Shown piece by piece: positions 1 to 34,782 of a stretch of DNA of 34,782 bases; within the stretch, counting starts at the first letter, position 1, and every line of letters starts with the position of its first letter. The notes below the pieces were generated by a model that saw only the letters and a list, made by a program, of their open reading frames with translations, did not search any database and was not told the origin of the DNA. A program made the position numbers and the translations under genes. Origin of the DNA: a virus; the IMG/VR virus record IMGVR_UViG_3300033142_001844, positions 1-34,782 of that record. The stretch is one strand, 5' to 3'.

Positions 1-107
1 CAAATACTTTCGAAGCAGCGGAATTGCTGGAAAAACTAGAGCGGAATGAGTCTGCAACTACGAGTAAGAAACCCCATAATTTACCCATAATCTCAAAATA
101 CGAGTAA
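1..107 (+). CDS. 3' fragment, duplicate of the gene at the right end
   Basis: This is the C-terminal coding part (stop TAA at 105-107) of the 91-residue protein encoded intact at 34500-34775. It has no start here because the window cuts the gene. In a circular genome it is the same locus, not a second gene, so it should not be counted twice. Confidence 0.9.
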   Translation, partial: NTFEAAELLEKLERNESATTSKKPHNLPIISKYE

Positions 108-114
108 AAAATCG
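1..114. repeat. Left copy of 114-bp terminal direct repeat
   Basis: These 114 bases match 34669-34782 exactly. The repeat ends mid-sequence at the window edge and carries the 3' end of a small gene, so it has no obvious function of its own. It most likely marks circular closure or terminal redundancy of a phage genome; an assembly overlap is equally possible. Confidence 0.95.
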
Positions 115-130
115 AATAATTTACCCATAA
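61..130. repeat. Two-copy direct repeat with 40-bp period
   Basis: CGAGTAA (61 and 101) and ATAATTTACCCATAA (76-90 and 116-130) recur exactly 40 bp apart. The first unit lies within the end of a coding sequence and the second in the noncoding leader, about 30 bp upstream of the -35 box at 160. Forty bp is close to four helical turns, so the copies lie on the same DNA face. A protein-binding role for the promoter at 160 is inferred; a chance local duplication is the alternative. Confidence 0.6.
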
Positions 131-159
131 GAAAAATAAATAAAAAAGATGATAAAGTA

Positions 160-188
160 TTGACAAAGGCATAACTTTATGCTATATT
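160..188 (+). promoter_or_regulatory. Sigma-70 promoter with internal operator dyad
   Basis: TTGACA (160-165), a 17-bp spacer and TATATT (183-188) make a near-consensus promoter for the operon starting at 230. The spacer holds a perfect dyad GCATAA-CT-TTATGC at 169-182, between the two boxes, where a bound repressor would exclude polymerase. The regulator is unknown; the ribbon-helix-helix protein encoded at 506-646 is a candidate. Confidence 0.8.
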
Positions 189-229
189 ATGAATAGCAAA
201 GGATTTTCTTTGCATACTTGGAGATCATT

Positions 230-496
230 ATGAATATTTCAAACATGAACAAAGCAGAAGTTTTAGCAACCCTTTACAATAACTCTAAGCCACTAGGAAT
301 GGGCTTCATGCAATTTACTTCGGAAGGAATGACAACACAGGAGGCTCAAGAATTATTAGACTCTGGCCAGGTGTATTTTGATTACCTAAAGGGCCGAGTT
401 ATGAAGATAGATCTAAGCGGGAATGAGCTGGATACATGGCTGTATAATCGTGACAATGGTGATAATGCTGCCGAAAAAGTACTTGCTAAACTATAG
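230..496 (+). CDS. Small conserved phage protein, function unknown
   Basis: This 88-residue acidic soluble protein is the first gene of the operon from the promoter at 160. The ATG at 230 is chosen over an upstream TTG at 218 because GGAG (220-223) lies 6 bases before it. The core (TTQEAQELLDSGQVYFDYLKG and LDTWLYNRDNG, in part) resembles small proteins I have seen in many phage genomes, but no function is known to me. There is no signal peptide, membrane segment or cysteine motif. Its lead position behind a strong, operator-bearing promoter argues for early expression. Confidence 0.8.
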   Translation: MNISNMNKAEVLATLYNNSKPLGMGFMQFTSEGMTTQEAQELLDSGQVYFDYLKGRVMKIDLSGNELDTWLYNRDNGDNAAEKVLAKL

Positions 497-505
497 GGGG
501 ATAAG

Positions 506-646
506 ATGAAAAATATTAGAGTATCACATAATTTACCTGTAGACCTAAACAATTGGCTTACCAAAAAATCAAAAGAGACAGACATCCCAAAATCAAAACT
601 TTTAATTAGAGCAATTAAATTACTTCAAGCACAGGAGGCAAAATGA
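506..646 (+). CDS. Small ribbon-helix-helix DNA-binding protein
   Basis: A 46-residue protein. The pattern is a short beta strand (IRVSHNLPVDL), then helix A (NNWLTKKSKETD), then helix B (PKSKLLIRAIKLLQ), the Arc/CopG/MetJ ribbon-helix-helix arrangement in which the strand pairs in a dimer and contacts DNA. GGGGG at 496-500 provides a ribosome site, and its stop overlaps the next start (ATGA at 643-646). It is likely a local transcription regulator, perhaps of the dyad at 169-182; that link is inference. Confidence 0.75.
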   Translation: MKNIRVSHNLPVDLNNWLTKKSKETDIPKSKLLIRAIKLLQAQEAK

Positions 647-846
647 GCACAATATTATTTATAATGTATCCCGTATGCTGGATATTAATAATTACATTGG
701 TGACTTTTGCGCATTACGTTAACCCAAAAGCAGAAGAGCTTGATGCTGGTGATGCACTGGTCTTGATAATTGCTCCATGGCTAGTTGTGGTTGCGACAGT
801 TTTTAAGTTAGCTAGAGCCCTTGGAAAACAAAAGGAGGCAAAATGA
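643..846 (+). CDS. Small two-helix membrane protein
   Basis: This 67-residue protein has two hydrophobic segments (about residues 4-24 and 39-57) joined by a short polar loop with acidic residues, and a basic C-terminal tail (KQKEAK). Its start overlaps the previous stop and AGGAGG precedes it. The topology fits a hairpin inner-membrane protein. A holin is possible by size and topology, but it lies in the early region about 5 kb from the endolysin, so I do not name it one. Confidence 0.7.
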   Translation: MSTILFIMYPVCWILIITLVTFAHYVNPKAEELDAGDALVLIIAPWLVVVATVFKLARALGKQKEAK

Positions 847-1016
847 TACAGATATCTGAACATAAGATTTGCAAAAGATGCTTACATCATTATATCATGA
901 GAGGTTTCACTGTAAGCCCACGCGGTGATACAAGGGACACTAGGAGTCATATGTGTGATCATGAATATCCCGTAATGAGTGGCAATGAATGCACTGGATA
1001 CAAGGAGAAAAAATGA
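843..1016 (+). CDS. Small Cys-rich protein, zinc-binding candidate
   Basis: A 57-residue protein with Cys-x2-Cys near the N terminus (C10, C13), two histidines just after, and two further cysteines (about 38 and 50). This spacing could bind one zinc ion, though it matches no family I recognise. It is translationally coupled on both sides: its ATG overlaps the previous stop and its own stop overlaps the next ATG at 1013. An AGGAGG site lies upstream. Confidence 0.7.
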   Translation: MIQISEHKICKRCLHHYIMRGFTVSPRGDTRDTRSHMCDHEYPVMSGNECTGYKEKK

Positions 1017-1222
1017 GTGATAAAAAAACATACAATATCCAAATAAAAGCCAACGTTGTTCTTGAAAAAGAAGTTGAATTAACAGATGATGAATTTAAAA
1101 AGATTCAGGAACTGCAGAGTTATGGTGAAGATGAAGAGGTTTTTGATGCGCTTTTTGATAGCATGAATGATGCTGACGAGCAAGAGATTCATGTTATTGA
1201 ATCTGCGATATTTGAGGTGTAA
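1013..1222 (+). CDS. Small acidic protein of unknown function
   Basis: A 69-residue, strongly acidic protein. A beta-rich start (KKTYNIQIKANVVLEKEVEL) leads into an acidic helix around FKKIQELQSYGEDEEVFDAL. The ATG at 1013 is preferred over an in-frame ATG at 989 because AAGGAG lies 6-8 bases before it and it gives the ATGA overlap used throughout this operon. The next gene begins 2 bases after its stop. It lies directly before the replication initiator. The high charge could suit DNA mimicry or protein binding, but nothing specific supports that. Confidence 0.7.
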   Translation: MSDKKTYNIQIKANVVLEKEVELTDDEFKKIQELQSYGEDEEVFDALFDSMNDADEQEIHVIESAIFEV

Positions 1223-1224
1223 AA

Positions 1225-2088
1225 ATGGCTATTATTAAAATAGGCAATAAGGGGGTAAAAGACTTTACTATTATGAGTAATATCTTTTTAAGAGATAAAA
1301 AGTTATCCCTAAAGGCAAAAGGGCTTCTTGCTTATCTTTTAACACTTCCAGAAGATTGGCAAGTATATCAGAATGAGCTTCAATCTCACTTTAAAGATGG
1401 TAGGGATTCTATTGCTTCAGCTATGGACCAATTAGTAAAAGCCGGTTACGTGGAGAAAATCAAGACTAGAGTAAAGGGGTTGTTTAATGTGCAATATACA
1501 GTGTCTCACGCTCCACTAGACGGATTATCCGGACGGGAAACCAGGACGGGAAACCAGGACGGTCTAACCGTGACGGATAAACCGGGCCGGATAAACCGTG
1601 ACGGTTTAACCGATACGGTAAACCCGCATCTATTAAATATAGATGAATTAAATATTAATAAATTAAGTATTGAAGAAGTAAATAAAGAAGAAGTAAATAT
1701 TAATAATAATACTAAGAAGGCTAAAGCCGCTATTGTTATCAATACTAAAAATGATCTTTTAATTGATGCTGAATATATTTATAATTATTATAAAAATAAA
1801 ATTACCCCGGGAAAAAAATCTAAAACTATAAATTCTTTAGCTTCTATAAAAACCTTTCAGAAAAGGAAAGTTCAGCCTGTATTAGCTGAATATTCTAAAA
1901 GTGATATAATAGCAGCAATTGATAACTATAAGGCTGAGAGAGAAAGAGCTGGCAGGTATCCGGTAGAGCCACAGACATTTTTCAATAGAGGTGAGGATAT
2001 GTTTAAAGAGTATTTATTTATTAACTATGAAGGCAATAAGGCTTTTAATTATGAAGATGAAAATGAAGGGGAGGAGATATGGATTTAA
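1225..2088 (+). CDS. Phage replication initiator (winged-helix replisome organizer)
   Basis: This 287-residue protein has three parts. Residues about 1-90 form a winged helix-turn-helix of the phage replisome-organizer kind, with the typical LSLKAKGLLAYLLTLPEDW start and a recognition region around DSIASAMDQLVKAGYVEK. Residues about 95-170 are a low-complexity linker whose DNA carries the iterons at 1519-1624. Residues about 180-270 form a helical C-terminal domain (YIYNYYKNK ... EPQTFFNRGEDMFKEYL) like those of DnaD/replisome-organizer proteins. It should bind the iterons, melt the AT-rich stretch and recruit host helicase. Its end overlaps the next gene by 10 bases. Confidence 0.85.
   Translation: MAIIKIGNKGVKDFTIMSNIFLRDKKLSLKAKGLLAYLLTLPEDWQVYQNELQSHFKDGRDSIASAMDQLVKAGYVEKIKTRVKGLFNVQYTVSHAPLDGLSGRETRTGNQDGLTVTDKPGRINRDGLTDTVNPHLLNIDELNINKLSIEEVNKEEVNINNNTKKAKAAIVINTKNDLLIDAEYIYNYYKNKITPGKKSKTINSLASIKTFQKRKVQPVLAEYSKSDIIAAIDNYKAERERAGRYPVEPQTFFNRGEDMFKEYLFINYEGNKAFNYEDENEGEEIWI
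1519..1710. other. Predicted replication origin: eight iterons plus AT-rich stretch
   Basis: Eight copies of a GACGG-NNN-AACC-like unit begin at 1519, 1532, 1545, 1558, 1572, 1586, 1600 and 1614, at steps of 13 then 14 bp. Neighbouring units build palindromes, the best being TAAACCGT-G-ACGGTTTA at 1592-1608. A GC-poor stretch rich in TTAAT/AATATT follows (about 1630-1710). Because 13-14 bp steps are not multiples of three, the repetition is selected as DNA, not protein. Iterons plus an AT-rich unwinding region inside the initiator gene is the arrangement known for lambda O and several lactococcal phage replisome-organizer genes. Confidence 0.8.
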
Positions 2089-2330
2089 AAAGGGAATTAA
2101 CAAGAGAAGAAGCAATAGACTTTTTTAATGGTGGAGAATGGAAGGAGTGGGATGATGATAAAATAGTTGAATTCCAATTATTTCAAGATAAGTTATGCGT
2201 GGAGTTTTCACGTTTTCACAAGGCTATTGAAAAAGTCTTATGCAGGCCGGTATTTACACACGAATTTGCATTTGATGATCATCTTAAAAAAGAATATTTA
2301 AAAATGAAGGAGTCTAAAAATGAAAGGTAA
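2079..2330 (+). CDS. Small acidic protein downstream of the initiator, unknown
   Basis: An 83-residue protein, rich in acidic and aromatic residues (FFNGGEWKEWDDDKIVEFQLFQ), with no recognisable domain, signal or membrane segment. Its start lies inside the end of the initiator gene, with GAGGAG 3-8 bases upstream, and its end overlaps the next gene by 11 bases, so expression is coupled to replication. No function can be assigned. Confidence 0.75.
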   Translation: MDLKRELTREEAIDFFNGGEWKEWDDDKIVEFQLFQDKLCVEFSRFHKAIEKVLCRPVFTHEFAFDDHLKKEYLKMKESKNER

Positions 2331-2859
2331 AAGAAGTGGATTAGATTTTAGTAAACATGAAGTTATTGTGACAAAAACAGATGAGATAATGGTTCATTAT
2401 CTTAAAAAGCCAAATACAGGGCAGGATAGTATAAAATTTATAAACACAAATGGGATAATGGCAGTAACAGGTGATTATGGAAATTGGATTTTTTGTAGAG
2501 AGTTTCACCCATCTGCCGATGGTGACGGATTTGTCAGTGATGGCTATTGGCTTGAAAAGCTTTCAATTGCATCTACCCAGAAAGGAACAGAGTTTAGCTA
2601 CAAAGAAACATGCAAAGCACTGAGGGAGACACTTGCTGAGGCAGAAGAGGAGGGGTATGATGATGATTACATTGAGTATTTAAACACTTGCTTGGAAATA
2701 GCTGGGAATGGCGAGCAGGTCGACTATGAGGCATATGCTTATTATAATTACCCGAATGATCATGAAGATATTGTTTTTGAGACAGAGATTAAATACTGGT
2801 TAAAAGTTGTTTTTGATGGATTCGAAGAGATATGCAGGAGGCTTAAAAATGAAAACTAA
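2320..2859 (+). CDS. Conserved phage protein of unknown function
   Basis: A 179-residue protein. The N-terminal half is beta-rich, with a conserved-looking core around GDYGNWIFCREF and DGYWLEKL; the C-terminal half is acidic and helical (ETLAEAEEEGYDDDYIEYL). I have a weak memory of similar proteins in other siphovirus early regions, without an assigned role. An AAGGAG site precedes the ATG, and the gene overlaps both neighbours. Its place between initiator and the possible helicase loader suggests an accessory role in replication or host takeover. Confidence 0.75.
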   Translation: MKGKRSGLDFSKHEVIVTKTDEIMVHYLKKPNTGQDSIKFINTNGIMAVTGDYGNWIFCREFHPSADGDGFVSDGYWLEKLSIASTQKGTEFSYKETCKALRETLAEAEEEGYDDDYIEYLNTCLEIAGNGEQVDYEAYAYYNYPNDHEDIVFETEIKYWLKVVFDGFEEICRRLKNEN

Positions 2860-3643
2860 AGAAGAATTGGATTTATCAAATACGCCTGCAAATATGGAGT
2901 ATATCATTAGGGTTCTTGTGAAAATGGGCATTAAGTCGGGTTTTAAAATTATTCCGCATAATAACTTTATACCAACTGAAAGGTATTTGAAAGAAGGTGT
3001 AGAGCTACATGCAAATACTATTATAGATATTTTTACACAAAAGAATATTGGGGGTGAAAACAAAAAACTTATAAGAGATGATATTAATAAAATGGCAATT
3101 GCTCTTTTAAAAAGGGGTTGGGATGGTCAAAAGTATTCTAAATATCCAAATTATAACGATTTTATTGATGTTATTCTAGGTGGAAATCCTGCAAATATTG
3201 CCTTAGAGCTGCTTATGTCTATGCTGCCTGATATGTCTTCGCATCATGCAATTGCCTTCGATGGTGAGCCTTTTTTAGCCACTGTAATTAAGCAACTGGG
3301 AGGCGTTAAGCGAATTCAGGATGATTTAATATTAAGTGAGGAGGGATTTAAAAGAGTTAATCAGCAGGCTTTTACCAGGTTTGAGCCTCAGTTTTTGGGT
3401 ATGTATAGATCTGTTGTAGATGGAATTAAAAATGGATCTATTGATAAAATAGAAAGATTAGAGGGTAAGTTTGGAGAAAACAGCTTAAAGAGAACTTATA
3501 CGGTAGATAATGCAAGCAAGACTTTGCAAATATCGGGCAAGGTGAGGGCTGAGCAAAAGCAGCTTGCAATGAGTCACGATTCTTTCAAAGACACAGCACA
3601 GCTTGAAATATTCGGCACAGTGTTTATAAAAGAGGGGGTTTAA
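2849..3643 (+). CDS. Possible replication accessory/helicase-loader-like protein
   Basis: A 264-residue soluble protein. The ATG at 2849 has AGGAGG (2836-2841) 7 bases before it and is preferred over a start at 2807. The middle (residues about 95-200, with LGGVKRIQDDL, EGFKRVNQQAFTRFEPQFLGMY) resembles the pattern 'GGW.R....F....F...Y' in helicase-loader-like proteins of the DUF6475 type. The similarity is faint and from memory. Lying just after the initiator fits a loader, but the call is uncertain; the safe label is unknown early protein. Confidence 0.4.
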   Translation: MKTKEELDLSNTPANMEYIIRVLVKMGIKSGFKIIPHNNFIPTERYLKEGVELHANTIIDIFTQKNIGGENKKLIRDDINKMAIALLKRGWDGQKYSKYPNYNDFIDVILGGNPANIALELLMSMLPDMSSHHAIAFDGEPFLATVIKQLGGVKRIQDDLILSEEGFKRVNQQAFTRFEPQFLGMYRSVVDGIKNGSIDKIERLEGKFGENSLKRTYTVDNASKTLQISGKVRAEQKQLAMSHDSFKDTAQLEIFGTVFIKEGV

Positions 3644-3644
3644 G

Positions 3645-3812
3645 ATGTATGATCTAGAATGTCCTTACTGTGGGTTTAAGCAAGATGTTGATCATGTTGA
3701 GGATTGCCAAATGGAGAATGTTGAGCATGAAACTGAATGTTGTAGTTGTGATAAAACATTTATCTTTACGACTGAGGTGTCATTTTATTATTCTGCTGAA
3801 ATAAAGGATTAG
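3645..3812 (+). CDS. Small zinc-ribbon protein
   Basis: A 55-residue protein with two paired-cysteine knuckles, CPYCG near the N terminus and CCSCD about 24 residues later, plus a beta-rich tail. This is the usual four-cysteine zinc ribbon. It starts 1 base after the previous stop, with GGGGG as ribosome site, and ends 1 base before the next start. Small zinc ribbons often bind nucleic acid or RNA polymerase; which, if either, cannot be told. Confidence 0.75.
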   Translation: MYDLECPYCGFKQDVDHVEDCQMENVEHETECCSCDKTFIFTTEVSFYYSAEIKD

Positions 3813-3813
3813 G

Positions 3814-4008
3814 ATGTGGGTAGTTGAATTAGAAGAAAATGTTTGGATTAGTGGTATCTCAAGATTTTTTTATACAAGAACATTAAAAAAAGAGTATGCA
3901 AAAAGATTTAAGAATAGGAGTTCGGCTATAATAGCTCTGGATCTTGCAAAAACAGATAGGGCTTTTTTAAATGCTAAGATAATTATGGAGAAAAAAGATG
4001 TTGAATGA
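3814..4008 (+). CDS. Small basic protein of unknown function
   Basis: A 64-residue protein, basic in the middle (TLKKEYAKRFKNRSSA), with aromatic residues near the N terminus and a C-terminal helix. It starts 1 base after the previous stop and overlaps the next small gene by 11 bases. The basic middle could bind nucleic acid, but there is no recognised motif. Confidence 0.65.
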   Translation: MWVVELEENVWISGISRFFYTRTLKKEYAKRFKNRSSAIIALDLAKTDRAFLNAKIIMEKKDVE

Positions 4009-4099
4009 ATTATTAGAAGAGATTAAAGATATTATCTCTGAAAATGAGAGATTAAGAAGAGAGAATGCAGAATTTAAAAAGGAGAAAAAAGATGATTAA
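3998..4099 (+). CDS. Very small coiled-coil protein
   Basis: A 33-residue protein made almost entirely of charged heptad-like helix (LNELLEEIKDIISENERLRR). GGAG stands 7 bases before the ATG, and the gene overlaps both neighbours in the same ATG-within-gene style as the rest of the operon, which supports real translation despite its size. It could dimerise or bind a partner; function unknown. Confidence 0.55.
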   Translation: MLNELLEEIKDIISENERLRRENAEFKKEKKDD

Positions 4100-4406
4100 A
4101 TTTATAAAAAAAGTATTAATGTTTTTCTATTCTAGACATCACTTTATTAATAGTCTTATTGAAAAAGGCATGGAGATTAAAGCACTTGAAAATACAATTA
4201 CTGGCATGGATAAGCATAATACTGCACTATTTGAGGCAGGGTTATTGCAGTTAGAGAAGATTGAGAAATTAAATAATGATAAATTAATTCTACAGAAAAA
4301 GCTTGATAAGATAAAAAAGCTAGATGTGTACAGTAAATATGATGTTGAGGGGATGATTGAATGCGAGTGGATTCATTTTGATGATTTGGAGGGGTTAATT
4401 AAATGA
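4092..4406 (+). CDS. Membrane-anchored coiled-coil protein
   Basis: A 104-residue protein. The ATG at 4092 has GGAG 7 bases before it and is preferred over an in-frame ATG at 4065. A short basic and hydrophobic N terminus (IKFIKKVLMFFYS) could lie in or against the membrane; a long coiled coil follows (about residues 20-75), then an acidic end. The layout superficially recalls an inner-membrane spanin, but the hydrophobic part is too short and the early location is wrong for lysis. Confidence 0.65.
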   Translation: MIKFIKKVLMFFYSRHHFINSLIEKGMEIKALENTITGMDKHNTALFEAGLLQLEKIEKLNNDKLILQKKLDKIKKLDVYSKYDVEGMIECEWIHFDDLEGLIK

Positions 4407-4591
4407 ATAACGATCATGATCAAATAATGGAAACCTTGACAGAAAAGGGCAAAATGCTTTATGAAAGAAAGTTGGTTGAATTATCCGCAACTTATGCTCT
4501 GGCTGATGTGATGGCTGGCAGCTTGATGCATTTAAGGGATATTATGAATGATTTAGCGCATATTAAGAATGTTTATAGCAGGGAGGGATAG
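4403..4591 (+). CDS. Small helical protein of unknown function
   Basis: A 62-residue, probably all-helical protein (MLYERKLVELSATYALADVM ... LRDIMNDLAHIKN). The start overlaps the previous stop by ATGA, with GGAGG about 11 bases upstream. No motif is recognised. Confidence 0.7.
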   Translation: MNNDHDQIMETLTEKGKMLYERKLVELSATYALADVMAGSLMHLRDIMNDLAHIKNVYSREG

Positions 4592-4592
4592 G

Positions 4593-4763
4593 GTGAGTAA
4601 GTATGGCGCAAAAGATGATGAAACATATGAGGAGTGGATGGAAAGGGTCTATAATCAGGGGTTGTGCATTGGGTGTGAAACATCTAGGGACTTAACGGGG
4701 TATGACTTGCTAATGTGCCAAGATTGCTGGGGTGAGCTGGACAGAGAGATAGAGGATGAGTAA
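4593..4763 (+). CDS. Small four-cysteine zinc-binding protein
   Basis: A 56-residue protein with a Cys-x2-Cys pair (CIGC) and a second pair (CQDC) about 20 residues later, giving a plausible zinc site, and an acidic C terminus. The GTG at 4593 is chosen because GGAGG (4582-4586) sits 6 bases before it and it begins 1 base after the previous stop; an ATG at 4569 would lie far inside the previous gene. Function unknown. Confidence 0.7.
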   Translation: MSKYGAKDDETYEEWMERVYNQGLCIGCETSRDLTGYDLLMCQDCWGELDREIEDE

Positions 4764-4778
4764 TTGCAATAGATTAAT

Positions 4779-4828
4779 AGCAGTTCTCAGCTGAGAGGTT
4801 CAGAACTGCTTAATATCTATATTTTTTG
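4779..4828 (+). terminator. Stem-loop after the first early block, weak terminator or attenuator
   Basis: AGCAGTTCT (4779-4787) pairs exactly with AGAACTGCT (4802-4810). The loop contains a second palindrome, TCTCAGCTGAGA (4785-4796), so two alternative hairpins can form. A run of six T lies 12 bases after the stem (4823-4828), too far for a classic terminator. The mutually exclusive stems recall an attenuator, and it lies in the only sizeable gap of this early operon. Confidence 0.55.
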
Positions 4829-4872
4829 ATTTGAAGCGGTATTATATGGTTTTTTATAGGAGATGTCAAGGG

Positions 4873-5076
4873 ATGAAGCAAGTAATTAAAAAGTACTTTG
4901 AAGAAATAACTAAAAGTAATGATAGATATATTAAGTCTTTTTTCAAGAAAAGCGATAGAGAGATTTATAAAAATGCTTTCATATCCGATGAAGATGCCAT
5001 GGATGAACTTGATCATGCAAGAATGGAGCTTACTAAGGCAGTGGTGCGCAGAGTAAAGGAGTTAGAGAATGAATAA
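4873..5076 (+). CDS. Small charged helical protein, unknown
   Basis: A 67-residue helical protein (YFEEITKSNDRYIKSFFKK and DELDHARMELTKAVVRRVKE). Starts at 4831 (TTG) and 4846 (ATG) are also in frame; 4873 is chosen because AAGGG and GGAG lie 2-10 bases upstream. The choice is uncertain. It is the first gene after the stem-loop and overlaps the next gene. Confidence 0.6.
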   Translation: MKQVIKKYFEEITKSNDRYIKSFFKKSDREIYKNAFISDEDAMDELDHARMELTKAVVRRVKELENE

Positions 5077-5284
5077 AATAAAAGAATTAAAAGCAGCAAT
5101 TGAGTTAAGAAATCTTTATAATTCAATGAAATATGAGGATTTTATAAAAGAATATGAGGAGTATTTAGGTGAAAAAGTGCCTTTAAGAATAATAAAAGAA
5201 TATTATTTTACAGGGCTAAATAATACAACATTCATGGATGCATATGAAACATCCAATAAGATATCTATATTTGAGGGGAAATAA
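5069..5284 (+). CDS. Small protein of unknown function
   Basis: A 71-residue protein of mixed charge with many tyrosines (LYNSMKYEDFIKEYEEYLGE). GGAG lies 7 bases before its ATG, which overlaps the preceding stop. No domain is recognised. Confidence 0.7.
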   Translation: MNKIKELKAAIELRNLYNSMKYEDFIKEYEEYLGEKVPLRIIKEYYFTGLNNTTFMDAYETSNKISIFEGK

Positions 5285-5285
5285 A

Positions 5286-5477
5286 ATGAAGCAAATAATT
5301 GATGAAAAAGAATTAGTAGGTAAAACAATTGCTGGTGTTACCAGCATTCAAGATGGCTTTTTTGATGAGGACATGATTCTTGTTTTTGAAGACAATTCTT
5401 TTGTGATCCTGGAGTCAATGTGGGATTATTTAGTGAAAATAAGTGCAGCAAAGCCAGGTGTTGATCCCATCATTTGA
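5286..5477 (+). CDS. Small conserved-looking protein, unknown
   Basis: A 63-residue protein with a beta-strand pattern ('GKTIAGV' then 'MILVFEDNSFVILES'), like the small phage proteins that carry a ligand-like beta sheet. The ATG at 5286 lies 1 base after the previous stop, with GAGGGG upstream, and is preferred over 5238. Its stop codon lies inside the -35 hexamer of the next promoter. Confidence 0.7.
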   Translation: MKQIIDEKELVGKTIAGVTSIQDGFFDEDMILVFEDNSFVILESMWDYLVKISAAKPGVDPII

Positions 5478-5501
5478 CAAATCAATAAAAAATATGATAA
5501 C
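5474..5501 (+). promoter_or_regulatory. Possible promoter for the lysis/packaging block
   Basis: A perfect -35 TTGACA (5474-5479) overlaps the end of the previous gene. The best -10 is GATAAC (5496-5501) at 16 bp, matching four of six consensus bases. It lies in the only long gap before the endolysin. A weak hexamer could mean the promoter needs a phage activator. Confidence 0.4.
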
Positions 5502-5543
5502 CTAGAAGTCTGTTAAAATGGGGGTGGAGTTGCTTCTGCTCCT

Positions 5544-5588
5544 TTTAATTTTAGCAGGTTTAATTTTAGCAGGTTTAATTTTAACAGG
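5544..5588. repeat. Three tandem 15-bp repeats upstream of the endolysin
   Basis: TTTAATTTTAGCAGG stands at 5544-5558 and 5559-5573, and with one change (AACAGG) at 5574-5588. The last copy supplies part of the ribosome site (CAGGGG) of the endolysin at 5597. The copies could be protein-binding sites or could tune translation. A GGAG...CTCC hairpin followed by T-rich DNA (about 5526-5552) overlaps the first copy. Confidence 0.85.
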
Positions 5589-5596
5589 GGAAGCCA

Positions 5597-6190
5597 ATGA
5601 ATGAATCAGAAAAAAAAGAATTAGAAAAAGTAATAAAACATATGCAGGAAAGCAGGGAAAAGTTTAATATTATTGCAGATGAATACCAGGACTTGCTTAA
5701 TAAGTTAAGGATTGAAGAGGAGGAAGCGGAACACGGTGTAAGATTTATCCCATCACCTAGTTTTGCTCCTGGAAGGGTAATTGATAGAATTGTAATTCAC
5801 ATTACACAAGGGAGTTTTACTGGAGCTATAAACTGGTTAAAGAACCCTAACTCAAAAGTATCAGCTCATTTTGTAATATCAGGAAAAGGTGAATTAGTTC
5901 AAATGGTGAACTTAAAAGATATTGCCTGGCATGCAACACCATATAATACAAGATCAATTGGGATTGAACATGAGGGTAAATATGTTATTGAACAGGGCTG
6001 CATAAGTACATCTTTTACAAAAGAGCAATATGCAAAATCAGCTAAATTAGTTAAAGAACTTGCTAATAAATTCGGAATCCCGCTTGACAGAAAGCATATT
6101 ATAGGACACAATGAAGTGCCTGGGGCTACAAAAAGTTGTCCTTCTCCTTTATGGGACTGGGATTATTACATGGAGTTATTGGGTGAATAA
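5597..6190 (+). CDS. Endolysin: N-acetylmuramoyl-L-alanine amidase (Amidase_2)
   Basis: A 197-residue lysin that should cut the bond between N-acetylmuramate and L-alanine in peptidoglycan. Residues about 1-45 form a charged coiled coil; the rest is an Amidase_2 (T7-lysozyme-like) domain. Plausible zinc ligands are H68 (IVIHIT), H171 (GHNEVPG) and C181 (SCPSP), with H112 in WHATPYNT and the GIEHEG strand also typical. There is no signal peptide, so a holin would be needed, but none stands next to it. GGGG lies 8 bases before the start. Most phage amidases lack such a coiled coil; it may mediate multimers or wall targeting. Confidence 0.9.
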   Translation: MNESEKKELEKVIKHMQESREKFNIIADEYQDLLNKLRIEEEEAEHGVRFIPSPSFAPGRVIDRIVIHITQGSFTGAINWLKNPNSKVSAHFVISGKGELVQMVNLKDIAWHATPYNTRSIGIEHEGKYVIEQGCISTSFTKEQYAKSAKLVKELANKFGIPLDRKHIIGHNEVPGATKSCPSPLWDWDYYMELLGE

Positions 6191-6311
6191 GTTTGCAGAT
6201 AAATCAATAAGCTTAAAGTATGATCTTATAAACAGTGCTGTAACTTATTCATATGTGAATGTTTCTAGATTTGCGGTAAAGAAAAAGAATTATATTATTA
6301 GGTATTTTTAG
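6183..6311 (+). CDS. Small basic protein overlapping the endolysin end
   Basis: A 42-residue basic protein starting at a GTG inside the last codons of the endolysin; GGAG (6172-6175) lies 7 bases before it. An earlier ATG at 6111 is in frame but has no ribosome site and would overlap the endolysin by 80 bases. No motif is recognised. Confidence 0.5.
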   Translation: MNKFADKSISLKYDLINSAVTYSYVNVSRFAVKKKNYIIRYF

Positions 6312-6321
6312 AGAGGGGAAA

Positions 6322-6537
6322 ATGGGTACAAGCAGTGATTATATTCAAACAATAAAAACAGAGTGCTTTTTTTGTAGAACGGAGTTGGTAATCGAGGAGT
6401 CATCCCTTTGCCCAGTTATTCCAATAACAAGTTGCAATATTTGCTATAATAAAATAGTAGAATTAAATCCAGATATCGATATCGAGAATATGTCTTTTGT
6501 GGATATAAAAAATGATGCGAGCATTATAAAAGAATAA
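6322..6537 (+). CDS. Small Cys-rich zinc-binding candidate
   Basis: A 71-residue protein with CFFC, a third Cys in SSLC, and CNIC, in zinc-ribbon-like order (Cys-x2-Cys ... Cys-x2-Cys). The tail is acidic and hydrophobic. GAGGGG lies 5 bases before the start. It forms part of a run of small genes between endolysin and terminase; function unknown. Confidence 0.7.
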   Translation: MGTSSDYIQTIKTECFFCRTELVIEESSLCPVIPITSCNICYNKIVELNPDIDIENMSFVDIKNDASIIKE

Positions 6538-6549
6538 GGGGGCTTAAAG

Positions 6550-6825
6550 ATGAGTATTAAGAAATATAGAAAAAAACCTGTAGTAATCGAGGCAATTCAG
6601 TTATTGAATACTAAGGAGTCACTTGAAGAGTGCATTCACTTTGCTGGGGATTCTGCCAGATATTCGGACTCTACTGAGTATGATTTTACAATAGGGATTA
6701 GAACCCCTGAAGGTATGATGCAGGCTAGAGTCGGAGACTACATTATTAAGGGCGTGAAAGGTGAATTTTATCCATGTAAGCCCGATATTTTTGATATGAC
6801 TTATGAATATGAGCCTGTAAGATGA
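6550..6825 (+). CDS. Conserved phage protein with GDYIIKG motif (PGDYG-like)
   Basis: A 91-residue protein that starts with YRKKPVVIEAIQ and ends with VGDYIIKGVKGEFYPCKPDIF. Both segments are hallmarks of a small protein found in very many phages and related to the PGDYG family. Its fold is probably a small beta barrel. Its biochemical role is unknown to me. GGGG precedes the start and the next gene overlaps its stop. Confidence 0.8.
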   Translation: MSIKKYRKKPVVIEAIQLLNTKESLEECIHFAGDSARYSDSTEYDFTIGIRTPEGMMQARVGDYIIKGVKGEFYPCKPDIFDMTYEYEPVR

Positions 6826-6980
6826 GTAATTATAAGAAAAGTTATAAAAACAGGAGAAAAATTATAGTTCAACCTATTTATTCATCCCCAGTTAGAAAGT
6901 TTGGAAGTGGAAGTTTTGAATATAGAGATAAAAAGTTAACCTGGAATGATTTTTATCTTATGATGCATAAAAAGAGTTGA
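6822..6980 (+). CDS. Small basic protein, unknown
   Basis: A 52-residue, very basic and aromatic protein (SNYKKSYKNRRKIIVQPIY). Its ATG overlaps the previous stop (ATGA), and its stop is 3 bases before the terminase small subunit. The basic composition could suit nucleic-acid binding. No family is recognised. Confidence 0.55.
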   Translation: MSNYKKSYKNRRKIIVQPIYSSPVRKFGSGSFEYRDKKLTWNDFYLMMHKKS

Positions 6981-6983
6981 TTA

Positions 6984-7418
6984 GTGCCAAAAGGTAAGTA
7001 TGAAAGTCATGTTGAGCCAAGATTTAAAGAGATAGAGCACTGGAGAACCGTAGAGGGTTTAACAGAGGTGGAAATAGCCAAAATGCTAAATATAGGGTAC
7101 AGTACACTTAAGGGTTATAAAAATAAGTATCCAGCCTTTCTGGCCATGTTAAAAAGGAGTAAGATAACTCTTGTTTCTGAATTAGAAAAAAGTCTGTTTA
7201 AGTTGGCTATGGGTTTTACAGAGGATAAATATTATGCTCCAAATGTTACAGCTTTGGTTTTTGCACTTACTAATCTAGATCCTGATAACTGGTCTAGAAA
7301 TACTAAAGATGATGCTAAAACAGAAGAGCATGCAAAGAAAACACCTGCTTCAGAGGCAACAAGAAAGAAGAATTTGGATGATTTACTTAATAAAGATGTT
7401 CCAGAGTTGGAAGAATAG
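6984..7418 (+). CDS. terS: Terminase small subunit
   Basis: A 144-residue protein. Residues about 20-50 form a helix-turn-helix (LTEVEIAKMLNIGYSTLKGY) that resembles the DNA-recognition domain of phage terminase small subunits. The middle (VSELEKSLFKLAMGF ... VTALVFALTNLDPDNWS) is the helical part typical of that family, which drives oligomer rings. It recognises the packaging site and hands DNA to the large subunit encoded 750 bp downstream. The GTG start lacks a strong ribosome site. Confidence 0.8.
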   Translation: MPKGKYESHVEPRFKEIEHWRTVEGLTEVEIAKMLNIGYSTLKGYKNKYPAFLAMLKRSKITLVSELEKSLFKLAMGFTEDKYYAPNVTALVFALTNLDPDNWSRNTKDDAKTEEHAKKTPASEATRKKNLDDLLNKDVPELEE

Positions 7419-7427
7419 GGAGGAAAG

Positions 7428-7874
7428 ATGCATGAAATGAGAATTGATTATGATGAGATGTTAAATGCGCTTAAAGCTGAATTATTAAAAGTGCAGGACG
7501 ATATTGATCTTTTGATGGATAAGGGGGAAACCGAGCCAGAGCAGGGCTATAATTATGACTTCATCATGTACGATGATATGATTGATAAAAGAGTTGAACT
7601 AGAGGCTTTGATTATATCATTCAAGGAAATATGGAAAATTGTTGGATGGCCCACTGAGAAGAAAAGGATGCTAGAGTTTAATAAGGTGCACCATCCAGGG
7701 GATGCAGAAGGTGAGCTTAACTTCTGGGGCGATGACCGTTTATTGCCAGAGTATTATATGGCTGTATGCAAGATAAATAGAGCAGAAGCAAAAGAAAATG
7801 TTCAGGAAGAAAAAAACAATAATGAGTTTTTTCGTAAAAAGGGAATAGTTCGAGAGGAGAAAAAAGATGTTTAA
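7428..7874 (+). CDS. Packaging-region protein of unknown function
   Basis: A 148-residue protein between the two terminase subunits. The first half is a coiled coil (MLNALKAELLKVQDDIDLL), the middle contains IWKIVGWPTEKKRML, and the C terminus is basic and charged. GGGAGG precedes the ATG. No function can be assigned; the position suggests a DNA-packaging or head accessory role, or simply an inserted accessory gene. Confidence 0.7.
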   Translation: MHEMRIDYDEMLNALKAELLKVQDDIDLLMDKGETEPEQGYNYDFIMYDDMIDKRVELEALIISFKEIWKIVGWPTEKKRMLEFNKVHHPGDAEGELNFWGDDRLLPEYYMAVCKINRAEAKENVQEEKNNNEFFRKKGIVREEKKDV

Positions 7875-8166
7875 AACACTAGACAATGTAAATGAGATTA
7901 GTTGCTTTATTGAAGTTAACAATGATGAAAACACAATAAAATTTAAAATTCAAGATGGTCCAGTTGGTGAAAGCGGGACTAATGGGTGTCAACTTGATGA
8001 TGTTATTGCGGTGGGCAAAATGATGCTTGAGGGGCTTAATGTTGATGAGTTCAGGTGTCGTGAAAATGCAGTTGCAATCACAAAGCTTGATGAGGCCTTG
8101 ATGTGGCTAAGAAAAAGAAGAGGGGATAGAGTAAGAAGGTTTGTTGAGGGCACAAGCAAGCCTTAA
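7867..8166 (+). CDS. Tad1/Acb2-family candidate nucleotide-signal sponge
   Basis: A 99-residue protein. Residues about 8-42 are beta-rich, with the motif DGPVGESGTNGCQLDDVI; residues about 45-85 form a two-helix hairpin with FRCRENAVAITKLDEALMW, then VEGTSKP at the C terminus. In my recollection this matches proteins of the Acb2/Tad1 hairpin domain family, which bind cyclic nucleotide signals and block CBASS or Thoeris defence. The beta region plus hairpin favours the Tad1 type. It is inserted between the terminase genes and overlaps the upstream gene by 8 bases. Ligand and activity are inference. Confidence 0.6.
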   Translation: MFKTLDNVNEISCFIEVNNDENTIKFKIQDGPVGESGTNGCQLDDVIAVGKMMLEGLNVDEFRCRENAVAITKLDEALMWLRKRRGDRVRRFVEGTSKP

Positions 8167-8168
8167 CT

Positions 8169-9794
8169 ATGAAAAAAGCCGCCAAATTAAAAAAAGTAAA
8201 TAAAATAGATTATATTGAACCTAACAGGGCATATGAAATTTATAATTATTTAAAGGGGTGGTTAAATAAGTGGGATTACCTGCAAAGCATAAAAGAGGAT
8301 TACGATTTATTTCAAATAAATTCTATATATACTAAATATGCAAAAAAGTATCTACATGAAAGAAATGAGATTAGAGCTGAAATATTAGCAGATGAAAAAC
8401 TTTATGAGCAGGTTAAAGAGTTAGCTGAAAATGATTTTCTGTTTTTTATATTAATTGATGCTTTTAGTTATGATATAAATAGAGCTGATAAAGATGTTGA
8501 TGGAAGTCCAGAGCTTCCTTTTATGCCATTCCCTCATCAATTAGATTTGATTCATGTTCTGCAATATTCTAAAAAGCATGTACACATTGAAAAAGCAAGA
8601 AGACAGGGTGCAAGTGTTATTCTTGTTCATTATTTAAGATGGTTATTGATATTTGGTAAAAAGCAAATCCTTTTTACTACTCATGTAGATTTAAAGTCTT
8701 TAGATAAAGGCAAGTTAGATGTTGGTAAAAACTCAACAATGGAAAGAGTTAGATGGGGTTTAGATAAATCTTTATTTATTCCGAACGATTGGCGAGATGA
8801 GAAAAAGTATTGGAATAATAAAACAATGCTTTATAAAACAGAAGATGCACAAAAGCATACAATAACAATTGGCTCAAATCAATTAAATGGTGAAGTTTTA
8901 GGCAAAAAAACTGGTGTTGGATTTGCTGGTGATGTTTTTGCAGGTGATGAAGTTGAGGTTGTTTTTGATCTATATCCGAATCTAGCTGATACATTGATGG
9001 GTTCTTTTGCAAGTTCTGTAAATAGGGTTATTTTATATTCTACATATAGATCAATGAAGTTTCCATTTTATAAAATAAAGATGAACCAAAGCCCTAGGTG
9101 GGACTTTATAACATTAAGGTGGCAGGATAACCCGATTTGCAACAGTGATTGGTATGAAAATGAGTGTGCCAAGCTTGATAATGATAAAGTTCTTATTGCC
9201 AGAGAGCTTGATATAGACCCTACAAAAGTGAGACACGGTGTTATTTGGGGCACCATTGGAAAGCATAATTATGTTACCAATCTTGATACAAGAGGCTGGA
9301 AAAAAGTAGTCGGGGCAGATTTTGGGGGCGGTGAAAGTAATACGGCTTTTGTATTTGGCTATTGGCATCCTAAAAGAGAGGTGTTGTACTTGCATGATTT
9401 ATTAAAAACAACAGAGATGAGCGAGATTGAAATAGCTGTATATTTTAAGAAAATTGGCTACCTGGGTATAGCTGTTGTTGGTGATCAATCAGGAAGCTTT
9501 CAGGCAGCAACAGCAGGGCATGACTGGTACACCTTGCTTAAGGATGTCGGGATTAGGGTTCATGGGCTGAATTCTAATTATATGTACAGAGTTAGAGCCA
9601 GGATGAAGACAAAATTTAAGGGTAGTGAAATATTGATAAATGATAAGTGCGGGCCTCTTAAGCAGGATTTACTAGGCTATGCATATAAACATGGCAAAAT
9701 AGATAAAAATGAAGAATCCCACACTGGAGACGCTGCCTCATTTTTAGGAAAATACTTATATTTTCCAGGCTCTACAATAGGATTTATAGGGTAA
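8169..9794 (+). CDS. terL: Terminase large subunit (packaging ATPase-nuclease)
   Basis: A 541-residue motor protein that translocates DNA into the prohead and cuts it. The N-terminal ATPase carries a Walker A-like loop KARRQGAS (about residues 142-149) and an acidic Walker B candidate near FAGDEVEV. The C-terminal RNase-H-like nuclease has the expected aspartates: D384 (VGADFGGG), D439 (VVGDQSG) and D521 (HTGDAASF). Length is normal for a siphovirus TerL. It starts 2 bases after the sponge-like gene without a strong ribosome site. A 75-base gap with no gene follows. Confidence 0.93.
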   Translation: MKKAAKLKKVNKIDYIEPNRAYEIYNYLKGWLNKWDYLQSIKEDYDLFQINSIYTKYAKKYLHERNEIRAEILADEKLYEQVKELAENDFLFFILIDAFSYDINRADKDVDGSPELPFMPFPHQLDLIHVLQYSKKHVHIEKARRQGASVILVHYLRWLLIFGKKQILFTTHVDLKSLDKGKLDVGKNSTMERVRWGLDKSLFIPNDWRDEKKYWNNKTMLYKTEDAQKHTITIGSNQLNGEVLGKKTGVGFAGDVFAGDEVEVVFDLYPNLADTLMGSFASSVNRVILYSTYRSMKFPFYKIKMNQSPRWDFITLRWQDNPICNSDWYENECAKLDNDKVLIARELDIDPTKVRHGVIWGTIGKHNYVTNLDTRGWKKVVGADFGGGESNTAFVFGYWHPKREVLYLHDLLKTTEMSEIEIAVYFKKIGYLGIAVVGDQSGSFQAATAGHDWYTLLKDVGIRVHGLNSNYMYRVRARMKTKFKGSEILINDKCGPLKQDLLGYAYKHGKIDKNEESHTGDAASFLGKYLYFPGSTIGFIG

Positions 9795-9869
9795 TGTTAT
9801 GAATTTACACAAAAAAGTTGCAATATTTAATTTTACGATATATAATAAAAGCGTATTTGAGGGGAATTA

Positions 9870-11174
9870 GTGGCAGATAATAACAAAGAGCTGAAAAATC
9901 TACCAAAATATGAGCAATTAAAAATAGCATTAAAATCTTATTTGGCAATAGATAAAGCCAGGTTAGGCGCAATCATAATTGCTGCTTATAAAAGTATAGG
10001 GCAAATTGAAACACTGCCTATGCGATTTGTCACATCATTTATAGATCAACAAGCAAGTCTTTTTTCTGGTAAAATTGCAAGACAAATAAGTGGTCAAGAG
10101 GATATAATAGATTTAGATGTCTTAACAGATGCAGAAAGTGAAGCAGAAAGTTATTTTCACCTTTTTAAAAAAGCTGCTATGTTTGTTTACTTTGATAAAG
10201 ATAAAGATGAAGATGATAATGAGATATCTTTTCAGGCTTTAGATTCTACTGTTTATTTTAATGCATACAAGCAAAATAAAAGCTGGTACTACCAAAAAGA
10301 AGATTTAGTTACAGTAAGGTATACGGAAAATGAAGATAAAAGTATTAGTGTTTATAAAAAGACTGGAAAAACTCTAGAAAGCGTATTGACTGGTGATGGA
10401 AGTGATATTGTTTTTCATGATTCTGAGCAATGGCTTGATGCTGGTATAGAAGTTGATGTGATGCCTTTTGTAGAATGGTCTTACAAAAGAATTGAGACAG
10501 CAGTTTATAATGATCTTGTTGATTTAGAGCAAAATTATATAAAAGTTGTAAGCTGGGGTATCTATAATTTAGAGCCAAAACTTTTAAGTCAGATTGCTGT
10601 TGAATCTGGAATGTCTAAAGAGGAATTAAAAGGGGTTCTAACAGATTTAGGCAGAACAACAAAGGCTTTAAATCTAGGTTTAAATGATAAATTACTCTAT
10701 GTTGACTTAGGTGATGCAAAAGTTCTTGAGCAGGCATTAACAAGTTATGAAAAATTATTGACACAAAGGGCTTTGAGCTTAGGTGTTGATAAAAATGCAG
10801 TTATCCCAAGTGCTAAAGTTGAGTCTGGTACTGCAAAGATGATTGAGCTTGAATATATAAACGAAAAAAGAAATAAATATAAATTAGGTGCTAAAATATT
10901 TGAGAAAGAGATTATGAAAATTGTAGAAAAGATGACTGAAAAATCTTTTAACTATGGTGGAATTGTCTTTTTTGATAAAACTGTTGCACCAACTAAAGAA
11001 GAAGTAAGAGTTTATGCAGATGCAATGAAGGGTTCTAAATATTGGTCAGATATTCAGGCTTATGCTTTTGTACATCAATTAGATGAAGTTCAGGCAAAAA
11101 AGAAGATGCTGGAGCATGGATTACTTAATGATGATTTAAATAAAGATGATGATGAGAACATTAATGAGGAGTAG
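9870..11174 (+). CDS. Portal protein
   Basis: A 434-residue protein that directly follows the large terminase, as portal genes do. It has mixed helix/strand domains, a region resembling the portal wing (IDQQASLFSGKIARQI), and near residues 310-345 the helix region (SGTAKMIELEYINEKRNKY) typical of the portal crown-proximal helices. It should form the dodecameric vertex ring that docks terminase. GTG start with GAGGGG 5 bases upstream. It is close to the SPP1-type portals in size class; exact family uncertain. Confidence 0.8.
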   Translation: MADNNKELKNLPKYEQLKIALKSYLAIDKARLGAIIIAAYKSIGQIETLPMRFVTSFIDQQASLFSGKIARQISGQEDIIDLDVLTDAESEAESYFHLFKKAAMFVYFDKDKDEDDNEISFQALDSTVYFNAYKQNKSWYYQKEDLVTVRYTENEDKSISVYKKTGKTLESVLTGDGSDIVFHDSEQWLDAGIEVDVMPFVEWSYKRIETAVYNDLVDLEQNYIKVVSWGIYNLEPKLLSQIAVESGMSKEELKGVLTDLGRTTKALNLGLNDKLLYVDLGDAKVLEQALTSYEKLLTQRALSLGVDKNAVIPSAKVESGTAKMIELEYINEKRNKYKLGAKIFEKEIMKIVEKMTEKSFNYGGIVFFDKTVAPTKEEVRVYADAMKGSKYWSDIQAYAFVHQLDEVQAKKKMLEHGLLNDDLNKDDDENINEE

Positions 11175-11179
11175 GGAAA

Positions 11180-11740
11180 ATGCCAAAATTTAATATTGAT
11201 GGAAGTGTGGTGCCAGATGTGCCAGTAGTAGAGGCAAGCGAAGAAGTAGTTGAAGTAAAGACAGGTGTTGATGTAGCAGAGGGGGAATCCCAAACTGCTT
11301 ATATGACAATTGATCAATTCAATGAATTCAAGGTTGTTCAGGAAGGTCAGTTTAATGATCTAAAAGCTCTTTTAAAGGGTGGTGATCAGAGAGATTTTTT
11401 AAAAGATCAGCAAAAAGCAAACAATGAAAAAGAAAAGCAGCCACCTCGCGGTATGACTTCTGACGAAATGGCAGATTTTCTTGATAAAAGAGATGCTAAA
11501 AAAGAATTAAGCAAAATTAAAAAAAGCATTACTGATGATGAAAAAGAACTCTTTAAGGGGTTAGGCATGAGTCTTGATAATATGGGCAAGGATACACTTG
11601 ATGCAGTTTTAAAAGTTGCTAGAAAAAAAGGTGGTATTAAAAAGCAGAATCAAACAAGCGTTGATACATCTGTTCAGTCTACTGCATCTGCTCAGGATAG
11701 AATAAAGAAGATGGCTAAAAAAGCAAGCGGGGCAAGATGA
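11180..11740 (+). CDS. Probable scaffolding protein
   Basis: A 186-residue, highly charged, low-complexity protein between portal and capsid genes. It has an acidic, Val/Glu-rich N terminus, helical segments with many Lys/Glu, and a basic C-terminal tail (RIKKMAKKASGAR). That composition and position match phage scaffolding proteins, whose basic ends bind capsid subunits. No protease gene or catalytic motif is visible nearby. It overlaps the next gene by 4 bases. Confidence 0.6.
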   Translation: MPKFNIDGSVVPDVPVVEASEEVVEVKTGVDVAEGESQTAYMTIDQFNEFKVVQEGQFNDLKALLKGGDQRDFLKDQQKANNEKEKQPPRGMTSDEMADFLDKRDAKKELSKIKKSITDDEKELFKGLGMSLDNMGKDTLDAVLKVARKKGGIKKQNQTSVDTSVQSTASAQDRIKKMAKKASGAR

Positions 11741-12186
11741 AGAATTTACAAGCAAAAAGAAAAGGCCCTAGAAATCTTACATTTAGAAAAAGATTATATG
11801 ATCCAGATAGACCAGATAGGAAAATAGCTATACCTAAAAAGTATTTAAAAGATCCTAACTGGATAAGAATCGTTGAGCCAGAGGAGTATAAAAAAGTTTT
11901 TCCACCTTTTACGCATAGTGTTGCAGAAGAGCTAGAGGATTACGCTTGTTTTGTACATAATACACACCCTGTTTTCATGACAGGGGATTACATATTGCTA
12001 AAAGATCAGATAATAGAGCATTTTGGTGATAAATTATCTACGGTATTTCAAAAATTAAGACGCTTTGCAGATGATATCTCATATTATGAATTAATTGAAA
12101 TATGCGAAATGAATTTTGATGAAACCATTGAGATGCAAAAAGACGGTGAAACCCTTAAATTTATAAAGAAAAAGAAAGTTAGTTAG
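11737..12186 (+). CDS. Head-region protein of unknown function
   Basis: A 149-residue protein between scaffold-like and capsid genes. The N terminus is basic (QAKRKGPRNLTFRKRLYDP); the C terminus is acidic and charged. It could be a small connector or head-completion protein; I do not recognise it. ATGA-type overlap with the previous gene. Confidence 0.65.
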   Translation: MKNLQAKRKGPRNLTFRKRLYDPDRPDRKIAIPKKYLKDPNWIRIVEPEEYKKVFPPFTHSVAEELEDYACFVHNTHPVFMTGDYILLKDQIIEHFGDKLSTVFQKLRRFADDISYYELIEICEMNFDETIEMQKDGETLKFIKKKKVS

Positions 12187-12213
12187 TTGAGTGTCAATAA
12201 TGAGGAGTAATTT

Positions 12214-13224
12214 ATGACAGTTACATTATCGGTTAAACAGCTATTAGAGGGTGTAATGCTTCAGCAGTACTCTTTGTTTTTGGCTGAAATACAGGATCTG
12301 ATAGAAGTGTTATCAGAGCAAAAAATTGTGACAACGCTTGAGCGAACGGTTGTTAGAAAAATCGGGTTAGATGACAATGAAATGACCCAAAAAGATCAGT
12401 ATGGTGATTATGATGCGGCTGGATCTGCAAATTATGTAGACAGAACGTATTTAAAGGATACCTATGATATGCCTGAGCCATACACTATTGATTTTATTAT
12501 CCCTAAATCAAGATGGGTTAATTTTGGAATTACAGAGGCTATGCTTCAATTAGATAATTCTATATTAACTGAGTCTCAAATTCTTGCTTTTACAGATGGC
12601 ATTAAAGAAGAGTTTGGAAAGTTAATCAGAAAAGGTAAGCAGTTTAGAAATAATCAGGTTAGATTTTTACTTACAAACCTTGAAACATCTGCTTTAGCAT
12701 GGCAAACACCTTATGGTTTTGCTCCTGTTGATATTGCAGCAAATAGAACAACAGCTTTTTCATATACAAATGAATTTAGTGCAGCTTTAACAACTGCTCA
12801 ATATAAATTAGCTGTAAACCTTTTTGCATCTGATCAGAAAGATGGATACAATAACCCTTCTCCAATTTCTACACCTCTTATGCTTCTTCATGCTTCTAAT
12901 TTCTCATTAGCTGAAGAGATTCACCTTCCAGCTCAATCCGTGAACACTCTTTATAGAACAGCTGGTGACACCCTTTTAGAGCAAACGCAAAATGTTAAAA
13001 GTGTTGGGGTTTACGGGGATACTGTAAGTACGGCTGATTGGGTTTTACTAGGCAAAAATCATCAAATTTATAGAAAAACTATGGTTGATGCTTTTGGAAG
13101 ACCTACAAATGGTGTTAGTTTTGGAATTAAAATTACAGATAATGGTTCTCTAAAAATCTGGATGGATGATGAATCAATTATGGTTTGCGATAGTCCAGAA
13201 GATATTTTAAAAGCTGTTATATAA
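12214..13224 (+). CDS. Probable major capsid protein
   Basis: A 336-residue protein in the usual capsid position (after portal and scaffold-like genes). It has a helical N terminus, central alpha/beta regions and a segment (PLMLLHASNFSLAEEI ... SVGVYGDTVSTADWVLLG) that fits an HK97-fold P-domain, like Mu gpT-type subunits. AGGAG lies 6 bases before the ATG. A strong terminator follows the next small gene, as expected for a highly expressed capsid. Assembles the icosahedral shell. Confidence 0.75.
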   Translation: MTVTLSVKQLLEGVMLQQYSLFLAEIQDLIEVLSEQKIVTTLERTVVRKIGLDDNEMTQKDQYGDYDAAGSANYVDRTYLKDTYDMPEPYTIDFIIPKSRWVNFGITEAMLQLDNSILTESQILAFTDGIKEEFGKLIRKGKQFRNNQVRFLLTNLETSALAWQTPYGFAPVDIAANRTTAFSYTNEFSAALTTAQYKLAVNLFASDQKDGYNNPSPISTPLMLLHASNFSLAEEIHLPAQSVNTLYRTAGDTLLEQTQNVKSVGVYGDTVSTADWVLLGKNHQIYRKTMVDAFGRPTNGVSFGIKITDNGSLKIWMDDESIMVCDSPEDILKAVI

Positions 13225-13233
13225 GGAGTTACT

Positions 13234-13590
13234 ATGACTGTAAGAACTGCATTATGGGCTGGTGGTCCTAAAAAACAATCTTTGGCAATTAGTCAGGGTG
13301 CTGGAGAAACATATCAAATTACAAATACAACCGATGTATTAGAAGTCACTAATACTGGCTCTGCAATAGTGTGTTTACCAACCTGGGACGCTAAATATGT
13401 TGGTCAGGAAATCTTGGTAAAAGGTTTAACTGCAACAACTACAACTTGTACTGTAGCTGTATATCCAAGTTCTGGAGATACAATTGATGGTGCTGGAGAT
13501 GTTGTTATTGCCGTAAATATGGGTTATTTAAGAGTTATCTTCGGTAGTGTTGATGGCATTTTCATAACTGCTGGGCAATTAATCGCTTAG
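13234..13590 (+). CDS. Small beta-rich head protein, decoration candidate
   Basis: A 118-residue protein, mostly short beta strands rich in Thr/Gly/Val with no charge clusters, ending in YLRVIFGSVDGIFITAGQLIA (in part). It begins 9 bases after the capsid gene with AAGGAG upstream and is followed by a terminator, so it should be made at capsid level. That fits a head decoration or capsid-associated protein; a spike-like function is possible. Confidence 0.6.
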   Translation: MTVRTALWAGGPKKQSLAISQGAGETYQITNTTDVLEVTNTGSAIVCLPTWDAKYVGQEILVKGLTATTTTCTVAVYPSSGDTIDGAGDVVIAVNMGYLRVIFGSVDGIFITAGQLIA

Positions 13591-13603
13591 ATCTTTTTTC
13601 CCG

Positions 13604-13650
13604 TGTGGGTACTCTTTCGGGGTGCTCACATTTTTATATTTTTTATTATT
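13604..13650 (+). terminator. Rho-independent terminator after the capsid genes
   Basis: TGTGGGTACTC (13604-13614) pairs with GGGTGCTCACA (13620-13630) over 11 bp (two or three G-U pairs), loop TTTCG, followed by TTTTTATATTTTTTATT. No clear promoter lies between it and the next gene at 13659, so tail genes must be reached by readthrough or antitermination. Confidence 0.8.
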
Positions 13651-13658
13651 GGTATTAG

Positions 13659-14084
13659 ATGTTTAATTTGAAAATAGAAACAGACTTTAGTTCTTTGGAG
13701 AAGTCTTTAGCAGAGATCAAAAAAGATAAAGAATGGCTAGATATTGCAAAAAAAATAGAGAAAAAACTAAAAAGTTTAATAGCAAAATCAAAAAATATGG
13801 ATGGAAAAACTTTAAAAGATTACGCAAATTCTACCGAAATATGGAGAGAATCAAAAGGTCTTTCAACTACAGTGGACTTTAAAGTTACTGGACAAATGAT
13901 AAGGTCCATATCTGTTAAAATTGTAGATGATGGTTTTCAGGTATTTCTAAAAGGTGCAGAAAATAATAAAAAAATGATCAATATAAGTAAAAGAAAAAAC
14001 TGGACTGTTTTTAATTGGGGAAAGGAATTGATTGATGAGCTGGAAAAAGAAATCGGAGATCTTTTAGTTGAGGTCGGTTTATGA
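13659..14084 (+). CDS. Head-tail connector / virion morphogenesis protein
   Basis: A 141-residue protein. The pattern MDGKTLKDYANSTEIWRESKG, TVDFKVTGQMIRSI and KRKNWTVFNWG (short segments) resembles phage virion-morphogenesis or tail-completion proteins (gpG/gp10-like). It follows the capsid terminator, where connectors sit. The ribosome site is poor (no GGAG within 15 bases). It joins head and tail in the inferred role. Confidence 0.6.
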   Translation: MFNLKIETDFSSLEKSLAEIKKDKEWLDIAKKIEKKLKSLIAKSKNMDGKTLKDYANSTEIWRESKGLSTTVDFKVTGQMIRSISVKIVDDGFQVFLKGAENNKKMINISKRKNWTVFNWGKELIDELEKEIGDLLVEVGL

Positions 14085-14839
14085 TAATAGCAAGCACAAG
14101 TGGAACTATTAGAAAAAAGGTATTTGATGGTAAAATATATGATTATCAAAGTGAAGAAGTGGCTGCTGGCCTTTTTACTGCTACTAGTCCTGTAAGTGAA
14201 TTAAGTGTTGCTGTTGTGGATGGATATATATTGACCATTACGGGTACTTATGAAAATGGGCAGGACATATTAATAACTGGATCTGATGGTGTATCTAGAG
14301 ATAATGTTGTAAAATATGCATCTGCTACCAAAATTGAATTAGCTGAAAGATTAAATAATGTAGATGATTCAACAGTTACAGTAGCTAAAAATTATTATAG
14401 TATTGTATTTAGTTCAATTCCAGAAGGTTTATATTTTTTTGCAGATCATGAAGCTTTATTGATTAATGACACCTTTGTCAATATTCAGGTTGATGTTTCT
14501 GCAATTAAAGCAAGATATAAAAATTTTAATAATGATTCTTTAGAAATATATAATGAAGAGGCCATAAAATCAGTTTTAGCTGATTTCTCTTTCGATGCAA
14601 CATTCTACAGGATTATTGACTTAAATCAGGTTAGAGAGCTAATTATTTTAAAGATATTAACTTTTGCTGTTGCAAGTGATGATAAAGAGGGTGCACTGAA
14701 AGATTATACAGATTTTAAATTAATCATAAACAATAAGCTAAAGCTAAGCGAAGGAAAAACAATTGAAGATAAAGAGGTAGTTTTAGATCCTGATGATGAT
14801 GGTTCAGGTGGCGGAATTACATGGGGTTTAAGGGCTTAG
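14081..14839 (+). CDS. Connector/tail-region protein, unknown
   Basis: A 252-residue protein, beta-rich in the first 120 residues and helical later, with an acidic linker (VVLDPDDDGSGGGITWGLRA) at the end. It overlaps the previous gene by 4 bases and the next starts right after its stop. I do not recognise a family. The position fits head-tail joining or tail-tube assembly. Confidence 0.6.
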   Translation: MIIASTSGTIRKKVFDGKIYDYQSEEVAAGLFTATSPVSELSVAVVDGYILTITGTYENGQDILITGSDGVSRDNVVKYASATKIELAERLNNVDDSTVTVAKNYYSIVFSSIPEGLYFFADHEALLINDTFVNIQVDVSAIKARYKNFNNDSLEIYNEEAIKSVLADFSFDATFYRIIDLNQVRELIILKILTFAVASDDKEGALKDYTDFKLIINNKLKLSEGKTIEDKEVVLDPDDDGSGGGITWGLRA

Positions 14840-15148
14840 ATGAATTATACTATTGATAAATTAATTGAATTATTTAAGCTGATAAGATTCAAAAGGATTA
14901 CTGATGGTGCATTAAATGTTGAAACTTTTGAGGTAAGTGAGCGGAAAAAAACCACATTAGGAAATTACAATGATTGGATTATTGATGTTGAAGCACAATT
15001 TGCAAGCACTGATCAATATGAAAAATTATGGACTACATTAGTTGACACGCAATTTAAAAGAGCATTTAATATTGATACATTTAGATATATAAAAGAAACA
15101 AAGATTTTAGAATTAACTTTAAGAATTAGATTGCCACAGGGGGCTTAA
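14840..15148 (+). CDS. Small tail-region protein, tail terminator candidate
   Basis: A 102-residue alpha/beta protein directly upstream of the tail tube gene. Its size and place match tail terminator (gpU-like) proteins that cap the tube. Sequence similarity is not recognised, so the call rests on position. Adjacent genes abut without a gap. Confidence 0.5.
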   Translation: MNYTIDKLIELFKLIRFKRITDGALNVETFEVSERKKTTLGNYNDWIIDVEAQFASTDQYEKLWTTLVDTQFKRAFNIDTFRYIKETKILELTLRIRLPQGA

Positions 15149-16345
15149 ATGGTTGTTCATGTAAAAGAATATAAAAAGATAATTTATTTAAAAGAGACTA
15201 CTTTTGCAGAAGTTTATGATAATTCCGGAACATATCAGGAAATACTGGCTGCTGAATTGACTCAGGATCGATCAGGTGAACAGTTAAGCACTCTATATAT
15301 GCAAAAGAATAGAAAGCTAAATGAAACCAGAGCATCAGGAAGAAATACCGGGTCTTTTACTTTCTCTAAAAACCTAGATGCTTCTCTGATTGAAAAGCAT
15401 ACTGATATATTAGAGAAAGCAATCGGTGATTATACTGCACCAACTATTGCAAATGAAACAATTACTGCTTTTTCATCTGAAACAGTTTTAGTTGGAACTG
15501 GTGGATCTACTAATATAACTGCCGGAATGTTTGTTAAGGTTGAAATAACAGTGGATAGTAGGGTTGTTACTACTTCAGCAAATTTAGTTGCAAGTATCGC
15601 TACCGCAGATGTAACTTTTGCACATCCTTTTTCTGATCAGGAATTTCTTGATATGCAGGCAGGTGATAGTGCCGTTATGGTTCAATGCGGAACTGTAAGT
15701 CCATCTGCACCGATTCAGGACACATCATTTACATTCGTTATTGAATATGATGATGATTCTTGTGAAGTTTATAGAGGTTGTGGAATTAGTGGAGCTTTTG
15801 AAATAACAACTGAAGGTCAGGCTTTAATTAATTTTGAAGTTCAAGCAGCAGTTGCAGATAATCAAGATACCTTGGGGAATTTATATGTAGATGTAACAGG
15901 AACAGGAACAATAAATCCAGAAACCCAAAGAAACCCAATTATATTTGATTTTGAAATAGGCAGATTATGGGATGCTTCAAATGGAACCCCAGCAAATTTG
16001 ACTTTATTTCCACAAGCATTGACTTTAGCTTTAAGTCATGAACTTATTCCAAATAAATTAATTGGTGGTGTGAATAATATAAATGGATGGTATACAAAGC
16101 CAAGCTTGCAGGGTGAGGCCGATTTTGATAGAGACTACATTGATTTATTTAGCAAAAAGTACGAAGGTGATTCGAATCAATTCATGTTTTATAGTCAGCC
16201 TCACTTCACTTTTTATGCGCCTTTGGCTCGGTTTAGCACAGTAAATGCAGGTGCAAGCTTGAATGATTTTGATGCTTTACATATGGCAGTTGATGTAAAT
16301 CATGATAGTAACAATATCCCACTTTTTGTATTTCCAGAATTATAA
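15149..16345 (+). CDS. Major tail tube protein
   Basis: A 398-residue, beta-strand-rich protein immediately upstream of the tail chaperone genes. The segment CEVYRGCGISGAFEITTEGQ (residues about 210-230) and ALINFEVQAA are like the core strand motif of phage tail tube proteins that stack as hexameric rings. At about 400 residues it is long for a tube protein (many are 150-250), so it may carry an extra Ig-like domain, perhaps in the residue 100-200 region. Confidence 0.7.
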   Translation: MVVHVKEYKKIIYLKETTFAEVYDNSGTYQEILAAELTQDRSGEQLSTLYMQKNRKLNETRASGRNTGSFTFSKNLDASLIEKHTDILEKAIGDYTAPTIANETITAFSSETVLVGTGGSTNITAGMFVKVEITVDSRVVTTSANLVASIATADVTFAHPFSDQEFLDMQAGDSAVMVQCGTVSPSAPIQDTSFTFVIEYDDDSCEVYRGCGISGAFEITTEGQALINFEVQAAVADNQDTLGNLYVDVTGTGTINPETQRNPIIFDFEIGRLWDASNGTPANLTLFPQALTLALSHELIPNKLIGGVNNINGWYTKPSLQGEADFDRDYIDLFSKKYEGDSNQFMFYSQPHFTFYAPLARFSTVNAGASLNDFDALHMAVDVNHDSNNIPLFVFPEL

Positions 16346-16356
16346 TAGGTGAAAAG

Positions 16357-16743
16357 ATGACTGAAACGAACGAAAAAAGAGATACAAAAAAAGATGTTAA
16401 AATAATAATAGGTGAAACCCTTTTCTATACTATAAAAGATTTAGATTTAGATTTAGAATTAGAATTGGGTAGAATTGGTTGTGGATTTGATGAAGTTCTT
16501 GAAGAGTGGAATATTAAAAATAAATTAGAAGGCGAGAATGCTTTAACTATGAATAATGTTAGCAGAAAGCAAATACGCATTATATCAAACGGCATGCCTG
16601 GTGAGCATATTAAAGAAATCGCCGAGTGGGGGCGCAAAAATCTATTAGGTTTTGAGGATGAGCCATATTTGGATAGTTTTATTGCTGCCTGGCTGGCTGG
16701 TCCATTATATAATATTTATCGATATAACTTAAAAAAAAAATAG
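16357..16743 (+). CDS. Tail assembly chaperone (gpG-like)
   Basis: A 128-residue protein between the tube and tape-measure genes, the classic chaperone position. Acidic, helical, with a Leu/Asp run (LDLDLELELG). It ends in LKKK followed by a stop, and the last three codons lie in an uninterrupted run of ten A, the slip site for a -1 shift into the next reading frame. Such chaperones bind the tape measure during tail building. Confidence 0.75.
   Translation: MTETNEKRDTKKDVKIIIGETLFYTIKDLDLDLELELGRIGCGFDEVLEEWNIKNKLEGENALTMNNVSRKQIRIISNGMPGEHIKEIAEWGRKNLLGFEDEPYLDSFIAAWLAGPLYNIYRYNLKKK
16731..16740 (+). other. Candidate -1 programmed frameshift site (A10 run)
   Basis: Ten A directly precede the chaperone stop TAG (16741). 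A -1 slip reads 9 more codons (IVAVFEGGQ) and then continues in the frame of the gene at 16767, with no stop between, giving a fused product of about 240 residues. This is the gpG/gpGT arrangement of long-tailed phages. The second gene also has its own GAGG ribosome site. Confidence 0.7.
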
Positions 16744-16766
16744 TAGCGGTCTTTGAGGGTGGGCAA

Positions 16767-17078
16767 ATGAAGCGAAATTGCAAAACTTGTAAAAAAAATA
16801 AAGCACAAGCAATGCGAGGATGTGGATATTTGCCTGTTGAAGAAAGAAGTGAAACGGCTAGACATGATTTTGGAATGTATGGTAATCCTTATTTTTATAT
16901 AGATGGTTGCCCGGTTTATTTTTACAATAAGTTCTCTTTTATATATAGAATTTATAACCTTGCAAAAAAATCTTTTGTAGATTGGGCCGAGCAGCCATTT
17001 TTAAGAAGATTTATTCTAGAAACAGGTGACACATACAATGCTTTGAAATTAGAAGAGATGAGAAAACGCAATAAATAG
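16767..17078 (+). CDS. Second tail chaperone component (gpT-like)
   Basis: A 103-residue protein with a Cys-x2-Cys knuckle (NCKTCK), further Cys (GCGY) and the aromatic segment CPVYFYNKFSFIYRIYNLAKK. Its frame continues from the -1 shift product of the upstream chaperone. In lambda-like phages the fused C-terminal part recruits the tape measure. GAGGGTGG 6-9 bases before the ATG would also permit independent translation. The cysteine pair is unusual for gpT and could bind zinc. Confidence 0.65.
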   Translation: MKRNCKTCKKNKAQAMRGCGYLPVEERSETARHDFGMYGNPYFYIDGCPVYFYNKFSFIYRIYNLAKKSFVDWAEQPFLRRFILETGDTYNALKLEEMRKRNK

Positions 17079-17087
17079 AGGTTCTTT

Positions 17088-19289
17088 GTGGGCAAAAATG
17101 AAAGTAAAATTACAATTACTGGTGATAATGATGATGTCCTAAAAGCGTTTGATCAAATAACCAAAAAAATAAATAAAACAGAAAAAGAAACTGTTGAATC
17201 TAATGAAAAAATAGCTGATTCTTTTGATAAAAATGTAGGCGCAATTAAAAAAGCAAAAGGTGCAATGTCTAGCTTTTTTCAAAACTCTACTAAAATAAAA
17301 GATACAAAAGATTTAGTTGTTGGTGCATTAAAAGATATTGTTGGTGGTTTTCATGATGCTAATATTGAAATTAGAAATATGGAAGTTCAGATCCAGCAGC
17401 TTCAAGACTCTCCTGCTTTTTTAGCAATAGAAAAAGATTTTAATAAAATAACTGAAGCAACGGGTGGATTAATATCTGCTCAGGAAAGCCTAACTGTTGT
17501 TGGAAAACTAGTCAATTCTAGAATGGTGGAAACTGGTGTTAGTATATCAAATCTATCAAAACAATCCCTTATTTTAGCTCAAAGAATGGGCATAGAGTGG
17601 ACAGAAGCCATGACAGTTGTTATTGATGCTGTTTCAGAAGGTAATGTTGAGATGTTGAATTCTCTTGGCATCATGGTTGACTGGGATAAAGAATTGATTA
17701 TTTTGGCTTCTAGTCTGGGAAAACTTGAAGGTGAATTAACTGATCAAGAAAAGCGTTTGCATGGCGTAAAAGTGGCTCAGGATGCTTTAGCAGAAGCAAC
17801 AGAAACAAATACAGTTAAAGTAGATTCTTATCTTAAAAAGCAGGAAGAGTTTAATAAATTAGTCTTAGATGCTAGAAAAGGAATTACAGATTTAACTCAG
17901 GCTATAGGAAGCTGGACTGGTGCACTGGATGATAACAGAACAGCCAGTATCAGAACCCAGTTGCAGGATAAAAAAGCTTTAATTGCAGCTACTAAATTAA
18001 GACTTGAACGTGTTCACTCCTCTGATTTAAATGATAAGCTTAGGGCTGAATTAAAAGAAAACATAGCAAAAATGACTAGTGAGTTGCCAGCCTTAGAGCA
18101 TCAATTTGCTAAACAGATGGGAAAAGCTTCCGCTGTGGCTTTGGCATTATCTAAAAGAACTCTGGATGAGCTTGGTGATCTACATGATAAAACACTGGAG
18201 CAGGTAAATAACGCAGCAACAAAATCAGAAGAGATTTTACTAAGATCTAAATTGCTTGAAATATCTAGGGCAATGGACAATGAGATAATGTTCTTAAACG
18301 CTAAAGATGATCAAGAAAAAATTCAAGCTACAAAAGATAAAGCAAAAGCACTGGAAGCATTAGGTATAAAGCAAAAAGAAGATGCAATAAGTCAAGCAAA
18401 AGCAACTAAAGACGGATTAATTAGAGAAATTACAGCTTTAAATAAAGCAACAGAAGGCAAAAGAAAGTTTGAAAATGCAAAAGAATTAGAAGATTATGAC
18501 AAGCAGCAAGATAATTTAATAAAAATAATCACTGCTGGAAAAAGTAATGAGCAATTAACTAAAATTAAATATGATCTCCAATATCTTGCAATTAAAGATA
18601 AGCAGGATCAGGAAACAGTTGCAAAAGAAAAAGCGAGACTAGATGAAGAGTTAAGACTTCAACAAGAATCTGCAAAAGAAAAGCTTCAAACAGAAAAGGA
18701 TCTTGCAAAAGAAATAGCAAAAGTTCAAAAAGAACAGGCCCAATTAACAAAAGAATGGAATAAGATTGAGTATGATAATCAAAAAGAAGCTGATAAAATA
18801 CGACTAGATAATCAAAAAAGCATGGAAGATATGCGAATGAAAACCGCTGAAATGGCAGCAGGTGCATTGATATCAATTTCAAATGGTGTTTTTCAAAAGA
18901 TTATAGGTAACAGTGATGCTACTTTGGCAGAAATAACAGGCTTGGCTTTACAGCAAGCAGGTGCTCAAATATTTGCGGATGGTACTAAAAACATGTTCAT
19001 TGGTGGCGGAATGACCCTTTTAGCTAACCCGGCAGGTCCAGCTGTTTTTGGATGGGGTGCTGCGGAAGTTGCAGCAGGTCTTGCAATGGGCTATAGTGGT
19101 GCTGCTTTAGCTCCAGGTGGTGGAGGTGGTGCAGATACCGCAAAATCAGAAGCAGCAGCAGACAGAGGAAGGGTTCAAGAAGAAAGCAGGGAGCAAAACC
19201 TGATAACTTATTTTTACCCTTCTGAAAGAGATTTCTTAAAAGAACAACAAAAAGCAAATAAAGTAGATAAAAAAAGAGGTAGAACTTAA
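17088..19289 (+). CDS. Tape measure protein
   Basis: A 733-residue protein, the longest gene of the window. It is almost wholly alpha-helical and charged (long coiled coils through residues about 300-600), with a hydrophobic, Gly/Ala-rich stretch near residues 640-690 (LLANPAGPAVFGWGAAEVAA). It follows the chaperone pair and its GTG start has an AGAGG site. Tail length usually scales with this protein's length at about 0.15 nm per residue, which would suggest a tail of roughly 110 nm. It overlaps the next start by one base. Confidence 0.88.
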   Translation: MGKNESKITITGDNDDVLKAFDQITKKINKTEKETVESNEKIADSFDKNVGAIKKAKGAMSSFFQNSTKIKDTKDLVVGALKDIVGGFHDANIEIRNMEVQIQQLQDSPAFLAIEKDFNKITEATGGLISAQESLTVVGKLVNSRMVETGVSISNLSKQSLILAQRMGIEWTEAMTVVIDAVSEGNVEMLNSLGIMVDWDKELIILASSLGKLEGELTDQEKRLHGVKVAQDALAEATETNTVKVDSYLKKQEEFNKLVLDARKGITDLTQAIGSWTGALDDNRTASIRTQLQDKKALIAATKLRLERVHSSDLNDKLRAELKENIAKMTSELPALEHQFAKQMGKASAVALALSKRTLDELGDLHDKTLEQVNNAATKSEEILLRSKLLEISRAMDNEIMFLNAKDDQEKIQATKDKAKALEALGIKQKEDAISQAKATKDGLIREITALNKATEGKRKFENAKELEDYDKQQDNLIKIITAGKSNEQLTKIKYDLQYLAIKDKQDQETVAKEKARLDEELRLQQESAKEKLQTEKDLAKEIAKVQKEQAQLTKEWNKIEYDNQKEADKIRLDNQKSMEDMRMKTAEMAAGALISISNGVFQKIIGNSDATLAEITGLALQQAGAQIFADGTKNMFIGGGMTLLANPAGPAVFGWGAAEVAAGLAMGYSGAALAPGGGGGADTAKSEAAADRGRVQEESREQNLITYFYPSERDFLKEQQKANKVDKKRGRT

Positions 19290-20035
19290 TGGCTATACTA
19301 GGCAATTTAACTACATTGTGGGATGTTTCAGGCGAAAAAGTAACAATAAATACAACAGGTGCAGGCTCACAATCTTATACATTCCCTGGCTCTTCACTTC
19401 AAGCAATAGGCACAATAATAACAACTCTTGAAACCAGTTTCGGACTAGGCTTTACAATGGGGTATTTAACCGCAGAAACCCCGGTTTTTACTGTTACGCT
19501 TGGTGATATAGAATGGTTAGAAATAGATCCAAATACAAGCTTAAACCCTGTTCTTGCTAGATTGTTAGGTTTTAGTATAGAGCAAGATCCAGCAGCTGTA
19601 AAAATATTTGATGTTGGTGGTGATGTTTATTCTTTATATTGGGGTGCTTTTAGAATACCAGAAACAAATACAATAACAGATCCTCCTCTGTCTGGCGGGT
19701 TTACAGGTGGTGATCCTGAGTTATTTAAGGATCAAAGAGCATTTAGAGAAGAGGTTAGTGATAATGGGTATTATGCAACTCCGTATCGAATCAGAAGAGG
19801 GTTTAAGTATAAATATAAACTACATAAAGATAGACAAAGTGATTATGATCTTTTTTTAAAGTTTAATAATAATTATACAATTAGGTTTACAACTACTGCA
19901 TGGGGTCCAGCTGCAAATATAAATTTTAATATAAAAGCAGGTTCAAGCTCTGAAATGACAAGGCTCTGGGAGGGCTTTGATGTTTATGAGGCAGCTTTGC
20001 ATCTATTAAAGGAGAATCAACTAAGTGAGATATAA
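19289..20035 (+). CDS. Distal tail protein (baseplate)
   Basis: A 248-residue protein right after the tape measure, beta-rich at the N terminus and ending in a helix (ALHLLKENQLSEI). The position matches the distal tail or tail-tip attachment protein. The central segment (PLSGGFTGGDPELFKDQRAF, in part) is not known to me. Inferred from gene order. Confidence 0.6.
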   Translation: MAILGNLTTLWDVSGEKVTINTTGAGSQSYTFPGSSLQAIGTIITTLETSFGLGFTMGYLTAETPVFTVTLGDIEWLEIDPNTSLNPVLARLLGFSIEQDPAAVKIFDVGGDVYSLYWGAFRIPETNTITDPPLSGGFTGGDPELFKDQRAFREEVSDNGYYATPYRIRRGFKYKYKLHKDRQSDYDLFLKFNNNYTIRFTTTAWGPAANINFNIKAGSSSEMTRLWEGFDVYEAALHLLKENQLSEI

Positions 20036-21779
20036 AGCTAAATTTAAAGATATTGATCAAACTGTTCTGTTTTTTGAAACAAATGATAATATTGCAATGA
20101 GTGTTATAAATTTAGAAGATTTCAGTTATGATCCTGATGGATTTAAAGCAAATTTCGTAGAAGCGGATGATGCAGGGAATGTAATTCCAGATGTTTTTAA
20201 GCAAAAAGAGCCTACAAATCAGCAAAGAATGACCTTGCCAATGGATGGGGTTGATTATTATTCTGGACCAACTCCAAATTCTAGATTATTTATAGATGTG
20301 CAAACTTGGAGTGCAACCGATTATATACACTTAGAGGATGAAATAGTCAGGCTTATTACGTGGTATTCAGGCGGTAATTATAATTACTGGACATGCAGTA
20401 GAGGCGAAAAAGACACAAGAATAGCTCCTCATATGTGGGCAACTCCAACAGATGAGCCATTGACGGTTCAAGATGCAAGGCAAAACCCTTTAGGCTTAGA
20501 AGCAGATATTTATAATGAAGATGAAACTTTAGTCAGAAAAGTTTTTATTGCTAAATTATCAAGTTCCGGTGTTGGCGTTGTTTGTCATTTTTCAGATTTA
20601 ATAGAAAAATTAGATAGAGATTTTAAAATAAAAAGCTCTGATAGGGGAGTCACTTTATTGGAGCATGTTGATGAAGATATAAACAGCTTTGGCTTTGCCG
20701 GTATATTGGACTTAAGAAGGATTGATCCTATTATCTCAAGTGCCATACTTTCACTAAAATTTACGGCTGAGGATGGTTACGGCTGGGAAAGCGGGGATGC
20801 TCATTTATATAGATATAATGGAACTGATTTTTTAAATACAATTTTACAGGCAACTTTTGGATTTATCTCTTTTGATAATGGGCAATACACAGTGCATGGA
20901 CTAACTCAATTATCTATATTTAATACACCTACAAATATAGCCTTAGATGGGCAAATACGATATGGTGGCGGATATACAACAGAATATTTCAGAAATGCAA
21001 CAACAGTTAAAGTTGAGTATCTCAATACTGCTTTTGCAAATGGTCAGTTTGGGGAGAATGAAGCTTTAACAAAAACATACAATGCAAGTACTGTTTCCGG
21101 TGTAATTGAGGGGTCAGTAACTGAAATTGATATTACTGGAATAGACTTCAAAAACGCCTCAATGGCTGAAGCTGAAGCAAATGTTGACTTAATCGGCCAT
21201 AAATTTATTGAAATGTTTAGCGGTTTTTTAGGTACTATTGAAGTTGATGTTTTGACAAACTCTACACTTGAAGCAGGTGTTTACTATAATGCCGCTGACA
21301 TAACGGATTTTGCAAAATTTGTGGTATTTTTCAGTAATGATATTGTAAATAATATAGTTTTATTATGTTTAGGAAAAGAAGATAATAAGGTTAAGTTTTT
21401 AATATTAGATAAAACACAGTTTAATCAAATAGGGCCATCTGTTTTGATGCAGCAGGTTATTGGTACAAAAAACTTAGAGCAGGCTAGGGATTTAAATGAT
21501 GATCTTTTTACAACAGGAAATGCAATTAGTACAGCAACCCATACAACGGATTCATACCAATATTTTGAGATTGCAGACAAGATAAATATTTACTCTCTTG
21601 GGTTTTCAAGCTCTATTATTTATACAATAGTGTCTTTTCCGGGCTCTACAACAATAGAAACAAATGCAGGGGCAAATTTTACAGGTGCTGACTATGTGTG
21701 GATGGGCTATCCAACATGGGCATATGCAACAACTAAGCAAAAAAAGCTATTATATCAAGATCAGAGTAAAATTATTTAA
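20025..21779 (+). CDS. Tail hub/baseplate protein
   Basis: A 584-residue protein following the distal tail gene. It is beta-rich, with several aromatic, Asp-rich segments (e.g. DDAGNVIPDVFKQKEP, VKVEYLNTAFANGQ) and a helical middle. The order fits a tail hub (gp27-like ring) or tail-tip protein that closes the tube. I see no lysin or peptidase motif. The GTG start has a GGAG site about 11 bases upstream, and the gene overlaps its neighbour by 11 bases. Confidence 0.6.
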   Translation: MRYKAKFKDIDQTVLFFETNDNIAMSVINLEDFSYDPDGFKANFVEADDAGNVIPDVFKQKEPTNQQRMTLPMDGVDYYSGPTPNSRLFIDVQTWSATDYIHLEDEIVRLITWYSGGNYNYWTCSRGEKDTRIAPHMWATPTDEPLTVQDARQNPLGLEADIYNEDETLVRKVFIAKLSSSGVGVVCHFSDLIEKLDRDFKIKSSDRGVTLLEHVDEDINSFGFAGILDLRRIDPIISSAILSLKFTAEDGYGWESGDAHLYRYNGTDFLNTILQATFGFISFDNGQYTVHGLTQLSIFNTPTNIALDGQIRYGGGYTTEYFRNATTVKVEYLNTAFANGQFGENEALTKTYNASTVSGVIEGSVTEIDITGIDFKNASMAEAEANVDLIGHKFIEMFSGFLGTIEVDVLTNSTLEAGVYYNAADITDFAKFVVFFSNDIVNNIVLLCLGKEDNKVKFLILDKTQFNQIGPSVLMQQVIGTKNLEQARDLNDDLFTTGNAISTATHTTDSYQYFEIADKINIYSLGFSSSIIYTIVSFPGSTTIETNAGANFTGADYVWMGYPTWAYATTKQKKLLYQDQSKII

Positions 21780-21791
21780 GCAAGGGAAAAA

Positions 21792-23045
21792 ATGGGTTTA
21801 ACTTTTGAAAATACAGACAGTGTTGTTGCAGGAAGAAGATTAAATGCAATAGATACAAGAAATGTAATAAGAAAAATATTAGACAGAGAGCAATGCATCC
21901 CATCCGGTCGAGTGAAGGGGTACGATAATTTTGGAAAACAAGGGATATTAATGCATTGCCCATATGCTGGCACAGGAGCCGTTTTTACAGTTATTGTGAT
22001 TAGAGAGGCTAGGGTTAGATTAGGCGATGCAACGCCAGTTCATGTAAATGCTGTAAACTTATCATCTGTTGTTGTGGTTGATTCCGCTGGGACAACATTA
22101 GCAAAAACTCTTATAGATAATGGATCCGGATATATAGATAATTTTAAAGCACATGACAATATACTTTTAAGTATTGCGTGGACGCATTATACGTATCAAG
22201 TAACAACAACTAGCCATACGGATTACTTAAGATTTACTAATTTTCTTTTTGCAACATCTAAAACCAATATTGATTCTGAATATGAATCCCTTGTGATTGT
22301 TCCGGCAATAAATGCAGGCCTTGGAGTGAGTGTTGATATGCCATTTTTAAATCAAACAATGGGGAATATAACAGATATAATGCAGTCAATGTTTGAGAAG
22401 CAGTATTATAAAACAATACCAATGAATCTGTGGCAGCCAACCCCAAGCACTGATGATATACAAGTTAGTTTTAATCAGGGTGATAATATCGGCTGGCGGG
22501 ATATGCTTCAAGGAACTGAAAGATTTAGAATATTATGGACTGTTTTGACAGGATCAGGAGCAGAGCCTGTAATTGTTTCAAGAAACGGAATAGTTAATGC
22601 AGACAATGAATCCCTTGGAAATGATGGAACTCATGACTGGTATATTTCATACTTAGATGGAATAGGTGATAAAGTAGATAAAGATATTGTATTTGAGCTT
22701 GATGCAGACATAAAAGGCTTTTCTTTGCTTATCCCATCAAAGCATGGTGATAAAAATAACATCCTTGGCACGCTAGGTGCAACGGGAACAGTTAACTTAG
22801 GCTTATGGCCCGTAAATGCAATAGAGTTAGTTATATCTGGTAAAAATACTGGTTTACCCTACTATACATCAAGATTTGATTCCGCAGAATCCAGATATAA
22901 ATCAACAAATATTGATACCAATTTAAGAACAGAAGCAATAAACAATGAAGCATTTAGTGCATATAATGTCGGATTATCAACACCTGCTTTTGCTGATGGA
23001 TATGACATAGAGTTTAGCAGTGCAATAAAATTAAATTTTACATAG
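21792..23045 (+). CDS. Tail/baseplate protein of unknown family
   Basis: A 417-residue, mostly beta protein. It has an N-terminal helix, a strand region with VHVNAVNLSSVVVVDSAG, and a C-terminal strand domain. AGGG precedes the ATG. Position among baseplate and fibre genes suggests a virion tail-tip component. I do not recognise the family. Confidence 0.6.
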   Translation: MGLTFENTDSVVAGRRLNAIDTRNVIRKILDREQCIPSGRVKGYDNFGKQGILMHCPYAGTGAVFTVIVIREARVRLGDATPVHVNAVNLSSVVVVDSAGTTLAKTLIDNGSGYIDNFKAHDNILLSIAWTHYTYQVTTTSHTDYLRFTNFLFATSKTNIDSEYESLVIVPAINAGLGVSVDMPFLNQTMGNITDIMQSMFEKQYYKTIPMNLWQPTPSTDDIQVSFNQGDNIGWRDMLQGTERFRILWTVLTGSGAEPVIVSRNGIVNADNESLGNDGTHDWYISYLDGIGDKVDKDIVFELDADIKGFSLLIPSKHGDKNNILGTLGATGTVNLGLWPVNAIELVISGKNTGLPYYTSRFDSAESRYKSTNIDTNLRTEAINNEAFSAYNVGLSTPAFADGYDIEFSSAIKLNFT

Positions 23046-23057
23046 AGGAGGTAAAAA

Positions 23058-23975
23058 TTGAGTATACGAAAAATGACAGGCAGTTCTTTAGTTCTTTATA
23101 CAGCAGAAGATTATGCAGATCAAGATGTTGTAATGAGTGCACTTGATGGAGATATTGCCTTTTTAGAGACAAGTAATCCGCTTGCAATAACTGATTCCTG
23201 GGCTATTCGAGATGATATTGAAACAATAACAACATCTGGAGCCAGTGCAACAACTTATACTGTTGCAGATGGGACTAAGTTTAGAGTAAAAGAAGTTATC
23301 CCCGTTTTGACTGGACTAGATGTAAGAAGGGGAACTGTTATAATAGATTCTATTGCTACAAATGTCTTAACTATTAAAAATGGGTCTGGATTAGTTCCTA
23401 TTTCTGGAGATAAATTACAAATTCTTGGAGATGATATCTTAAAAGCAGGAGCTTGGAGATTATTAAAAAGAGAAGATTATGTAATTACAAAAGGTGTTTC
23501 AGGAAAAAAGGTTCAATTTGAAATAAAAGGGATTCATGAGTTTGGATTTGGTGGTCCTGGATCTGGTGATTTATCAATAGTCACAACAACTGCAACAAGC
23601 AGCTTGAGAGTTGAAGAAATTGACCCAATTACAACACATAATGTAAATGATCAAATTATAGATGAATCCAATCATGCAGCAACTACAGAAAGAACTATAA
23701 TTGACCACGAGAACTATAAAAACGGCTCTCTTGAATGGACTAATTCAGGTGGTGTAACTTTAACTATTTTTGGCTGTAACAACGATTCTGCGGATGCTTC
23801 TGCAGATACTGGATGGACTGATTTGACAACAGAAATAACGGGAGTAGCCAGCCAGGTTGATAACTCCGATTTAGTGTTCTTAGACTCTAATATAAGAATA
23901 AGCAGGCTGATGATAAAATTGGTTTATTCGGATACCTCAAATGCGGCTGATGTCTGGTATTATAAAGGTAATTAA
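23058..23975 (+). CDS. Tail/receptor-binding region protein
   Basis: A 305-residue beta-rich protein rich in Thr/Ser/Asp with repeats of short strands. The TTG start is supported by AGGAGGT 6 bases upstream, a strong site for a weak start codon. Contains GKKVQFEIKGIHEFGFGGPG and a C-terminal beta sandwich-like part (TNSGGVTLTIFGCNNDSADA). It probably belongs to the tail tip or fibre. No catalytic motif seen. Confidence 0.55.
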   Translation: MSIRKMTGSSLVLYTAEDYADQDVVMSALDGDIAFLETSNPLAITDSWAIRDDIETITTSGASATTYTVADGTKFRVKEVIPVLTGLDVRRGTVIIDSIATNVLTIKNGSGLVPISGDKLQILGDDILKAGAWRLLKREDYVITKGVSGKKVQFEIKGIHEFGFGGPGSGDLSIVTTTATSSLRVEEIDPITTHNVNDQIIDESNHAATTERTIIDHENYKNGSLEWTNSGGVTLTIFGCNNDSADASADTGWTDLTTEITGVASQVDNSDLVFLDSNIRISRLMIKLVYSDTSNAADVWYYKGN

Positions 23976-23976
23976 T

Positions 23977-24429
23977 ATGGTTAGTTTTTTAAGCAATAAG
24001 CGAAGAGATGTAGATAAAAGCTGTATGCGGGTTTCAACCCCAGCTGCAACAACACTAACAACTGCCGGGGATTACTATCAGGTTGCCGGGACTTTCGGCA
24101 ATGGATGCAGTAAAAACTTTACTGTGGCAGCAGATGGAACAGTAACATATACCGGAATTGGAGCTAAGTTTTTATTTTCCGGTGTGTCTGACTTACAGGT
24201 TGACAAGGCTTGTGAAATCACATATGCTTTAGAAAAAAACTCTGTAATCGATACAACCAGTCAAACACCCCATACATTCACGGCTGCATCTAAAATTGAT
24301 GGCATAGCGATAACAAGAATTGTATCTTTGGTTACTGGGGATGTCTTAAAGGTAATGGCAAAAAGCGATACAAACACCACATCTATGACTGCAAATACCC
24401 TGTTTTTAACTTTTATGGGGGAAAACTAA
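23977..24429 (+). CDS. Jelly-roll virion adhesion protein (C1q/TNF-like)
   Basis: A 150-residue protein whose strands (ADGTVTYTGIGAKFLFSGVS, TYALEKNSVIDTTSQTPHTF, TRIVSLVTGDVLKVMAKSD) follow the pattern of the C1q/TNF-like jelly roll often found as trimeric tail or head fibre tips. ATG at 23977 has AAAGG about 7-9 bases before it and is preferred over 23941. It may bind a host surface glycan or protein; the partner is unknown. Confidence 0.65.
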   Translation: MVSFLSNKRRDVDKSCMRVSTPAATTLTTAGDYYQVAGTFGNGCSKNFTVAADGTVTYTGIGAKFLFSGVSDLQVDKACEITYALEKNSVIDTTSQTPHTFTAASKIDGIAITRIVSLVTGDVLKVMAKSDTNTTSMTANTLFLTFMGEN

Positions 24430-25031
24430 TGGTGCATTTTTTAAGCAAGCCCCTTATGGACGAAGTCGGTACACCTGGTGCACCTGGAACTGTTTGGACT
24501 GATTTATTGATTAGTACCGGCTTATTCCGATTTGCCGGATCAAGCGATCCAACTTGGGGTACATGGACTATCGATAGTGTTGCTTATCAGGCAATGCAAT
24601 TTGCAAATAATGATGAAATATTTTTCAGCTGCCAACTTCCGCATAGCTACAAAGAGGGGACGGATATTCGAGCACATGTTCACTGGACACCTAGAGACAG
24701 AGGTGTTGCAGAAAGTGGAAAAATTGTTGGCTGGAAGCTTGATGTGAGCTGGTGCAATATCAATAATGGAATATTTGATACAAGCACAACTTTGGATATG
24801 TCAGATGCCTGCACAGGAACAAGTGATTATCATGAGGTTGGCGCTGCCATTGCCGGCTTAGACGGAACTGGAAAAAAAATAAGCAGCATGCTAATGTGCA
24901 GGCTATATAGAGATGATCCGGGATCTGGTGAGTGGGTCGGAACTACTGGAGCACAGAGTCCTGTATTGCTGCAATTTGATTTTCATCATGAGCTAGATAT
25001 GAGTGGTTCAAGAATAGAATGGGTTAAATAA
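24429..25031 (+). CDS. Beta-sandwich virion fibre protein
   Basis: A 200-residue protein. The sequence around SCQLPHSYKEGTDIRAHVHW and GKKISSMLMCRLYRDDPGSG resembles a beta-sandwich module seen in many siphovirus structural proteins next to jelly-roll fibres. It begins with a start that overlaps the previous stop (TAATG). A virion adhesion or decoration role is likely; the target is unknown. Cysteines (about residues 70, 112, 126, 157) are notable for a virion protein. Confidence 0.6.
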   Translation: MVHFLSKPLMDEVGTPGAPGTVWTDLLISTGLFRFAGSSDPTWGTWTIDSVAYQAMQFANNDEIFFSCQLPHSYKEGTDIRAHVHWTPRDRGVAESGKIVGWKLDVSWCNINNGIFDTSTTLDMSDACTGTSDYHEVGAAIAGLDGTGKKISSMLMCRLYRDDPGSGEWVGTTGAQSPVLLQFDFHHELDMSGSRIEWVK

Positions 25032-25043
25032 AAGAGGTTAAAA

Positions 25044-25442
25044 ATGGGATTTAAAAATCATAAGAAAAAAGAAAAAAAGAATGTTTTTGATGGAGTTTTT
25101 ACTTTATTGCAATATACTAACTTAGTAGATCTATTTGCATCTGGTGCAAACAAGACTACATTAAAGCATCAATTAAGGCCTTTTTTTATAACACAGGGGT
25201 CTTATCATGTTGCAATAAATAGCGAAACTGATAAAATGAAAGAGATTGAGACTTTTTGCAGTGACTTGGTTTTAAGTGATAACTCAGTAAATAATAGCAA
25301 TAAATTAATAAGAGCTGCTCAATTAGTTTATTCAGATATGCAGGAAGATTTTATTGATTATTTAATAAAAGCAATAGTTTTAACAACTGGAACTTTTAAA
25401 GAGTATAGAGATGCTATTAGAGAGGGTGAAAATGGCCTCTAG
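25044..25442 (+). CDS. Tail-region protein, unknown
   Basis: A 132-residue, largely helical protein with a basic N terminus (GFKNHKKKEKKNVFDG) and no strand-rich adhesion pattern, unlike its neighbours. AGAGG about 8 bases before the ATG. It overlaps the next gene by 11 bases. Possibly a chaperone for fibre assembly; inference from composition and position only. Confidence 0.55.
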   Translation: MGFKNHKKKEKKNVFDGVFTLLQYTNLVDLFASGANKTTLKHQLRPFFITQGSYHVAINSETDKMKEIETFCSDLVLSDNSVNNSNKLIRAAQLVYSDMQEDFIDYLIKAIVLTTGTFKEYRDAIREGENGL

Positions 25443-26505
25443 CAGCTATGGAATACTAAAATATGGGCAATATGCAGAACGTGAAAGAGGTTTGCGCTTT
25501 ATTGACCTACTTGTGAGCAACACTGAAGTTATCGCAAATGGTGGAGAGATAGGCGGGGATCCGATTATTGATAATGGAGCTGTTCTCGATGGAAGTGATA
25601 ATATTGAGTATCAGTTTTTCAATGAGGTTATCGCAAATAAGTTAACTGCACTGATTGAAATAAATGCTGCTAATACTGGAACTCCGGCTGTTTTTGCACA
25701 CTATGATTATGGAGCAGCTGAAAGAGGCTGGACTATGAAAAATAGTGGAGGTAAATTAAATGTTGTCTTGTCTGATGATGGAAGTTATGGAGCTGGACAC
25801 GTTAAGAGCTATATATCATCTATAACCGCATTTGATGCCGCGGATCATTTAATTGGCTTTACATGGGATGGCAGCAGCTTAGAGTTGTTTATTGATGGGG
25901 TTAAAGATCCTTCTCCCACAAAAACAATTGATGACGGGATTACCTCTTTATATCAATCTATGGTTAATTTAACAATTGGCAGCCAGTTGAATAGTGGCTC
26001 TCAGGATTCAAACTTAACAGGTTCTGTAAAAAAACCAAGATTATTTAAGACAGCTTTAACAGAGCAGGAAATTCTTGATTATTATAATGGCACTATTTTT
26101 AACTATTTAGATGATGCTGAAATATACCTGCAAATGGGCACTGCTGAAATAACTACAGATAATAAAACAATGGATACGTCCGGGAATTTTAATAATGCAA
26201 CTTTAGGGGATGGCTCAACGTCAAGTACTTTTCCAACAAAGTTAACGGCCAGGCATGGATATTTATTTGATGGAGTTGATGATTATTTTGGAGATTTACC
26301 AGCCTTAACCGGAAGCTTTACAGTTTGTGTTTTGGCTGATAATGAAGTTAATTTTTATACTAATGATACGGTTTACAAAACAATTAAAACAGGGGGTGCA
26401 TTTTCGGGTAATTTGCAAAACCTTATTGTAATAAATCGATTATTAACAGATATGCAGAAAGAAGATTTATTACACAGATTAATGATGGGTATAAATAGAG
26501 TTTAA
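25432..26505 (+). CDS. Lectin-like (concanavalin A/LamG fold) tail adhesin
   Basis: A 357-residue protein with two lectin-type segments. The first (about residues 50-225) shows the LamG/ConA-like order: GAVLDGSDNIEYQFF, then GFTWDGSSLELFIDGVKDPS, then PRLFKTALTEQEILDYYNG. The second (about 255-350) repeats a shorter version (HGYLFDGVDDYFGDLP ... NLIVINRLLTDMQKEDL). Such domains bind sugars, so this is a plausible receptor-binding or adhesion protein. The ATG at 25432 has GAGAGGG 7 bases upstream and is preferred over 25411. Second domain looks trimmed. Confidence 0.7.
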   Translation: MASSSYGILKYGQYAERERGLRFIDLLVSNTEVIANGGEIGGDPIIDNGAVLDGSDNIEYQFFNEVIANKLTALIEINAANTGTPAVFAHYDYGAAERGWTMKNSGGKLNVVLSDDGSYGAGHVKSYISSITAFDAADHLIGFTWDGSSLELFIDGVKDPSPTKTIDDGITSLYQSMVNLTIGSQLNSGSQDSNLTGSVKKPRLFKTALTEQEILDYYNGTIFNYLDDAEIYLQMGTAEITTDNKTMDTSGNFNNATLGDGSTSSTFPTKLTARHGYLFDGVDDYFGDLPALTGSFTVCVLADNEVNFYTNDTVYKTIKTGGAFSGNLQNLIVINRLLTDMQKEDLLHRLMMGINRV

Positions 26506-26533
26506 TTTTTTTATTTTTTTATAGGGAGTTTTC

Positions 26534-27163
26534 ATGGAAACGAATTGGATTAAAAATGATATTAAAGAATGGCCTTTAATTCCAGCAAATACGCTTTTAA
26601 AAAAGAATGCAACTGGTAATCTAGAAACCGTAACTGTTGCGGCAGGTGACATAATTACGCTTAATGGCAGTGGCATTTTAACAACAATTGCTGTTGCAGC
26701 TGGTGAGTTAGTGGGATTAAATGCAAGTGGTGTTTTAGAAAGCCTTGGAAGTGATGCAATAACCGCATTATTGGCAACAGCTTCTGCAACCACAAATGGC
26801 GGATGCTCTCTGATTGCCTACGCAGCGGAAGCAGATATCACAACTGATGCATCGGTTGATATATTGGTTAATGTGCCAGCAGGAAGTGCTATCGTAGGGA
26901 CACAGTTGATAAATTCGGCTGCTTTGGCTACTGGTGATGATTATGACGCAGCTTATGCTACTGGAGCAACTGCCGCTATTGGAACAAATGTTGCGATAGC
27001 TGTTGATACTGAAACTACAACATTTTTTGATGCAAATGCAGCAACTAATATAGCTTCTGATGTAACTATTGTTCAGTTGACCTTAAATGGTGGCGGTTCT
27101 TTTAGTACTGCTCAGGGAACAGTTAAAGCAATAACTTATGCATGGACTTTATCAGCTTGGTAA
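26534..27163 (+). CDS. Alanine-rich virion protein, last of the late operon
   Basis: A 209-residue, Ala/Thr-rich, beta-prone protein (LESLGSDAITALLATASA, ILVNVPAGSAIVGTQLINSA) with few charges. AGGGAG lies 7 bases before the ATG, after an AT-rich leader. It is the last plus-strand tail gene, and its stop touches the stop of the lipoprotein gene on the opposite strand. Likely a tail fibre or capsid spike component; unrecognised family. Confidence 0.55.
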   Translation: METNWIKNDIKEWPLIPANTLLKKNATGNLETVTVAAGDIITLNGSGILTTIAVAAGELVGLNASGVLESLGSDAITALLATASATTNGGCSLIAYAAEADITTDASVDILVNVPAGSAIVGTQLINSAALATGDDYDAAYATGATAAIGTNVAIAVDTETTTFFDANAATNIASDVTIVQLTLNGGGSFSTAQGTVKAITYAWTLSAW

Positions 27164-27622
27164 TTAATATTTTTGGCAAGTCAAACTAATTAAATCATCA
27201 AAATTATGATCTACAATTGTGCAATGCTCAAAACATCCACCATACCAGTCTTCATTCTTATCATCTTCACAATTAGGGTTAAAAGAACACAATTCTAAAA
27301 CTGAATTATATGCCTGATTTTCTTCACACTCTAAAATTGCTCTTTCTTCTGGGCTTTCACCTTCAATTAAAATTATTTCAGCAGTGCCTTTTTTGCAGTC
27401 CATAAATTTAATAAAATCATTTTCAACAATTTTACACCCCTCAAAGCAGTTTTCATCAATGCAGTTATCAATAACACAAATTTCTAAAACTGAATTATAT
27501 ACTTGCTCGTAAGTGCAGCTTTTAATTAAATTTGGTTCTGGATTGTTTGTTGTTGCATTATCATCAGCACATCCAAAAATAAATAAAAAAGATAAAAATA
27601 GATAAATAAATAAAGTTTTCAT
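27164..27622 (-). CDS. Cys-rich lipoprotein with internal duplication (moron candidate)
   Basis: A 152-residue predicted lipoprotein. Residues 1-17 are a signal peptide and C18 (lipobox FIFGC) is the lipid anchor. Ala at +2 favours outer-membrane sorting in E. coli-like hosts. The mature part has two repeats, about residues 36-76 and 99-149, each with six cysteines (C36, 49, 54, 59, 63, 76 and C99, 112, 118, 130, 134, 149) and the shared core YNSVLEIC/YNSVLELC. It stands alone, opposite to its neighbours, with its own promoter. Phage lipoproteins often alter the lysogen surface or exclude other phages; that role is inferred. Confidence 0.75.
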   Translation of the reverse strand: MKTLFIYLFLSFLFIFGCADDNATTNNPEPNLIKSCTYEQVYNSVLEICVIDNCIDENCFEGCKIVENDFIKFMDCKKGTAEIILIEGESPEERAILECEENQAYNSVLELCSFNPNCEDDKNEDWYGGCFEHCTIVDHNFDDLISLTCQKY

Positions 27623-27651
27623 AGCATTCCTTTTAAAAAGTCCTTATTAAT

Positions 27652-27679
27652 AATATAGTTACGTGATTCTTTTATGCAA
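27652..27679 (-). promoter_or_regulatory. Promoter of the lipoprotein gene
   Basis: On the minus strand, TTGCAT (27674-27679) and TATATT (27652-27657) are separated by 16 bp, upstream of an AAGGA ribosome site and the ATG at 27622. This gives the moron-like gene its own transcription. Confidence 0.65.
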
Positions 27680-27687
27680 GCAAATTC

Positions 27688-27716
27688 TTGATTTATTATA
27701 GTATTTATAGTATTTT
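27688..27716 (+). promoter_or_regulatory. Divergent promoter for the coiled-coil membrane gene
   Basis: TTGATT (27688-27693), 17 bp, TATTTT (27711-27716), upstream of GAGGTG and the ATG at 27747. It fires away from the lipoprotein promoter nearby. Four- and five-of-six consensus bases, so moderate. Confidence 0.5.
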
Positions 27717-27746
27717 ATTTATGTAAGTTTTTTTTGAGGTGATTAT

Positions 27747-28358
27747 ATGAACAATAATAAAAAAGATGATGATGGAATTGTGACAGAAAATGATGCATTA
27801 TTTATGCAAGATGAGGATTCCAAAAAGAGGGCTAAAGACCAGTTTAATAAAATTGAGAGCTTCATTAAAGAGAAGGTAAAAAATGAGCTTAGAGATGAAT
27901 ATGAAGCCAGAGAAGAGAAAATTAAAGAAGAGTTTAGAAAAAGAGAAGATGAGCGAGAAGCAGAAAGAAAATCTAAAAGACTAAAAAAGTATATGGCCTT
28001 AGTTCCTGTTTTAGTTATGTTTTTAACAGGTATATTAAAGTTTTATATGGCAAGTGTTGATTTTGGTGTTAAAATTGAGGGCTGGCAAGTAATCAATAAA
28101 GCAAACTATGTAGAGATAAGCAAAAACATTGCAGAACTTAAAGATGATTTTAAGATTATTGTAGAAAAAGAAAATAAATTATCTGGAAAAGTTTTAGTTT
28201 TAGAAAGCTTTAATGAGAGAAGTGAAACCGATTTAGAAGAGTTTAAGCAAAAAATAAGAGCAGAAATAAGAGCAGAATTAAAAAAAGAGTTTAAGAAAAA
28301 TAGAATAAAAATTAGCAGAATAAAAAATAAAAAAAATAAAAAATCTAAAAAAAAATGA
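27747..28358 (+). CDS. Coiled-coil protein with one membrane segment
   Basis: A 203-residue protein: acidic start, charged coiled coil (about residues 30-85), one hydrophobic span (about 88-108, YMALVPVLVMFLTGILKFYM), second coiled coil (about 130-185) and a very basic Lys-rich end. The layout suits a membrane-anchored rod with dimer or trimer formation. It might belong to lysis, host membrane modification or superinfection exclusion; no family recognised. Convergent with the minus-strand gene that starts one base on. Confidence 0.6.
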   Translation: MNNNKKDDDGIVTENDALFMQDEDSKKRAKDQFNKIESFIKEKVKNELRDEYEAREEKIKEEFRKREDEREAERKSKRLKKYMALVPVLVMFLTGILKFYMASVDFGVKIEGWQVINKANYVEISKNIAELKDDFKIIVEKENKLSGKVLVLESFNERSETDLEEFKQKIRAEIRAELKKEFKKNRIKISRIKNKKNKKSKKK

Positions 28359-28760
28359 TTACTTTTTTAAAGCAGCATAAATGTTTGGAACTCTTTGAGC
28401 ATAAAAAAGATGTGTCTGTTCATTCTGGAAAGCTACTTTATCACATTTTGCATTAACCCAAATTCCATTATTCATAGTAAATATATCTAAAACTTTTGCA
28501 TTTTGATAAATAACTACATCATGTCCGGTCCACCCAGCAGTTAACCCATGCATTCCCAAAACAGAGCTTAATCTTTTTTGTAGTTCAAGTTTTCCAATTC
28601 TATTGCTTGCTGTCAAGTCTGTGTTTTCTTTTTGTAGCTTAAGTTCCTCTGCCTGCATTTTTACAATTAATGCTTCTGCATCCTTAATTTTTAATCTTTT
28701 TTCTTCCTGCTGCTTTTTTGTTAAAATTTCCTGTGCTAATTTGTCTGTAAAACTGCTCAT
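28359..28760 (-). CDS. Coiled-coil protein of unknown function
   Basis: A 133-residue protein with a long N-terminal coiled coil (residues about 5-65) and a small alpha/beta C-terminal part (HDVVIYQNAKVLDIFTMNNG). It ends the leftward operon. It overlaps the preceding gene by 4 bases (ATGA-like coupling). Unrecognised. Confidence 0.65.
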   Translation of the reverse strand: MSSFTDKLAQEILTKKQQEEKRLKIKDAEALIVKMQAEELKLQKENTDLTASNRIGKLELQKRLSSVLGMHGLTAGWTGHDVVIYQNAKVLDIFTMNNGIWVNAKCDKVAFQNEQTHLFYAQRVPNIYAALKK

Positions 28761-29053
28761 ACTTTCTCCTTTTTTTTTAAATCACTATCAATATGCTCCT
28801 TTTCAAGCTCCTCATGAAACTTGTTAAAAGGATTTCCAGGGGTATTATCAATTATATCAATCTTTTTAAATCCCCTTGTACCTAAATATTTTATATTTTC
28901 TGTTTTTATTTTATAAGACTTTCCATTTTTTTGCTCTTTAAATTCCACAAATTCAGGTGAATATTCAAACTCTCTAACTAATCTAAGAAAACTTTTTTTA
29001 TTTGTACCTGGAATTTTTAGATTATTTTTCATTACTAAAAATATTGTAATCAT
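28757..29053 (-). CDS. Small basic protein, unknown
   Basis: A 98-residue protein, basic in the first half (MKNNLKIPGTNKKSFLRLVR) and charged throughout, with short strands. The start at 29053 overlaps the upstream stop by 4 bases and is preferred over a later ATG. No motif recognised. Confidence 0.65.
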   Translation of the reverse strand: MITIFLVMKNNLKIPGTNKKSFLRLVREFEYSPEFVEFKEQKNGKSYKIKTENIKYLGTRGFKKIDIIDNTPGNPFNKFHEELEKEHIDSDLKKKEKV

Positions 29054-29235
29054 CTTTTAACCTTTTTTAGACTAAGATCTACAATGTCAAGTTCATCTTT
29101 ACTTAATTCTTTTAGATTAATTCTTCCACCCATATCAATTAAAATTATATTTCTTTTAATATTTATAAATAATTCCAATTGTTTTGTTTTTTCTGGTAAA
29201 TCACTTTGACCGTATATGTAAGCTATTACACTCAT
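29050..29235 (-). CDS. Small protein, unknown
   Basis: A 61-residue protein (SVIAYIYGQSDLPEKTKQLE), first gene after the minus-strand promoter at 29264-29292, with GAGG and AGGAAT upstream of the ATG. No domain recognised. Confidence 0.65.
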   Translation of the reverse strand: MSVIAYIYGQSDLPEKTKQLELFINIKRNIILIDMGGRINLKELSKDELDIVDLSLKKVKR

Positions 29236-29263
29236 TGTTCATTCCTCAATCATCATCTTTTTA

Positions 29264-29292
29264 ATAATATATGTTTTTATGTGGTTTTTCAA
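29264..29292 (-). promoter_or_regulatory. Strong minus-strand promoter inside the leftward operon
   Basis: TTGAAA (29287-29292) and TATTAT (29264-29269) with 17 bp between, just upstream of the gene at 29235. It could boost expression of the last three leftward genes independently of the upstream promoter. Confidence 0.65.
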
Positions 29293-29323
29293 GAATTTAT
29301 TGATTTTTATAAAACAATTAACA

Positions 29324-29344
29324 TTCCAGGACTCAACACTGGAA
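29324..29344 (-). terminator. Weak possible terminator
   Basis: On the minus strand, TTCCAG and CTGGAA form a 6-bp stem with a 9-base loop at the end of the gene above, followed by a T-rich stretch that is not a clean T run. It sits just before the next promoter, where a terminator would be expected, but the stem is short. Confidence 0.3.
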
Positions 29345-29524
29345 CACTACTTTTTTGACATATTTAATTATTTCTGCATATTCAAATAACTGCTCTTCCC
29401 TAATTTTCTCCAAAGCAGTTTCAGCCTCACTATAAGATTCAAATATTTTTGCTTCACTTTCCTGGACATTTATTATGCTGTTGCCCAAAAAGCAGCCTCT
29501 TTTTAGTTTTAATATGTATTGCAT
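29333..29524 (-). CDS. Small protein, unknown
   Basis: A 63-residue protein with an N-terminal beta start (QYILKLKRGCFLGNSI) and a helical, acidic remainder (SYSEAETALEKIREEQLFEY). The pattern resembles small phage proteins of unknown role that I have seen in other siphoviruses. Its stop lies near a weak hairpin. Confidence 0.6.
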   Translation of the reverse strand: MQYILKLKRGCFLGNSIINVQESEAKIFESYSEAETALEKIREEQLFEYAEIIKYVKKVVFQC

Positions 29525-29533
29525 TTTATATCC

Positions 29534-29782
29534 CTAATCCTGCGGTATTGAATAAAAATTATCTGTTCCTGACTCTAGCTCAAATCTGTCTAAATGCTTC
29601 TGCTTGATTGCGAGTAACCCAAAGCGATCCCCACCTACAATGACCTCTAATTCATTGTGTCTATACCACTTACCAGCTATGAGTGCATAATCAAGATTAT
29701 GCTCCGGTCTATTGTAGTAGCTGTCTAAATACACATTATACTCTTCTGTTGCAAATTCTTTTATTTCTTCTACTTTAAACAT
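29534..29782 (-). CDS. Small acidic protein, unknown
   Basis: An 82-residue acidic protein with many Tyr/Asp/Glu. The ATG at 29782 has GAGGG 6 bases before it; an in-frame ATG at 29794 overlaps the upstream stop but has a poorer site, so the start is uncertain by 4 residues. Contains HNELEVIVGGDRFGLLAIKQ. No family recognised. Confidence 0.6.
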   Translation of the reverse strand: MFKVEEIKEFATEEYNVYLDSYYNRPEHNLDYALIAGKWYRHNELEVIVGGDRFGLLAIKQKHLDRFELESGTDNFYSIPQD

Positions 29783-29790
29783 TTTAACCC

Positions 29791-29997
29791 TCATTTAAAT
29801 AAAGACTTCACCTTATTGTCCACCACAATTAATACTAATTTTGTGTCAAGGGGGAACTTCTCGAAATCCCCTCTATATAATCTAGATGCCAGCGCGCTCA
29901 CTGACATCTTGGTTGCCTTGCTTAATTGGGGCATGGTCATCACCTCCACCCCATCAATTATGTGACTTTCGTATTCTTTTACTATTTTCTTTTTCAC
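29791..29997 (-). CDS. Small helix-turn-helix protein (excisionase/MerR-like)
   Basis: A 68-residue protein with a helix-turn-helix-like segment (MPQLSKATKMSVSALASRLY, residues about 22-41), of the small winged-helix style used by MerR/Xis-like regulators. GTG start preceded by GAGGAGG 5 bases upstream. No integrase is present, so an excisionase role is unlikely; a local regulator or DNA-binding accessory is more plausible. Confidence 0.55.
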   Translation of the reverse strand: MKKKIVKEYESHIIDGVEVMTMPQLSKATKMSVSALASRLYRGDFEKFPLDTKLVLIVVDNKVKSLFK

Positions 29998-30100
29998 TCT
30001 TCCTCCTCTGATAGATTAAATATTTAACCATTTTTTTGAATACAAGCTCTTCGCTACAGGTGTTATTTGCAACTCCCTGAAGAAATCCCTTGCAATGCAT
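29954..30100 (-). CDS. Small basic protein overlapping the next gene
   Basis: A 48-residue basic protein (LVFKKMVKYLIYQRRKSEKE) with AGGGG 5 bases before its ATG. It overlaps the downstream gene by 44 bases in a different frame, which is unusual even in this dense genome. It could be a spurious ORF. Confidence 0.4.
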   Translation of the reverse strand: MHCKGFLQGVANNTCSEELVFKKMVKYLIYQRRKSEKENSKRIRKSHN

Positions 30101-30107
30101 TAATCCC

Positions 30108-30413
30108 CTACCATCTCTTGTTTGATTCTACGTAGCGATTAAGCGCGCCAGACGCAACAATTTGACCCTGGGCAAATGTTATTAAACCTTTCTTGACATC
30201 TTCCTCCATATTGTCAAGATCCGTTTTGTCATCACTCATGTACTCATATGCACGCAAGGCATTTTTCAACCCCTTGTAATTTATATTATTCAATCCCCCA
30301 CCAAATTTTATAATGATGACCGCCTCACTGCAAGTTAGCGTCTCACCAGTTATTTTACTGTACTTTGCTAAGATTTCATTTGCCCATTTTATTTGCTTTT
30401 CTGATCCATTCAT
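30108..30413 (-). CDS. Early protein with SEKQIKWA motif, unknown
   Basis: A 101-residue protein starting NGSEKQIKWANEIL, a motif common in small phage and plasmid proteins. It is first behind the near-perfect minus promoter at 30469-30497, with AGGAGG before the ATG. The role is unknown; its strong promoter suggests abundant early expression. Confidence 0.7.
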   Translation of the reverse strand: MNGSEKQIKWANEILAKYSKITGETLTCSEAVIIIKFGGGLNNINYKGLKNALRAYEYMSDDKTDLDNMEEDVKKGLITFAQGQIVASGALNRYVESNKRW

Positions 30414-30468
30414 AAGTCCCTCCTAAAAAAGTCCAAAAACAAAGAGTCAACCCCGACCCTCTATATAT

Positions 30469-30497
30469 ATTATACAATACTTTATGGCATTTGTCAA
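30469..30497 (-). promoter_or_regulatory. Near-perfect minus-strand promoter
   Basis: On the minus strand TTGACA (30492-30497), 17 bp, TATAAT (30469-30474): both hexamers are consensus. It drives the gene at 30413 and those beyond it. Confidence 0.8.
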
Positions 30498-30524
30498 GCT
30501 TTATTGCATCTTTTTATCATTTAT

Positions 30525-30553
30525 TTGACTTATTTTTATATGTTTGATATTAT
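30525..30553 (+). promoter_or_regulatory. Plus-strand promoter of a short hairpin transcript
   Basis: TTGACT (30525-30530), 17 bp, TATTAT (30548-30553). It points away from the minus promoter at 30469-30497, and no plus-strand gene lies behind it. Transcription would start near 30560 and run into the hairpin at 30575-30600. Confidence 0.55.
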
Positions 30554-30574
30554 GGATTGTTCTGATCAATCATC

Positions 30575-30600
30575 GAGTCGCTCCACTTTCGGGGTGGCTC
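30575..30600 (+). terminator. Hairpin ending the short plus-strand transcript
   Basis: GAGTCGCTCC (30575-30584) pairs with GGGGTGGCTC (30591-30600) across a 6-base loop when read as plus-strand RNA (10 pairs with three G-U). The same stem on the minus strand would have three A-C mismatches, so it is built for plus-strand RNA. T-rich DNA follows. It overlaps the end of the gene on the other strand. Confidence 0.6.
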
Positions 30601-31072
30601 ACTTTCTCTTTCTATAAATGATTATGTCCCTAACTTGACCCTTAACTGTAATTTCAACAAAACATTGCCCAGGCTTTAATATTTTAGATATAAACAGCGC
30701 TCTTTTAACTGGGTAATCCCTTGCTTGCTTAGGTCCAGATCCTTTTGTCTCAACAATAACTTTCTCACCTTCTCTCAAATATATTCCAACTAACTTGTTT
30801 TTTTTAATCTCAGTCCCTAATTTTGCATCTTCAAGCATGGTAAACTCAAAATCCGGCGTATACTTCACTCTTGATACTTTTCGCCCGTTATGTTCATTTT
30901 TGCTTAAAATTATTTGATCAATTAAAACATAAAAATCATCTTTTTTATCAAGCTGCTTAAGTCCTGTTATTTTTTTTGCAGCCTGCATTGTTTTAAATTC
31001 ATTAAAAAAACCCTCTTCCATTAATGAATCAGAATTGTTAACTTTTTTTGCACCATACTTATTATTACTCAT
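30599..31072 (-). CDS. PD-(D/E)XK nuclease-like protein (DUF1064 type)
   Basis: A 157-residue protein. The order YTPDFEF (residues about 75-80) and KVIVETKGSGPK (about 107-118) is the D...ExK core of the restriction-endonuclease-like fold, matching the DUF1064 family found beside phage recombination genes. It should be a DNA nuclease, perhaps for junctions or end processing. It belongs to the leftward operon with the annealing protein two genes upstream; start codon is an ATG with a weak ribosome site. Confidence 0.7.
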   Translation of the reverse strand: MSNNKYGAKKVNNSDSLMEEGFFNEFKTMQAAKKITGLKQLDKKDDFYVLIDQIILSKNEHNGRKVSRVKYTPDFEFTMLEDAKLGTEIKKNKLVGIYLREGEKVIVETKGSGPKQARDYPVKRALFISKILKPGQCFVEITVKGQVRDIIIYRKRK

Positions 31073-31074
31073 AA

Positions 31075-31278
31075 TTAATCATCCTCATACTCAATAAAGT
31101 CTTTTCTCTCTATTTCGTACCAGTCAATATTATCCATATATTCGCAAGTATCATGCTCTATCATGCCATGCGTGCTTTCAAAAACAACAACCTTGCCAAA
31201 GTTCACGGTTTCGGCTATACGTAATACATGTATGGCCTTTCTTAAATACTCGCTTTCGTAAAATTTGCCTTCTTTCAT
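31075..31278 (-). CDS. Small protein in the recombination operon, unknown
   Basis: A 67-residue acidic protein (VVFESTHGMIEHDTCEYMDN), between the annealing protein and the nuclease-like gene and 2 bases from the latter. GGAGG precedes the ATG. Could be an accessory factor; no similarity recognised. Confidence 0.65.
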   Translation of the reverse strand: MKEGKFYESEYLRKAIHVLRIAETVNFGKVVVFESTHGMIEHDTCEYMDNIDWYEIERKDFIEYEDD

Positions 31279-31333
31279 AATTCCTCCAAAATAAATAAAA
31301 AAGCAGTTTAAAGATATGCTCAGATCTTATTAT

Positions 31334-32254
31334 CTAATCTTTTTTAAAACTTTGCTGATATAAATTATAAACTATCTCCCTGTCTTTTAGAGATAGGTTT
31401 TTTGCTTTTATTGGATTATCAATCCCTCTCATTTCCAGTAAATCTTTTAATGTCTTAGTTCTTTCTTTTGCCTCTTCATCACTCCCCCTTAAGCTCTCTT
31501 CAGATAGCCAGTTCATAAATCCGGCATCATCTGCTAACATCTCTTTTGCTTCTTTATGAGCAGTTCTTTCTTTTTGCTTTTCAAACTCTTCTTTTTTAAT
31601 CTTCTCATTTCTTTTTATTTTTCTTTCAAGTTTCTCAAATGTTTCTTCTAGTTTTTCAAGACCCATCAATTTAAGCCTCACTTTCATTCCTTTCTCAATT
31701 CCCTTCACCTCAATATTATTATCAGAAGCTGTTTTTCTGATCATTGCGATAAGATTTTCTTTTTCTTCTGTCTCAACTTCTTCTTTTTTATTATCATTTT
31801 CCTTTTTCTCTTCAATATTTTCTGGCAGATCCTCACCAGCATAAATATAAAGACCTAAGCCAAACATTGCCAATGCTTTTACTAGGCATCTCATGATGGT
31901 TTTATTTATATCAAACATACTAATTGCTTCAACTGTTTTGTCTCCGTACTGTGTAGTGTAAGCGTAAGCATCATTTTTCATTGCTTTATTTGCTCCATTC
32001 ATAACAGGGAGCCACATTTCATGAGTTAGGCTATCAGCTGTAACCTCAACGAATACCATATAGCCCATCTCTTCAGTGCCAAAATAAGGCAATCCATTGT
32101 CATCTTTTTTAACTGTATATGTTGCGTTGGGGTAAATCTTTGAAAACTCCTTCCAGGCATGAGCCCAAGAAAGATAAGTTAAGTTTTTCTTTTTCTCAGT
32201 AAGTCCGTTTAAGTTAAGACTTGCCAGTTTGTCAAAATTACTTATATCACACAT
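31334..32254 (-). CDS. Single-strand annealing protein (DUF1071/Sak3-type)
   Basis: A 306-residue recombinase. The N-terminal 150 residues carry the family pattern: TYLSWAHAWKEFSKIYPNA, ADSLTHEMWLPVMNGANKAM and FDINKTIMRCLVKALAMFGL (each short). These are typical of DUF1071/Sak3 proteins, which anneal complementary single strands in phage recombination and repair. The C-terminal half is a charged coiled coil (residues about 155-250). GAGAGG stands before the ATG. First gene of the leftward operon behind the shared-operator promoter. Confidence 0.85.
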   Translation of the reverse strand: MCDISNFDKLASLNLNGLTEKKKNLTYLSWAHAWKEFSKIYPNATYTVKKDDNGLPYFGTEEMGYMVFVEVTADSLTHEMWLPVMNGANKAMKNDAYAYTTQYGDKTVEAISMFDINKTIMRCLVKALAMFGLGLYIYAGEDLPENIEEKKENDNKKEEVETEEKENLIAMIRKTASDNNIEVKGIEKGMKVRLKLMGLEKLEETFEKLERKIKRNEKIKKEEFEKQKERTAHKEAKEMLADDAGFMNWLSEESLRGSDEEAKERTKTLKDLLEMRGIDNPIKAKNLSLKDREIVYNLYQQSFKKD

Positions 32255-32300
32255 AAAAACCTCTCAAAATAGATAAGCAAAATCGCTAACCTCTACTTAT

Positions 32301-32329
32301 ATTATAGCCTATATCTAGTCCATTGTCAA
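32301..32329 (-). promoter_or_regulatory. Leftward promoter of the recombination operon
   Basis: On the minus strand TTGACA (32324-32329), 17 bp, TATAAT (32301-32306): full consensus. A palindrome TATAGCCTATA (32303-32313) overlaps its -10, so binding there would block it. Confidence 0.85.
32303..32313. promoter_or_regulatory. Operator copy 1 (leftward promoter)
   Basis: TATAG-C-CTATA, an 11-bp palindrome over the -10 of the leftward promoter. Read on the minus strand its context (ATATAGGCTATAATATA) is identical to that at the rightward promoter. Confidence 0.7.
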
Positions 32330-32363
32330 GTAAAAGTTTGTAAAGTAATAATAAAACTATGGG

Positions 32364-32392
32364 TTGCATTTAGTTTAAATATAGGCTATAAT
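32364..32392 (+). promoter_or_regulatory. Rightward early promoter
   Basis: TTGCAT (32364-32369), 17 bp, TATAAT (32387-32392), upstream of AAGGAGG and the regulator at 32419. It starts the early region that runs through the genome ends. Confidence 0.8.
32380..32390. promoter_or_regulatory. Operator copy 2 (rightward promoter)
   Basis: TATAG-G-CTATA over the rightward -10, the same element as copy 1 in mirrored order. Centres of the two copies lie 77 bp apart, allowing one regulator to control both promoters. Confidence 0.7.
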
Positions 32393-32418
32393 ATAGAAAG
32401 CTATTAAGGAGGTTTTAA

Positions 32419-32604
32419 ATGGCTATGAAGCAAGTTAAATCAAGCATGCCTATTCCGCTAATTAAGCAAATAGAGGAAGACGCAAAACAAAACGGGGTCT
32501 CTTTTTCCGCAATGCTTTATGTGATTGCACACGATTATTATAAGAAAAAGAAAAGAAAAACCAAGTCCATTTACGACGACGAACAGGGCATGAACAGGGC
32601 ATGA
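32419..32604 (+). CDS. Ribbon-helix-helix regulator, first early gene
   Basis: A 61-residue protein: a short strand (KQVKSSMPIPL), helix A (IKQIEEDAKQNG) and helix B (SFSAMLYVIAHDYYKKKKRK), the ribbon-helix-helix layout of Arc/CopG-type repressors. It lies directly behind the promoter bearing operator copy 2 and is the likely binder of TATAGSCTATA (inference). Strong AAGGAGG site. Its end falls in an 11-bp tandem duplication; with a single copy the frame would continue to a stop overlapping the next ATG, so the C terminus seems altered. Confidence 0.75.
   Translation: MAMKQVKSSMPIPLIKQIEEDAKQNGVSFSAMLYVIAHDYYKKKKRKTKSIYDDEQGMNRA
32581..32602. repeat. 11-bp tandem duplication at the end of the regulator
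   Basis: GAACAGGGCAT occurs twice in a row (32581-32591, 32592-32602). The extra copy shifts the frame and brings an early TGA at 32602-32604. Removing one copy restores a frame ending in ATGA at 32630-32633, the coupling style of this operon. Confidence 0.8.
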
Positions 32605-32629
32605 ACACTGTTCTGCGGGAGGATAAAAG

Positions 32630-32890
32630 ATGAGCTTAAAAGATGAGTATTTAGAAAAATACAAGGAATTAGAAGAGCTGGGCGCTAAATTAGCAAAAGA
32701 ACTGTGCCCATTCAAAGCAGGGGATAGGATAGAAAACATGATTACAAAGCAAGTTTTCACCGTAGAGGGTGTCTGGATGGTCTACGGGGATGAATATGTT
32801 GTCGAAGTAAGACTTCCAAGCGGGTGGGGTTCAACTGCTCTTTCTCAGAAAGATGTGGAGATGTTTTACATGATGGAGAATAAAAGATGA
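32630..32890 (+). CDS. Small early protein, unknown
   Basis: An 86-residue protein with a helical N terminus (EKYKELEELGAKLAKEL) and a beta-rich second half (FTVEGVWMVYGDEYVVEVRL) that suggests a small barrel of SH3/KOW type. GGGAGG lies 8 bases before the ATG; it overlaps the next gene by ATGA. Function unknown. Confidence 0.65.
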   Translation: MSLKDEYLEKYKELEELGAKLAKELCPFKAGDRIENMITKQVFTVEGVWMVYGDEYVVEVRLPSGWGSTALSQKDVEMFYMMENKR

Positions 32891-33231
32891 GTATACGTTC
32901 AGCTGAGAGGGATCGGGACGAAGTTCTGGCCCAACTAGGGATATTAAGAGACTGCTCTGTTTGCAATAGATCTACATTGAGATTAGGCAAGCCGCTATAT
33001 CCGGTTATTTGCTTGGATTGCAGGAAAAAGGAAAAAGAAAAGAAGAAAAAAGAGTATGAAATCAGATTTAGAAAAGAATTAGATGTAAATGATAAGGTTA
33101 AGGATTCTATATTCTCTATCCAAAAGGGGCTATGGATCATTAAAGATTTACTCAGTATAACAGTGGAGTTTGAAACACGTTTGGCTGAATTTGGCGTATC
33201 TCTAAGTATGCCTGGGGGAGAAAATGAGTAA
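32887..33231 (+). CDS. Cys-rich early protein with coiled coil
   Basis: A 114-residue protein with CSVC near residue 23 and CLDC about 19 residues later, a likely zinc knuckle pair, then a very basic helix (KKEKEKKKKEYEIRFRK). Starts by ATGA overlap. The zinc pair with a basic helix suits nucleic-acid binding; not a family I recognise. Confidence 0.65.
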   Translation: MSIRSAERDRDEVLAQLGILRDCSVCNRSTLRLGKPLYPVICLDCRKKEKEKKKKEYEIRFRKELDVNDKVKDSIFSIQKGLWIIKDLLSITVEFETRLAEFGVSLSMPGGENE

Positions 33232-33577
33232 TAAAAAGAAAAATAGATTAAAAAAGAAAATAAAAAAGTATAATGAATTCTGGGTGGAAGTTCGAGAGAT
33301 GATACAGAGAAAAGACAAGGAGATAGAAGAAAAGAGAGCAGAGTTAATAAGTGTTTACCAGGAAGAGGCCGAAAAGTACTTACTGGTAATAAAGCAGTTA
33401 AAATATCAGTGTAAAATATCAACAGAAAATAAAAAAGATTTAGAAGAAAAAATGGACACCCTACGAGTAAAAAGAATAGAGTCAATTGAAAAATTAAATG
33501 ATGCCCTTGCAACTGGAAATATTGATAAGATAAAGGAGCAAATTGAGTACACAATTAATATCGTGATTGAGAGGTAA
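33224..33577 (+). CDS. Coiled-coil early protein, unknown
   Basis: A 117-residue protein, basic and helical across its length (KKKNRLKKKIKKYNEFW, KEIEEKRAELISVYQEEAEK). It overlaps both neighbours. Such coiled coils often mediate oligomerisation. Function unknown. Confidence 0.6.
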   Translation: MSNKKKNRLKKKIKKYNEFWVEVREMIQRKDKEIEEKRAELISVYQEEAEKYLLVIKQLKYQCKISTENKKDLEEKMDTLRVKRIESIEKLNDALATGNIDKIKEQIEYTINIVIER

Positions 33578-33580
33578 AAA

Positions 33581-33739
33581 GTGAGGCAACTAAAAAAGTT
33601 TCTATGGAGGCTGAGCATATTTTTGTTTATTGCCGTGTATATTGCCATGTATCCAATTATGTCGATTGTATGGCTATTTACAGGAGAAATCATGAAGGCT
33701 GAATTTATATATAATTGGTGGGACAAGATCCAGGGGTAA
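33581..33739 (+). CDS. Small single-span membrane protein
   Basis: A 52-residue protein with a GTG start (GAGAGGT about 6 bases upstream) and one hydrophobic span (about residues 8-33, LSIFLFIAVYIAMYPIMS) with a basic N-terminal end, fitting inner-membrane insertion with the N terminus inside. Stop codon is 3 bases before the next GTG. Function unknown; holin-like size but in the early region. Confidence 0.65.
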   Translation: MRQLKKFLWRLSIFLFIAVYIAMYPIMSIVWLFTGEIMKAEFIYNWWDKIQG

Positions 33740-33742
33740 AAA

Positions 33743-34000
33743 GTGTATTTAAAAGTAAATGAAATTACACACATAAGCGGCCTTCAGCTGCTAATAGATG
33801 CGTTTACTCGGCAATCAGACCGTATAGCTGAAATGTTTGAGCAGGAACTAATCAGGGCTGATTACGAAAAGGCTTTTGAAGAGCGAAAGAGAATTGAGGA
33901 TATGATCTTTTTATATGATAACTTATGGGAGATGGTGGATGATGAAAAAAGGGCTCAGGCAAAAGCAATTAGACCAAATAGAGAGGTAAAGGATGAATAG
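33743..34000 (+). CDS. Helical early protein, unknown
   Basis: An 85-residue helical protein (RIAEMFEQELIRADYEKAF), GTG start 3 bases after the previous stop with AGGGG upstream. Unrecognised. Confidence 0.6.
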   Translation: MYLKVNEITHISGLQLLIDAFTRQSDRIAEMFEQELIRADYEKAFEERKRIEDMIFLYDNLWEMVDDEKRAQAKAIRPNREVKDE

Positions 34001-34241
34001 ATCGCATTTTCTACCGCAATATAATTGCAGTATATGTTTTGATAAATCTACCGGAAGGATCAAGTACTTTAGAGATATTGCACCCGGAAATGATTCAAAT
34101 TGTGCGATTATTAAGTGTCCCGGGATTGAGAGTTGTGATACATGCCCTTTCAATATGGATAACTGGGGTAGGCCGGAAACTCTAAAAAAGTACAAAGCAA
34201 AGTATAAAAAGATAAAGAAGGAGGTAAAGAATGAAGTATGA
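33993..34241 (+). CDS. Small zinc-binding candidate with six cysteines
   Basis: An 82-residue protein with CSIC at residues 12-15, then Cys residues in CAII, CPGIESCDTCPF (about 38-50) and a Lys-rich tail (KKYKAKYKKIKKEVK). The order resembles a treble-clef or zinc-knuckle pattern. Overlaps the previous and next genes. Could bind nucleic acid; unassigned. Confidence 0.65.
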   Translation: MNRSHFLPQYNCSICFDKSTGRIKYFRDIAPGNDSNCAIIKCPGIESCDTCPFNMDNWGRPETLKKYKAKYKKIKKEVKNEV

Positions 34242-34491
34242 AGAAATAAAAGAAAGAAATCCAGAGTTCTTTAAAGATCCATTAAGGGAAAATGTGATCG
34301 ATGAAACTTTTAGTATAAATAGATACTTCTTTGATAATGAACTAGATGAAGATGAGTTTATTGTTGCCATGCTAGAAAAACATAATTTAGTATATGATGG
34401 CATAGTAATTATTAAAAAATTTGAGATGCTGCAATTTAGAAAACCTAAAAGATCAACCTTAAGTCCACAATTTATATTTCCACAACAATGA
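34231..34491 (+). CDS. Small acidic early protein, unknown
   Basis: An 86-residue acidic protein (FFKDPLRENVIDETFSINRY, DNELDEDEFIVAMLEKH) with a helical middle. GAGG about 6 bases before the ATG. Unrecognised. Confidence 0.65.
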   Translation: MKYEEIKERNPEFFKDPLRENVIDETFSINRYFFDNELDEDEFIVAMLEKHNLVYDGIVIIKKFEMLQFRKPKRSTLSPQFIFPQQ

Positions 34492-34499
34492 GGTAAAAA

Positions 34500-34775
34500 A
34501 TGACTGAACCCACAAGTTTTTTGAGCTCGAAAAGAGAATATATTATGAGAATTTTACACGAAGTAGGGGCTCACAATGAGCTGGCGGAATCGGAAGACTT
34601 ATCGCACCGAGCAAGACACCTAGAGAGATGGCAAAAAATAAGCAAAAAACTTAAACGGATTGGGGTGTCAAATACTTTCGAAGCAGCGGAATTGCTGGAA
34701 AAACTAGAGCGGAATGAGTCTGCAACTACGAGTAAGAAACCCCATAATTTACCCATAATCTCAAAATACGAGTAA
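34500..34775 (+). CDS. Early protein crossing the genome junction, unknown
   Basis: A 91-residue helical protein (EYIMRILHEVGAHNELAESE, RARHLERWQKISKKLKRIG) with ATG preceded by GAGGT 7 bases upstream. The last third lies in the terminal repeat and is duplicated at the left end. It precedes the 40-bp repeats and the next promoter in the circular map. No motif recognised. Confidence 0.75.
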   Translation: MTEPTSFLSSKREYIMRILHEVGAHNELAESEDLSHRARHLERWQKISKKLKRIGVSNTFEAAELLEKLERNESATTSKKPHNLPIISKYE

Positions 34776-34782
34776 AAAATCG
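34669..34782. repeat. Right copy of the 114-bp terminal direct repeat
   Basis: Exact match to bases 1-114. It contains the end of the gene at 34500-34775 and the first 40-bp repeat unit. Circular closure removes one copy and gives a genome near 34,668 bp. Confidence 0.95.

Follow-up and report, generated by a model that had tools for sequence, protein, structure and literature searches.

Proteins of the Tad1 family act as nucleotide sponges, and both their function and the anatomy of their binding pocket have been reviewed (PMC12043709). Solved members include the 132-residue CmTad1 (PDB: 8KBB, 8KBC, and 8KBD), CbTad1 from a Clostridium botulinum prophage (PDB: 7UAV, 7UAW, 8SMD, and 8KBE), and gp184, the Tad1 of the jumbo phage phiKZ (PDB: 8Y6V, chain I), which at 230 residues carries a large extra N-terminal part. 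We take the source organism of CmTad1 to be Colidextribacter massiliensis. Tad1 assembles as a hexamer, a trimer of dimers, and blocks Thoeris or CBASS by binding gcADPR or cyclic di- or trinucleotides, alarm signals that infected bacteria produce.

The window, a stretch of 34,782 nt that makes up the IMG/VR virus record IMGVR_UViG_3300033142_001844, contains a new, very short member of this already known family, whose function is also known. Judged by homology, its gene at 7867-8166 (+), hereafter tad1, probably encodes a short Tad1-family nucleotide sponge. The C-terminal 72 residues of the product can be aligned with CmTad1 (8e-15), and the two have in common a QxGP...G.NG loop, C(R)EN, two hairpin arginines, and an EGTS tail; CmTad1, however, has a fuller beta-sheet half, with 59 residues before the aligned part compared with 26 in the window protein. 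The likeness to CbTad1 lies in the hairpin, S(S)REN...EEALMW..R...R (phmmer and Foldseek), whereas CbTad1 has approximately 27 additional N-terminal residues and a tail reading VLGT instead of VEGT. With gp184 the window protein shares the C-terminal Tad1 part, but no terminase neighbors accompany the phiKZ gene in the stretch viewed. Acb2 of the T4/PaMx33 type has the Pfam hairpin PF24729 in common with the window protein but is all-helical, without a beta part (PMC12043709), whereas strands are predicted before the hairpin here. The closest relatives of all are environmental phage genes (L005, L009, L011, L060, L065, and others), 50 to 68% identical over about 85 residues, several of which adjoin terL; their products are mostly 113 to 138 residues long and keep an N-terminal insert, in contrast to the 99-residue window protein.

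A short Tad1-like gene and its family assignment

The features of the locus are as follows, with L065 denoting an environmental phage record of the same gene order.

5520-5543 (+): terminator-like hairpin preceding the endolysin gene; consensus match only
6984-7418 (+): terS, 144 aa, GTG start; phrog_309, E = 2.5e-26; homologous to its positional counterpart in L065, E = 3e-8
7428-7874 (+): orf148, no family match; unlike its positional counterpart in L065; shares 8 nt with the start of tad1
7852-7866 (+): ribosome-binding site GAGAGGAG and spacer ahead of the ATG, from the sequence itself
7867-8166 (+): tad1-like gene, 99 aa; residues 1-30, shortened beta part; 31-42, loop with GP..G.NGC; 43-90, helical hairpin; C-terminal tail VEGTSKP
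8169-9794 (+): terL, 541 aa; phrog_2, E = 2e-13; 43% identical to L065 TerL
9870-11174 (+): portal-like gene, next after terL, so named by its place; 30% identical to its positional counterpart in L065, E = 2e-61; no family match

An in-frame TAG at 7846-7848 lies 18 nt upstream of the tad1 ATG, no other start codon falls between the two, and the strong ribosome site GAGAGGAG stands 7 nt upstream of the ATG; the start is therefore fixed at ATG 7867. Homologs of the product are found at 29 IMG/VR loci and in 34 phage records, well above chance. The ORF at 7867-8166 is thus a real gene, as a sequence-only reading of this DNA had claimed, and the two motifs quoted in that reading, FRCRENAVAITKLDEALMW and VEGTSKP, are both present in its 99-residue product.

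The same reading had assigned the product to an Acb2/Tad1-like family. The Tad1 part of this claim is upheld by sequence, fold, and conserved residues, while the sequence search of the PDB returned no Acb2 chain, even with the threshold relaxed to E <= 10. In a phmmer search of the PDB, CmTad1 (8kbb) is the top match (E = 8e-15, window protein residues 27-98), and CbTad1 (7uav, E = 1.3e-8) and gp184 (E = 8.7e-7) are also matched; phrog_2428 is matched at E = 3.5e-19. The only Pfam match is PF24729 (Acb2_Tad1_hairpin), at E = 1.1e-5 and 26.0 bits, 1 bit under the curated gathering cut-off of 27, yet the solved Tad1 proteins are matched strongly by phmmer. The relative L009 exceeds the cut-off at 28.1 bits, and 26 of 35 relatives match the hairpin model at E <= 0.01. 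The Pfam search of the product gave no match to PF13876 (Acb4), and the PADLOC models matched neither tad1 nor seven other small ORFs of the window. These results support a Tad1-like rather than an Acb2-like product.

A Tad1 hairpin fold is likewise supported by structure prediction. The AlphaFold2 model, built from 28 sequences as a monomer only and of moderate confidence (pLDDT 76.6, pTM 0.64), places three short strands at residues 10-12, 15-18, and 23-26, followed by two long antiparallel helices at 43-60 and 65-90; residues 1-10 and 31-40 are of low confidence, and about 36 N-terminal residues are absent relative to the closest relatives. The short beta half followed by a helical hairpin, proposed earlier from the sequence, is thus recovered in the prediction. 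The complete N-terminal half of Tad1 is a four-stranded beta-sheet, compared with the three strands modeled here. The 19 best PDB matches of the model in Foldseek are all Tad1 chains (probability 1.00, query TM 0.52 to 0.61); no Acb2 chain and nothing unrelated to Tad1 was returned above probability 0.5.

In an alignment of 35 diverse family members, numbered by the window protein, seven columns are invariant (Q29, N39, G40, R84, R88, E94, and G95), and the window protein keeps all seven. Near-invariant columns include G31, P32, G37, C41, C64, E66, N67, and V93, and here too all eight are matched. CmTad1, as aligned, shares these 15 residues except C41 and V93; both CmTad1 and gp184 carry most of the conserved residues. 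The loops, the EN pair, the two hairpin arginines, and the EG tail form the signature that would be expected at the pocket, and every element is present in the window protein. Going by the phmmer alignment, N67, R84, and R88 probably correspond to N92, R109, and R113 of CbTad1, which have reportedly been used in mutants.

Placement within the packaging block

The genes are tightly packed in the order terS, orf148, tad1, terL, and portal-like gene, with the terL start 3 nt beyond the final base of the tad1 stop. PHROG matches thus bear out the placement between terS and terL given in the earlier reading, with orf148 also lying between terS and tad1. A separate promoter for tad1, suggested there, finds no support, promoter-like sites being no commoner than in shuffled sequence. 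From the terminator-like hairpin at 5520-5543 on to terL, no further terminator-like site is found on the + strand, and tad1 would therefore share a transcript with the packaging genes. In the simplest view, it is probably read from the packaging-gene transcript.

The surroundings offer several further observations. An amidase endolysin gene (5597-6190, +; Amidase_2, 1.3e-32) lies upstream of the packaging module and runs in the same direction as terS-tad1-terL. A 91-residue ORF at 6550-6825 (+) belongs to a widespread phage family (phrog_419/1810) and more weakly matches a phrog annotated as nucleotide pyrophosphohydrolase; because a relative of it lies directly downstream of tad1 in L020 (6225-6467), the two genes are near each other at least twice. 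This ORF was considered as Acb4 and rejected, since Acb4 is PF13876 and the ORF is without any Pfam match. The opposite strand carries a recombination block with a Sak-type single-strand annealing protein (31334-32254, -; 2e-51) and a weakly matched DUF1064/Holliday-junction-resolvase-like protein (30599-31072, -).

The same reading had called the place of tad1 odd for an anti-defense gene, but adjacency to terL recurs in this Tad1 subfamily. Two records of one phage type, L065 and L066, carry terS, a small ORF, tad1, terL, and a portal-like gene in that order, the small ORF of L065 differing from that of the window; identities to the window are 43% for TerL, 30% for the portal-like protein, 22% for TerS, and 56% over 85 residues for Tad1. 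Since Tad1 is 56% identical over that span while TerL is 43% identical, this suggests that a signal sponge can persist over long evolutionary time in a packaging block. With TerL called by the independent model phrog_2, it lies within 2 kb downstream of tad1 on the same strand in 11 of 33 non-duplicate records, compared with 3.7 expected at random placement (p ~0.001), a null that takes no account of gene organization, in a set that was collected through resemblance to L009 and the window gene, includes the window, and consists of records of shared ancestry, many of them fragments. Among records of at least 20 kb, the count is 5 of 20 against 1.1 expected (p ~0.003). When every gene lying up to 4 kb from tad1 in the IMG/VR records was clustered without prior models, TerL was the commonest neighbor (13 records), followed by a cluster of 7 records that by eye looks like a portal family.

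The gene also lies elsewhere in many other records: in Lactococcus phage 1706 it follows recombination genes and precedes the endolysin gene, and in Bacillus phage P59 it adjoins a recombinase. Sequence scans with TerL and TerS against viral contigs, and with TerL against cultured phages, returned no relatives, and TerL relatives surfaced only via tad1 neighborhoods. Neither genome contigs nor plasmids yielded a prophage relative or a plasmid copy. In openly licensed text, we found no description of the recurrent terL neighborhood of this subfamily.

Some relatives at or near terL are of interest in their own right. Four of them (L065:10001-10405, L083:8626-8979, L084:3538-3873, and L086:172-537) have an altered RENA..TKLDEALMW core and retain Q, NG, EN, R...R, and VEG, and may belong to a lineage that is diverging toward different ligands or a different role. 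The tad1 stop abuts the terL start in L083 (8626-10299), and the two genes overlap by 4 nt in L084 (3514-5186), which suggests translational coupling of sponge and terminase. In L060 (922-2524), the TerL directly after tad1 appears to be split across two or three frames, possibly through a sequencing error or as a pseudogene.

Timing, virion carriage, and alternative roles

As a member of its family, the Tad1-like protein would sequester nucleotide signals, so that the signal effectors of Thoeris and CBASS would stay off. Less certainly, synthesis together with packaging and head genes would place its action in mid to late infection. A sponge made late could still be of use, since a phage head protein can trigger Thoeris (PMC12043709).

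With less certainty again, the protein might also travel in the virion. The Tad1 of phiKZ, gp184, has been found in virions and is injected (PMC10449902; PMC13282480), and its record carries the note "structural protein." With this experimental example in the family, expression at a late stage is not necessarily puzzling. Tad1 proteins can therefore be carried in virions; in the case of the window phage, this is speculation. It is unlikely, in our estimate, that Tad1 in these small phages belongs to the packaging module as a protein that is synthesized along with terminase and head, enters the capsid with the DNA, and is injected.

The same precedent bears on a different role, in which the Tad1 fold has been co-opted for a late structural or packaging accessory protein, of the head or associated with the terminase, that has lost sponge action. 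The place directly upstream of terL recurs in divergent phages, the RENA..TKLDEALMW core is altered in some TerL-adjacent relatives (L083, L084, and L086), a Tad1-like ORF in Lactococcus phage 1706 bears the annotation "structural protein," and gp184 is a virion protein. However, gp184 reportedly combines a place in the virion with anti-CBASS activity (PMC13282480), DNA packaging in most tailed phages proceeds without Tad1, the entire Tad1 core is intact in the window copy, and the residues retained even in diverged copies are those common to solved Tad1 proteins. We consider such a reassignment improbable and favor the sponge.

The shortened N-terminal part

Relative to its closest relatives, the window protein is without approximately 36 residues between MFKTLDNVNEI and SCFIEV, which makes it the shortest complete member seen, where relatives are mostly 113 to 138 residues long and carry the N-terminal insert. 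In the 135-residue relative L009, the same stretch is modeled as one strand and two helices. Nothing convincing for the lost part was found elsewhere in the window or in its other frames. Because these residues are absent, a binding surface could be lost, which counts against the sponge reading.

That the deletion broke the protein and left a decaying remnant is very unlikely, despite its length, as the frame is open, the ribosome site strong, and the signature residues and tail intact, and as the deleted region is already length-variable among relatives of 113 to 135 residues (L005, L010, and L015) and the opening residues, MFKTLDNVNEI, keep their likeness to the family start, which argues for a clean internal deletion.

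For a working sponge, the shortened N-terminal part may alter which ligands bind, and such a minimal Tad1 could reveal which N-terminal portion each signal requires. Sponge timing and virion carriage in small phages also become a testable question. If the protein is indeed packaged and injected, the next host cell would be disarmed before phage gene expression begins, and the recurrent tad1-terL arrangement would mark virion-borne sponges in phages other than the jumbo phages.
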